From Ascaphus truei (Eukaryota > Chordata > Amphibia > Anura > Ascaphidae), in the NCBI GenBank assembly GCA_036426205.1, contig CM071568.1:118824696-118888695 (forward strand): a stretch of DNA of 64,000 bases, in the 5' to 3' direction. The stretch's first letter is position 1. Every line of letters starts with the position of its first letter. The notes beneath the pieces were generated by a model that did not search any database, had not been told where the DNA came from, and worked only from the letters and a program-made list of their open reading frames with translations. A program made the translations under genes and the position numbers. Positions 1-64,000 of the stretch are shown one piece after another.

Positions 1-576
1 AATTTTGTTGAGTCCGCGAAAGTCGATACAGGGTCTTAGAGATCCATCCTTCTTCACGAAGAAGAAGCCGGCCCAAGCGGGGGAGGTGGAGTTGCGGATG
101 AATCCCTTCTCCAAATTTTCTTGGATTTAAGACGTCATAGCTTCGGTATCAGGAACGGATAAGGGATAAGACTTCGACTTCGGGAGGATGGTTCCTGGAA
201 TTAAATCCATAGGATAATCGTAGGGATGATGGGGAGGTAGTACCTCAGCTTGTACTTTATTGAAGAAATCCAGGAACTCGTGATACACCGTCAGCAAAAT
301 GGACAGGTTGGAAGGGTTGGTATCCAAACTAGCAAGCACAGCAGCAGGAGGCGTGGTAGAGACTTCCTCGGAGGAGGTAGGCCATTGGATAGGCAAGATG
401 TTGGTCCAATCTATGCGCGGATTGCGGAGCTGTAGCCAAGGCAATCCTAGTATAACCTGGACGGTAGGAGAATGGAAGACATCAAAAACTATTACCTCCT
501 TATGACCGTCCGCAGTGGTCAACGTAAGTGGAATGGACTCCCAGATGATGAAGGCTAGCTGAAGCGGACATCCATA
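1..576 (-). pseudogene. Ty3/gypsy pol fragment (end of protease to start of RT)
   Basis: Minus-strand remnant of a Ty3/gypsy polyprotein. Reading leftwards from 576 it gives the C-terminal part of the aspartic protease (VILGLPWLQLRNP then IDW), a linker, and the N-terminal reverse transcriptase block ([20 protein letters not shown]) running off the window edge. A TAA at about 124-126 interrupts the frame just before the IQENLEKGF stretch, where the related copy at 51.0 kb has a tyrosine codon. The protease half upstream continues at 974-1127 beyond an inserted TIR element. The family is the same broad chromovirus-like group as the element at 47.7-53.4 kb, but the sequence differs, so it is a separate subfamily. 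Non-functional. Confidence 0.9.
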
Positions 577-973
577 CACTGGCGACACACTTTATTCGAG
601 CTCGGCTAGTCCCACGAATTCGGGTATACCCGGGTGTATTGAGGTTTGTGACTGTTTTCTGCCCGAGTGCATTGGGTTATTTTCCAGGCAGGGATTGAAG
701 CATTTTATTCCCGCTGGCTGCAATACTGCACAGTATATATATATATACTGCATTACAATTCATGAATTTATGCCATCTGGTAGACACGCGAAGCATTGCA
801 GCCTATTAAATCCTAATCATTATCATTTAACAGATCAGCCGCCCGTCAGCCAGGCATGAACCCAGGCTGGGAAGGCAAACGCAACGGGGCTTGTCAGAGG
901 TGAGGAGCGGCGCATTCCAGGTATCTGCCAGGTACATACTGGGTATTTGCTCGAATAAAGTGTGTCGGTGCAG
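577..973. mobile_element. TIR element (MITE) inside a gypsy protease
   Basis: A 397-bp non-coding insertion splits the protease. The ends are inverted: CGACACACTTTATTCGAGC at 583-601 is matched by its exact reverse complement at 949-967, and the similarity continues imperfectly outwards to a TA on each side (575-576 and 974-975). This fits a TA target duplication as in Tc1/mariner-like elements. There is no transposase. The superfamily assignment is inference from the TA alone. Confidence 0.75.
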
Positions 974-1127
974 TAGATAGCTTCAAGACCAATGGGCGCT
1001 TTTCTCTTGACCAGAGGGATTTGATTCTCAGAGGCGAATGTGTGATCCAGAAAGTTACCGCCAGACCCGGAGTCAATGAATGGATTGGAAGAGTTCCGGC
1101 GCAACTGCGCATGACATATTCCACAGG
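974..1127 (-). pseudogene. Ty3/gypsy aspartic protease N-terminal half
   Basis: The minus strand encodes FIDSGSGGNFLDHTFA followed by IPLVKRKAPIGLEAI. This is the retroviral-type protease with its DSG catalytic triplet. It lines up with the protease at 51.3-51.56 kb (MDSGSGGNFIDQEFAERN). Downstream it is cut by the TIR element at 577-973 and resumes at 576. Upstream, gag is missing: the sequence changes to unrelated repeat DNA at about 1130. Confidence 0.85.
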
Positions 1128-1170
1128 GTCCCGGATGAATTCAAAAAAACTTTATTGGCAGATAACAACA

Positions 1171-1990
1171 CCAGGGGCTTACATCAATTTTGGCCAAAAA
1201 TGTTAAACTAAAAGACCATTTTACTTAATAGATATGTATACATATATATTTAGGCACTGTACCGTGTATGAGTTTCACTGGATGTGCTAAAACTGAGCTA
1301 TGTCTGTGTTTTATGTTCTGTCTCTGGTTTTAAATATATATTGCCATGCTCAGTAGCACTCCTCTGTGACTCTCATATGCTTATATATATGTTGTGGTTA
1401 TTTTGGGGGTTTAGTAGGAGCTTGTTAGGTATCCAGTAAGTTTTACAATTGTTGTTCAGCTAGTCTTGGCTGTTTGGGAGGGTGGCAACCTCCTATCCAA
1501 TTGAAGCTCACTCCCTCCCACATTTAAATGGTTAAAAGCTCACTCCATGGCATCTCCAACTATCAGGGAAACTTGCCTGCATGCAGTGTGATTGTGACAA
1601 ATCTATTACAGAGTGCTTTTCTTGGTAATGTACAGGTTAATAAAGGCTTCAATCAGACTTAGAACTTTGCAACTAATATTGACAGATTTACTATAAATCA
1701 TTCTTCCTGTTATTACACAGGTTATTAAGAATTTATATTAGCGTTAGGGACCCCTGAATTGTGGTCTGCCGTGCAGTTGACTCAGGGGCTTACAACAATT
1801 TTGGCCAAAAATGTTAAACTAAAAGACCATTTTACTTAATAGATATTTATACATATATATTTAGGCACTGTACCGTGTATGAGTTTCACTGGATGTGCTA
1901 AAACTGAGCTATGTCTGTGTTTTATGTTCTGTCTCTGGTTTTAAATATATATTGCCATGCTCAGTAGCACTCCTCTGTGACACTCATATG

Positions 1991-2026
<36 letters not shown>

Positions 2027-2684
2027 GGTTATTTTGGGGTTTCAATAGGAGCTTGTTAGGTGTCCAGTAAGTTTTACAATTGTTGTTCAGCTAGTCTTGG
2101 CTGTTTGGGAGGGTGGCAACCTCCTACCTAATTGTAGCTCACCCCCTCCCACATTTAAATGGTTAAGGGCTCACTCCATAGCATCTTCCACTCAGGGGAA
2201 CTTGCGTGCTTGCAGTATGGTTGTGACAACTCTAATACAGAGTGCTTTTCCTGGTATGTACAGGTTAATAAAAGCTTCAATCAGACTTAGAACTTTGCAA
2301 CTACTCTAATATTGACAGATTTACTATAAATCATTCTTCCTGTTGTTACACAGGTTATTAAGAATTTATATTAGCATTAGGGACCCCTGAATTGTGGTCT
2401 GCCATGCAGTTGGCTCAGGGGCTTACAACAATTTTGGCCAAAAATGTTAAACTAAAAGACCATTTTACTTAATAGATATTTATACATATATATTTAGGCA
2501 CCGTACCGTGTATGAGTTTCACTGGATGTGCTAAAACTGAGCTATGTCTGTGTTTTATGTTCTGTCTCTGGTTTTAAATATATATTGCCATGCTCAGTAG
2601 CACTCCTCTGTGACACTCATATGATTATATATATGTTGTGGTTATTTTGGGGGTTCAATAGGAGCTTGTTAGGTGTCCAGTAAG
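1171..2684. repeat. 2.4-copy tandem array, 611-633 bp unit
   Basis: The block GGGGCTTACA followed by TTTTGGCCAAAAATG recurs at about 1174, 1785 and 2418, giving periods of 611 and 633 bp; part of the difference is a longer (TA)n tract near 2000. The third copy stops at about 2684. Each unit holds a short AT tract, GTTAATAAA near its 3' side and no ORF. Part of the unit (the TGCCATGCTCAGTAGCACTCC stretch) resembles single repeats at 9.7-10.06 kb (minus) and 28.7-28.9 kb, so this is a local amplification of a dispersed family. Confidence 0.9.
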
Positions 2685-3125
2685 GAAAAGTTTCACATTG
2701 CAGCTGCTGCCCCAGACGCCCGCTGAGAGAAGCGAATTCCTGACTCCTAGACCAGCAGTCGCCGAGTGGTAACTTGTGTGTTTTAAACACTCAATGCTTA
2801 TGACCTAATACCTTGATGTACGCAGAATATGTATCCTTATTTTAATATATACTTGTCACTTACATACTTCACTATTTGCGTTGTGCGCTGTTTTTTTGTC
2901 TCCATTTCTCTAGTCACTGGGGGGTGTTGAGCCACCCCCTGTTTTATAGCAGTAGACGCCATCAACATACATTGCACGGTTACGTACAGTATTTTATTGT
3001 TCACACTGTGGTTTTTTGTGGTTTCACTAGTTGGGTTACCTATTAGAAGGGTTATGTTTATTACACTTTATCACTGATAATATTAGAGGTTGAGTAGTTG
3101 CGCACAGTATATTTTGTTCACTATG
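2685..3125 (+). repeat. Dispersed repeat sharing its 3' part with the 60.4-60.8 kb element
   Basis: From about 2815 the sequence (ATGTACGCAGAATA, TACTTCACTATTTGCG, TTGAGCCACCCCCT, then AGTTGCGCAC) matches in order the 3' arm and tail of the element at 60470-60785. No coding capacity. The bounds are approximate. Confidence 0.7.
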
Positions 3126-4780
3126 GTTTGATAAAAACATTGCCTCCTCGGGTGCGTACACCTCTACCTCTATGAGGAGACACTAGCGGCGTAGATGGAG
3201 AGGTGGGCGCAGGAATTGAATCTTTCAATCAGTAGGTGTTCAAGTTGTGATGGTTGGTGGGGCTTGTGACTTCAAGATAGCCATAGCCTTATTGAATATT
3301 CTGAAAACCTGCTCAGTAGAGGAAATTATTTGCATTGAGATATGACTTACGTTGCTTCCTATTCTGTTACTGGCCAAGTGAATTTTATTCATGATGCTAT
3401 TGTTTTCTATTGAGTATCTATTTCAGTATTTTTCTTCAATCGCTGCTCTTTTTCTGGTCAGTGTAGTGTGAACCCTTATGCTTCAGTTAATATGAGCAAT
3501 GTCCTGGTGAATATGAGAGAGAGAGTCTGCATCAGTAGCTTTTGGAAAGTGACTTGCACTATGCGTAGCTGCATCATTTGCTATGGAATGGGCATAAAAG
3601 TTGCACATGCAATTTTCTGTGGCAGCACCTTCATTGGTATGCGCTCTAAAATGATGGTGATTTGCTCTGGAGGAGCTGGTGTAGGGGTATATTGCCATCA
3701 TCAGCTTATGGAGCAGGTAGTTGAGGTGGTAGTCTGTGTGTGCATGAGCCATGAAGGAACTGTGGAAAAAAAATCATTACAAATACTGCTTTGTATAAAC
3801 TACAACTTTGTATAACAACAGTATGTATTATATTTTATTAACACCTTCAGTATATTGATAATTGTTTAAGTTCATGAATGTTTCTTCATTTCCCAATAAT
3901 TTTCTAGGCTGTATGACAGCTATGATGTAACATTTACACTCTAAAGTGTCAAAGTTTACATAATATATATGTATATTATTTTTATTTACATTTGATTTTA
4001 TTTATGTGAACACACACCTCATACTGTAAGTGCAGGCTAATGTCGTGTATATGTTGGTTATTAAATAATTTTGTGGTTCATAAAAAATGTTGTATACCCA
4101 TATTTATATACCAAATGTAATTGACTCTGTGAATGTTTAGGTATAACCCATTAAAATAAACCTTGTATTGGGCACTTATACATGCACATTAATTGGAACA
4201 CTTATGTGATAAGTGAACATTACAATTTATTAAATGTTTAGTAATTTCACTTCATTTGCCTACCTGATGAAGACGTTGCAGGTATTGGATTTGGCATCAA
4301 CATTGCATGGGATGAAGCAACTATAATAAGTTGACATTGAGATATCCAAAGTTAATTTTAGGTGTGTGAAATATCAGGGTCACAATGAGGGTAGAATAAA
4401 ACCTTTTCTCAGATTGATGACGACGCCTTCCTTATTCTGCATATGGGTCCTCTATTATACTGTAGCTTGCAAATAAATAAAAAAAGAGATTCTATAGTGG
4501 AAAACCTTTTACTAGAAATTAAAAAGATAAAAATTCACACATTACACTCACAAAAGTAAGTGAATAAATCGACTAGGGACATATTGTATTAATGTGGCTT
4601 TGAGCTTCCATTAGGTAGAGTTTCAGTGTACTTACTATTTAAAACCTCCTTACTATTTAAAACCTACTTACTATTTAATAGATGATTAGTATAGATCTGA
4701 TGGGTTCCAGTGCACAATACATTTTTCTCGGACATTATTTTCAGAATTTTTTACCCTTCTCAATATATTTTATTAGAAAT
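3126..4780. other. No recognisable gene or repeat
   Basis: AT-rich sequence with only short open frames that lack any recognisable motif. I see no repeat boundary or RNA gene here. Confidence 0.6.
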
Positions 4781-4784
4781 GTCA

Positions 4785-4880
4785 CTTAAGAAATAACATT
4801 AGAACTGCCAATACTTGGTCAGACCAAATATCCCATAAAGCCCAGTATCCTGTTTCCCAGAGTGACTTGTACTGGAAACT
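4785..4880. mobile_element. Short CR1-like relic
   Basis: The words AGAACTGCCAATACTTGGTC, AGACCAAATA and AGCCCAGTATCCTGTTTCC resemble a motif common in CR1 LINE copies of reptiles and amphibians. Recognition is from memory of that consensus, so the call is tentative. Confidence 0.4.
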
Positions 4881-4920
4881 CCTGGGACCAGGGTCGCCAA
4901 CAGAAATCGTGGGGCCTGGG

Positions 4921-5285
4921 ATAAACATTTTAAGCAGCCCCCCCCCAGTGTCAGCGGGAATTGCCCGCCACCCCACCCCCATTTCAAACCTCCCTCACCC
5001 CCTCTCTTCCTCCCATCCCATGTATTTCTCTCCCCTGCTTCTCAGTCTTACTAACCCCTTTTCCTCACTCAGCCCCTCTCCTCTCCCTCCGTCAATTACT
5101 TCACGCTCACTCATTCCGCCCCCCCCACACAATTCGCCCCACAAGATATATACCAAAGAACTTCCCACCCAATGCAAAAAACTTCCCACCCCCAAATACT
5201 TTTTTTTTTAAAATCCCCATCCCCTTAAGTATATACAACTTCCCCCCCAAATGCATACAAAAAAACCACCCACCATATATACTGT
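4921..5285. repeat. C/T-rich low-complexity tract
   Basis: About 350 bp of strongly polypyrimidine DNA with runs of C up to nine. The apparent proline/serine-rich open frames are a by-product of the composition and are not counted as genes. Confidence 0.7.
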
Positions 5286-5339
5286 ATACTACACGTAAAC
5301 ATACACGACAGTAATAAAGCAATTGTATATACTATAGAC

Positions 5340-6640
5340 AATAAAATTGTTTGACGTTCAATAGGACCTTTAATATACGATAAAATGGCATATATATCTT
5401 ATATTAATATATTGATTCGATTCGTACTATTATTCAGAAAAATAGTAGCAGATAAGATGATCCGTTCTGGTGGCTAACGAAATGCTTTATATCTGTCGAG
5501 CTTTAGAGATACACTGATCTCTTCTCTCCGCGATGTTACAATGAATGAAGCAGGAGTACTTAAAAACAGTGTCTCTTGGAATGTATCGTGCTGGTCCTTC
5601 CCCCATGTGGATGTGTTTATGGCTAGAGGTGTCAAAGGGTTACTGAAAGCAGTGAAGAAGAGTGTGTATGTGTATCAGTGTGAATAAGAATGAATGGAGA
5701 GCCCACAGTATAAAACGTGCCTACACAGGTGTGGGGTGAGAGGGGATCTATATGGTGGTGTGTGGTGTGGAATGTGAGAGTTTGAGGCCACACCTAAGTG
5801 TGTGTGGATACTAGGTCGGGCCTATTGTGTTGGGATGGAAAAATAAGGGGTAGATTAGTATGTGTGAGAGACGCGTGTGTGCATACTATAGCACAGATGG
5901 TACAGACATGGCCTTTAGCGCTCATGGGAAAGAGGAGTTCGCTAATGTGTCAGTAATGAAATACAAATTCGATCTCTGTTTAGGCCACATGCTAAGTGTC
6001 CCGAACATTGCATAATTGTATTCATGCAACCGTCTCTCTTCGGGGTTTTAAGATTACCTTTGAGATATAGCAACCCTCAGATCGTATCTTATGGCCGAGA
6101 GTCAGAGAAAGTTCGCCAACAGGACTGTCTCTTGTTCCGCGTGTGATGCTGTGGCAATGCAGGTTTATTCTCTTTGTTTAGCACCTGTCCTGTCTCCACC
6201 TATTGTAGCGCAGCCCCCTGGGGCATTTATGTTTATTACTGTGGGCTCTCCATTCATTCTTATTTACACTGATACACATACAACTTTTCTTCACTTGCTT
6301 TCAGTAAACCCTTGACACCTCTAGCCAATAACACACTCCACATCGGGGGGAAAGGAACAGCACAGAGAAACATTCCAAAGAGACACTGTTTTTAAGTTAC
6401 ACTTGCTTCCGATTCAGAGGAACCATCGCCGAAGAAGAAAGGGAGCAGTTGAGTCTCGCAAGCCGACACAAATAATAGCATTTCGTGTGAGCCACAGACC
6501 GGTAACTCATCTATTTTTTGGTTATTGAAGCTCGGTAACAGCTTGCGGTAGATACCTCTACTTTTTATATACTCGAATATCTTCTTCAATAGATATAGTG
6601 ACTGAGAATAGATACTGAAGATATAGTAGAGATCAGTACT
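5340..6640. repeat. Long degenerate foldback (inverted repeat)
   Basis: The stretch at about 5460-5720 (GTGGCTAACGAAATGCT, AACAGTGTCTCTTGGAATGT, GGCTAGAGGTGTCAAAGGGT, AATGAATGGAGAGCCCACAGTA) recurs in inverted order at about 6220-6500. The arms are at least 250 bp, separated by about 500 bp, and weaker similarity extends outwards. The centre contains no transposase frame. It could be a foldback element or two copies inserted head to head. Confidence 0.75.
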
Positions 6641-9600
6641 ATTTAATATCTATGTATAAATCTATAGTATATATATATACTATATAATATACAACATACA
6701 TCACACGCCAGAAGAAAGTATATATATATCTCCAACCAGTGTACATAGCGCTGCCGCGGGCCCGCAGGGGGGCCGGCCCGAGACCCCTGACCCCGGGGCC
6801 CGGACGCTCGTTATCCTTTGTCCCCGCTGTTGGCGGCCTGCTGGACTCCTCTCCATGAATTCTGTAGTCTAGTCCTCTTATAAGTATTAACTCTATTTGG
6901 TGTACATATCCACTGGTTCTGAGTTTTTGTGTAATGAGTGAAACGTGCTTACGTATCCTTTCCCAAAACTTATATCCATTTTTATATTCTATGCAACTAA
7001 AATAATTTATGGATACACAGTAGCAATAACATGTATGTCACATCTCATGGATACAAAAGTGAGGACAAAGTATGCCCAGATTAACCTTATGATTTCAACT
7101 TGATAAAATGCTTCTTTGTTTGTTAAATAAGTAAAAGACTATAGTATATGATTGAGTTAATGCCCCAAGGGTACCAACACATTCCTCTTTACTGGCTCAA
7201 CTTTATTGAAAGAGAGAGCGAGAAATCCCATGACCCTGGCCTGCAAGGAACTATGCCTCCCCTCGTACAATCTCCATAAACTTACATATAATAAATAACC
7301 ACACAACGTGGGTGTGGTGGAACCACGGTCTGTCTTTTTATTAAAAAACAGATAATGTACCCTGCTATAGTGGCAACTCTGTAGCATGCCAGCCATGATT
7401 GGTCTGTCTAGATTGTGTAATGCTAGTAGATTGCTTTACTATCTCTACCAGATATCCTAAACCCCTTTTTAATATAATTTCTGTTATCTGCTCTTTTTAT
7501 TTTTTAATCTGTGAACTCGGTGAATTACCTATCTGTTTTGTAATAAATTAGTATTTCTTCTAACGTTAACTTTGAACTTTTAACTAATAACATCAAAACT
7601 TAAACTAAAGGGGTTTGGGATATATCTTTAGGAGGGCCCTGATGTATTTTTTCTTTATTTTGATTTTGTTAAGTCTAAAAATATCATACATTTCCAAGGT
7701 GGGTATTCATGGTATTTTATCTCCTCATTGTTCCTCGACTTTGGAGGAGTCGGTGACAAGTGAAGTTCAATCCTTCAGTTCACGCTGGAGAACATAGGTA
7801 TGGATGCTTATCCACACTAACTAAGGGTTACTCAGGTGGAAGTTAGAAATCAGGAGTCAAGCTGGACACCATGAGAGCCCAGCAAGGGAGAAAAACGGAT
7901 CATATGTGACTGGGCAGTAGGCCTGCCCTAGAGAGGAGCACACTGCTGCTGGAGCCCTCCGCAGAGGATTTCACCACCAAGACTCCATCAACCCAAAATA
8001 AGGATATTCATTTTACTGACTGCTGGAAAGTACCCTTATGGATTGTGTTGGTTTAACCAGCCAGCCTGCTTAATAGGTCCTGCTGTGTTTATTAGTCGTT
8101 TTCTCCCTCCGTCCAAGAAGCAGGATTTATTTTGTAAAGGGACGATGTGTACGCCGCATGTATTGCGTTGTGGGAGACTAAAAGGCCACTGAATTTTTCA
8201 TTTATCCTGACTAATACTACCGTGTGGACTGTTCCCTGACCTCGCTAAAGGCAGTGTCCCTGCCCACAGAGTTATAAAACCATTTCCATTAAAGATTTGA
8301 GTTCTCACATGGAATTACGGTACAAGGTTCATAGATTGTTTACATCTAGGTAAAGGTTACCTTATGTAGCAGGGATCCTCTATTTCTATGTTTGTGGATC
8401 CCTCATCGGCACTTCACCGCTCCGTGTCCATCTGTCTTTTCTTTTTATACGGACACAGCTCGGTCGCTCGGGGGGTAAGGGGTCGGCAGTTGGCGCGGTG
8501 ACATAGAGTAGCGATTAGGGTCTGGTGGGTTCATTCTGAGTGGCGTTAGGTTGGATGAGCTGGTCACCTTTGTTAGACACATCTGCGACCTACGAGGTAC
8601 TCACAGTCCGGTCCCCCCTCGTACCCGGCACGTGCGATCGTCGGCGGCTAGTGATGGCAGTGATGTTTCTGTAGAGGTGTTGGGTAGGGTTGGATTTTGT
8701 CGTGCGGGATTTAGGAGGGGTCTATGGTGGGAGGGGATAAATGAGATTTATCCATTTTCATCATAAAGACTTTCCGCTGTTGGTGCGAAGGCTTTCTATT
8801 TTGGTTAATTTTCAGAGCCCATGGCCCTATATTCAAATAGATGGGAACTGGGCCTTCCATATCACCTGCTTTGCTTTAGTTATATTATGTAGGGTGCACT
8901 GAATCCAGGAAGTGCTGATATTTTTATAGACCACGCCCAAAGCAATGTTTTAGCACCCCCTGACTAGTACACATTTGGGGGCATTTAGTGGTGTCTGTCT
9001 CTAATGTTTGTTGTTGTCTGATAAATTGTATATAAAACTCTGTGGGGCGATAATAAATTCATTTACCTCAAGTTCCGGAGATTATTAAATTGCTTACTCT
9101 TTCATATCCCTGCCACAACATCTTCCATTGTTTGAATTTCTTGAAAAGTCGTTTTGACAAGATTTACAGTTGTGTTCTGGTGAGTTTTTCTCCATATCAT
9201 TTTTTAATCTCGAAGTAAGTTTATATTTATGCAAGCACAATGTTCATTTTACTTGTTCTGTTTAAAATAATTATCAAATGTATTATTTTGTCGAAGAGGC
9301 AATTGAATGAAAAATCTTAAAGTAGACGCTAAGGTAAGGAAGCTGCCTTTATTTATTGAAATAATACCGTATATGGGATTAGTGGGGGATCCTGAAAGCA
9401 GACCCACATTCAGTGTTGGCAAGTCCGGTGGACCCCATGCTGTCTGAATTTACAGGCCGTTTATGGGATGGCACGGTACCCCTGCTTTGTTTAAAACTCT
9501 CGATAGTGTTGGGCCGTGACGCGGGAGAATTTAAGACATGAGGGGTAACAGGAGCTCTGGCTCTCAAGGGAGGCCTGTAAATCAGGAGTCAGGGAATCGC

Positions 9601-9700
9601 ACAGACCTTGAAAATTAATGTGTATTTCACAGCACCGTGTTAGACCAGAATACTAGGTAATCATATAGTTATTAAATGATAATTTTAAAAATAAAGCCCA
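6641..9700. other. No recognisable gene; one short CpG-rich patch
   Basis: Apart from a GC-rich patch at about 6745-6860 and a CpG-containing stretch near 8430-8720, nothing here resembles a known coding domain or a repeat found elsewhere in the window. Open frames are short and motif-free. Confidence 0.5.
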
Positions 9701-9708
9701 CGATAAAG

Positions 9709-10060
9709 TCATAACAATGGGTAGAAGGCGAGGTGTAGGAAATGGTGAGGAGTTACTAAGTCTATTTTACTGAACACTCTCGTGCTTAACAGTACGCAGG
9801 AGCAGCTCGCGCGTGTAGGATTCACAGCAAACCACACAAAACCCACAGCAGCTCTTTTTGAGAAATAAAGACCTGAGACCCACCAGAAAATATATGTATT
9901 ACTAGTTGTGCAAAAAGGAGAAGCTAACTGAGGTGGATTATGGATACAACAGACACAAACAGAGCCGCCCAGATGATACATCCAATATGACAACAATACC
10001 ACAGTAAAATACTTATATCTTCTCATCATAAAAGTGTCTGCCTTGTCGTTGCGCGAAAGC
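9709..10060 (-). repeat. Dispersed repeat, minus orientation
   Basis: Read on the minus strand, the order TATTGGATGTA, GTTGTAT, TTCTCAAAAAGAGCTGCTG and GGGTTTTGTGTGG parallels the plus-strand copy at 28.77-28.91 kb and the 1.2-2.7 kb tandem unit. The open frame over it is a shadow. Nature of the family unknown. Confidence 0.6.
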
Positions 10061-10080
10061 TTACAAGGCTTTGGCAAAGG

Positions 10081-11500
10081 GTTTAAACTAAAATGACCCT
10101 AACGTAAGTGATCCATGTTTAGAACAGTTGGCCCTCTCTGTTAATCCGAGGGCCATTAAGTCTTCTATGACTGGGCACAGGCATGTAGCAGAGGGGCTCA
10201 TAGGACTTCCTCAATATGATGTGGCATGCCATAATAGGAAAGACTTCCGTCTTATATGTAGTATCTAAATTCGGAAGGGATTACTCACCTGCGCACAGAC
10301 ACCAAATGTATTATAGTACACTACTGTGACTAGTGAGTGGAGTAAATTTGGTTCTCATTTGTATGAGGGAAGGAATGGCGGATGTTCCACTGCGATCGGC
10401 GCAACTCGTGTCTCAGTAGCACCCCGACCAGCTTCCGTGACGGACAATCAGGGAAGATGTCGGTATTTACGGAGTCTCGTGGGTGTACAAAATGGTAACG
10501 ACTGTTTTGCAGCGTGCGCAGGCCGTGAGGTTCACCGACTGCAGATTCTGACCGGCCCCGCTCTGACGCATACGAGGTGGCCGGTTAGGGGACCAGCCTC
10601 CCGGAATTTGAGCGGCGCGGCCGAGGCCCCGCCTCTTCCGAGCGTGAAGGGAATGAGGACACAGTAGTAGGGTAGTAGACAGTCGCTCTTGGCTCTACGC
10701 CCGGACACTCCGTGTAGGAGCGCAGGAGTCGGCACGCGATTAGGTCCCAAACCTACTCCGCTAAGTAACTGTCACTCAGTTGTCGAGGTGTGGGAGAGTG
10801 ATGCGCGCTCCAAGCTTCCCCCCTCTGGGAGACACAGTCTGTGTCTGTGGAATGAGGCGCGGGCGGCGACGCAGCGCAAGTTCCAGCCATCGATTGGAAG
10901 GCGGTTCATATGACCACACCTGTGTGCACCCGCAGCCTACGGTGATACTTCCTGGTCAGCGCCTTGCTGGCTATTGGAGGCGCCGCCTTTACCTATACTG
11001 CAGTTCTGCTCTCATTCCTTGTGAGCATAGTCTGTGTGACGCCGTGCTGCTGCATTTAGATCCATACCTTGCCTGCCTTGCTGATTAACCTCTTATTGAC
11101 ATGAACCCTGCTTGTTAGTGGATTCCGGCGACCTCTCCTATCCTGATCCGTCTAATGGACCCTTCTCTGGCTCCATGCTCTGACCTTGGCTAAGTTAGTT
11201 CCAATGATCCGATATGCTCCTATCCTGAAATTGGCCTATGTACCCCTGACAATCGTGGCTACTCTCCAATCCTGAACTTGCAGGCCTACGCAGCTTGTAC
11301 GATCCGGTAACTCTGTATTGCTCCTAACACTGGCAAAGTACTTTGGACTATTCAATCCAATGTAATCCTGGGACCTAGCTTTGAAGAATGACTCTAATCT
11401 AGAGCTCGCCCGCGTGGCTGTCGGGTCAGCGGTGAAAGACGAGTTCTCCACATCCAGAATCAGGGTCAGCAGCTTCCTTTTGTGGAGGGGAGTTCTAACG
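10081..11500. other. GC-rich block, possible degraded LTR
   Basis: A CpG-bearing region followed (about 10920-11350) by the repetitive CTGATCC / CCTATCC / CTGACC wording seen in the Ty3/gypsy LTRs at 33.6-34.3 and 35.1-35.7 kb. No terminal TG/CA boundary or target duplication was found, so this is only a suggestion. Confidence 0.35.
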
Positions 11501-14500
11501 CGTTACAGAGGATTAGTAATTTTTCCCAAGATCCAGTTTCTCATGCTGCAAGTAAATGCTAATGTCTCTTATATTGGGACTTATGGTATTTCACCATGGT
11601 CTTAATCAGGTGTAAATTTTGTTCAATGGCAATTCTGTTTTCCACCATCCACAGGAATTTGGATCATACCCGGTGATATAGTTCTTTTTCTAGCATAATT
11701 TGTATTGATCAGTAAGGCAGAGTGTTGCAAGTAGGCTATTAACCATCTTCAAATGAAAAATTTGATAAGACATCCCTTATTGAATGGGGTCCTAGTATGT
11801 GAGCGAGAATTGTTTTTTCTTACTAATCAATTTTCTGGTTTACATAGGTATAATAGCGAGTTTTAGTTACATTGACTTGCGATCCAGCAATGATCCGATC
11901 TGATATTGTCTTTAATATTTTAATCTATTGATTGTCGAATTTCATTTATAAAACAAGTAGGAGATCGAAAATGGTCTGCGAACATGGCTAGTGTTCCAAT
12001 CTATGGTTCCCCACTTTTGATTTCTCACCATTCTTCCATGTGCCTTAGAAAGTGTGTAGTGGTTACTAGGCCAAAGTTAACAACATAGAAACAATGCGAC
12101 AAACCCTGTCAGGTTCCCCTAGCGGAGTGGAATTCTTCTGGATTGAAGCCTGAGCACAATGTTTTTAGCACTTGGTATGACTTACTCATGGAGCTTTAAA
12201 CATATAAAGTAAATTGCCAGAAACCCACATTTATAGTGTATAAAAAACAGTGTTACCAAAAAACATTATCAAGAGCGATTTTCAAGATCAATTGAACTAG
12301 GGTAGAGTTGTTTAATTTCTTTGTTGTTCCATTAGCACTAAGATACTCTTTCTAATATTTTACACAGCAGTATCTGCCTTTTTTAAAAACCTTATTGGGT
12401 CTGGCGGTCAGGATGGGGAACATTTTATGGACCATGTGTTTAGCATTATCTAGTTGTAAATTGTAATTCGTAGGTTTATGAATGACTGGATTGGTCTACA
12501 GATTCCGCAGTAGGTTATGTCTTTCATGGTTCATATGTATATTGTGACATGGGCCAGATCGCTAGTTTATGGTTTTTACCCTCTATGTGGCGCGGATAGA
12601 CTTTCTGTAATGGAGAAACCTGTTGTCTTCTTCTGCTTTAGTTTTTAAGTATTTACAGAAATCCCATCTGGGGCCTGGAACCTTGATAAGCTTGTTAAAA
12701 ATGTGTATGTGCTGTCTCATCTCTTAGAGTTATTGAGGGATTTATGCTTTCCATGGTTCGGTACTATATTTTTGGAATATTCACATTTTTCAGAAACTTT
12801 CTCTCGTCTCGTTATCAATACTCCTTTTTTTGTAGAGTTCTTTGTAGTATTCTGAAATTGAAAGCTAATTTCTCCTGAGCTGTTTAATTGAACCTCCTGG
12901 TTCTCTTATTTGGGCCAATGGGATAATTATTGAGACCATAATTTACCGCAATCGATTATTCCATATTATGACATGTTAAAAACTGTGGGCTTCTTATTGA
13001 TGATTTCATTTTTCTAATTCTTTCATTTTTCTACCATTGTTTGCATGATTTTTGTTTTTGCAATTTTCTCATCTGTGCCTTTTAGAATTTTCATTGTTAA
13101 AGGTTTTTTTGCCAGGCTGTATACTAGTATTGAAGCACTTTATAGATGTTTGTTTTTTAAACTCTGTTTATGTAAACTTATGATTGGACACTCTCATACC
13201 ACCTTTGATGTTTTCAGGATAGAATTGGGTTGAGATTTATGTATTCTTCCTTATTATTTCAAATTCCCTACAAACACATTAGTTAATATTTCCTGGTTTC
13301 ATTTGGTTAGGTACGTTGGGGGATCTCCAAGTATTGGGCGTTGTATGATACCCATTCAAGGCCCTTTATACCATATACTGGGACGATGATGTACAAAATG
13401 ATTTCGTCTCTCTATTTGTTTAATAAAGTGTTTAAACAACCTTCGTTTATCATATTTCTTTATTCTTGAAAGATAAGTTCACGAGGAGTAAAAAAGTTTA
13501 CCTCTTCTATGGGATTTTAAAAGTTCTTCTGAGTCAACCACACCCACGTCTTTTATTGAATGTCATATTCGTGATTTGGGTGTTGTTTATTGAGATCTTT
13601 CCTGAGTCCTGATCTATCTGTGGTGTCCTGAACAGCGTGTCCAGTCCCCCCCAGAATCAATTCTTAATTTGCAGCACCAACCACACTGTGCACAAGTCTC
13701 TAAATAACGGAAGCTTATATAATTAGGTAATATAACACATTTTCCGCACAGTATTCCCGTTCCCAGTATTTAAATTTTAGCTACTCATCATCTACCTCTC
13801 TCGTCCTCTTGATGAAGTATGATCTATATGGAAGTATTTCTTGATAGGATGACTTCTCATTCCTTTGTTGCTTTGCTGGGAAAGAAGAGGCAATACTACC
13901 ATTCTTGCAGATTCTTAGCACATTTTAGTATTAAAATGGGTTTCTTGCAGAGAATCGATAGTCCAGCCTTTTTCTTTTGGTTTAATTAGTTCTTTTTTTA
14001 CGTGTTGATAAGATATTGTTAAGAGCCCCTGGTGGGACATTCCATGTAAGTTTTTTAAGCGCATTTTGTAGTTGTTGCTGGTATCAATACACTGCTTGGG
14101 TTTACAAGTTCCCTGAATGGCGGATTATTCTTTTTGATTTCTGATTGGTAATCACTTATGACCCGATTAAGTACTCTGCTGCAACCTCTCATTATCTTAA
14201 ACACCTTACCGTTAACATAACAAGTTTAAACTATCCTGTGTGGATTCTCCTTTTTTACCATAGAGTGGCTTACACTTAACTCACTCATACCTCTGCTCTT
14301 GAGTTCTTTGTTTATCGCCGTCCTTGGAGTATTGTCTACCCTTGTTTACTCTCTCTTTCTGGGTTGCCTCATCATACCCTTTTTTTTCATTTGGTCTAAT
14401 TGCCCCAATAACCCTTTCCTATAAAAAGGAGAGCCTAACTACTAAGCACGTTAGGTTGTATACCCTGCTCTTTGGCTAAACCTCCGGGACTGCTATCTGA

Positions 14501-14600
14501 ACGAGTGCTCCTAACTCTGAGTGTTTTGGCCTGTCCCTCCTCCTTCATCATATCCCCGTTACAGGTAAATCAAACAAAACGTTGACCCAATAACAAACAC
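11501..14600. other. AT-rich DNA without recognisable genes
   Basis: No coding motif or internal repeat found. A TATAAAAAG at 14420-14428 lies just upstream of the L2 open frame and could belong to its 5' region; this is not supported by anything else. Confidence 0.5.
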
Positions 14601-14605
14601 AAAAA

Positions 14606-16465
14606 GTGGGAAAAAAGTGGGAGACCATACTACTTGCTTCTGATTCTGCAGTTTTGAACTACGCTTGGAAAGGATTTATACCATCCCAGACAGCACATCT
14701 CAAACACATGACTATTACTGTGGGACCCGCCTTCTTTTATTTTGCATGTGTACCTCACTTTATTTTCAATTACTGCACTCTTGCAACACAGCCTACATAC
14801 ATGTCTGCTAACTTCTATTCATATTTCTACCTCTACTCCTTACTTCACCACGCTAGTCACCATGAACTCCTCTCTTACCTGCGCCCTCTGTCACCACACA
14901 GCTATACCCCCTTCACTAAAACACGCCACTACAAATCATCCTCACACATTCTCTTTCTGTCCATGCTTCTCCTCCTCGCTTCTGGGGATATCTCTCCCAA
15001 TCCTGGTCCCTGCCTTATTTCTACTTGCTCTCGTCCTCGCCTTCCACATGCAACTTCTACTCCTTCTGGTGTAAACCCCTCCAACCTCATACCCATCCCC
15101 TGCCACCCTCCCTCCTCTCTCCCTTTCTCCTGTGCCCTTTGGAATGCTCGCTCCCTCTCTAACAAGTTCCTCTCTGTACATGACTTCTTTCTCTCTCACT
15201 CTCTGCTCCTATTTGCCATAACTGAGACCTGGCTCACTCAGACTGACTCTGCTCTGGAAGCTGCCCTCTCTTATGGAGGCCTTTCCTTCTCCCACACTCC
15301 GTGCCCTGATGGCAGGCGTGGGGCTCCTGCTCTCCTCTCTCTGCCGCTACCGAACCATTCCTATTCCTCCCTCTCTTGCTTTTCACTCCTTTGAGGTTCA
15401 CACAGTCCAGATCTTCTCTCCTCTCCCGGTCCATGTGGTGGTCATCTATTGCCCACCTTCCTCTACTCATCCCCCTTCTGCCTTTCTCTCTCACTTTGAA
15501 TCCTGGCTCTCTTCCTTTCTCTCCTCAGACACCCCTGTTCTTCTCCTGGGGGACTTCAACTGCCACATTGATGACCCCTCTCTCCCTTGGGCTTCCCCTC
15601 TCTAACCTCTTCTTTTGGCCTTCAACAGTGGACTGAAGCCAGCACCCACAAGGATGGACACTACCTAGACCTGGTTTTCACTAAAAACTTCTCTCTCTCC
15701 GATTTCTCCATTTCCCCTTTTCCTCTCTCTGACCATCACCTCGTCTCATTTTCTCTCTCTCGCTTCTCTCCATCTCCATCTTCATCTCGCCCTCGTTTTT
15801 GCAGAAACCTGCACTCTATTAACCTACCAGCTCTTGATTCCACTTTATGCTCCTCCCTCTTCTCTCTCAGTTCTGCTTCAGACCCTGACAACCTGGTCAG
15901 GAACTACAACTCTGCCTTATCTTCCTCTCTTGATCTTCATGCCCCGCTTTCTCTCTGCCGTCCTCGCCCTTTTAACCCCAGACCCTGGCTAAACTCCCAC
16001 ACACACATGCTGCGTTCCTCCACTCATTCCGCTGAATGCCTCTGGAGGAAATCTCATATGTTCGCAGACTTCATTCACTACAAATTTATGCTGTCCTGTT
16101 TCAACTCTGCCCTCTCTCAGGCTAAACAAACCTACTTTTTATCACTAATCAACACACACAAGTCTAACCCATGTCGACTCTTTTCTGTCTTTGACTCTCT
16201 ACTCAGACCACCCTCAGCTGCCTCCTCTTCTTCCTCCATCTCACCTCAGGACTTTGCTGACTTTTTTAAGGAAAAGGTGGAATCCATACGTCAGAACATC
16301 CCATCTGTTGCCTCCTCCCATCCCACACTGCTTCCCAACTCTCCTCCTGAATTTCTTGACTCTTTTTCTGCTATCTCGGAGAAGGATGTGTCACTGCTGA
16401 TCTCCTCTTCTCCCTCTACCACTTGCCCTCTTGATCCCATTCCCTCCCATCTCCTAAAACCTCTT
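14606..16465 (+). pseudogene. L2 ORF, N-terminal region and AP endonuclease
   Basis: The ORF opens with about 125 residues that include a hydrophobic stretch (ILFLSMLLLLAS) leading into a 2A-like motif. The endonuclease follows: ALWNARSLSNKF (about 15136), ITETWL with the catalytic glutamate (about 15217), LLGDFNCHIDD (about 15540) and SDHHLVSF near its C-terminal end (about 15738). Known family role: it nicks target DNA so that reverse transcription can be primed there. The frame moves from 2 to 3 near 15350-15385 and back to 2 near 15590, so two indels break it. It continues into a linker (CPLDPIPSHLLKPL), which is cut at 16465 by the LTR insertion and resumes after 21605. Confidence 0.9.
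14984..15010 (+). other. 2A-like translational recoding motif
   Basis: The codons read GDISPNPGP, matching the D-(V/I)-(E/S)-x-NPGP consensus of 2A peptides, preceded by a hydrophobic segment. 2A-like motifs are known at the N-terminus of some APE-type non-LTR retrotransposons, where the ribosome skips the last Gly-Pro bond. The motif is in frame with the endonuclease here. Confidence 0.85.
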
Positions 16466-17401
16466 TGTCACGGTTGGGCTCGCCACAAACCTGGGTCGGA
16501 CCGCGTGGCTGAGGTGGGGTTGTAAAAGCACCAACCTTAGACCGCACAGGCTGATCCGGATTGCGCAGTTCGTAGTCGTACGTAGCAGGGTCGGGACTGG
16601 AGAAGGTAGCATCATCAGTGGACAAGCCATGGTCAGGACTGGAGAGATCAGGGTAAACGTTATTCAAGCAGGAGTTCGGTAACAGGTAGTCAGGAGTTCC
16701 CCGCTTCAGCTTAGGAGCGTGGGAGCGGGTTCTGTGCGTGCGGTGACCATGGCCCATGGTACTGCTCTCAGGAAGGGATAGGCAGACCGGAGTGGGCACA
16801 CCGCCAGGCAACACTGGTAAACCAGTGCTTCAGCGCAAGAGTCCAGAGCAGGCCTGTGCAAGGAGAGAGAGAGCTACAGACCTCTGGACTCATAGACCGG
16901 CCTCTACTAGGGAAGGACAGCCGGCCTCAGGAAACTGGAAGCTGAAGTACACACTGGAGAACCCTCCGCTTCAGCACAGGAAACAGGAACAGTCCGCTGC
17001 GTGACACTAGCAGCCGGCCTCAGGAAATAGGGAGCTGAAGTCAACAAGGAGAGTACTCCGCTTCAGCACAGGAGACAGGAACAGACCTCTGCGTGAACTA
17101 AGGAATAGAACTTTGAGAGATTAGTACACAACAGAGCCAAGCCTTAGGGCTTGTGGCAGAACACTGGGTGACATCCAGGAAGGACAATGCTCGGCAGAGG
17201 AGGATTGTGGGGATGCAGTACTTAAAGGCCTGCGGGCCAATCCCCGGAGGAGGGTGTGAAGGCACTGCTCCAATGAGTGTGTACAAGGCTAGATTGCAGT
17301 GATAGCTTGCACAGCTGCAGTAGATACCAGAGGGAGTGTTCCAGGACTGCACAGGTCTGTGAGGCAAGGTAAGCAGTAAACTGAGGTGTGGATTCCTTAC
17401 A
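16466..17401 (-). repeat. 3' LTR of the nested element (936 bp)
   Basis: Runs from TGTCACGG to CCTTACA on the plus strand. It is about 92 bp shorter than the 5' LTR because it has one fewer copy of an internal tandem unit (CACTAGCAGCCGGCCTCAGG...CTGAAGTCAACAAGGAG). Its primer-match site reads AATGCTCGGC, against TATGCTCGGC in the 5' LTR. Confidence 0.95.
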
Positions 17402-17420
17402 TTACCCCCTCCCCCTTCAC
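17402..17420 (-). other. Polypurine tract
   Basis: Directly upstream (minus sense) of the 3' LTR: AAGGGGGAGGGGGTAA. This is the expected start site for plus-strand DNA synthesis and confirms the element's orientation. Confidence 0.85.
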
Positions 17421-20400
17421 GTGAGACCTCTGGGCGAACATGACCACTCATAGAGTTGGGGGATATGGAATTATTCCTGAACTGTCTAGGATTGGGGGTA
17501 GAGTCGTGGTCCAGAGACTCATAGTCACTCCTTTGTGTACCCCCACCCCCCGGTGAGAACTGTGGCCAGACAGGCCCATCCATGGGTCTCGGGGACATTG
17601 AGTTGTTCCTAAAGTTTTTTAGGCGTAAAGGGGAACCGTAAACGAGCAGTTCCTTGGTGAGTACTGTTCTAGGATATGAGAGTGGTGGTAGAGACATCAT
17701 TGGTACGTGGCTCGCCCCGCGAAATGGCTTGGGAATCCAAGGCTGTGAAGAACCAGCGGGTTCCAGAGCAGAAACGGCAGAAGAACCTCCACTGGGAGCC
17801 CAGTCTTTAGTAATGGGATCAGAATTTAGGTTAAGCGGCCTTGATAGTTGATCGAATATACCAGGGTGACCTTCGGGACAGACAAAGTCTTTGCTGACCT
17901 CTGCATGTAGGAATTTGAGAGGGACTTCTCCTCCAGAGGTCTCCCAGGTAGTGGTCAGCGAGGGTATAGGGTGGGTGGGAGCATTTCCCGGTATTGGTAT
18001 GGAAGGTGACAAGGCAAGCAGTAAACCAGACATAGAGACCAAAATCTTGGGATACGTACAGAGTATTTCCAACACAGAGGAAATAACAGGGGCAACAGAA
18101 GGTTCCAAGGGGGAAAACCATGGTTTCACAGAGGCAGAGAAGCAATCAGCAGTGGAGCTCCCAAATACTGGGGAACCCTCAGTGGGAGATAGTATTGTCT
18201 GGGGATTAGGAATAGGCTTTGGGGCTTTAATATCAGGAACTTGAGAAACAGGCAGAGCAAGGGTAGCGGCGGAAGGGAAGCTAACATCAGAAGCTGAAGT
18301 CTGTACTTCAGTGACAGGGACCTGAGAGACAACAAGCGGCAAGTAGGAACCATGGAACCTCTTAATGGCAGACAGCTTAGGAGCAAAGGAGTCGTATCCA
18401 AAACTGCAAGGGCCCTAACAACAGGGGTACTTGACATGACAAAAATATGAATAGGCGTGTTTACTAGTGCAAAAATTCTGATAACAGGACTCCTAGCCAG
18501 TGGTGAGGGTGTCTGGGTTTGACTAGTGAGAAAATCAGATATAGTGATAAGTGACCTAGAATCAATCACTGAGGTTCTAGGTTTGCTGGACATGTGTGAA
18601 AAAATACCCTTTAAGACAGGAGTTTTAATTTTTTCCCCGAGTAACCCAACGGTTGCTGGGGCATATTTAGACGCAGTGCTGAGGGACTGAGGTTTAGCAA
18701 AGGCAGGAAAACTAAATAGATCAGATGTAAACACCAGGACTAAAAATATAGACAGGGTGGTATCAGACTGTACTAAGGGCGTAACAGATATGCTGATCCC
18801 TGGAGGGTTTGCATAGGCACAGAAATCAGGGGAACCAAAAGCAAGGACTTCCTCTATAGGAGGAGATACTGAATCTGAAGGAAGGTTTTTACCTCTCAGA
18901 GTATCAGGACCGGCAAGGCAAATTTCAGAGAGAGGGAAACTGTGTGCAGGCTTCTAGCTAGCACATATGAAAAAGCGTAACTTTTGAGTGAAAGCAGTGT
19001 GTCAGCAAACATTCCTGGGAACACAACATGAACCCCAGGAGGGGCATAATGACCACTGTATGCTTTTAACCCTAAGCTTTGAGAAGGGGAGAACACAGAC
19101 AGTACACGGGGGGTAATCATAACTGTACTGGTCTCTGAAGTGGGTATTTGGTAAGGAGTGTCTGGGAAACCAGAAATGACTGCAGATTCCACGAGGTGGG
19201 GACTATGCGCTGAACCAGGGATCGCCGCTCTCTGGGTGACAGACTGGTTCAGCGAGATACCCGGGAGTGGGAACTCTGCGACCAAGCTTAGGGAAAAACC
19301 TGTTACCAAAATACCTTTAACTGGAATCAGAACTTTAGCCGAAGTTTCAGGGGGCACAGCAGCTGAAACTTGAGCTGAAGCAGGGGCTTTAAAGCAAAGA
19401 CTAACTAAGGACTCTGCAACATTAGGGTAGTCATTCAATGCAACCTCTGCTGTCGGACTTGGGGAATCATTCTCTGAGGTTAGAAAGGAGGCATTAACTT
19501 GAAGGCAGCACGAATTTACAGTGGTTAATGCAGATATAACCTGAGAGTAAAAAAATAGGGAGCTTTTCCTCTGTAATGGGAGGCACAAGGGATTTCTCTT
19601 CTGGAGCTAGGGACGTGACCTTGGCTGGCGAAGAACAGGGAGTTACCAAAGGAGGCTAATAGAGGTGACCTGCATGGGTTAATACAGGAATGACCTTGGG
19701 AACAGCACTTAGGAATTCAAACTTAGTATGTGGAGGTAGAAGGGATTCCTTCTCTGACGGGAAGGGCGCACAGGACTGCCTAGCAGGGGTTAAAGCAGGA
19801 AAAACCTCAAGGGCTGGAATGGGAGATTCAGAGTTAGAAATAGAGGGAAAAAGGGATGCGTTCTCGGATACTAGAGCCTTAGTGTTGGCTAGAGAAATAT
19901 ACGTATACTCCAGGGGAACCTCACTGGACTGATCAGCAGGGGTTAACGTAGACATATCATTGGTGTCAGAGTACCCGGGCGTACAATCAGGGCTAGGGAC
20001 CGTGGCAGCTTCTACGTTAGGGGGCAGTGATAGTGGGTCAGTTTGGTCATTTCCTGGAGAGGGAGATACGTCCCCAGGTTTAGCTACAGGACTGGCAGCA
20101 CAGGGGGACTGCCAAGCGGCAGCGTAGCTGGCGAGGAGAGGGTCCTGTTCCTTTATGCAAATGTCCAAAGTCAGGGAAAGTACACAGACTGGGTTTTGTG
20201 CATGAGCCAACATGAAGAGAGGGTCCTGTTGTACTAGGTGAATGTCCAATCATAAGGCCAAGGCTTAGAGTGCATTTCGGGCATTGGCAAGTTTGATAGG
20301 ATTCACATTATCCCAGGTTAAAGGGGAACCAGGGGAGTAAACACAAGCGGCCAGAGACTGTTTTAAGTCCTTCAGGCAGTAAGCCTTACTAATGAGATCA

Positions 20401-20571
20401 TTATGGCATCGGCGTTGCAAAGGGGTTAAACCTGCTAACATAAACGGATCTTCCATCCGAGGTAGTATTTCGCATAGATACTGGGACTGGTCTGCAGGCC
20501 GGGACAGGATTTCAGACAGAAACTTACCAACCCTCACCACAGGGCTGTCTGAGTTTGTGGGGCCGAGCATA
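17421..20571 (-). pseudogene. Unrecognised Pro/Ser/Thr-rich ORF of the nested LTR element
   Basis: From an ATG inside the primer-binding site the minus strand reads MLGPTNSDSPVVRVGK, then a segment (LSRPADQSQYLCEILPRMED, LTPLQRRCHNDLISKAY) that looks like a folded domain. After it comes some 900 codons rich in P, S, T, V and L (for example SLPPNVEAATVPSPDCTPG, VSQVPVTEVQTSASDVSFPS). Stops lie at about 20265-20267 (TAA) and 20250-20252 (TGA), and several frame changes follow near 19.6, 18.9, 18.7 and 18.3 kb. The opening M-x-(S/G)-P-T-N-x-D resembles the gag start of the element at 61.6 kb, so the first part may be a reduced gag. I do not recognise the rest. Ty3-type pol motifs are absent. Confidence 0.6.
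20562..20571 (-). other. Self-complementary primer-binding site
   Basis: Minus sense TATGCTCGGC, one base after the 5' LTR end. The same ten bases occur on the plus strand inside the 5' LTR (21385-21394), so the transcript's predicted first bases (GCCGAGCATA) can pair with this site. No TGG-type tRNA-primer site is present. Confidence 0.75.
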
Positions 20572-20572
20572 C

Positions 20573-21600
20573 TGTCACGGTTGTGCTCGCCACAAACCTG
20601 GGTCGGACCGCGTGGCTGAGGTGGGGTTGTAAAAGCACCGACCTTAGACCGCGCAGGCTGATCCGGATTGCGCAGTTCGTAGTCGTACTTAGCAGGGTCG
20701 TGACTGGAGAAGGTAGCATCATCAGTGGACAAGCCATGGTAAGGACTGGAGAGATCAGGGTAAACGTTATTCAAGCAGGAGTTTGGCAACAGGTAGTCAG
20801 GAGTTCCCCGCTTCAGCTTAGGAGTGTGGGAGCGGGTTCTGCGCGTGCGGCGACCATGGCCCATGGTACTGCTCTCAGGAAGGGATAGGCAGACCAGAGT
20901 GGACACACCGCCAGGCAACACTGGTAAACCAGTGCTTCAGCGCAAGAGTCCAGAGCGGGCCTGTGCAAGGAGAAAGAGAGCTACAGACCTCTGGACTCGT
21001 AGACCGGCCTCTACTAGGGAAGGACAGCCGGCCTCAGGAAACTGGAAGCTGAAGTACGCACTGGAGAACCCTCCGCTTCAGCACAGGAAACAGGAACCGA
21101 CTGCTGCGTGACACTAGCAGCCGGCCTCAGGAAACAGGGAGCTGAAGTCAACAAGGAGAGTACTCTGCTTCAGCACAGGAAACAGGAACAGACCGCTGTG
21201 TGACACTAGCAGCCGGCCTCAGGAAACAGGGAGCTGAAGTCAACAAGGAGAGTACTCCACTTCAGCACAGGAGACAGGAACAGACCTCTGCGTGAACTAA
21301 GGAATAGAACTTTGAGAGATTAGTACACAACAGAGCCAAGCCTTAGGGCTTGTGGCAGAACACTTGGTGACATCCAGGAAGGACTATGCTCGGCAGAGGA
21401 GGATTGTGGGGATGCAGTACTTAAAGGCCAGCGGGCCAATCCCCGGAGGAGGGTGTGAAGGCACTGCTCCAATGAGTTAGTACAAGGCTAGGTTGCAGTG
21501 ATAGCTTGCACAGCTGCAGTAGATACCAGAGGGAGTGTTCCAGGACTGCACAGGTCTGTGAGGCAAGGTAAGCAGTAAACTGAGGTGTGGATTCCTTACA
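20573..21600 (-). repeat. 5' LTR of the nested element (1028 bp)
   Basis: Starts TGTCACGG and ends CCTTACA on the plus strand. It contains about three copies of a ~92-bp tandem unit (20940-21300), one more than the 3' LTR. Confidence 0.95.
21385..21425 (-). promoter_or_regulatory. LTR promoter: TATA-like box and predicted start
   Basis: Minus-strand TTTAAG (21420-21425) lies 31 bases before GCCGAGCATA (21385-21394), the sequence complementary to the primer site. The same spacing recurs in four other LTRs of the window. Confidence 0.65.
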
Positions 21601-21605
21601 CTCTT

Positions 21606-23059
21606 GCTCCTTCTATAATCCCTATGCTCACACAGATCTTTAACTCTTCCCTCTGCTCTGGTACCTTTCCATCCCCATTCAAGCATGCAACCGTTATACC
21701 ATTACTCAAAAACAGCAAGCTCGACCCTACCTGTCCTTCTAACTATCGACCTGTCTCCCTCCTGCCTTTTGCCTCCCAACTCCTTGAACGTCTTGTATTC
21801 TCTCGATTGCTACACTTTCTCAACACCTATCTCTTCTAGACCCTCTACAATCTGGCTTCCACACTGCTCACTCTACTGAAACAGCCCTCACTAAAATAAC
21901 TGACGACCTCCATGCTGCCAAAGACAGAGGTCATTACACTCTGCTCATATTACTCGACCTCTCTGCAGCATTTGACACCGTGGACCACCCTCTTCTCATT
22001 CACATTCTCCATACTCTTGGTATTCGGAATAAAGCTCTATCCTGGATCTCCTCTTTCCTCTCCCAACGTACTTTCAGTGTCTCTTTTGCTAACACCTCCT
22101 CCTCCTCTATTGATCTTTCTGTGGGGGTACCCCAGGGCTCTGTCCTGGGACCCCTTCTCTTTTCTCTTTACACACTCTCTCTAGGTGACCTAATCACATC
22201 ATTTGGGTTTAAATATCACCTCTATGCTGACGACACACAAATTTACCTTTCAACCCCTGACCTTACACCTGCTATACAGACCAAAGTTTCTGAATGCCTC
22301 TCTGGAATATCATCATGGATGGCCATCCGCCGACTGAAACTTAACATGGCAAAAACAGAGCTCCTTATACTTCCTCCCAAACCTGGCCCTACTACCTCCT
22401 TCCACATTGCTATTGGAAATACGATCAGTCACCCAGTAGCCCAAGCACGCTGCCTAAGGGTTACACTTGATTCCTCTCTCTCATTCTCCTCTCATATTCA
22501 AAACGTTTCTAAAACTTGTCGCTTTTTCCTCCGCAATATCGCAAAGATACGCCCTTTTCTCTGTTACTCGACTGCTAAAACTCTGACTCAGGCCCTCATT
22601 CTTTCACGTCTCGATTACTGCAACCTCCTGCTGTCCGGCCTTCCTACCTCTCACGTGTCTCCCCTACAATCTATCCTAAACGCTGCTGCCAGAATCACTC
22701 TATTCTTTCCTAAATCTGTCTCCGTATCTCCCCTCCTGAAATCCCTCTCCTGGCTTCCGATCAAATCCTGTATCTCACACTCAATTCTCCTCCTCACTTT
22801 TAAAGCTTTACACTCTTCTGCCCCTCCTTACATCTCAGCCTTAATTTCTCGCTATGCACCATCCCGACTCTTGCGTTCTTCTCAAGGATGTCTTCTTTCT
22901 ACCCCCTTTGTATCTAAAGCTCTCTCCCGCCTTAAACCTTTCTCACATTCTGCCCCACACCTCTGGAATGCCCTTTCCCTCAATACCCAACTAGCACCCT
23001 CTCTATCCACCTTTAAGACCCACCTTAAGACACATCTGCTTAAAGAAGCATATGAATAG
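21606..23059 (+). pseudogene. L2 reverse transcriptase domain and C-terminus
   Basis: Continuation of the L2 ORF after the LTR insertion. It starts LAPSIIPMLTQIFNSSLCSG and SNYRPVSLLPF, then shifts frame at about 21837 (a TAG in the old frame). The rest is open in frame 2 to 23059. RT motifs are clear: [13 protein letters not shown] (catalytic Asp), [24 protein letters not shown] (catalytic Asp pair) and [11 protein letters not shown]. The C-terminal part ([27 protein letters not shown]) is typical of L2/CR1 ORF2. Known role: reverse transcription of the element's RNA at the nicked target. The 360 codons after the frameshift are uninterrupted, which suggests a fairly young copy. Confidence 0.92.
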
Positions 23060-23358
23060 TACTGGATAATCATGGACACATGATACATAAAGCTTGGCCC
23101 CTGCAGACGCACTTACTAGAATTCCCTCCTACTGTCTCTGTACGTTCTCCCTACCTACTAATTAGATTGTAAGCTCCTCGGAGCAGGGACTCCTCTTCCT
23201 TAATGTTACTTTAATGTCTGAAGCACTTATTCCCATGATCTGTTATTTATATTATTTGTTATTTATATGATATGTATTACAATTTATATGTATTACTACT
23301 GTGAAGCGCTATGTACATTTATGGCGCTATATAAATAAAGACATACAATACAATACAA
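23060..23358 (+). other. L2 3' UTR and tail
   Basis: Short non-coding tail containing ATTAGATTGTAAGCTC and GGCGCTATATAAATAAAG, ending in repeats of ACAAT. This 3' end is the recognition region for L2-type reverse transcriptase. Confidence 0.8.
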
Positions 23359-23369
23359 TAACTGACTTA

Positions 23370-24850
23370 ATTGAGGATCCAATATTTACCTTCACTCATC
23401 GGCATGGTCCTGCCTTTCATGGATATATCTAATGAAACCCCCTGCTCTTTGTTATGTTATGTTGCCTGATAATAATCCTGAATTGATGGCAAGCCTAGAC
23501 CACCCATCTCTGTTCAATGATAAAGTGTTGAGGTCTTGGTTCTAGTGCTTTTCCTCTCCCATATTGATTTATGGTCTTTTGTATATTTTGTAGATAGGTA
23601 ATTGGCTAATTAATTGGGATATTTGGAAATAAATTTAAATTTCTGGGGAGGATATTCATCTTAATGGAGTTGATTATTCTGAAACATGAGACAGTATATA
23701 TCCCCCATTTATGTAAGACTTTTTTGTATGGAAGGGAGATAGGGAGATCATTTAGTTGAAATTAATCCTCTGTTCGTGAAGTAATGTTAATCCCTATGAG
23801 AATGGGCCCATTCAGTTTCAATATGCAGGTATCACAAGTGGTTCAGGACATAGTGAGATTCAATGCGCGTAAGTTGGAGAAGTTTATCCTAAAGTTTGAA
23901 AATTCCCCGAAAGGGTAAATTTTCTTCATAATATTCATAATAGAAATAATGGGATTAGTAATCATGAAAAGTACATCATCAGCATACAATTCTATTTTAT
24001 GATGTTTATCTCCACGAACTATATCAGTTATATCTTGGTTACTCCTAATTCTATTTGCATAGGGATCCATTATGAGATCAAAAATTAAAGGCAGACGGGG
24101 GCTACCTTGTCTTTTACTGTTTGATATCAAAAAGGCGTTGGAGAGTGTTCCGTTTATTCTGACTCTAGCAGAGGGTTGTGTGTAAGTGCCAAAATACAAT
24201 TAATACAATTGGGGCTCAAAACCAAACTTGTTAGGATAGAATGCATACAGTATATTTCCAGATTATTCGGTCAAATGCTTTCTCAGCATGAAGGGACAAA
24301 AGCATGGATCGGACGGTCTTCATGTTACATTTGTGAATTAGAATTGTCACCCTCGATAAACCAAGTCTGATCTATGTTAATTAATGAGGGGAGAATTTCA
24401 CCAAATCTGTTCACTAGGAATTTTGAGAAATTGTTTAGGTCTGAGTTGAGTAGGGAAATCGATCTGTAGCCAGCACAGTTATGGGCATTTTTACCTTTTT
24501 ATGTATTATGGTTATGCTTGCTTCAAGCATTGTTTTAGGAACTACAGTAAGTGACCTGTTCTGATAGAGCCAAATAATTTAGTCAAGTAAGGCGCTTATA
24601 TAAAAGCAAACTTTTTATAATAAATATAGGTCAGTCTCTCTGGGCCAAGGGATTTATGTGTTTTCAATTGTTTGATGACTGTAATTACCTCATTCTCTAT
24701 AATAGGTGATTCTAATCCTTGTACGGTACTTTATAGGGGGAAATTGTGGTAGAAATCTTTAAAGAAATGAAGAAGAGACTTTACCGGAGACTGGTCATCA
24801 AGTAACGGAGGATCCATTTCTTTGGGTCAAGTTGAGGATGCATTTCTTTG
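23370..24850 (-). pseudogene. L1/Tx1-type LINE reverse transcriptase relic
   Basis: On the minus strand the order is DLNNFSKFLVNRF with INIDQTWFIEG (about 24360-24440), then RQGSPRLPLIFDLIMDPYA (about 24080-24120) and ELYADDVLF (about 23985-24010), then FRINFSNLRALNLT. These match RT blocks of the L1/Tx1 group; YADD holds the catalytic aspartates. Further 3' the frame survives in pieces such as INSIKMNILP (about 23670). Stops and shifts are many. A plus-strand relative of the same family lies at 36.5-38.4 kb. Confidence 0.8.
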
Positions 24851-24859
24851 GGTCAAGTT

Positions 24860-25525
24860 GAGAATGCATTTATTATGGTCCAGTTGAGGATGCTCTGGAT
24901 CTAATTGAGGTTGCATTGGTGCCACAGAGGAGGATGAGGAGGAGGCTGAACCTTTAATCCAGCAATGGTAAGTACACATTTATTAATTATAGGTTGTCCA
25001 TTGATTAATGTGAGTATCTGTCCCCATTGAGGGCATAGTTAACCACAGTCACAATAAATGGATTAAATGGCTACTGTTGTATTGTAATGTAATTTGTATT
25101 TTATTGTGACGTGTATTTATTTTATTGTAATGTATTTTCTATGCTTTAGAATGGGCAAAGACCTATTAGCCAAATTTGACTAATAGAGCCATTGCCCATT
25201 ACTGTGTGGGGATGGAGGGGTGGTGTATTTTGGAGGTAGAGGGGGTGGATTGTAACACCTCATGGGTGGTAGCGGAATGAGTTAACACCTTAATTAAGGT
25301 AATTAAGGTACTGTCCATTAGAGGGTATTTCAATGGTTGGGCATCAGCCCTTTATGGATGTTGGTGCCACTGAGGATGAGGAAGAGGAGAATCGCCTTCA
25401 TCCTTGCAGGGGTAATTACTACTTTTATTTACTATAGGGTATCCATTGATTTCAAATATGGTTGTCTATGCCCCGTTGATGGCAGACAGTAGGTAGCCTC
25501 AGTGAATCAATGGATTAAATGACTA
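24860..25525. repeat. Dispersed AT-rich repeat with G-rich patches
   Basis: Contains AGAATGGGCAAA...ATTGCCCATTACTGTGTG followed by a GGTGG-rich patch and a hairpin-like TTAACACCTTAATTAAGGTAATTAAGG. The same order of blocks occurs at 25860-26110, 26270-26590 (inverted), 39.7-40.3 kb and 44.7-45.06 kb (inverted). Confidence 0.7.
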
Positions 25526-25830
25526 GTTACATAGTTACATAGTAGATGAGGTTGATAAAAGACTTCCGTCCATCAAGTTCAACCTATGCTAAATTTAGAC
25601 AACAGATTTTTTTTATCATATATCTATACTTATTGATCCAGAGGAAGGCAAACAAAACCCCAGAGTCACATCATCCAATGATATCTCATAAGGGGAAAAA
25701 TAAATTCCTTCCTGACTCAAAGAATTGGCAATTGGATTAATCCCTGGATCAACATCCTTCCCATGTATACTTATTTGGTATATCCCTGTATACCTTTCCT
25801 ATCTAAAAAGATTTCCAACCTTTTAGTGGC
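25526..25830 (-). mobile_element. CR1-type LINE 3' end, minus orientation
   Basis: Reverse complement of the tail of the CR1-type LINE at 42.7-42.96 kb: GTTACATAGTTACATAGTAGATGAGG at the left edge, then TTCCGTCCATCAAGTTCAACC, TTGATCCAGAGGAAGGCAAA, AAATTCCTTCCTGACTC and TAATCCCTGGATCAACATCC. A 5'-truncated copy, as is usual for LINE insertions. Confidence 0.85.
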
Positions 25831-25849
25831 TAGTGTTTGAGATCTTTTT

Positions 25850-26600
25850 TTATTTTGATGTAATGTGTATTTTATTGTAATGAATATTTTTTATGCTTTA
25901 GAATGGGCAAAATTACTGATAGCCAGATTTGGCAAATAGGGCTATTGCCCATTACTGTATGTGGTGGTGGGCGGGGGGTGGAGGGTATTGGGGTACTTGC
26001 CCCAGGGTTGGTGATTACGCCAACCATGGGGGTGGGGGGTGAATGGAGGGTTTAACCCTTTCATTACCTTAGTCGTCAGCCACTAAGATAATGAAGGGTG
26101 GTTATTATTGAATTTCAATTGTTACAGCTGTGGGGCCCCTGGTTCTTCCCCTGCAGGTGTCCCCCATGGGCCCGCAAGTGGTACCCTTGGGCATCCGGGG
26201 GTCCTCAGGTAGTCTCCATAGGTCCCCGCAGACATAAGATACCAACTTTGTATGTCAACAAATAAACATGGCCTACATTTCAATCAACCCCCCCCCCCCA
26301 CCACCACCAAACACATACAGTACAGTAATGGGCAAAATAACTATTATCCAGATATGGATAATAGATTATTTGCCCATTATTAAACACAACATTAACCAGC
26401 AGAAATAAAGTAAATAAACACAGTTCTACTTACTACAGCAATATGATGGATGTCCTCATCACAATACTGCAGGTCCCTGTCCTCCGTTGCCAGAAAGCAT
26501 ACATACATAATAAATACAGTCTAATGGCCCTTAACCCCTTAATCACCTTAACGGTTAATAACTGCTATAGTCATTAAGGGGTTCACAGTTGAAGTGCTTA
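25850..26600. repeat. Further copies of the GGGCAAA repeat and a G-rich minisatellite
   Basis: One copy in direct and one in inverted orientation, separated by a short GGTCCCCGCAGG-type minisatellite at about 26110-26245 that is related to the one at 44.3-44.7 kb. No coding capacity. Confidence 0.65.
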
Positions 26601-27404
26601 TTACCAAGATACTAGCACTCTTTAAGAGGGTATTATATTGCTGCTCAGGTGGAATTTCCCGCAGCTGGATAAGTAGAGTCTTTATTTCACAGACTCCGTG
26701 GCTTATCTCCCCCTCCTATCCTCTATATGCATATGCATGGATTAGGATAAGAGATATGTATATGAACCTGTATGTTTTTATTTATTAGCAATACGATACA
26801 CTCAGTTTATAGCAACCCTTTATCGTGATAATTCAGAAGGGGGGATTTTGAATGGACAGGGTCACCAAGCATATCCCTGGATTAACCTCATGATTGATTA
26901 CGTGTATACACCTGACTGTCAGGGGTTCATGTGCTCTGAGTGTATGCTTCAATAAGAGTAGATGTGTTACTCACCTTTAACAGCAACTGAGCTGGATTTG
27001 TTATGCCCCTCTGAGTCACACCCTTCCATCTCTAAATACCTCCATGTACACAGTATGTCTACGAACACTCGTGTGTCAATTCCATCTGTCACTGTTATAT
27101 CCAGGTACCATTATTGAGGTACAGTAAACCTACATTAGTAGCCAATCTGTATACTAGCAACACTACGCATATTCATATACGCCTGTGTATCTTGCATACC
27201 ATTAATCAGATATACTTTTTCCGGCTCTACACACTGGAGACGTCACTGTTGCATGATTTAGTCATATGCTGTGCTAGAGCTATTTTTATCTGTGTTCACG
27301 TTCGTATCTTATGTAATTATTAATAAAATGTATTTATTTTTCTATTAGTAGAGTTTAGTGTGCGTCCCCATAGGGTTCTTTCTTTCTGTCGTGTAATCCA
27401 AATT
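26601..27404. other. No recognisable gene or repeat
   Basis: Nothing with a recognisable motif on either strand. Confidence 0.5.
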
Positions 27405-27863
27405 CCTGTCTAAGACATGTGAATGTGCTCACAAGTGATATTCTTTATTGGCTATATGCTAACGGTGAAGGTTTTTTGTCGCCTTTTTCACCCACCATAA
27501 CTTAAAATGTATATGTAAACCTACCCAGCCTAGAAATATTTCAAGGCAAGTATAGACCAACCTCACACTGATGATACCCATCAAGGTTGAAACATGTCTG
27601 TGAGTGATTTGTACTTGCTTTTCTAGTCCCATGCAGTTTTTAAAAGCTGTGTGAACGGCAATGCATCAGCTTAAATGGGCTCCATGTGAATGGATATTCC
27701 AGGCAAAAGGTGACACATTGTGTGCTCATTTGCATGTCATTTCTCAGAATCCCTTGCTGCAGTGGGAGCACTGTATGCTTGGGGATAATGGTTGAAAGGC
27801 AGGGTTGCAGACCTGTCTAAGACATGTGAATGTGCTCATAAGTGATATTCTTTATTGGCTATA
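27405..27863 (+). repeat. Hammerhead repeat unit with 52-bp terminal direct repeats
   Basis: The block CCTGTCTAAGACATG...TTTATTGGCTATA at 27405-27456 recurs at 27812-27863 with one clear mismatch, a spacing of 407 bp. The unit between is a diverged version of the ~400-bp monomer at 54.26-55.22 kb: same order of CACCATAACTTAA, hammerhead core, GTGTGCTCATTTGCATGTCATTT, CAGAATCCCTTGCTGCAGTG and GGTTGCAGACC. It is therefore about 1.1 units long, the shape expected if a tandem or circular template was copied into the genome. Confidence 0.85.
27546..27618 (+). ncRNA. Hammerhead ribozyme motif, type I, near-intact
   Basis: Core CTGATGA at 27568-27574 and GAAA at 27589-27592, cleavage triplet GTC ending at 27598. 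Stem I inner CTCACA (27562-27567) pairs with TGTGAG (27599-27604); outer GCAAGTA (27546-27552) pairs with TACTTGC (27612-27618). Stem II is ACC/GGT with loop CATCAA, but the position next to the core is T opposite T instead of G-C, a weak point. Stem III is formed by self-complementary ACATGT. Confidence 0.75.
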
Positions 27864-28690
27864 ACATAGGGCAACACGCAAAAAACATGGCGAGTTCAAA
27901 CCACTGCCAAAAGCACTTTTTTGCCACTTAGTGCATGACCCCCCTGGTCTCTTAAAACATGTATTGCCGGGATCATATGATTGAGCAAAGCAAGGAGGTA
28001 AAATAAATTGTAATTTATTCCACGAAAAGACATACACACAATGTTCCACAATTACAGTCAATATACACTAACTGGGACGGGGGCAAACAAAATAATTTGC
28101 TTCCAAAATGAAATGTTGAAAAATAAAGTCTTTAGGAGCAATCTCCCAGCAGTTTCAGTTACTCGCGAAATGGCTTGTAACTGTCCTCGGTCAGCGGTGC
28201 CAGCTGCAACCGATGTGTACTCCGACGGAGCTGCTTCCTTCGTTCTGCCAATACGATAATGGCACTTGGAATTTTATGAAATCTCTGATGAATCTGATTT
28301 CCCAATGGCCTGCAGGAATTCTTATTGGGTTCAGAACTCTATACCTAACAAGTGCAGCCAGTCTCTCTGTGGGAATAACTTTTCCCAACTATCCAGGAGT
28401 TGCCAATACTTCACAAACCTGGCAGAGAGGGCTTCTCATTCTGCTAAGGGCATGCGCGAACGTAGCACATTTGATTCATAGCATATGAGACCCAGCCCCT
28501 CTATATGGTGACAGTAAGTCTGGGCTGGCCACCATTTGCCAAACTGCCCTGACTATACACTAGAATGGGGGTTCTTGGGGAACCCCTCCCCACCTAACAC
28601 CTTAGGGACACTGAACCCTTTCAACTCCGGACTTTTACAGACTTTGTGGCATCAAGCCAGCAGGATGCCTTAAAAGTCCGGTACTGCACA
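27864..28690. other. No recognisable gene
   Basis: Overlapping open frames of 65-91 codons occur on both strands at 28.0-28.5 kb, without recognisable motifs. I see no splice-supported exon or known repeat. Confidence 0.5.
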
Positions 28691-28699
28691 TCCTCAGCT

Positions 28700-28905
28700 C
28701 ATTTACAGTGAGTCACTACACGCATACTAAGTGGGGTACTACAATAAATGAGTGTATTTTTGTCATATTGGATGTAGCATTGGGCTTCTCTGTTGCTTGT
28801 TGTATACATTTGCCACGCTCAATAGCTCTCCTTCTGGACACATATACTGCATATTTTGTGGGGGCTCTGGGGTTCCCAAAAAGAGCTTGCTGGGGTTCTG
28901 TGTGA
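28700..28905 (+). repeat. Dispersed repeat fragment adjoining the PLE relic
   Basis: Related to the 1.2-2.7 kb tandem unit and to the minus copy at 9.7-10.06 kb (TATTGGATGTAGC, TTGTTGTATAC, CACGCTCAATAGCTCTCC, AAAAGAGCTTGCTGGG). It abuts the Penelope-like coding relic directly, so it may have inserted into that element or be part of it. Confidence 0.6.
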
Positions 28906-28909
28906 AACC

Positions 28910-29505
28910 AAAGAAAGAAGGAATCCCCTTCGTAACTACCTTTAGTGTAGCATCAAGATATATTAAAAAGATTGTGTCTAAGAATTGGCATTTGCTACAA
29001 AGAGACAATACTATAGGCCATCTCTTTGGGGAACCTACTAAATTTGCTTGCAAAAGACCTAGGAACATCAAAGATGTACAGTAGAAGTTAAAATAGAATC
29101 ACTAAAGTCATGTACACAGACATTTCTTTCTAAACTTTCGGTTGGTACATTTCCCTGTCAAAGTATAATGGTGTAATAAGAGGAAGAATTTTGTTCACCC
29201 ACACACAAGGAAACAATTTAAGACTAATGGCTTTTATACTTGCCTCAGTACTTTCATTGTTTATCTCCTAAAGTGCTCATGTGGCCTTTTATACATGGGG
29301 ACGACTATTAACAGCTTGAAAGAAAGGGTTGTCATCATAAAGGAAATATTAAGAACATCCTATCTGATATCTCTGTAGCATGTCATTTTAGACTTATGGG
29401 CCATGTGAAACATTATAGAGAGGTGGAGATAGAGAAAAAATCTGGCTGCAGAAAGAAGCAAACTGGACCTACTGTATATATTGGATACTGTAGCCCCTAG
29501 GCGCC
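28910..29505 (+). pseudogene. Penelope-like element, C-terminal region with GIY-YIG-like domain
   Basis: Starts GIPFVTTFSVASRYIKKIV, then NWHLLQRDNTIG and CKRPRNIKD, a block conserved between the RT and the endonuclease of Penelope-like elements. After several stops, 29230-29330 reads FIVYLLKCSCGLLYMGTT followed by LKERV, which resembles the GIY-YIG nuclease core of PLEs (VYLLKCPCGLLYVGKT-like). A decayed C-terminal block around 29450-29500 fits too. Known role of the full protein: reverse transcription plus target nicking. The RT catalytic part is not present upstream, so this is a 5'-truncated relic with frameshifts. Confidence 0.8.
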
Positions 29506-29519
29506 TGAATGAAAGGATA

Positions 29520-30295
29520 TAATGAAATTGGTTTTTGGGGTACGGTCAGCTTTAGCTATAAATCCAAAAAATTGTGGGTGGATTATTTAGGGACACAGTT
29601 CATATCTTCTGTGGTCCCGATCCACGAATGCTATGGATTGTTTCTTTATATCTCCATAGTTCAATTTTCCAACCTGGCCACCCTTTGATAGCACAGTGGA
29701 TATAGAATCTGTGATCTTCCCTGGTGGCCTATTTTTTATTTAGTCTCTTTGCACACTGTGTGGATAATTGTTCACTTCATACAAACATGTATATTACATT
29801 TTTATATTTTGTGGTACACCTTAATATATGCTATTAATAAGACACACATTATTCCTTTTTGGAATCCATTGCTTCCCTCTGGCTGACATTATCTGTGATT
29901 CAGACAAAGAAGATGGTGAAAACCTGCCTTTGTCCTTTTGGTCTCCTTGTACCAATCTCAGTTATACTTTACAAGATGTCTCTTTAAACTGTTACACTTT
30001 ATTGTTTGGTCCTTCTGTGGCTTTAAACTAATTTATACTCAGTTAGTTTGCATAGGGTTACAATTCTAGTGCTTTAACTATGATGGGACCAGTACAAGTG
30101 TCTGTACATCTATTTTTGTTATTTTATTTTGTTGCCTGGCGACATTACATCATCGTGACCCTGTGTCATGTGCGTCAGTCGATGCTGCGGAGCGCGATGG
30201 CGTAAGACATCTATCAGGAAGTTTGGAGGCTGTAGTTGTTGCCCTGCATAAGACACAGGTGGTAGGAATTTATTGAGTAATGAGACCCCAAGTGG
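29520..30295. other. No recognisable gene
   Basis: No coding motif found. The last ~150 bases probably belong to the repeat that carries the hammerhead-like motif at 30664-30729, which continues after the MITE at 30298-30633. Confidence 0.45.
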
Positions 30296-30297
30296 TA

Positions 30298-30633
30298 TAC
30301 AGGCATACCCTGGTTTAAGGACACTCACTTTAAGTACACTCACGAGTAAGGACATATCGCCCAATAGGCAAATGGCAGCTAACGCATGCGCCTATCAGCA
30401 CGTCCTGAACAGCAATACCGGCTCCCTACCTGTACCGAAGCTGTGTGCAAGCAGGGAGACTATACAGCCTGTTACAAATGCCTTATTTACATCAGTTATG
30501 CACGTATATGACGATTGCAGTACAGAACATGCATCGATAAGTGGGAAAAAGGTAGTGCTTCACTTTAAGTACATTTTCGCTTTACATACATGCTTTGGTC
30601 CCATTGCGTACGCTAATGCAGGGTATGCCTGTA
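30298..30633. mobile_element. TA-flanked MITE (Tc1/mariner-like)
   Basis: TATACAGGCATACCCTG at 30296-30312 is the exact reverse complement of 30619-30635, with TA at both outer edges as the target duplication. The 336-bp body is non-coding; inner sequences (CACTTTAAGTACA on both sides) add a partial second inverted block. Superfamily inferred from the TA. Confidence 0.85.
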
Positions 30634-30663
30634 TATACAGTATGTGCTTCTGTTCCACAGTTT

Positions 30664-30729
30664 GTAGAGGTGTATGGTCTGAGGAATGGGCCAAAGTGCC
30701 CTGAAACGTTACGTTTGTACATGCTCTGC
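30664..30729 (+). ncRNA. Hammerhead-like motif, variant
   Basis: Core CTGAGGA (30679-30685, position 7 is free in the hammerhead consensus) and GAAA (30703-30706). Stem II GGGC (30688-30691) pairs with GCCC (30698-30701), stem III ACG/CGT closes loop TTA (30706-30714), and the triplet is GTT ending at 30715. Stem I pairs GTAGAG (30664-30669) with CTCTGC (30724-30729) and TGTA with TACA, but has mismatches next to the core. Plausible fold; activity doubtful. Confidence 0.5.
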
Positions 30730-30779
30730 TGATGGAATAAATACAGAGTAAGTTTTGCTTATATATCCTGTGTGCTTCC

Positions 30780-32431
30780 TCCATTACAACTATTCACATT
30801 ATTGTGGATCCAGCCTTGAGACGGATCAATGGAGCGTGAGCACCAGTGAGATAATTTTTACTATGTTTCTATGACTAGCGGTGTTGCACTAATTCTATAC
30901 TTTTTGTACTGTATATATTTTTTTTATGATGAGTTAAGGAAGTGAAGTAGTGTCAGTATTCTCAATCTCACTCTACATTGTTTTGTGAGCTGCTAGAAAG
31001 CTTCTCATGTCTCTATAATATGAAGCATACCTGGGATAAATATTCAAAACTGACGAACAACTGCTTTCCCTATTGAGTGAAAATATAAATAATAATATAA
31101 AAAATAATATATCCTCAAAATACCTCTGCTTCACAATATTATCATAAATAGGAACATCGTAATATTAATAATAAGGATTCTTCAAAATAATCCAAACTAA
31201 AACATATCAAATATAAAAAGTAGATTTTTTTTAAAAAAGAGCATATTTTTTAATGTAATATTTCCCTAATTAATCATTATTATTCTGAATATTTTATCCA
31301 GTTATTATAGAATTATTAAAAATGACATTGTCACTATCACAATAAATATATGGTACACAGATACTTTTTCTCCCAACTTTGTTGTTCTATCTCAAAATAT
31401 TAACCTTATGATGTGAGGGATTGAAATGGAAATATCCAAAGTGTTTCTCTACCATTTCACCATTATTTAAAAACATACTTCAAAATATAGTATCATATAT
31501 TTTTTCCACATGGTTTGCGCTACTTCGATTTGGTCAAAAAAATTATTAGGGCTGTTTTGGAGACACCCAGTATGAGGAACTGCACGGTGGAAGATTTGAT
31601 ATTAGGGTAATTATTAATATTTTATTTGTTGATATACAGTATCTCCATATCTTGGCATTATTCTGTATATTTTTTTCTAATAGCTCAGAGGTAATAGGCT
31701 TCTCTCACAGTTTAATGAAGATTCATCAGATTCTTAATATTTCTAGTTTAAAAATATTATGCAGTTTTAGGAAACTATAAGAGACTGGAAGATTGCAGGG
31801 GCTTGTGTAACGTGAGGATGCACTCAGGTGTTTTTTGTATTTTCCAATTTTTGATCATCCTTCCAATATCTCATAAACACCATTTGTTTTTAAAATGCAT
31901 TTTAATGTACTGTACTATCAGTCTTCCAATTTCCAATTATTCAACTAAATTGCAATTGTGATTCCAAAATGTAATAAAGCCCATTTTTTCTGCAGCTATA
32001 CATAGCAAAGTAGTTCAATGTTTTTAGGAGTGTTTTGCATTTTGTTTTGTGTGTTTTTTCATTAGGAGGTACTGCTGGTTTCACATTACATACAGCTCCA
32101 TCCTTATCAGCTTGCAGCTACACAATTGGCCAATGATTGTAATGTGCATGAAAACAGTAGCCCATTTGGTTTATTAGATTTGTAAAAAGTGCTTTAACTG
32201 AGTTAAAGTTTTTAAAAGGCTCCCTCCTCTTAACTTTTAAATATTGACAGCTAGAAATAGTTCAAACTATGGATAATCAATTGTTTTAGCAGAGCTGCGG
32301 TTTGCTGCAATAACTCTTGGTAAATAATCAATTGTTAAGAAAATATGCAACACCTCATTTAGTTTTTGCTGGTGCAGTAGTTTACAGCTACTTTATTGGA
32401 GAAGGCTGATATTAAGGGGACTAAGTAAAAA

Positions 32432-32474
<43 letters not shown>

Positions 32475-33225
32475 TTTTTTTTTAACAAATTGCATAAAAA
32501 AAAGTTTCATGTTAAATAATTGGTGACCTACTATATAGTATGTTGGTATGTCATTATTCGTGTTTTTACATTTGGTGTGCACATTTTGTTATTCTTTACA
32601 GTATATGGTGTATTCATTTTCATACATATGACTGCATTAAGAATTGTTTGCATCTACTTAATTTGTCTAAGACATAATTGTAGTGGTGTTTTATACATAG
32701 CCCCCTAAGTGTTTATCATACACATCAATATGCGCAATGAGTGTTTTCATAGTTCCTTTCTTGTTGAAGAATAAAAATCAATAACACTAAGAAGAAGGTA
32801 ACAGCTCTAAGCAGTTTTGTAGAGAGGCTGCAATCCTGATGAATAATGTTGCTGTCATAACAGTAGGGATAATTTAATGCTGACACTTAGCAGCATGATA
32901 AATATCTTGTCAAGCAAAGGGAGTACTGTAGCAAAGTCAAATAAAAGTACTGTGACAAGTTCTGAAATATTAATCTACTGCTATACTGTGACTGAACTGA
33001 AAGGGTGAATTTTTTTTGCAACTTTGTGCTAGTCTTTAATATCAAGATAATTTCTCAATTTAAAGTTACAGTTCGACCTAAAAACACATTGCAATTTCCT
33101 GGAATTGAAGTAAGGGAAAGCATTTCCTAATTGTATATCTTCTGTATATATGTGACCATTTCTTTCATAAATTAAAAACAGATGTAGCCCAACTTATTTT
33201 CTGTGTGTTCACGATTGAATACAGT
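30780..33225. other. AT-rich DNA without recognisable genes
   Basis: Long AT-rich stretch. An A13 run followed by (TA)n lies at about 32428-32472. No coding motif or repeat shared with the rest of the window was found. Confidence 0.55.
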
Positions 33226-33593
33226 TATGACATCTGCTGTACAGACCAACGTTTCTGAATGTCTCTCCGCTATATCATCCTAGATGACCCTCAGCCGACG
33301 TAAACTTAACATGTCAAAAACGGAGCTCCTCATATTTCCTCCCAAACCTGACCCTACTATCTCCGTCCACATTACTGTTGAAAGCACTAACATACACCCA
33401 GTAGCCAAAGTACCTTGCCTAGGGGTCACCTCTCACATTCAAAAAGAAGCTAAAACCTGCTGTTTTTTCCACAGCAATATTACAAAGATACGCCCTTTCC
33501 TCTGTTGCTTAACTGCTAAAAATCTGACAAAGGCCCTCATTCTCTCCCGTCTCGACTACTGTAACTTCCTGCTCTCCAGTCTTCCTGTCTCCC
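33226..33593 (+). pseudogene. L2 LINE relic, left part
   Basis: Diverged copy of the RT C-terminal region of the L2 at 22.2-22.7 kb: LNMSKTELLIFPPKP, KTCCFFHSNITKIRPFLCC and [17 protein letters not shown]. An internal stop precedes it and a deletion has removed part of the CLGVT...SHIQ block. It is cut at 33593 by a solo LTR and resumes at 34306. Confidence 0.85.
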
Positions 33594-34305
33594 TGTTAGG
33601 ATCGCGGCTCGGCTCCGCCCCCCTGACACAGTACGCAGCGGTGCGCGCAGACCCCTGTCTGTGTGTGCGCGCCAGCCAACCAAAACATCCATGGTGGCTC
33701 GCTCCCTGCACAGCGCCACAGCGCCTGCACTCGCTGGTGACGGCGCCCCACACCGCACTCTACCTACGCGTGCATGCCGCATGACATCTGATACAAGGAA
33801 GGCTATCAGCTGCCTCTCACCTGGAGCAAATCTCCTCTCCTCCTATTTTCTCACAGCCCTTGTCTGACCTCACTCTGTCTGCCACCTCCTGATTTGTTCT
33901 CACTCCCTTTATTTACCTTCCTGATTCCTGTGAACATTGCTGAGCATAAACTAAGGTTTTGTGCAGTGCTCACTGCTTGAAGTCTGTCTGTTTCCAGTGC
34001 TTGTCTGAACCTGTTCCTTGACCCCTGCCTGTTCCCGGACCCTCTAACCCTGAACTTCGGCTTGACTTTGGATTCCTGCTCTCTCCTCTCCTTGACCACG
34101 GTTTACGGATATCGACCTTTCTTCTCTCTCCAACCACGGACCACGGCAAGTACCACAACATACCCGAACTCTTGCACCCTGACCGGGCCTCACGACTCTG
34201 ACTACGCACTCCGGACCCGGCTCCGTTGTTGTAGGGCAGCAGTTATATACATCCCCACCTAAGCCCCACGGTCTAAGTCCTGTTTGTGGTGAGCGCAGAG
34301 TGACA
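33594..34305 (+). mobile_element. Solo LTR inside the L2 relic
   Basis: A 712-bp block starting TGTTAGGATCGCGG and ending GAGTGACA. The flanks CTCCC (33589-33593) and GTCCC (34306-34310) are a 5-bp target duplication with one mismatch, and the L2 homology is contiguous across it. It contains TTTATTTAC (33908) 31 bases before GCTGAGCATA (33939-33948), the promoter layout seen in the full-length gypsy elements, here on the plus strand. Confidence 0.85.
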
Positions 34306-34690
34306 GTCCCCTACAATCTATCATTAATGCTTGTTCCAGAATCACTTTACTCTTTCAAAAATCTGTCTCAGCATCTCCCTTGCTGAAATCCAACTCTTGA
34401 CTTCCTATCAAATCCTGTATCACAGTCAATTCTCCTCCTCACTTTTAAAGCTCTACACTCTTCTGCCCCTCCTTACATCTAGGCCCTAATTTCTCACTAT
34501 ACACCATTCCGACTCTTGCGTTCTGCTCAAGGATGTCTTCTCTCAACCCCTTTTGTGTCTAAAATCCTCTCCCGCCTTAAACCTTTCTCACTGCTCAATA
34601 TTCGACTAGCACCCCACTAGATACCTTTAAGACCCATTCTAAAACACACCTCCTTAACGAAGCATATGAGTAGTGCAGTGGCTGATTCTA
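34306..34690 (+). pseudogene. L2 LINE relic, right part
   Basis: Continues the relic: CTACAATCTATCATTAATGC, AAGCTCTACACTCTTCTGCC, GTTCTGCTCAAGGATGTC and CTCCTTAACGAAGCATATGAG match the L2 copy at 22.66-23.06 kb in order. Frameshifts are frequent, so no long frame survives. The L2 tail is absent. Confidence 0.8.
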
Positions 34691-34952
34691 TACACCTCAA
34701 GCACAATATTACTCTGACAATCTTTGACAGAGTGCAGATGCAGCGGCCATTATTTGAACAAATCTCGAAATAGAATTTCGAAATATGCCCGAGATCCTTG
34801 CGAGTTGCGCCGTGACAGGCTAATGGCCAGCCGGAGTAACACAGCAGGGGTCCCTGCTGCGTGAGTCCTACCGGGATCTGTAATAGATGCGTAGTAAGAG
34901 GCAGAATCAGTAACTCTAACTGCACGCCTCTCACAGGCGATCGCGGGGGTTT

Positions 34953-35103
34953 TATAATAATAATAATAATAATAATTGTTTGTTCTTGTATAGCGCTGCT
35001 AGTTTTACGTAGTACTTTACAAAGACATTTTGCAGACACAGTCCCTGCCCATGGAACTTACAATCTATGTTTTTGGTGCCTGAGGCACAGTGAGATAAAG
35101 TGG
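34953..35103 (+). repeat. (TAA)n tract and short interspersed repeat
   Basis: Seven TAA copies lead into TGTTCTTGTATAGCGCTGC, TACGTAGTACTTTACA and AGTCCCTGCCC..GGAACTTACAATCT. This is a LINE/SINE-tail-like block familiar from amphibian genomes. It is cut off at about 35103-35110 by the LTR to its right. Confidence 0.55.
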
Positions 35104-35109
35104 CTTGCT

Positions 35110-35738
35110 TGACTCCGCCCCTCGGTCGCGTCGCTCACCTCTCAAGCGTAGTGCGCACACGTGATGGCACCACTCCCCAGCTGCGTGTCAAGTGCCAGTA
35201 TTTCCTCCTTTTCTCCGGCTGCCTATCCTGGTCTCCGCAGAGGCTGTGCCTCCAATCTGCCCCCCTTGCTACTGGTTCCTGTTTCCTATTTTAACCCTGC
35301 CTGCTCATTCTCTCATTGCTGAGCATAATCCTGTATAGGCTTGGGTTCCTGCAATTGATGTGCCTTGCCTTGTACCTGTGTTTCTCTGCTGCTTCCCTTT
35401 TGTACCGACCCGGATTGACTTTAGAACCCTCTCTGGATAAAGACCCCGGCTTGCATCTGACTACCTGAACCTCTCCATCCCTGACCATGGCTATCGGATA
35501 TACTACCACTCTCCCAGCTCCAACCCCTGATCACGGCTCAACGAACATAGACCATCCCTCTGGCTCTGCCCCTGGACTTCGGCAAGTATCCCAACTAACC
35601 AGATCTCTCCTACCCAGACCTGGCTACACTGACTATCCACTCTCCAGGCATGCCTCCGGTGCTGTGTGTGCGTAGTCTTGTACTTTCCCACCTCAGTACC
35701 GGTGTCCCGCCTTGTTCGTGGTGAGCGCAAGCGTTACA
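35110..35738 (+). mobile_element. Second gypsy-type LTR, related to 33594-34305
   Basis: Ends GTGAGCGCAAGCGTTACA, close to the end of the solo LTR at 33594-34305, and shares wording such as CTGACCATGGCTATCGGATA. It carries TTTTAACC (35289) 29 bases before GCTGAGCATAA (35318-35328). No matching target duplication was found, so the left end may be truncated. Confidence 0.7.
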
Positions 35739-35739
35739 A

Positions 35740-36480
35740 TATCATTAATTAAAAAAGGAAAATCATTCGCCAATATTTTTTACAATAAAGCAGCAAAATG
35801 ACAAACAATTACATCCACATAATAAACATACATAGAAAAAATCACCATCAATTCAAGCAAGTAATTAAAAACAAATTATTGGCCTAATAATGTATTGATC
35901 TGTACCCTAAAGGGGTACTGAATAATATATTATTAGTCAATGTGCAAATAAAAAATAAAAATACACATCCAATCGAATGAGCTTAATGAGCCAATTGTCG
36001 CTCCAGCAGTCTGAAAGAACTGCACATACAGAGCTGTACAGAGAGAGCTGCCTCTCCCTTACAGGAGCTCTTTCAGGCGTTCGCACAGTTTTAATTACAA
36101 TTTTAATAACATAGCAGGGGGTCTCCGAAGCTGAAATGAATATGGGTTAGCACCGGAGATCCCCAGCATCAATCCTATGCAATAAAAATACAATAAACTC
36201 TATCAAATGCAAATCGCGATTCCGATCTCACCACTATTTAGATGGCGAGAAAAGAATGCGAGTATTTAACGAGCAATCTGCATCTCAGAGCTTTGTGAAT
36301 AGCAGTTAGTGGCAAAAAAAACGAGTTTGTTAATTTTTTCAGCTACCACATGATTTGTAATAGACAGATTGTTAACGCTTGTTAAAAAGCCATTTTTATG
36401 CAATATTGCCATGTTGTCGAAGCTTTGTGAATCGCTACACATGCAATATCACTTGAAAAGGGCACTTATCCTGTATTAAG
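35740..36480. other. No recognisable gene
   Basis: AT-rich. A short GGGGGTCTCCGAAGCTG stretch (about 36118) resembles the hairpin repeats at 47 and 63 kb. Nothing else recognised. Confidence 0.5.
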
Positions 36481-36489
36481 GCACTTATT

Positions 36490-38450
36490 GAAGTTTAGTG
36501 ACTAGGCCCATAAGCCTCAATTTTTTAAATGAGATAATGGTGCTTTACTCTAACCCCTTGGAAAAAGTAATAATAAATGGCATATTGTCAGAACCCTTAA
36601 CCATATCTAATAGCACATGACAAGGTTGTCCCCTATTGCCCCTAATTTTCACATTAATAATTGGATAATTAGTTTTGCAACCATTTGCTGCTAGAATTAG
36701 AAATAACCCAGACATAACTGGTATACTCTGTGGGATCACCAATCACAAAATCGTTCTTTATGTAGATATTAAATTAATTATTAATTATAATTATTACTAC
36801 TCAAATTATTATATACCCAAATATAATGAGCAAAATAAAAAATATTTGGGGGAAGCTCACATTTCAGAATACATTTCTCTAAATCTCAAACATTCCATTT
36901 AACTATATCTCATGTTTGTATTTAATTTAAATCAGGTTTTCCTTTCAGATGGGCATGCTCTTATTTCACTTACAGTACCTTGGGATTATGATCATGCTGT
37001 GAACAGAAAATTAGTTTCAAACAAACTTTTTCACCCTATTCTGCTCGATACAAAAAGATCTGAAGAAATTGGGAAGATTCACAATTTCTTGGTTTGGTAG
37101 AATTAACTTAATTAAAAAGAATATACTTCCCCAAATTATCTGTTTACCACAATTCAAATACCCCCTTTTCTACAAAATCTATAAACAATCACATTTGGTA
37201 GAATAATACTCCAAGAACTAAGGCATCAACACTTTACTGCAAGGCGGAGGATGGTGGACTAGGGTACCATCCATCTCTGACTATAATATACAGTAGCAAG
37301 TTTTTTAAATACAATGTGTGACTTGCAAATGGGTGCACAACCAAAGCACTGGGTCCAAATGGAACTTACTGAGGAGTCTCCCACACATCTGGGTTTCCTC
37401 CCTTCTTCCTAAATATAGACCTCTGATTATCAATTAATATCCACTTTCAAGTAACATACAGATTTGGGACAGAATATCTATACCTAGAGGACTTACCTGA
37501 TACCCTTATTTTCTTGGCCCAATTTTCAATAACCCCCTATTCCCTTCTGGCATGCATAGTCACTCCATCCAGAATTGGCAAACTAAGATCTGTAGAGTTC
37601 TAGATCTTATTCCCAGAGGCTCCTTTCCCTCATTTGAATTCCTATAAAATAAACTTAAACTCGAGAAAGGAGAATCTACAATTTAGACATTTAAGACATT
37701 TTAAATATAAGATTATACTGGAAAAAGGAGACCTGAGAGAAAACTCTTTCAAAACTATCTTTCTGAACTGGGCCTGAAAGGGACATGGGATCTCCTCAAT
37801 TTAAAAAATCTTATTCATGACACCTGATTTCATAAAGCCAAGTTATGCCATTTATCAGGAGAGAAATCTGGAAACTGAATTAACTACTAGGGAATGGTCA
37901 CAGATCAGGACACAGGCCAAGAAGAGTTCCCTTTCAATCAATATCAAAGAAAACAACTATAAAATATTAATGAGGTTATTTAACCACTTCCTGACTGGGG
38001 AAAATGTTTCCGAGGACCTCAGGTCATTGCTGTAGGAATTACTGTCACTCAGACCCTATGCTACATATATAGTGGACCTGTTCTCTTATTATTAACTTTT
38101 ATATTGAAGCCCAAACACTATTTTCAAATGTTTTGGAAGTGGCGGTTCCATTAGAGACTTGTCATTTTTTGTTCAGTAGACCTCTACCGGCGTTGACCAT
38201 GTAGCTGCTATGAGTGGTGGAGACTTTTTTTTAATAAACCAGGGCTGCCTCTTAGGGAGGTTCTCCTTCAAAGAATATGGGATCTGAGACTAATAGAAAA
38301 ACTTACTCACTCTATTCATAATTCATTTTCTGTTGAGATGGATTGATCTCCCTCTTGAATAAGACAAGGTCTGGTTTTAATGCTGTTTGTTATTGTTCAA
38401 TATTATGTAATTTCTACTTATTCTCATTATCTTTCCTGAAATATATACTC
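36490..38450 (+). pseudogene. L1/Tx1-type LINE RT relic, plus strand
   Basis: Plus-strand pieces read QGCPLLPLIFTL (about 36625), RIRNNPDITGILCG and HKIVLYVD (about 36690-36770, where the YADD box is damaged), then FSWFGRINLIKKNILPQII-like sequence (about 37085-37140) and a C-terminal block (IWDLRLIEKLTHSIHN, about 38275-38320). They match, in order, RT and post-RT parts of the L1/Tx1 group and the minus-strand relic at 23.4-24.85 kb. Stops and frameshifts are too many for any function. Bounds are approximate. Confidence 0.75.
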
Positions 38451-38959
38451 CTTTATAAAACATGCTTTACGTTGCTTATATTCTAAGTTTGTACTGTACA
38501 AAAAATAGATCTCATATCACCCCTTTCATTTTAAAAACGTGATATTTCTCTATTCCTTTTCAAACTAGACTTTTCACAATGACTGAAACACAAATGTTTT
38601 ATGTCCCCTACTGTACATATTAAAAAATGTATAAACTTTCAACATGGCTTGTAACATCTTTCAAATGCAAAAAGCCTATCAGGATGCATGGAAACCCACA
38701 AAAGAAAGGAGAAAGAAATAGAGTCTCTAGGAGTCCCCCTAGAGAGAGGAATAACAAGTCAGCAAGATTTAATCCAGCCCAAAAAGAGACCCACAGTGAA
38801 CTGCTCCACAAGTATTATAATCTTGATCAGTTGAGTTAAAGTCCTACCAGTCGGACAGTGCTGCTTGAATCAGGCACTTGAATCAATAGTCCCTGCTTTC
38901 TCGTATTCTCATGCAATTCTATACAAGTACTTTCACGAGTACTACCAATTGTACAGCAT

Positions 38960-39655
38960 TTAATTTTTTGAAGTAGAATTCGGATTCACTCGGATGAGGG
39001 TAACATTATCACTAGTAACTTTAGAAAAAGTGTAGATTGTAAGAGACTTTTAGATGCCAAAAATGGTCACTATGAAAAATGGATCCACAATATACCTATT
39101 GGCCAATTTCCGAAACTCCGGTGCAACTGTACAAGGGATAAAGACTTAATTGAACAAGCTGCTGATTTAAAAGTTGATTTCTACAGAAGAATTACAGTAG
39201 GATGAAACTTTAGCAATGGAAGCACACTGTAAAACAAAGCCTTAGATTTAAAAAGAAAAGATCTTGATACAAGAGAAAAGAATTCACAGACAGACTATAC
39301 TGAAGTCTCTTTTATTATAAAGTAAAATAGTGCAGCAAAACACATTAGAAGAATTAAAAAAAAACTGGGATATTCTTTTAGATAAGTTTTTACCAAACCG
39401 CTCTAGAATTATTTTTTTTAGAAAGAATAGAAATGTGAAAACTATTTAGCCCCATCTGTATTAAGAATGGCTTGTATCCCACTTTCGGTACTTGGCTAAA
39501 GGTTGCTTCAAATGTTCCAAACAGAAATGTATCACTTGTTTCCACATTGATATTCCACATTGATAGATCCAACCAATCTAGTGTAACATACTGTAATGTG
39601 TCATGGGAAAATATTCAAGATCAAGTAATTCATAAACTGCAATCAGGGGCATAAC
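38960..39655 (+). pseudogene. Penelope-like element relic, second copy
   Basis: From 39062 the plus strand reads NGHYEKWIHNIPIGQFPKL then RCNCTRDKDLIEQAADL, matching the conserved NIPYGQFxRxRRNC region of Penelope-like elements that follows the RT core. Further on, SAAKHIRRIKK (about 39330) and RKNRNVK (about 39420) correspond to the block seen intact at 28.93-29.08 kb, and CFKCSKQKC-like residues near 39500-39520 recall the cysteine region before the GIY-YIG domain. Many stops. No GIY-YIG core survives. Confidence 0.75.
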
Positions 39656-39659
39656 CAGA

Positions 39660-40340
39660 AATTCATGTAGTTAGTTTTTTTTTTTTTTTTAATGTTGCTG
39701 CCCACGGAAGACATGGAGAACAAAGATGAGGATGAGGGTGGCCTTCATCCTGGCAGAGGTAAGTGCAACTTTAATTTACTTTATGTTGGCTGGGTAATGT
39801 TTTATTTTTAATGGGCAAATGTGCTATTATCCATTGTATGTGTTGGGGGGGTGAGGGTTACGGGGGAGAGTAGTAGGGTGCAGTTTCATTGACAATAGGG
39901 TTATCTTTGCTCCCATTGAGGGCATAGGTAACCACACTGGCAATCAATGGGTGAATCAGCTTGTATTGCTGTTTGTGTTGTATTTGAATGTTTATTGGGG
40001 GTAGAGGGGTGGGTGGAAGGTTAGAATTGTACGTTGTGGGTGTTTAGGCCTAGTGGATGGATAGTGAGAGGGGTTAACCCCTTCATTACTTCAGTGGTTG
40101 TAACCACTACTAATGCAATGAAGGGGTTAACTCCTCCCGCAACCCTCCCGGTAGGCATAAACACCCACCAAAAGACAAATACCACCTTCACCCACCCTCC
40201 TACCCCCCAATAAATTAGGAACTGATATGCCTAGGACATACTTGAAAACGAGAGATATCTCTCAATGTATTACTTCCTGGTAAAACATTTTTATAAATAA
40301 ATAAATGTAACCCCTTCATTAACTTAGCAGTTAGCCGCTA
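39660..40340. repeat. GGGCAAA-family dispersed repeat
   Basis: Same block order as 24.86-25.52 kb: CATCCTGGCAGAGGTAAGT, AATGGGCAAATGTGCTATTATCC, a GGTGG-rich patch, and the hairpin GGTTAACCCCTTCATTAC...GTAATGCAATGAAGGGGTTAAC-like arms at about 40075-40130. Confidence 0.65.
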
Positions 40341-40729
40341 TTTAATGGAGCTGCGTGTAAATTTATTTTTATTACATAAGGGGGTCTCCAGAGTTGGTGT
40401 TAATGTGTGTCAGCTCTGGAGACAATCCGAGGTAGTAAAAATATATTTTTTCTTCATTCACATCACGGATCCAATCTCACCACCCTTGAAGTGGCGAGCT
40501 GAGAACCTGCCACTTGCTTGTGAGTTGCAGCCGCAATTTGAATCTCTGAGCTATCTGCATAGCTCGATATTTTAAAAATTGAGAGTTTGAGGAATCTTTA
40601 AGCTCCCATTCGGTTTATCTGAGCGGGAGCACTACCGCTCAGGAAATGCACTTCTGGAGCAAGTTTTGCATGTTATCGGAGATTTCCGAATAGCTACACC
40701 TGGATTGAAAACTAGTTAAAGGACAGACA

Positions 40730-41207
40730 ACAGAGGGTTGTCATAAATGGAACTTTTTAAGGTTGGGCTAAAGTCGTGAGGTGAGTACCTCAGAGATCGG
40801 TAGTGGGGCCCCTGCTTTTTAACTTGTTTATTAATGACCTTGAGGTTGGCATCGAGAGCAAAGTCTCCATCTTTGCTGATGATACTAAATTGTGTAAGGT
40901 AATAGAATCAGAGCATGATGTAATTTCTATTCATAAGGACTTGGAGAGACTGGAAAAATGGGCATGTAAATGGCAGATGAGGTTTAATACAGATAAATGT
41001 AAGGTTATGCATTTGGGATGCAAGAATAAAAGGTGAATTACAAATTAAATTGGGATACATTGGGGGAATCCTTGATGGAGAAGGATTTAGGAGTGCTTTT
41101 AGACAGCAGGATTAGCAATAGTGCTCAAAGTCATGCAATAGCTGCAAAGGCAAACAAGCTCTTATCTTGCATCAAACGGGCAATGGATGGAAGGGAAGTA
41201 AACATAA
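40730..41207 (+). pseudogene. CR1-type LINE RT, 5'-truncated, left part
   Basis: Plus strand reads VVGPLLFNLFINDLEVGIES, then SIFADDTKLCKV (catalytic FADD), RLEKWACKWQMRFNTDKC and KDLGVLLDSRISNSAQSH. These are the RT motifs B to E of a CR1/Rex1-type LINE. A TGA at 41035-41037 breaks the frame and upstream domains are missing. The frame is cut at 41207 by a solo LTR and resumes at 42225. Confidence 0.88.
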
Positions 41208-42219
41208 TGTCACGGTAGCTTGTGACAGGCTGTAATTTACACCAAAACTATATATAAATATATATATACCTGGGTCTGAACCGGGACGAGACTTCGATAT
41301 GATAAAATATAATTTATTCCTTGATAAAGGTGAACACAACAGATTATACAAATAACAGCAAAATATAGACACTTACTTAAAGATTATAACAAGAAAGCCA
41401 TCAGGATTACAGTCTGGGCCATTTCTTCCATAGTTCAGCTGACATCACAGCAAGACAGGCAAAGTTATGAAGCACATGCAGGACATGGAAACATGAAGCC
41501 TTTGCATGCAGGCATCAAGACATTACATGAGGACAATGAAGACCTAACAAAGGATATATGGGGAACAGCCGGTTATAAACCTTTTGTCCCTCTATCTGTA
41601 ACATTAAGTACCTGTGATTGGTTTCCCATTATCTCCAGCCAATCTTTGATGGGGGAACACATTTTGGGACAGGCCCCCCTGCTAGCTGGCCCATGCGCAG
41701 TAGAACTCTGGGGTCTCCTTTCTTAGGCCCCACATGTGCAAATGGAATGCCAGCCAGTTTACTCATGTGGCTCTCTAGCAAGATAACCTGTGTTGGACAG
41801 TGATAAGTGGGACACTTAAAAACTACTCTGGTATGAGCCTCCTCCGCCCTTAAATCATCAGGGAGGGTGACAAGGCCCTTTGCACAACACTTAAATCCCA
41901 GACATTGGGGCGCCTCTGGGGGCCATATGCTATCCTGGTATGCAAAGGAATTTCTCTTTGTCCATACCTTGGGACACAGTATTAAAGGACTATTAACCCT
42001 TGTGCTCCCGGATGGATTCTAGTGTGTGTATGATGCAGACACTGAGGTTACAATGACACAGGGGAAGCAGGGAAATACACATTTACAGGTTATGACAGGG
42101 GTTAACTCACATTTCTGGACCTCAGCCCATTTAACCCCTTGTATCCCTGGTGAGGTTAGAAGGTGGCCAATTGGGATTTAACACCTTTAATCCCGGGCCA
42201 AATCCTCTCCATCGTCACA
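41208..42219 (-). mobile_element. Solo LTR (1012 bp) with CATAA target duplication
   Basis: Starts TGTCACGG and ends CGTCACA on the plus strand, flanked by CATAA at 41203-41207 and 42220-42224. The CR1 reading is contiguous once it is removed. Orientation is inferred as minus from AATAAATTATATTTTATC on that strand about 100 bases before its end. No internal element sequences remain. Confidence 0.92.
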
Positions 42220-42224
42220 CATAA

Positions 42225-42955
42225 GTATGCCCCTTTACAAAGCATTAGTAAGACCACACCTTGAATATGGAGTACAATTTTGGGCACCAATCCTGAGAAA
42301 AGACATTATGGAACTAGAGAGAGTGCAGAGAAGAGCCACCAAATTAATAAAGGGTATGGACAATCTAACTTATGAGGAGAGGCTAGCTAAATTAGATTTA
42401 TTTACATTAGAAAAGAGGCGTCTAAGAGGGGATATGAGAACTATATACAAATATATTCGGGGACAATACAAGGCGCTTTCAAAAGAACTATTCATCCCAC
42501 GGGCAGTACAAATGACTCGGGGCCATCCTTTAAGGTTGCGGAAAGGAGATTTCACCAGCAACAAAGGAAAGGGTTCTTTTCAGTAAGGGCAGTTAAAATG
42601 TGGAATTCATTACCCATGGAGACTGTGATGGCAGATACAATAAATTTGTTCAAAAAAAGGTTGGACATCTTTTTAGATAGGAAAGGTATACAGGTATATA
42701 CCAAATAAGTATACATTGGAAGGATGTTGATCCAGGGATTAATCTGATTGCCAATTCTTGGAGTCAGGAAGGAATTTATTTTTCCCTTATGCGATATCAT
42801 TGTATGATGTGACTCTGGGTTTTTTTGTTTGCCTTCCTCTGGATCAATAAGTAAATATAGATATAGGATAAAGTTTCTGTTGTCAAAATTTAGCATAGTT
42901 TGAACTTGATGGACGTAAGTCTTTTTTGAACCTTATCTACTATGTAACTATGAAC
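42225..42955 (+). pseudogene. CR1-type LINE C-terminus and 3' tail
   Basis: Resumes as MPLYKALVRPHLEYGVQFW, LERVQRRATKLIKGM and YEERLAKLDLFTLEKRRLRG, the conserved C-terminus of CR1/Rex1-type ORF2, then decays at about 42586. The 3' UTR follows (AATTCTTGGAGTCAGGAAGG, GCCTTCCTCTGGATCAATAA) and ends ACCTTATCTACTATGTAACTATG. A minus-strand copy of this tail is at 25.5-25.8 kb. Confidence 0.88.
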
Positions 42956-43580
42956 ACTTGCAAACTTGCTTGAGACGTGCTCAAAACTGTCGAAAAGTCA
43001 CTTATCGAAGTTTACTGAATTTGCTCCTAAAGATGTTATTTAAACCTCAATCTGGCTACGTGCAGTACAACGGCTGAACTCTCTCCAGTGAAACAGCACT
43101 GCAATAACAGGAAGACAACCTTGAAAAGAGGAAATGGGATATTCATGGCCTTATATAAGCAAGAAGAAAAGAAGAAACTTCATCGGAAAGAGCAGCCAGA
43201 ATCATCATTCAGATGGCAAAGAGATACAGACGTCAAATTATCCAAGACTATGGGGGTATGTACTAAGCTCCGATATGTGGCTTTAAGAGCGCAAAGTGCT
43301 TTTAGAATGTGATATTGCGCTCAGCACGATTCACTGAGCAGTGATAACAGTGAGTTTGCGTTCTTAAACTGGCTTTTTTCAAGACATTTTTCTACGTCCC
43401 AAAAAGCTCGTCCGATCACCTAAATGTGCCGATTTCTGCCAGTCTGCGCAATTCTTAAAGCTGTGATAAGTGATCATGCTTTAAAAACATGCAAGAAAAA
43501 ACACGCCATCCAAAGGCAGGCGCAAAAGAAGCTGGACTTAGAAAAATGTTCTTTGTTTATCTTTTTGCACGCACACCATC
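42956..43580. other. No recognisable gene
   Basis: No motif or repeat recognised on either strand. Confidence 0.5.
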
Positions 43581-43584
43581 CATA

Positions 43585-45060
43585 CAACAGGCCGGCAGGT
43601 GTCCCTGACTGACCCCATGGGGGTCCCCAGGTGATCCCTGCGGGAGTCCGGGGGTCCCCGCAGGAGTCTGGGGATCCACATGGGTGTCCGGGGGTCCCCG
43701 CGGACCTGCTGTACCAATGGTGTGCCCCAAAAAAATAAACAATAATTGTAAAAAAATACACCCTTCTCCCTCCTCCCGCCCTCCACTTATGGATAATAAT
43801 GCATTTGCCCATTTCAAATACAATAATCACAATAAAAAAAAAAATACATCTTGCAATCACCCTTGCCCGGCTGCCACAATGAAGGCCGTCCTCATCACCG
43901 TCCATGCCCTCGGGTGCTGAAAAACATACACAAGAACAACAAGAGCCAATATAATGACCCTTAAACCCTTAATCACCTTATCGGTTATTAACCGCTATAG
44001 TAATTAAGGAGTTAACCCACCCTCCCCCACCACTCACTCGGGAGGCCTAACCACCCTCCCCCACTTCCCACCCTTGAGGCCTAACCACCCTCACCCACTA
44101 CCCACCCGGGAGGCCTTACCACCCTCACCCACTACCCACCTGGGAGGCCTACTCACCCACCCTTGGGGACAATACCCCCTTCCCCCACCCCCACTACCCA
44201 CAATAAAAACACTACACAGAATAGCCCTACAATAAACATTACCATATTTAATAAAAATTAAGACATAACCCACCCACCCCCTGTGCCTCCCATAAAAACA
44301 TAATTTATTATTTTACATACAGGATTCATACCCCAGACCTACGGTAGTCCCCGGTGGTCCTGACGGGTGTCCACTGGCCCCACAGTGCACCAGAGGGGGG
44401 TTCCAACAGAGTCAGGGGGTCTCAGGGTGGCCCTCGTCAGGTGCCGTGGGCCTCCAGGTGGTCCCTGCAGGTCTCCGTGGGCCCCAAATGGGGTCCACAG
44501 GTGGGCCCTCGGGTGTCTGGGGGTCCCTGGGTCAGCCCCAAATGTGTCTGGAGGTCCTCAGGTGGTTCCCACAGGGTCTGGGGCTCTTGGGTGGTCCCTG
44601 CAGGGCCGCAGGGCCCCCACAGCTGTGGGGTCCCCGGTTCTTCCCCGCAGGTGTCCACCGTGGATGGGTCTACAGGTGGTACCCGTGGGCATCTGTTGGT
44701 CCCCGCAGACCTAAGGAAGCAACCCTGTATGTAAAAAATAAACAGTCGTATACATTTAAATAAATCAAACCCCCACCCCAACCCCCACCAAACACATACA
44801 GTACAGTAATGGGCAAAATAACTATTATCCACATATGGATAATAGATTATTTGTCTATTATTAAACACATTAAACAGCATAAATAAATGTTAAAAAAAAT
44901 ACAGTTCTACTTACCAGAGCAATATGAAGGCCATCCGACAGCCACCAATGTCCCTGTCCTCCTCCGTTGCCAGAAAAATACATTGCAAATACATTCTAAT
45001 GTCATTTAACCCCTTAATCACTTTAGCAGTTAATAACCTGCAAAAGTAATTAAGGGGTTA
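43585..45060. repeat. G/C-rich minisatellites within the GGGCAAA repeat family
   Basis: Three parts. About 43585-43725: degenerate GGGGGTCCCCGCAGGAGTC units. About 44017-44165: roughly four 34-37 bp units of CCTAACCACCCTCACCCACTACC type with GGGAGG. About 44335-44712: many degenerate 24-30 bp units of GGTGGTCCCTGCAGGTCTCCGTGGG type. Between them lie inverted GGGCAAA-family blocks and the hairpin TTAACCCCTTAATCAC...AATTAAGGGGTTAA. The long open frames are repeat artefacts. Confidence 0.75.
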
Positions 45061-45279
45061 ACCCGGTTTACCATATCACATTTTAAGTTATGGTGGGTGA
45101 AAAACCTCCACCCAGCCTAGAAATATTTCAAAGCAAGTATAAACCAACCTAACACTGATGATACCCATCAGGATTTAAACATGTCTGTGAGTGGTTTGTA
45201 CTTGCTTTGCTAGACCCATTCTGTGCTTAAAATCTGTGTGAACGGTGATGCATCAGCTTAAATGGGCTCCATGTAAATG
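45061..45279 (+). repeat. Truncated hammerhead repeat unit
   Basis: Related to 27.48-27.7 kb (CCAGCCTAGAAATATTTCAA, GCAAGTATA..ACCAACCT, TCAGCTTAAATGGGCTCCATG). It ends abruptly at the (GATA)n tract. Confidence 0.85.
45133..45205 (+). ncRNA. Hammerhead ribozyme relic, core mutated
   Basis: CTGATGA is kept (45155-45161), and GCAAGTA (45133-45139) still pairs with TACTTGC (45199-45205). But the second core strand reads TAAA instead of GAAA (45176-45179), so the essential G12 is lost, and stem II is damaged. Expected to be inactive. Confidence 0.7.
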
Positions 45280-45378
<99 letters not shown>

Positions 45379-45379
45379 T
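45280..45379. repeat. (GATA)n microsatellite, about 25 copies
   Basis: About 100 bp of near-perfect tetranucleotide repeat that separates the hammerhead unit from the Gmr1-like relic. Confidence 0.97.
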
Positions 45380-45399
45380 ATGTGGTAATTATTGGGGTT

Positions 45400-46290
45400 T
45401 CTTAGAGCTTGCTGGGTATCTGTGTGTTTATTGACCTCTGGGAGGCTCAGTCCAAGCAGAAGACTTGGTATGATCATCATGCCCATAGTAGAGAATTTAT
45501 CCCTTGGCAGCAAGTGCTTGTTCTGAAGCCCACTCGGCTGAACAAACTGATGGCTGCCTGGTCTGGATATATACAGTACTCAGGAGGATGAATGAGTGCA
45601 ACTACATTGTACAGTTAGATTAAGAGACAGGACGAAATAGGACTTATCATATTAATATGCTTAAGGAATATTTTCAACTGAGTGTGGCATCAGTGATGAC
45701 TATCTGTAGCCCACGGATGGGGGACTCGGTTAGCAATGCTTTGTCTGACCTCCTAAGGGAATCTAGGCAAGGGGGCACAGCAGTGCAGGTTGAGATATGG
45801 TCTCAGCTTAGTGCACAGCAGAGAGTGCAGGTAAAGGCTATGCTAGAGCAGCATAGGGTCCTGTTCATGTACAAGTCGGGCAGGACACATATCACTGACC
45901 ATCTAGTGCACATTGGTGATTAGAGACCTCTGCATACTGTATGCATGCCTATCAGGTATCTGCAGAAGTGAAAGTGAGTATAGAGAAGGAAGTGGAAGAG
46001 ATGCTGGCTATGCTAGGGTATGAGTTTAAAGGGGGATTTTGCAGAGGAATTTTTGTCAGGATGTGCCTTGCTAATCGGGGTCCAGAGTTGCTGGTTCCCC
46101 TAAAAATGTACCTGGGAATCAGGTCTGATTCCTGGATACATGTAGGCACATTTTCCCGGCAATATTTCCCCTTGAGAATGCTTGCGCGACTCACCGCTAG
46201 GGTTTCCTGCTTCAGCATAGCCCAGATAAGTAAATGGGGCAAAGGGAAGCAAAGTGTCCCTGTAACTATGAGGGGTCCCTAGGTGAACCT
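45400..46290 (+). pseudogene. Gmr1-like Ty3/gypsy relic: integrase C-terminus followed by RT
   Basis: Reading the plus strand, QSKQKTWYDHHAHSREF then VLVLKPTRLNKLMAAWSGY (about 45435-45570) is the C-terminal GPY/F-type region of a gypsy integrase, ending in MLKEYF (45657). About 150 codons further, AMLEQHRVLFMYKSGRTHIT (about 45840-45895) and VSIEKEVEEMLAMLG (about 45970-46020) are the linker that precedes RT in gypsy elements. RLTARVSCFSIAQISKWGKG (about 46180-46240) looks like a decayed start of RT motif A. So integrase lies 5' of RT, the Ty1/copia-like order known for Gmr1-like elements. Several stops. It stops short of the MITE at 46344. Confidence 0.75.
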
Positions 46291-46343
46291 ATATAGGGGT
46301 TCATGGGTGCTACAACCATAGATAAGGTGGTGAGGGGATTCTT

Positions 46344-46724
46344 AGGCCTTGGACATGGTCAAAAAGACCGCGCTGAGCCGCACTGAGCCGTGCTGAGGGG
46401 AAACATTATCCCTATAAGCACTGCTTGCACAGGCGTGCGGAGGCGTGTGGAATTGCAGCCGACAGAGAAATGTAAGTTTTCCCGCTGAGGGAAGCGCAGG
46501 GCCGGTCACATGACTGCCAAAAGCCAATGGCAGTCCGTGACGTTGCCGCCGCGACGTCGGCGCTGTGATGTGGCACGCTATCCCCGCCTCTCGCCTGGCT
46601 CCCACCCAGCTCAGGAGCGCGCATGCTGACGCTCATGCAGGGACACAAAAAAGCTCCTGCTTGAGCAGGAGAGCATGAGCGTCAGCGCTACTCAGCGCTC
46701 CTATTTTCACCATGTCCGAGGCCT
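46344..46724. mobile_element. TIR element with an internal cruciform
   Basis: AGGCCTTGGACATGGT (46344-46359) is inverted at 46709-46724 with one mismatch. Inside, GCTGACGCTCATGC (46625-46638) pairs perfectly with 46673-46686, and CTCCTGC/GCAGGAG (46654-46671) forms a second stem with a TTGA loop. Non-coding; superfamily unknown and no clear target duplication. Confidence 0.75.
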
Positions 46725-47040
46725 TGGAGTCCAGTCCAAGTCTATGAAATAGTGTGTGGGGAATAAAGGCTAGTAAAAAATAAAGTGCAGCTTTCTATTC
46801 CATTCCCCATACTCCCCATATTTTTATTAACATTGTGTTTCATATAAGATATTTTGTTGTGCATAGTAATGAGCTGGGACTTTCAGAACAATTGTTCTGA
46901 CAGGCTACACGGGCTACCAAGTTTGGTGCCAGTAAGTCTGTAAGACATCAGAGTTGAAAGTCACCAGAGGATGCCTGAGGTGTGAAGACCATTTGGGCAG
47001 GAGGAAGGGCTCAAGTACCTATGTCCTGGTATAAATGGAA
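46725..47040. other. No recognisable feature
   Basis: No gene, motif or shared repeat seen. Confidence 0.5.
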
Positions 47041-47049
47041 GTCTTTGAT

Positions 47050-47255
47050 TTCAGCCTCAGGGATCCCCTGATTCCTGAGTTACAGACCCTGGTATGGGGC
47101 ATCGGGTGCCTGTACCGCCGCCATTTTTAAAGCATCTGCGGGAAATAACCAGAGGATTTAAATACCAGGGCCTGTAACTCGGGAAGCAGTTGATCTCCGA
47201 GGCTTTAATCAACGCGGTTCAGTTTAGGAGACCCCCTGCTCCCACACACTATTAA
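47050..47255. repeat. Hairpin repeat, degenerate copy
   Basis: Inverted halves: GAGTTACAGACCCTGGTAT and ATACCAGGGCCTGTAACTC, with further outer pairing of CCTGATTCC-type sequence. Same family as 47343-47603, 63321-63566 and 63669-63937. Confidence 0.75.
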
Positions 47256-47342
47256 TAAAAATTACAATAGCAGCTTTGTTACAATAGCAGATAGCCTCTA
47301 TTGTAATTCATTTTAAATTGTTTACATTTGTGTTTTAATACT

Positions 47343-47603
47343 AGTGTAGATGAGCAGGGGGTCTCCGGAGCAGAACCGCATTGATTTGAGGTCTCGGGAC
47401 CCCCTGCTTCCGGAGATACAGGGCCCAATATGGGGTGCCGGTAACTCCTATGCATTTAAATGTCCCGCCCCACGTGACCGTGGGAATCCAAAGTATTGGA
47501 CATACCGGCACCCCATCACGGGGCCTGTATATCGGGAAGCGGGGGGTCCCCGGACCTGAAACCTACGCGGTTCCGCTCCTGAGACCCCCTGCTCATCTAC
47601 ACT
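47343..47603. repeat. Long hairpin repeat
   Basis: AGTGTAGATGAGC (47343-47355) pairs with 47591-47603; then GGGGGTCTCCGGAGC, GGGACCCCCTGCTTCCGGA, ATACAGGGCC and GGGGTGCCGGTA each have an inverted partner. The arms are about 110 bp with a short centre around CACGTGACCGTGG. Confidence 0.85.
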
Positions 47604-47741
47604 ATTATTAAAATTGAAATGAAAAAATAAAAAATTAGGCCTTTTTGGAGGGCCGATCCTAGCGCTGCTGGCTATTCACCATTTCTGCAAATGTTGTTAT
47701 CACTGGTATTCAGGCCTTTCTGCATAGCAACACTGCCACAT

Positions 47742-48384
47742 TGTCACAGATGCTCACTACAACCTGGACTAGACCACAGGGCTGAGCTGGGAAAGATATT
47801 TAACCACCGCCCTAAGCCATAGGGAAGGGTCTGGATTGCAGAGTCGTGGACATGTAGCTGGGTCGGGGTAAGATAGTGAAGAGAGTAGAGGGTACTTGCC
47901 TTGGTAGGAGAGTGTAGAATGGTCGAAGTCCGTAAGCCGTGGTCATGGAGTAGAAAGTGTAGAAATCCGTTAAACAAGCTGTGGTCTGGGTGAGCAAGAA
48001 GAGACAGGTCAGACACAGACAGGGTCACAACAGGGATACGTATACTGACAGAGACAGGTACTCAGGCTGTGAATGAGCACGGTGTATAGAAGGGTCTAAG
48101 CTCAGCAACAACCAGAAGGCAGAGTGAAGCTAAATATACCTGAGGTTTCTTTAATATGTGCACGTGTGTGCCGTGTGCGCGTCAGAGGCTGGAGTGCGAC
48201 GTGCCTAGATGCACGTGCAGATGCGACCCACTGCGTGCTCCCGGAAGGCGGGGGTGATGCGCCGGCAGAGTGAGAGGCAGCCGGGGGGCGGAGGACACGG
48301 CCGTGTCGGCCGTTGTGGCGGGATAGGGGCGCAGGAAAGCAGAAAGATGCAGTGCACGGAGGTGCCCGTAGCGCGGTCGAAACA
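47742..48384 (-). repeat. 3' LTR of the chromovirus (643 bp)
   Basis: Starts TGTCACAGATGC and ends CGGTCGAAACA on the plus strand. It lacks about 120-150 bp present in the 5' LTR (about 53040-53160), which accounts for most of the length difference. Its primer-match site reads TAAGCTCAGC. Confidence 0.9.
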
Positions 48385-48401
48385 GTACCCCCCTCTTGAG
48401 G
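48385..48401 (-). other. Polypurine tract
   Basis: Minus sense CAAGAGGGGGGTAC, immediately before the 3' LTR; the expected plus-strand primer. Confidence 0.8.
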
Positions 48402-48465
48402 GGAGGACACCGGACGACCCAGGAGTAGCTTAGCGGGATATCTGTGGTTGAACTCTTGAGTTAAT

Positions 48466-48702
48466 TTAGGTGTGTACCTGGTCTTGTGATATCCATTCCC
48501 GTTCTTCTGGGCCAAAGTCCTTCCAGTGTACTAGGTATTGTAGCTTTCCCCTAGATACCCTTGAATTGATGATGGCCTGGACCTTGAACTCTTGTTGCCC
48601 CTCCACTAGAATGGGTCGGGGTAATATGTTCCTTCTGGTAGATAAATTGTCTGGTACAAAAGGTTTCAGGAGTGAAACGTGGAAGGCAGAAGGAATTTTC
48701 AT
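48466..48702 (-). pseudogene. Chromodomain at the end of pol
   Basis: Encodes FHVSLLKPFVPDN (the usual end of the integrase region) and then ILVEGQQEFKVQAIINSRV followed by LQYLVHWKDFGPEEREW. The last block is a chromodomain with its conserved aromatic residues Y, W and W. In chromoviruses this domain is thought to guide integration by binding chromatin. The frame is open over 78 codons, but the join to the integrase upstream (48.7 kb) is not in frame with all of it. Confidence 0.85.
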
Positions 48703-49660
48703 GGTAGGGGGTAGCTTTGACCGGTAGATGACCAGGTTGATTCTCTCTTGAATGGGGAATGTTCCAATGAATCTAGGTGCCAGTTTAGATGAGGGTACCT
48801 TGAGTCATATATTACTCTTAGAGAACCAGACCTTTTGGCCAGGAATATAATTAGGGGTCTCTCGGCGGCTGCGATTAGCTTGTCTTCTATGGAGAAGAAC
48901 GGCCTGCCTAAAGTTGTTTTGAATCTTCTCCCAGGATTTTTTAGTTGAACCCTGTTCTCCACTGCAGGGACCTCAGAGTTGGGGACTGGGGATGGAAAGG
49001 TGGTGGGATGGAAACCATAATTAATGAAGAAGGGAGACTGTTGGATGGACTCGTTGCGTGATTTATTATGCACTAATTCTGCCCAAGGGAGGAGTTCTGC
49101 CCAATTGTCCTGATCGTCTGACACAAAGCAGCTGATATATTGTTTGAGTGACTGGTTGGTCCACTCGGTCTGCCCGTTGATCTGCGGGTGATACCCGGAG
49201 GAGAACTGTAGCATGATAACTAATTTCTTGCAGAAAGCTCTCCAAAATTTAGACACGAATTGTGACTCCCGATCTGACACTATGGTTTGAGGTGTCCCGT
49301 GAAGCCTGAAGACATCCTTTGTGAAGGTTTCGGATAATCTGGCGGCGTATGGTAGTCCCCGGAGGGGGATGAAGTGTGCTTGCTTCGAGAAGCGATCCAC
49401 CACTACTAAGATCGTAGCCATACCCTTGGATTTGGGTAATTCGATGATAAAGTCCATCAAGAGATAGTTCCAAGGGCGATCGGGGATGGGAAGGGGTAGT
49501 AAAAAACCTGGAGGTTTACTGCAGGGCGTTTTGTTCTGGGTGCACGTAGCACAAGAAGACACGAAGCTCCTGCCTGGCCACCAGAAGTTGTGTTCCAAGA
49601 GTTCGACAGTCCTCCTAGTACAGTACATGGATGACCTGCTGTCTTGGAGGCGTGAACCCA
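48703..49660 (-). pseudogene. Integrase
   Basis: Zinc-binding part: RRTVELLEHNFWWPG then CATCTQNKTPC (H and CxxC). Catalytic core: MDFIIELPKSKGMATILVVV with the first Asp, IVSDRESQFVSKFWRAFC with the second Asp, and SGYHPQINGQTEWTNQSL with Gln-Thr-Glu supplying the Glu of the D,D-35-E triad. Known role: joins the element's DNA ends to the target. A frameshift lies near 49.61-49.64 kb, where the upstream frame (VMEWVHASKTAGHPC) ends, and another near 48.96 kb where the C-terminal part leaves the frame. Confidence 0.92.
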
Positions 49661-50330
49661 CTCCATGACTTGTCTGTGAAGACTCGGAGGAGTGAACAGC
49701 CGTCCTTCTTTTACCTGGAGGCCCTCGGGTATGTAATTCCGTCCCCTTGTGATCTCTGGAAGAGCGCTTAAGACGTTTGCGGAGAGAATGCATGCCAGAG
49801 GGAGGATAGGGTCTGGTTGGTCCACAGATTTGTCCTCTACTAAGAACTGCCGGGAGAGTGCGTCCGCCTTAATGTTCTTGGAGCCGGGGATGTAGGAAAT
49901 CACGAAGTTGAAGCGGGTAAAAAACAAAGCCCAACGTGCCTGGCGAGATCCTACGCAACGCGCCCCTTCAATATATAGTAAATTCTTATGGTCAGTTAAG
50001 ATGGTGATGGGGATTTCTGTGCCTTCAAGTAGGTGCCTCCATTCCTCCAAGGCCATCTTAATAGAGAGGAGATCACAATTTCCCATGTCGTAATTTCTTT
50101 CTGCGGCTGAAATTGTATTTTTAAAATGCGGACGGGTGGAGTCTCGTCTGGGGCTCCCTTCTCTGGGAGAGTAACGCTCCCGCTCTGACATCAGAGGCAT
50201 CTACTTCGAGGGTGAAGGGCAGTGCTGGGTTCGGGTGTACCAACATGGGTGCTGAGATGAAGGCTTTCTTTAGTTTCTCAAAGACTTCAATGGCTTCGAT
50301 AGACCAGTGAGCCGATCGGCTCCCTTATGG
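49661..50330 (-). pseudogene. RNase H domain and linker to integrase
   Basis: The minus strand reads NTISAAERNYDMGNCDLLSI then ALEEWRHLLEGTEIPITIL, TDHKNLLYIEGARCVGSRQA and SYIPGSKNIKADALSR. These are standard RNase H blocks of Ty3/gypsy (YDxGxxELL, TDHKNL, the final ADALSR). Known role: removes the RNA strand after reverse transcription. The N-terminal catalytic Asp block lies in a disturbed stretch near 50.2-50.3 kb, with a frame change to the RT ORF. Confidence 0.88.
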
Positions 50331-51281
50331 GTTAATGACTACCGCGGAAAAACCCTTTTTGAACCTCCGGTAGTAGTTTGAGAAACCAAAAAATCTCTGA
50401 ACTGCTTTGAGTGAAAGTGGTTGTGGCCATTCTATGATCACCTTGACCTTGTCCAGATCCATAGTCAGTCCAATACTGGATATGATGTATCCCAGGAACG
50501 TGGTAGAGGACGGACTGAAACTGGCAAAGAGATTATTTGTGCGTAATCTTTGGAGGATATGCTTCACATGCTCCGAGTGTTCAGCAGTGTTCTTAGAAAA
50601 AATCAGGATGTCGTCCAAATATACAACAACGTACTGATCGAATAGATCCCTGAACATCTCGTTCACGAATTCTTGGAACACTGCAGGTGCGTTGCAAAGA
50701 CCGAAGGGCATAACCAAATATTCATAGTGTCCGTCGCAAGTGTTAAACACCGTCTTCTACTCATCTCCCTGACGGATCTTTACCAGGTTGTATGCTCCCC
50801 TCAGGTCCAGCTTAGTGAAGATAGTAGCTCCTTGGAGTCTGTCAAATTATTCTGAAATCAAGGGGAGAGGGTAGCGGTTCTTGACCGTTATCTTGTTTAG
50901 CCCACGATAGTCTATACAGGGTCTGAGTGACCCATCCTTTTTTTTGACAAAAAAGAATCCCGCACTGGTGGGAGAGGAGGATTTCTGGATGAAGCCCCCG
51001 AGAAGGTTTTCTTGTATGTATTGCCTCATGGCTTGAGTCTCCGGTGCAGACAGAGGGTAAGAGCAACCACGGCGAATAGTGGCACAGTGCAAGTGGTCTA
51101 TGGGACAATCAAAGGGACGGTGGGGCAGAAGTTCTTCAGTTTGTCCTTTGTCAAAGATGTCCCGGAATTTGTAGTACATCTTTAGTAGAGAATCTCCAGG
51201 CTCCGGCAGTACTAGTCTGGTGAGGGTTTTGGAGGTGTCCAGACATCTCTCTTGACACAAGGTACTCCAGCAGATAGGCAA
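50325..51281 (-). pseudogene. Reverse transcriptase
   Basis: From 51281 leftwards: the linker ([34 protein letters not shown]), then [20 protein letters not shown] and [12 protein letters not shown] gap with stops at about 50750-50845 covers RT motif A. Then EYLVMPFGLCNAPAVFQEFV and VVVYLDDILIFS with the YLDD catalytic Asp pair, and FLGYIISSIGL. Continues to YYRRFKKGFS. One premature stop and one frame change separate the two halves, so the enzyme is dead. Confidence 0.93.
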
Positions 51282-51299
51282 AGTACCAGTCCAATTGAC

Positions 51300-51563
51300 T
51301 TATGGGTTGTGTTGCTTGAGCCACGGCAGTCCCAGAACGATATCTACCAAAGGTGTGTGAATAACATTGAGTTGTATAGTCTCGGAGTGACCACCGTGGG
51401 GCTGTAGAGAAAAAGGAATGGTTTGGAAAATAATAAAAGAGGGTTGGAGTGGGCAGCCGTCGATAGCCTCGAGGCCAACTGAGTGATCCTTAGGAGTTAA
51501 AGGTATCTTGTTCCTCTCCGCAAATTCCTGGTCAATAAAGTTGCCCCCTGACCCAGAGTCCAT
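51300..51563 (-). pseudogene. Aspartic protease
   Basis: MDSGSGGNFIDQEFAERNKI carries the DSG catalytic triplet, and VDIVLGLPWLKQHNP is the conserved ILGLPWL block of Ty3/gypsy proteases. It would cut the Gag-Pol polyprotein. The frame ends at a stop at 51300-51302, just before the RT linker. The homologous protease at 0.3-1.1 kb is split by a MITE. Confidence 0.9.
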
Positions 51564-52596
51564 GAAGACATGTGTGGTTGTTTTAAAGTTGTCCCCATAC
51601 TAGATGACAGGGATGTAGATCCTAGTTGGAGATTTGGGAGGAAGATGTGATGTGGTTCCCAGTGTAGCTCCCCCGACATGCACTGGGCGTTGGAATTTCC
51701 CAGCTTTATAGGGCAAGTGGCAAGTAGGTGCCCATTGTTACCACAATACATGCAGAGTCCCGAACGTCGTCTTCGCTGTCTCTTTTCAGTGGCCAGATGG
51801 GTTAGTCCGAGTTTCATTGGTTCCTCAACTGCAATGGCCGGAGAATTTCCGCTAGAGATAGGTGAGGAAAGAAATGTAGATGGGGTTCAAAAACGCTTAC
51901 CTCTCTCCATCCTTCTCTCTTGGAGACGCTGGTCCATCCGGATACACAGGACCACAATGCTTCTAATCCCGAAAGACGTTCCAGTGATGCTAGTTCGTCC
52001 TTGAGGTTCTTGGAAATCCCTTGCCAGAATTCCACCGACAATGCTTCGGCGTTCCGTCCGGTCTCAGTGGCAATGGTGCGGAACTCAAGGGCGTATCGAG
52101 CCACCGTGTGATTTCCCTAGGATATGTTCTGCAGGGTAGAGAATGTTGTTACCTTCCTTCCTGGTGACCCTTCAGAATTCCACGGTGAATCGGTCAACAT
52201 CGGATGTGAGATGGGGGACTTTGCTCCCAAATCGGAGAGGCCCAAGCCAGCGGGTCGTCCATCAGGAAAGAGATTATGTACGCTACCTTAAAACAAGGAG
52301 AAGGAAAATTTGCGTGCCGTAATTCGAACTGTATGGAGCACTGATTAAGGAAACCCCGGAATCCCAGAGGGTTGCCCCCATAGCGCTTGGGGGTCGGAAG
52401 ACGTGGAAAGGAAGTTGAGTTGGGGGGAGCAAGGGTTGGCTGGTTGGAGGGCAGTAACCCAGATGTCTAGGTCCCCTAGAGAATGTTGGAACCCCTCCAT
52501 GTGTTGATTATTCTGGTACAGGCACCACTCCTGTTTAAAAATAGCTTAGATCTTTTGCAATTATTGAACTGCCTCAGCGGGGTCCAGGTGTGTTGG
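51564..52596 (-). pseudogene. Gag with CCHC zinc knuckle
   Basis: Begins one base after the 5' LTR with codons ATT-CTC-AGC-CCA-ACA (ILSPT), where the relatives at 20.57 and 61.63 kb have ATG. The middle part has decayed. ARYALEFRTIATETGRNAEA and FWQGISKNLKDELASLERL (about 51980-52104) match the Ty3-type capsid and the gag at 61.0-61.4 kb. GLCMYCGNNGHLLATC (about 51720-51770) is a CCHC knuckle for RNA binding. The apparent loss of the start codon, plus stops, makes it non-functional. Confidence 0.82.
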
Positions 52597-52606
52597 GCTG
52601 AGAATA
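52597..52606 (-). other. Self-complementary primer-binding site
   Basis: Minus sense TATTCTCAGC, one base after the 5' LTR. It matches TATGCTCAGC inside the 5' LTR (53004-53013) at nine of ten bases, so the RNA start could anneal here. Confidence 0.65.
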
Positions 52607-52607
52607 A

Positions 52608-53399
52608 TGTCATGGATGCTCACTACAACCTGGACTGGACCGCGGGGCTGAGGTGGGGAAGATGTATAACCACTGCCCTAAGTCACAGGGAAGGGTCCAG
52701 ATTGCAGAGTCATGGACGTGTAGCCGGGTTGGGGTGAGAGAGTGGAGGGTACTTGCCTATGGTCCGGGGTTGGAGAGTGTAGCATGGTTGAGGTCCAAAA
52801 GCCGTGGTCATGGAGTAGAGAGTGTAGAATGGTCAAGGTCTGTAAGCTGTGCTCGTGGAGAAGAAAGTGTAGAAGACCATTAAACAAGCTGTGTTCCAGG
52901 GGAGCAAGAAGAGACAGGTCAGGCACAGCAGGGTCACAACAGGGATATATATACTGACAGACAGGTACTCAGGCTGTGAATGAACAAGGTGCATAGAAGG
53001 GTCTATGCTCAGCAACAACCAGAAGGCAGAGTGAACCTAAATATAGGAGAGAACAAATGAGGGGAAGGAGAGGAGGTGTGGTCAGATGTATGAGGAATGG
53101 TGATAGACTGAGGCTGGATGTAACTCATGTGTAGCCCACCTGAGGTTAGTGTAGGCATTCGTTTCTTTAATATGTGAACGCGCGTGCCGCGTGCACGTCA
53201 GAGGATGGCGTGCGACGTGCCGAGATGCGCGCGCAGATGGGACCAACTGCGCGCTTCCGGAAGGTGGAGCGATGAGCCGGCAGAGCGTGAGGTAGCCAGG
53301 GGGCAGAGGATACGCCCGCGTTGGCCTTTGCGGCGGGACAGGGGCAAAGGTAAGCGAGAAGATGCGGTGCACGGAGGTGCCCGTAGCGCGGTCGTGACA
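52608..53399 (-). repeat. 5' LTR of the chromovirus (792 bp)
   Basis: Starts TGTCATGGATGC and ends GGTCGTGACA on the plus strand; collinear with 47742-48384 apart from the extra block near 53040-53160. Confidence 0.9.
53004..53045 (-). promoter_or_regulatory. LTR promoter: TATA box and predicted start
   Basis: Minus-strand TATATTTA (53038-53045) is 32 bases before GCTGAGCATA (53004-53013), the primer-complementary sequence. Confidence 0.65.
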
Positions 53400-53637
53400 C
53401 AAAAATGGCGATTTAAAAATCCTGGCGATTTTTTTTCCTGCCTTTACTGCATGAGGCCCATGGTTGATGTCAGCTGCTGGTTTAAAAAGGACTGAGCTGC
53501 TCGTGATGCATCCAGATGGCTTCACATTGACTCTGAAGAATTACACTCACAGCATAACATCATCAAATAATGGTGAGAATTCACTATTCTTTTTGTGACT
53601 TGTTTATTAACCGGGAGCGTGTGTGTTATATATATAT

Positions 53638-54248
53638 TGTGACAGTCATGGACTTTGTATCTTAGTAGGAGGTGGCATTTGGCAGCCTTTCCAGTGTTCG
53701 AGAGGTTAACTCATCTTGAGAGGCAATCTGCAGGTGCACCTAATTCAGGCTGAACTCCTGATTGCAAAAGGATTTGAAAGACAGTCAGCATGCTGTCAGA
53801 AGAGATACTTTCCCCAACCTTGAGGACCCTGCATTCCATACTCTGTCGAGGAAACAGAGCTGCACCTTCTACAAGTATCCAGAGGAAATACCTAGAGACT
53901 ACAGGATGGATTTCCGAGCACCTTAAGATAAGGACTTTACATTTTGTACATTATATTGTGTGATGTTTAAAACTGGAAGCTAGCCTAGCTACCCAGTCAG
54001 TTAGTGTCATGGTGTGTAGCTAGCCACCCTATAGTGGAATAAGGTTTACTTTTATTGTTGTGGTTTTTGCCTTAAAGGGACAGCCTTTACTTTGTTTTAT
54101 GTGTTGCTGTCCCACTCCGTGGGACAAATAAGGCAGCCAGAAGCTAGAGGAAGTAAATATCTTGTTAAGTGTCCTATATATTATGCAGAAAAACCATTAT
54201 AGCAAGTCCAAGACAAAAGTAACACTGCCCTAAAGGACTTTTGTCACA
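53638..54248. mobile_element. Solo LTR or LTR-like insertion (611 bp)
   Basis: Starts TGTGACAG and ends TTTTGTCACA, with TATAT on both sides (53633-53637 and 54249-54253). The duplication lies in AT-rich sequence, so it is less convincing than the others. Non-coding. Confidence 0.7.
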
Positions 54249-54452
54249 TATATTATATATATGCAGCAGTGAAAGTGATGTGTGCTGGGTGATAATTGTG
54301 AAAGGTGGGGTTGCAGACCCGCCTAAGACATGCAAATGAGCATACAGTTGTAATTACATTTGCATATTTGCTTTTCTGTGGAGGGTTTCTGTCACTTTTT
54401 TTACTCACCATAACTTAACTCAGTATGGTAAACCCCATCCTTTAGCTTCTCT

Positions 54453-54534
54453 GCATACCCAGTTCACCAACCCCACACTGATGAGACCCATTAAGGTCGA
54501 AACAGCTGTCTGTGGGTGGGTTTTCTGGGTATGC
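54453..54534 (+). ncRNA. Hammerhead ribozyme, type I, all core bases intact
   Basis: Core CTGATGA 54478-54484 and GAAA 54499-54502; cleavage predicted after C54510 of GTC. Stem II GACC/GGTC (54485-54488 with 54495-54498), loop CATTAA. Stem III ACA/TGT with a two-base loop, inside self-complementary ACAGCTGT (54502-54509). Stem I inner CCCACA (54472-54477) with TGTGGG (54511-54516), then an internal loop, then ten perfect pairs GCATACCCAG (54453-54462) with CTGGGTATGC (54525-54534). The internal loop in stem I opposite loop II is where natural hammerheads make their stabilising contact. The very short stem III suggests cleavage as a dimer in tandem transcripts. Confidence 0.88.
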
Positions 54535-54851
54535 ACCTTAACCCTGGCTGTGCTCAAAGCTGTGACCATGCAGCAAGCTTAAGCCTATAGGGAACCATGT
54601 TAAAAATGGTTTTTGAAGCAAAAAGTGGCACTGTGTGCTCAATTGCATGTCATTTCCCAGAATCCCTTGCTGCAGTGGAAGTGCTGGGTGATAATGGTGA
54701 AAGGTGGGGTTGCAGACCTGCCTAAGACATGCAGATGAGCATACAGTTGTATTTACATTTGCATATTTGCTTTGCTGTGGAGGGTTTTTGTCACTTTTTT
54801 AACTCACCATAACTTAACTCAGTATGGTAAACCCCATCCTTTAGCTTCTCT

Positions 54852-54932
54852 GCATACCCAGTTCACCAACCCCACACTGATGAGACCCATTAAGGTCCAA
54901 ACAGCTGTCTGTGGTGGGTTTTCTGGGTATGC
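54852..54932 (+). ncRNA. Hammerhead ribozyme copy with G12 mutated
   Basis: Same fold one monomer downstream: CTGATGA 54877-54883, stem II GACC/GGTC, outer stem I GCATACCCAG (54852-54861) with CTGGGTATGC (54923-54932). But the second core strand is CAAA (54898-54901) instead of GAAA, and one G is missing from the 3' side of inner stem I. The G12 change removes the base thought to act as general base, so this copy should not cleave. Confidence 0.85.
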
Positions 54933-55223
54933 ACCTTAACCCTGGCTGTGCTCAAAGCTTTGACCATGCAGCAAGCTTAAGCCTATAGGGAACCATGTTA
55001 AAAATGGGTTTTGAAACAAAAAGTGGCACTGTGTGCTCATTTGTATGTCATTTCCCAGAATCCCTTGTTGCAGTGGAAGTGCTGTGTGCTGGGTGATAAT
55101 GGTGATAGGTAGGGTTGCAGCCCTGCCTAAGACATGCAGATGAGCATACAGTTGTATTTGCATATTTGCTTTGCTGTGGAGGGTTTTTGTCACTTTTTTT
55201 ACTCACCATAACTTAACTCAGTA

Positions 55224-55368
55224 TATACACATGTATATGTGTATATGTGTATATGTGTATATGTGTATATGTGTATATGTGTATATGTGTATATGTGTTA
55301 TGTGTATATGTGTATATGTGTATATGTGTATATGTGTATATGTGTATATGTGTATATGTGTATATGTA
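55224..55368. repeat. (TATGTG)n microsatellite
   Basis: About 24 units of a hexanucleotide with one irregular unit near 55298. The open frame through it is an artefact. Confidence 0.95.
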
Positions 55369-55369
55369 A

Positions 55370-56660
55370 TGAATTGGAAATTAAGATAATAAATACAATG
55401 AATAAGTATTGATTAAATAACATTGCACTTAAATAAATATTTATTTTTTTCACGTAAAATAGGATGAAATTCATATGCTGTATTATGTAAAAAACTGGCC
55501 AAATAGTACAGTAGTATTCGCCTTTTTTAACATATTGGTAAATGCAAAGTTAGAATATTTCGCTAAATGTAAAGTTCAATTTTTTTTTTTTTTACATTTA
55601 GAGATTTGCGAATTTGATGCATACATTTACCAATCAGATTAAATTTGCCTTTATTTTCCAAAACTTTTTTGGCAAAAATGACAAGCTTAGCCGAAATGTT
55701 CTAAATTTGGTGAAATTGGCAAACTTCTGGTAATGCAAAAATTAAGAGTAAACAGTGAAGAATTTTTCAGAACAATTTTTCAAAACAATTTTGAAGACAT
55801 TCACACAACTCTACTGAGGCTTCTACAAGCCATTTGCTGCCTCCACTACACATCATGTTTATTTCAACACAGGTGAAAAAAAAGGCTACTACCTGTCCAA
55901 TATTATAAACTTAAATATGGTATGTACATCAACTAAAAAAAATATATAAGGCACTAAACATGTATACATTAATTTGTCATGGTCTTGCATGTGAATCTGT
56001 GTCTTAGCAAATATTTATTAAATAACCCAACATTTTATACACTTTTATATTCTCTGTCTTCCTGTATGAACATATTTTTGAGACTGCCGTACAGTATGTT
56101 ATTACTTGCTTAGATCCAGGAATACATTTCTCTTTTGTTTTCCATCTTTGCCCTTCTCAAGTAAGCCAAAGCTCTCCACTTATCCATCCACTTCTGATCT
56201 ACAGTATCATTCCCCTTTAATATACAGTACATTACTTCTTTTTGGCCTGTGTACAGATCATTCGGACCAGTAGTCAGGACGCCTTGGGCTAATGGCTCCA
56301 GGCTCATTATAGTATTGTAAAATGGTTGGAATTGTGGTGCTCCAAAACCAATAGTGGCCTTCTTGAAACCAAGTAAGGCTTTATAAGGGATTAATCCATA
56401 AATCCAATAAATGTCCGGTTGTGAACAAAGTGTCCATAATCTGCATGCTTACAAAAATATAAGAGGGGTATGTGCCTAGTGGTGTCCACTTGACATCCGC
56501 ATAGAATGACACATTTAAATAAACCCAATCATACTGTATGGTAATTATAAGCTGCAATGTCCAGAGAAAACAGGAATAATTACAAGGCACTATGGCCCAT
56601 TACCCCTATGATGCAGGAACACTGGAAGCATCCGCAGCGTGCATCCGTCCAAGGTAGAAA
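55370..56660. other. No recognisable gene
   Basis: AT-rich DNA without recognisable motifs. Confidence 0.5.
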
Positions 56661-56665
56661 TCCAA

Positions 56666-56971
56666 GTAATAGTGTGACAGAGCACAGCCAGCGACGAAAG
56701 AAATATATCACAGGCAGACTCCAAACTCGGTCAAATCAGCTGTTTAATGCAAGCTTCCAAGAAGAACAAGGACTACATGAACGCACCTACGCGTTTCATG
56801 CCGAAGCACTTTATCAAGCTGATAAGTGCTCGCATGCAACGCGTAGGTGCGTTCATGTAGTCCTTGTTCTTCTTGGAAGCTTGCATTAAACAGCTGATTT
56901 GACTGAGTTTGGAGTCTGACTGGGAAATATTTCTTTAGTTGCTGGCTGTGCTCTGTTTGTCACACTATTAC
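56666..56971. repeat. Foldback repeat with two divergent hammerhead-like relics
   Basis: GTAATAGTGTGACAGAGC at the left edge and its reverse complement (with a short indel) at the right edge bound a near-palindrome with arms of about 130 bp. At the centre each arm holds a hammerhead-like sequence pointing outwards. Minus strand: TTGATAA (56811-56817), stem GTGC-TTCG-GCAT, GAAACGCGTAGG. Plus strand: CTGATAA (56819-56825), GTGC-TC-GCAT, GCAACGCGTAGG. Confidence 0.8.
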
Positions 56972-58240
56972 CTGATTTATTGTAGTATTGACTTAAATAT
57001 AATTAACAAATCTGCTATTTTTGCAGCAGAGAGATTTGGATAAATAATTATTTACAAAAAATAATGTGGCTCAGACCTGGTCACCATATTTTGTTAGTGT
57101 TCCCTCACCATGAGGTTACACTTCTGCAGGGAAACTATCTTTAATACTGCAGAGAATATATTTTATAAAAGATAAAATAACACTATAGCTAAGAATGGAA
57201 ATCCTTTCTCTTTTAATGCTATACATCAGAACTTCTGCTTTAAAAATGCTTCACACACAAAGCAAATGCCACATAAGCCATAACTGTTATATACAGTTGT
57301 AATATAAATAATAATAATAATACAAATTATTGTCATTCATAAGTAAGTTTTTGAGCACACACAAGCCTCTTCTTTAATCCAGAAACACAATTAAAAAAGG
57401 GATTACAAATACGAAATATTTATCAAGAACAGACGGTACAACATTTAAGTAGGACTGTACTGTGAAAATGTAGTAAGGCAACAGACAAAAGTTTATGAAT
57501 ACATTTTACAAATAAACTAACAGTGTTATACAGTACAATTGTTATTGCGAAATGCGAATCAACTTTGTCTAGCTACGGTATTATCATGCTTCAAGACTTT
57601 AAGAGAATGCACATTATTTTTATTATTCAAACAAAGTTGCAGCTGTACAGTAGTGTACATCTCAGTGTATTAATCAAAGTATGCTGTGAAAAGACATAGA
57701 TGGTCTTTATAAGATAATACTTTTTCAGTAGTTCACATTGAAATGATTTGACAAGGACAGCCTGTTTGTCCCTGGTATAGGAGATTGGAACCTGCATAAA
57801 GAAACTAAATTGATTTGATTCCTAACTCCCTTATCTTAAATGTTTTGAAATAGGAACATTTTTATGATTTATTGCTTTGAAGCTATAACATCTATTGTTG
57901 ACGATATAAATTTGTTTTATATGCCTTCTAATTAACCTCTGCTTTGTCATTACATTTTTTTACAAAAGGTTTATCATTAGAAAATATGTATAGCATAATA
58001 GTTGTGTCAGATTGTTATGATATTAAAAGATGCTGTAACATGTAATATTATTATGCATGCAAGTTGTTTACAACTACTTATTCATTTCTTGTAGATGTAA
58101 CTAAAACGATATAAATGTTTCCAATAGTATTTACCTATTTATATTTAGTTGTCTTAGTGAAGTATAAAAATGTACTGTAAATCAGCGTGCACTTTCCCCC
58201 CCTACGTAAGATTTGTTCAAATATAATACATTGCTGAGTG
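56972..58240. other. AT-rich DNA without recognisable genes
   Basis: No coding motif, RNA gene or shared repeat was seen. Confidence 0.55.
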
Positions 58241-58248
58241 GCTTAGTA

Positions 58249-58590
58249 CAGGGGTGCACAAACTAGGGGTCATGAGATTTTCTAGGGGGAATGCAGTGCT
58301 TGCAGAGGCCCCGTGCTATTCCCCAAAGCATTTAAATTAAATGCTGGGGATCGCGCAAGGCCTCTGTAACATCTTTTACCTGGTCTCTGGTAGCTTCGGG
58401 CTATGCATCACCATGGCAAAGCGGCATCAAATGATGGTGTTACTGGGTCACGTGGCATCACACAGCCATGGCAACGTGACGTCGCATGACATCCTGGCGT
58501 CATTTGACAAGACAAGGTAAGGAGGGGGGCGTGAGCAGGGGAGGGGAGAGCAGGCAGGGGCATGCAGAATAAAATGTTTGCGCACCCCTT
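58249..58590. mobile_element. hAT-like MITE with 8-bp target duplication
   Basis: GCTTAGTA at 58241-58248 and again at 58591-58598 flanks a 342-bp non-coding element. The ends are CAGGGGTGCACAAAC and GTTTGCGCACCCCTT, imperfect inverted repeats of the CAGGGGT type usual for hAT elements, which also make 8-bp duplications. Confidence 0.9.
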
Positions 58591-58599
58591 GCTTAGTAG

Positions 58600-59512
58600 C
58601 AGCTTCTGGTACAGTACATTGGAGTTATACCAATGCTAATATCCCTAGTTAAACAATGTAAAAAAAATGTGTATATAAATATATGTGCTAAATGGATAAA
58701 CTTTCCCTGCCTCAATATGTACCCACCTAGTCTAGATTGAGAGAGTATGTACTAATGTGCACTGGGTGAATGGGCAGAGCTGAAGATTGCTGGTGAAGTC
58801 TTTCTAAAGAAGCCACTCTAACTTTATAAGTTTGTGCACTTGTTAGGTTGGAGCCTGGTATCCTTCTGTCAGAAGAAGTTATTTTGTTTGAACTGTTGTT
58901 AATAAACACTGCTGCTATTTAAAAGTTCATGACAACAACAGTGCGGTCCCGCAGTCAGAAAAGGTATATTGTACAAAGAAAGCTAATACCAATAGAGTTT
59001 TGAAAAAATGCAAAAGTTTATATACAAATGTAGCAGGGTAGTCCTTCTCACCTTTGGAGGGAGCGGATGCAGCTCTTCGGACACCCATGGTGGCCATGTT
59101 TGGGGTTGGAAAAGGACTGGAGAGAGGATATCCCCTGCAGGAACAGAATATCCTCTGGATAGTGCAATGGCAAGGTCAGAGCTGCCTGATACTGCGGAGG
59201 GGAAGGTTGTGTCCTGGGAGTCAGTCAGGCTGCTTAGGACTAGGCCAGAGAAACCCTGTAGGCCAGAGTTAGTTCCCTGAGCCACCTTACTGGAGTTTTG
59301 CAAGGACGGCCATATGTCAGGGACTTGCCTGTTAGCGATCGCAAGTGGAGCGGTGGAGCAGAACGAATTGCAGGGTGAGGATTCTCCAGGCTTGGAGGTA
59401 CTACCACACAGCTGCCGGAATTAAGGAGAGAAGGGATATTGTTTGGGAGGCCCTGCATCGTGGGATCACAGATGCGGCTCCTCGCCTGAGAAGGATTCCC
59501 TAAATATAGCAG
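58600..59512. other. Unassigned, probably retroelement-derived
   Basis: Contains AATAAACACTGCTGCTATTT near 58900 and a minus-strand open frame (58983-59303) without recognisable domains. It is continuous with 60801 onwards if the 59528-60785 insertion is removed, so it may be internal sequence of the gypsy element to the right. Confidence 0.4.
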
Positions 59513-59527
59513 TGTAACAAGGAAGGT

Positions 59528-60785
59528 CAAAGACAAAAGAAAACAGCGCATAAACGCAAATAGTGAAGTATATCAAATATAATTGAATTAAAAATAAGGG
59601 TAAGTATTCTGTGCACATAAAATCAATAGAACATGGGCATTGTATGTGATCAACACAGAGGTTACCAAACGGCAAAAACGTAACTTCGAGCAGGAACAAA
59701 TCCCTTGCGTGAGTAGTCCTGGATGGTATCGGGCCGTCGTCTCGGCTCCTCAGGGATGGTGGCTTCTCTCACAGGCAACACCATCAGTCCATCTCGGAGC
59801 GTACGTCTCATCAGCAGAAACTCCCCACATCAGGTGTTTAAATCAGTTCCAAGGTAGAAAGTGGAATAACTCTTAGATGCAGTAATCGCACCATATAAAT
59901 GAGTCGATGATGATAAGTCCTCAGGTATACGCATACATACACGTATTACCAGTCCATGGATCACAAAGTAAGGCTTTAATACAGGGTATACTGTAACCTC
60001 AGATAAACACTCAAGGTGTATTGCACTGGTCAGTGACGTCACCGCTACTTGCAACCGCTCCTCGGTGATGCGTCGCAGAGACAGAGCATCAGACTTATTG
60101 CATACACACAGTGTTGGGAGGTAACCTATAGAACTAATATGGCTAAAATTAGCAATTGCAGAATAAAAAGCAATAATCCTACGCGTTTCGTAGCTCGAGT
60201 GCGATTACTGCATCTAAGAGAGTTATTCCACTCTCTACCTTGGAACTGATTTAAATACCTGATGTGGAGAGTTTCCACTGATGAGACGTACGCTCCGAGA
60301 TGGACTGATAGTGCTGCCTGTGAGAAAAGCCACCATCCCTAAGGGGCCGAGACGACTTCCCAATACCATCCAGGACTACTCACCCGAGGGATTTGTTCCT
60401 GCTCGAAGTTCCGGTTTTGCAGTTTGGTAACCTCTGTGTTGATCACATACAATGCCCATGTTCTATTGATTTTATGTACGCAGAATACTTACCCTTATTT
60501 TTAATTCAATTATATTTGATATACTTCACTATTTGCGTTTTTGCGCTGTTTTCTTTTGTCTTTGACTATCTAGTGTTTAGGGGTGCTGAGCCACCCCCTT
60601 TGATACGGCTGCAGACGATCTTCGAGACCTGTCACGGTTCTGTATGTTTTTTACAATTATCAGTCTCTGATCATAATTCGTATGAGCTTTAGGGTATATG
60701 CCATTTACACTTTATTTATTTTGTCACTATTTGCATATATTTAACACTTTGTAGTTGAGTTTAGCTGCGCACTTTATTCTTTTAT
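59528..60785 (+). mobile_element. Inverted-arm retroelement with 15-bp target duplication
   Basis: TGTAACAAGGAAGGT occurs at 59513-59527 and 60786-60800, a perfect 15-bp duplication around a 1258-bp insert. The insert is a foldback: 59528-59889 is the inverted counterpart of about 60200-60575 (for example CAGTCCATCTCGGAGCGTACGTCTCATCAG). A tail (60576-60785) with no partner follows. The 310-bp spacer carries GAAACGCGTAGG on the minus strand (60178-60189). A long variable duplication points to target-primed reverse transcription. Partial inverted copies joined head to head are known for Penelope-like insertions, but no protein supports that here. Confidence 0.75.
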
Positions 60786-60800
60786 TGTAACAAGGAAGGT

Positions 60801-61628
60801 ACCTACATGCACCACCAATATACAAGGGAGGGTAGCGCTGCCCTCACACACAGATTTGGGATTGCTTTGGCGGGCACCTTGATTTCTTGTGTGCCAAAGG
60901 GATAGGGTGCAACCAGGACCAGTAGGGGTATAGTTGCTCCCGGGATAGGAGGAAGGGGTGTGTTGTTATCACTGCCTGTGTTAGTCTGAAATGAGATCCT
61001 CTAGAGAAGAGGGACGAGTATGGGCTGCGAGGTCATCCTTGAGGGATTCGGACAAACCCTGCCAGTATGCCGCGGCGAGGGCCTCATCGTTCCACTGGGT
61101 CTCTTCCTCAATGGTGTGGAACTCCACCGCGTATCTTGCAGCTGACCTGCGACCCTGGGAGAGATGAAACAAGGAGGAAGCGGCAATCTCCCTACGCGTT
61201 GGTGTGTCAAAGACCTGCTGGAACTCTCGCCGGAATTTGGGATAATCTTGAGTTATGTCTGGTCTGTGTTCCCAGAGGGGAGAAGCCCAAGTTAGAGTGT
61301 CGCCAGTGAGCAGGGCATAGACATAGACCACTTTAGTACGACCAGAGGGGAAGCGAGATGGGGACATCTCGAAGTGGACATCACACTGGTTCAAAAATCC
61401 CTGGCAAGTAAGGGGATCCCGTCATACCGGTTGGGAGGAGGAATATGTGGCTCCAGATTGCCCATAAGTAGTGGAGCCGGGGGTGACAGTGCAACTGGGG
61501 ATTCCCATAGGGAGAAGTTCGAAAGTTTTTGCGTAACAGTGGTGAGTTGGTCACTTAAAAATTGCCAGTGTTCTATAGTGACACCTTGGCCCACCTCAGG
61601 GGGGTCTGCATTTGTCGGGCTCTGCATA
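60801..61628 (-). pseudogene. Gag of a third Ty3/gypsy element
   Basis: Starts at the ATG at 61625-61627, inside the primer site: MQSPTNADPPEVGQGVTIEH. After a frame break near 61.39 kb it continues NQCDVHFEMSPSRFPSGRTK, LLTGDTLTWASPLWEHRPDI, FRREFQQVFDTPTRREIAAS, AARYAVEFHTIEEETQWNDE and YWQGLSESLKDDLAAHTRPS, a Ty3-type capsid domain like that at 51.98-52.10 kb. The capsid part is open over 137 codons. No zinc knuckle, protease or pol follows: the frame stops at about 60981 and the sequence then reaches the insertion at 60800. Known role: forms the virus-like particle shell. Confidence 0.88.
61619..61628 (-). other. Self-complementary primer-binding site with the gag ATG inside
   Basis: Minus sense TATGCAGAGC, one base after the 5' LTR. 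The identical ten bases are on the plus strand in the LTR at 62010-62019, so the RNA start (GCTCTGCATA) can pair perfectly. The gag ATG occupies bases two to four of the site. Confidence 0.8.
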
Positions 61629-61629
61629 A

Positions 61630-62400
61630 TGTAACGCCTGTATGCCTGCAGACCTGGCCAGTCCCCAGTTCTGAGGTGGGTAAGGGTATAACACGCACCC
61701 ACAGTAGTGAGGGCGTGCCCGGAGTGTGGTAAGGTGCGTTACCGGGCCTGGTAGAAAAAAGGGTTAACGAGATACTTGCTGTGTCCGGGGTGCCTGAGGT
61801 ACAGAGATCCAGATCCAAGAGCTGTGGGTTAGGGGAAGGAGAACGCAGCGTAGTGAGGTCCAAAGCAGAGTCCAGGGGTAGCGAGGTACACGTAGTCAAA
61901 CAAGCCGAGATCAATCCAAAGGTATCCAAACGGGGGAAGGACGTGAACAAGAGCTGAAACAGATAACAGGGCTTGGCATAGACACTGCACACAGGAGTCA
62001 CAGAGAAGCTATGCAGAGCAAGGAAGGAGAGGGCAGACAAGGGTTTAAAGGGAAGGAGGACCAATGGTAGCAAGGGGTGGAGCGGAGGCCTGTCTGTGTG
62101 ATTGCAGGGATAGGTCCAGGTAAGCAGGGAAGGAGATAGGTCCAGGTAAGCAGGGAAGGTAATAGCTCGCAGCCACAGGGGGGGTTGAGACAGCAGTGAG
62201 TGAGGGCTGGTAAGATGATTGGGTGCGCGCGCCATCTGTAAGGGTACAGTGCGAGCGCCCCGGCTGCGTGTGCGAGCGTGCGGCATGTACCACGGAGGAA
62301 CGGCTCGGCGAGGAGGAACAGGTGAGAGATCGAGGGAGCAGGGAGCCAGGGCAGAGAGCCGTCGTGGGGACTGTGGTGACGGAGACCTGCAGAGAGGTGC
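61630..62400 (-). repeat. 5' LTR of the third gypsy element
   Basis: Plus-strand left edge TGTAACGCCTG gives a minus-strand end CAGGCGTTACA. The outer (right) edge is uncertain, about 62390-62410, because no second LTR is present for comparison. Confidence 0.75.
62010..62049 (-). promoter_or_regulatory. LTR promoter: TATA-like box and predicted start
   Basis: Minus-strand TTTAAA (62044-62049) is 30 bases before GCTCTGCATA (62010-62019). Confidence 0.65.
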
Positions 62401-62421
62401 GTGTCCCCCGATCCGTTATAG

Positions 62422-62659
62422 ATATGCAGTCCTGTTTACAAGCTTCGGACTGCACCGCGAGCTTAAAATGTGCGTCGCCATAGCAACAACGTTTTGATTA
62501 TTTTCACCAAGTGCACTTTGTAGTGTCACTACAATATGAACTTATTGACTGCTTTGTTTAAATGTGAAGCTTCATCCGGCTATGATATGCAGTCATGTTT
62601 GCAATCTTCCGACTGCATCGCGGGTTACAACTATGCGTCGCCATCGCAACAACGTCTTG
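62422..62659 (+). repeat. Two imperfect ~75-bp direct repeats, 163 bp apart
   Basis: ATATGCAGTCCTGTTTACAA ... GCGTCGCCATAGCAACAACG at 62422-62495 recurs with changes at 62585-62659. They precede the hammerhead-like relic at 62827 and may belong to the same repeat. Confidence 0.75.
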
Positions 62660-62826
62660 GATGTGATGATGTAGAAGCATGATGATGTCCTGTGAGCACA
62701 CAGCGTTTTGCAGTTTACGGACAGACGGGATATCAGCTGTTGGATTAAAGCAGGATCAGCTGTGCTTTGGTGCGAAAGAACCTTCAATTAATGTATGTGT
62801 ATATAAAGTCTGCGCTCCACTGCTAT

Positions 62827-62882
62827 GCCAGCACTCCCAGTTGAAGACCTTGCATTGAAACGCGTAGGAGTGGGCGCTTGGC
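62827..62882 (+). ncRNA. Hammerhead-like relic (GAAACGCGTAGG class)
   Basis: Stem I inner CACTCC (62832-62837) pairs with GGAGTG (62867-62872) and outer GCCA (62827-62830) with TGGC (62879-62882). GAAA at 62857-62860 is followed by self-complementary ACGCGT and triplet GTA. The first core strand reads CAGTTGA (62838-62844) with two changes from CTGATGA, and stem II no longer pairs. Expected inactive. Confidence 0.5.
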
Positions 62883-62959
62883 AGGGGGACCCCATACCTT
62901 TTCTCTTGTACCAGGGACTACTTAAAGGATTCACCATTATCCTTGTGATTTGGTGATGT

Positions 62960-63320
62960 ATTGGACTTGTGACTTTTTTGGACTATTTTTCTCATGTACA
63001 GGATTTGCAGTCTGTTGGAAGAGCCTATGGGGTCTATGCACTAAGCAGCGGAAAATTGCATTCGCCAGGGTTTGAATTCGCCATGTTTTTGGCGTGTTAA
63101 GCTCGCTGTATGCAGGAAGGGCCGAATCCCTGGCAAACGAATGCGCCACCACCATTTGAAATAATGGCGAGTAACCTGTGGCGAGACAGCTGCCTGGCGA
63201 GAAGCTGCCGAGAAGCCGTCCCCTGCAGAGATGTGTCTGCAGCAGAGAGAGATCCGCTGCTCTCTGCGCAAACATCAGCACATTAAAAATTATTTTAAAT
63301 ACAATTTTATTTATAGTGTA
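62960..63320. other. No recognisable gene
   Basis: No motif recognised; overlapping minus-strand open frames show no known domain. Confidence 0.5.
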
Positions 63321-63566
63321 CATGTGCAGGGGTCTCTGGAGCTGAACCGCGTTGGTTTCAGGTCCGGGGACCCCCTGCTTCCCGAGATACAGGCCCCTTT
63401 ATGAGGTGCCGGTATCCCTCTGCATTTAATGTCCCGATCACGTGACCGCGGAATGTAAACAAAGCAGAGGGATACCGGCACCCCCTAAAGGGGCCTGTAT
63501 CTCAGGAAGCAGGGGGTCCCCGGACCTAAAACCAATGTGGTTCAGCTCCGGAGACCCTCTGCACAT
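63321..63566. repeat. Long hairpin repeat
   Basis: ATGTGCAG...GGTCTCTGGAGCTGAACC and its inverted partner GGTTCAGCTCCGGAGACC..CTGCACAT enclose further paired blocks (GGTCCGGGGACCCCCTGCTT, GAGATACAGGCCCC, GTGCCGGTATCCCTCTGC). Arms of about 100 bp around a centre with CACGTGACCGCGG. Confidence 0.88.
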
Positions 63567-63668
63567 CTACAGTATGAATAAAACACACATATCAATAAAC
63601 ACTCATTCCTTACCTTTGTGGCTATGTGCTATGGTAACGAAGCAGCATGAATGTATTTTTAATAATAG

Positions 63669-63937
63669 TGTACAGTGAGCAGGGGGTACCCTGAGCTGAA
63701 CCGCATTGCTTTGTGGACCAGGGACACCCTGCTTTCTGAGTTACAGGCCCCGGTATGTGTCATCGGGTGGCAGTATCACCGCCATCTTTATAGCGTCCCA
63801 TACGTGACGTGCCCGCTATAAATATGGCGGCGACACTGGCACCGGTGCCCTAAACCGGGGCCTGTAACTCGGGAAGCAGGGGGTCCCTGAGCCAGAAATC
63901 AATGCGGTACAGCTCAGGAGACCCCCTGCTCTCACAC
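63669..63937. repeat. Long hairpin repeat, second copy
   Basis: GTGAGCAGGGGGTACCCTGAG and CTCAGGAGACCCCCTGCTCTCAC form the base; TTACAGGCCCCGGT, CACCGGTGCC-like and TATAAATATGGCGGC/GCCGCCATCTTTATA-like blocks pair further in. Same family as the 47 kb copies. Confidence 0.8.
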
Positions 63938-64000
63938 AATATTATTAAAATACATAAATGCTGCTTTATTACCATAGCGGATAGCCGCTAAGGCAATGAA

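Follow-up and report, generated by a model that had tools for sequence, protein, structure and literature searches.

The hammerhead motif at 54453-54534 of the window (the whole stretch of Ascaphus truei DNA analysed here, 64,000 nucleotides long) is probably one unit of a non-coding tandem repeat of the kind known from newt satellite 2 and the metazoan retrozymes, and this repeat appears to carry a promoter of the snRNA type. What it adds to the known hammerhead repeats, as read from its boxes, is an arrangement in which an octamer and an SPH-like box lie in one unit and a PSE-like box in the next, the predicted promoter being complete only across a unit junction. An earlier sequence-only reading had expected a self-cleaving tandem repeat RNA like those of newts and animal retrozymes, and on the basis of Rfam, TRF, a structure descriptor and the likeness to published repeats this is still the best reading. 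We regard the promoter arrangement, more than the ribozyme itself, as the main point of interest.

Results

The coordinates of the repeat and its parts are collected in Table 1. The repeat of roughly 400 bp that had been noticed before has a period of 399 bp in TRF, and units 1 and 2 of the array (A1 and A2 in the comparisons below, where B1 and B2 denote the copies at 27408-27865 and 45047-45283) are identical at 381 of 396 bases (96%). Unit 3 is incomplete and ends, directly past its PSE-like box and before the ribozyme, in a (TGTATATG)n microsatellite. The G+C content is 0.449 in A1, 0.444 in A2 and 0.415 in B1, and no stop-to-stop open reading frame of at least 110 codons overlaps the array. 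With a type I hammerhead, a 399-bp tandem unit, a G+C content below 50% and no protein coding, the repeat has the features by which metazoan non-LTR retrozymes are recognized. Folded as a circle, the 399-mer has a predicted energy of -140.4 kcal/mol (z -4.8 against 60 shuffles). The array at 54262-55224 probably represents a fairly recent insertion that has already been damaged. Microsatellites adjoin both cut-off copies, (TGTATATG)n at 55232-55367 and (GATA)n at 45280-45378 (TRF); where the array and B2 break off, they may be retrotransposon insertion tails or later expansions.

Table 1. Positions of the hammerhead repeats, their structural elements and their promoter-like boxes in the window.
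Feature	Position	Strand	Remarks
B1, diverged copy (one unit and about 50 bases)	27408-27865	+	hammerhead-like core 27562-27604 (by eye)
Boxes of B1	PSE-like 27492; octamer 27728; SPH-like 27741	+	
B2, diverged truncated copy	45047-45283	+	damaged hammerhead with flanks; PSE-containing piece inverted, about 45061-45104
Tandem array of hammerhead repeat	54262-55224	+	TRF period 399, 2.4 copies
PSE-like box TCACCATAACTTAA, unit 1	54405-54421	+	67 bp before stem I; 3 mismatches to working consensus
Unit 1 hammerhead (type I, extended) including distal helix	54453-54534	+	predicted cut after 54510
Distal helix GCAUACCCAG/CUGGGUAUGC, unit 1	54453-54462/54525-54534		10 perfect pairs; 11 bp counting the next U-A
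Hammerhead core, unit 1	54472-54516	+	Rfam RF00163, 35.3 bits, E 4e-5
Stem I CCCACA/UGUGGG, unit 1	54472-54477/54511-54516		
Core CUGAUGA, unit 1	54478-54484		
Stem II GACC/GGUC with 6-nt loop, unit 1	54485-54498		
GAA of core, unit 1	54499-54501		
Stem III strand ACAGCUGU, unit 1	54502-54509		
Cleavage-site C17, unit 1	54510		
Octamer (54641-54648) and SPH/Staf-like box (54654-54671), unit 1	54641-54671	+	one mismatch each; 3' part of unit
PSE-like box, unit 2	54804-54820	+	163 bp after unit 1 octamer start; 3 mismatches to working consensus
Unit 2 hammerhead, damaged core	54852-54932	+	C in place of G12 (54898); cleavage-site C (54909) intact
Octamer and SPH/Staf-like box, unit 2	55039-55069	+	one and two mismatches
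PSE-like box, incomplete unit 3	55203-55219	+	3 mismatches to working consensus

The hammerhead of unit 1 is recognized by the Rfam model Hammerhead_1 (RF00163, type I) at 54472-54516 on the plus strand, with 35.3 bits against a gathering score of 34 and an E-value of 4e-5 for a search of both strands of the 64 kb against 4227 families. The margin over the cut-off is 1.3 bits, and this is the only match at or above a gathering score in the whole window. Every invariant core base had been reported to be present, which the sequence, Rfam and the descriptor confirm for unit 1; together with an open-ended stem I and a stem III of only 2 bp this gives the anatomy of a type I hammerhead. The strict descriptor (hammerhead core, stem I of at least 5, stem II of at least 3 and stem III of at least 2 pairs) matches once in the window and in none of 200 dinucleotide shuffles, searched on both strands. 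The expectation that a covariance model would score the motif better than shuffled sequence is borne out by the bit score and the E-value, the shuffles themselves having been run with the descriptor. The perfect ten-pair helix that had been described does continue stem I past an internal loop. Taken alone, it is less improbable than it looks, because an equally long helix arises in 159 of 20000 flank shuffles in which only arm-to-arm pairing is counted; an earlier version of these shuffles gave helices of at least 10 pairs in 114, 93 and 62 of 1000 and was biased, as stem I could extend into the shuffled flanks. Unit 2 scores 24.5 bits, under the Rfam gathering score, because its G12 has become C, and it also lacks one G of stem I. 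With G12 missing from unit 2 and unit 3 ending short of its ribozyme, only one of the two ribozymes in the array is intact, and the description of an intact core in a tandem repeat applies to one of its two full units.

Three stems had been proposed, and stems I and II can be drawn accordingly, while stem III was a generous assignment: it closes at most 2 bp (A-U and C-G) around AGCU, and in the monomer ensemble its pairs have a probability of 0.0. The same ensemble does contain stem II and the distal helix (checked pairs 0.976-0.999), and stem I at about 0.3-0.5. The 82-mer 54453-54534 is predicted to fold at -37.3 kcal/mol (z -5.3), compared to -27.6 kcal/mol for the hand-drawn hammerhead, which is hence not the predicted optimum fold of the monomer. 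The strand ACAGCUGU is an 8-nt palindrome whose self-duplex is calculated at -11.1 kcal/mol. A helix III of only 2 bp with a palindromic strand makes it likely that the hammerhead works as a dimer, as in newt and axolotl, whose ribozymes have been reported to work far better in this form (PMC7229834, PMC6155905). Two ribozymes in one RNA can share ACAGCUGU in a fully nested structure, and with the linker left unpaired in both drawn forms the double hammerhead is at -62.2 kcal/mol and two single ones at -52.6 kcal/mol, an advantage of 9.6 kcal/mol between structures neither of which is the optimum. The unconstrained optimum of the 480-nt two-unit stretch is far lower (-184.2 kcal/mol) because the linker also folds, so these figures compare two drawn forms and do not predict the winning fold. 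Cleavage had been expected after 54510; the site C17 is present there, but cutting by the monomer should be weak because stem III has 2 bp. Judged from strand order, each core in a dimer would cut the site of its partner, so that unit 1, with its intact core, would cleave unit 2, and the preferred dimer cut in the array should fall after 54909 and not after 54510.

The 399-bp unit contains boxes similar to those of snRNA promoters, the mismatch counts being relative to working SPH and PSE consensus strings. The octamer ATTTGCAT is exact in B1 and has one mismatch in A1 and A2; 5 bases past it, A1 has TTCCCAGAATCCCTTGCT, which agrees with the working SPH/Staf consensus at 17 of 18 positions, and the PSE-like box of B1 departs from its working consensus at 2 positions. 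Octamer, SPH and PSE follow each other in this order at 54641/54654/54804 and at 55039/55052/55203, with a spacing of 163 and 164. At promoter spacing the complete set occurs at these two places on the plus strand, both in the array, and at no other position on either strand of the window; 200 shuffles gave none. Octamer and SPH alone are found at three places in the window, all in hammerhead repeats, and six times in total across 200 shuffles, and a pattern derived from the repeat's own PSE region finds units 1 and 2 only when run window-wide. An octamer and SPH distal element with a PSE about 155 bp away, as judged against the working SPH and PSE strings, is the layout of an snRNA-type promoter, and we infer that the boxes form one. 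In the chicken 7SK promoter, OCT, SPH and PSE are given at -222, -210 and -67 with a spacing of 155; the gap from octamer to SPH is 4 bp, similar to that of chicken U4B (PMC2235858). Applied to the array, the 7SK geometry would place transcription starts at 54472 and 54871, the first bases of stem I.

Comparison of A1 with B1 indicates which parts of the unit are conserved. The 30-column windows most alike are 54646-54675 (0.97), 54467-54496 (0.90), 54689-54717 (0.87) and 54390-54419 (0.83). The octamer/SPH block at 54641-54671 is identical at 29 of 31 bases versus 173 of 305 outside the motifs (p 1.6e-5), and the ribozyme at 38 of 45 (p 2e-4). Over its exact bounds the PSE-like box is only weakly conserved (13 of 17, p 0.09). 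The stretch 54689-54717, with its identity of 0.87 over 30 columns between the subfamilies, fits no recognized box. A second octamer, exactly ATTTGCAT, lies at 54358, 54757 and 55156, starting 47 bases ahead of the start of each PSE-like box in the array, and is absent from the corresponding place in B1.

Where a Pol III promoter would have its TATA box, inspection of the 54262 array by eye showed nothing TATA-like. In promoters with a PSE the absence of TATA is described as favouring Pol II (PMC6004067), so that Pol II would be favoured over Pol III for the predicted promoter, and Pol III transcription of the array was placed second. B1 has an AT-rich stretch nearby, and the choice between the polymerases is less clear there. 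A working pattern of the snRNA-gene 3' box has no match in 54401-55230 and one loose match at 27636. Unit 1 and B1 are without an upstream octamer/SPH block, and the sole complete promoter-like set that precedes a ribozyme is that of the damaged unit 2. Because the first complete junction would drive this damaged unit and the second a microsatellite, this locus does not stand out as an active source.

Two diverged copies, B1 and B2, were found within the window by BLASTN and by nhmmer with the unit alignment. A1 and B1 are identical at 253 of 393 aligned positions. The B1 hammerhead retains CUGAUGA and GAAA, with a U.U at the base of stem II; its stem III consists of a single pair closed by the palindromic loop CAUG, and no Rfam match to this copy was obtained up to an E-value of 5. 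B2, to which the gathering-score scan of Rfam gave no match, has lost G12 too and runs directly into the (GATA)n microsatellite. With G-U pairs counted, the stem I extension within each copy comprises 11 bp in A1, 11 in A2, 14 in B1 and 16 in B2, neither A1 and A2 nor B1 and B2 being independent of each other; flank shuffles pair as well in 159 (A1), 145 (A2), 20 (B1) and 0 (B2) of 20000 cases. Across the subfamilies the extension shrinks to 4 bp for the 5' arm of A1 with the 3' arm of B1 and to 7 bp for the 5' arm of B1 with the 3' arm of A1. Nine of the ten distal pairs of A1 differ from B1 on both sides and the tenth on one side, according to our own reading of a MAFFT alignment that sets the 3' arms two columns apart, the pairs being compared by the alignment column of the 5' base. 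As judged from these alignments, an older related subfamily in the window has retained the hammerhead, its stem I extension being re-paired.

Target-site duplications were considered as proof of mobility and are unconvincing against shuffles. The candidate at the array has 4 bases and is equalled in 1999 of 2000 shuffles; those near B1 (CATAGGG) and near B2 (GTAATTA) are reached in 53 and 176 of 2000, respectively. The inverted PSE-containing piece of B2 recalls the 5' inversions of target-primed reverse transcription, and we did not build on it because the flanks resemble other repeats by eye. Exact-pattern scans of viral, bacterial and archaeal contigs returned no relatives, as expected of an animal repeat, and have no bearing on animal genomes.

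The window contains several other elements. A probable Gypsy-type element occupies 47742-53394 on the minus strand, with matches to an integrase core and a reverse transcriptase, and is bounded by the mutually similar stretches 47742-48379 and 52608-53394. A long open frame at 21788-23056 with an RVT_1 domain (E 5.5e-29) probably belongs to a LINE-like element. At about 1178-2640, a stretch beginning CTTACA..ATTTTGGCCAAAAATGTTAAAC recurs three times by eye, about every 600 bases, which exceeds the maximum period of 500 with which TRF was run. A 92-bp unit beginning CAGCCGGCCTCAGGAAACAGG is common to two separate tandem arrays at 16918-17100 and 21025-21299 (TRF).

Discussion

Reading the array as a hammerhead tandem repeat with a putative snRNA-type promoter has to be weighed against three alternatives. 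The array could be a decayed fossil, i.e., a ribozyme repeat that was once active but has ceased both to be transcribed and to cleave, and in which the intact core of unit 1 survives by chance. Several observations fit this: G12 is lost in unit 2, unit 3 is cut off in a microsatellite, B1 has a U.U pair and B2 a damaged core, and the one unit with an intact core is without an upstream octamer/SPH block. However, units 1 and 2 are still 96% alike, which suggests recent insertion or homogenization, and unit 1 retains every core base; moreover, even if right for this locus, such decay need not hold for the family. We take it as a serious possibility, although we lean against it. Alternatively, the hammerhead repeat may be real and have no promoter of its own, being transcribed by read-through as proposed for metazoan retrozymes, with boxes that are coincidental or mark something else. 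The weak conservation of the PSE-like box would agree with this, as would the stretch 54689-54717, which is conserved as well as the boxes. Yet the ordered and spaced octamer, SPH and PSE occur in the window only in the array and in none of the 200 shuffles, and no 30-column stretch of the unit is better conserved than the one in the octamer/SPH block. Furthermore, citing literature ascribes to newt satellite 2 an snRNA promoter that serves Pol II transcription (PMC2220036), and a plant retrozyme has been reported to have a promoter in its LTR (PMC9695139). A promoterless repeat therefore seems unlikely to us, though not negligibly so. A chance resemblance, in which an inverted repeat happens to contain a hammerhead-like core, is very improbable, since the score near the gathering threshold and the distal helices of equal length in flank shuffles are opposed by the E-value, by the lack of descriptor matches in shuffles and by two diverged copies that keep the motif with re-paired arms.

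The repeat thus favours, as far as its boxes can be taken at face value, the promoter view derived from newt satellite 2 over that of a promoterless retrozyme, metazoan retrozymes seeming to be without promoters according to a 2020 review (PMC7761336). In the preferred reading, transcripts would be started by an snRNA-type Pol II promoter at about the 5' edge of stem I, and multimeric transcripts would be cut to 399-nt monomers, mainly by ribozyme pairs sharing the palindromic stem III. Such monomers could close into circles, and each circle would hold both promoter parts: the PSE, just ahead of the ribozyme, and the octamer/SPH block from the unit's 3' part. We propose that reverse transcription of such circles yields new tandem insertions, with the promoter halves reunited at each unit junction. 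A more far-reaching proposal, which we consider less likely than not, is that the repeat is a mobile element that carries a split external promoter through RNA, its ribozyme both cutting the units and making the circle that regenerates the promoter. Since tandem reverse transcription would restore the junction, an insertion of somewhat more than one unit could bring a complete snRNA-type promoter with it. No split promoter arrangement of this kind in a retrozyme is described among the literature matches listed. Animal hammerhead repeats are abundant. Promoter-like boxes could explain how such repeats keep being copied, and, if true, the split promoter would tie the promoter work on newt satellite 2 to the circular-RNA model of the retrozymes.

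Among known systems, newt satellite 2, as cited from Epstein and Gall (1987) and later papers, is similar in being a tandem repeat of a few hundred bp with an extended type I hammerhead, a very short helix III, a dimer mechanism and a cited snRNA-type promoter, the last two of which are predictions for the repeat reported here. Its unit of about 330 bp differs from the 399 bp found here, and the kinship between the two is judged from anatomy. The description of metazoan non-LTR retrozymes (PMC7229834), with units of 150-450 bp, a G+C content below 50% and a type I hammerhead, fits the 399-bp repeat as well. Likewise, no open reading frame of 110 codons is present and the unit-length RNA is self-paired, here as a predicted fold, and the predicted circular fold of the 399-mer is in line with the self-paired retrozyme circles reported. 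In contrast to the retrozymes described there, the 399-bp repeat has a set of promoter-like boxes. The axolotl motifs HHR_Amex1 and HHR_Amex2 (PMC7229834) share a palindromic loop III and the U.U at the base of stem II, the latter with one subfamily here, and it is B1, with its U.U and its one-pair stem III with a palindromic tetraloop, that recalls these two motifs. The likeness to these salamander motifs, like the promoter-like boxes, points towards a vertebrate, as the earlier reading had stated. Unlike in axolotl, a G-C stem II is combined here with a two-pair stem III, and a U.U stem II with a one-pair stem III. The interspersed repeats of Xenopus tropicalis (PMC3088659) are likewise a vertebrate repeat family with a hammerhead; they differ in that the passages used for comparison describe no promoter. 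Finally, the chicken 7SK and U4B promoters (PMC2235858) resemble the predicted promoter in having an octamer, an SPH a few bp downstream and a PSE about 155 bp from the octamer start. They differ from the 54262 array, which has no TATA-like box by eye, and whose distal block and proximal box belong to successive units.
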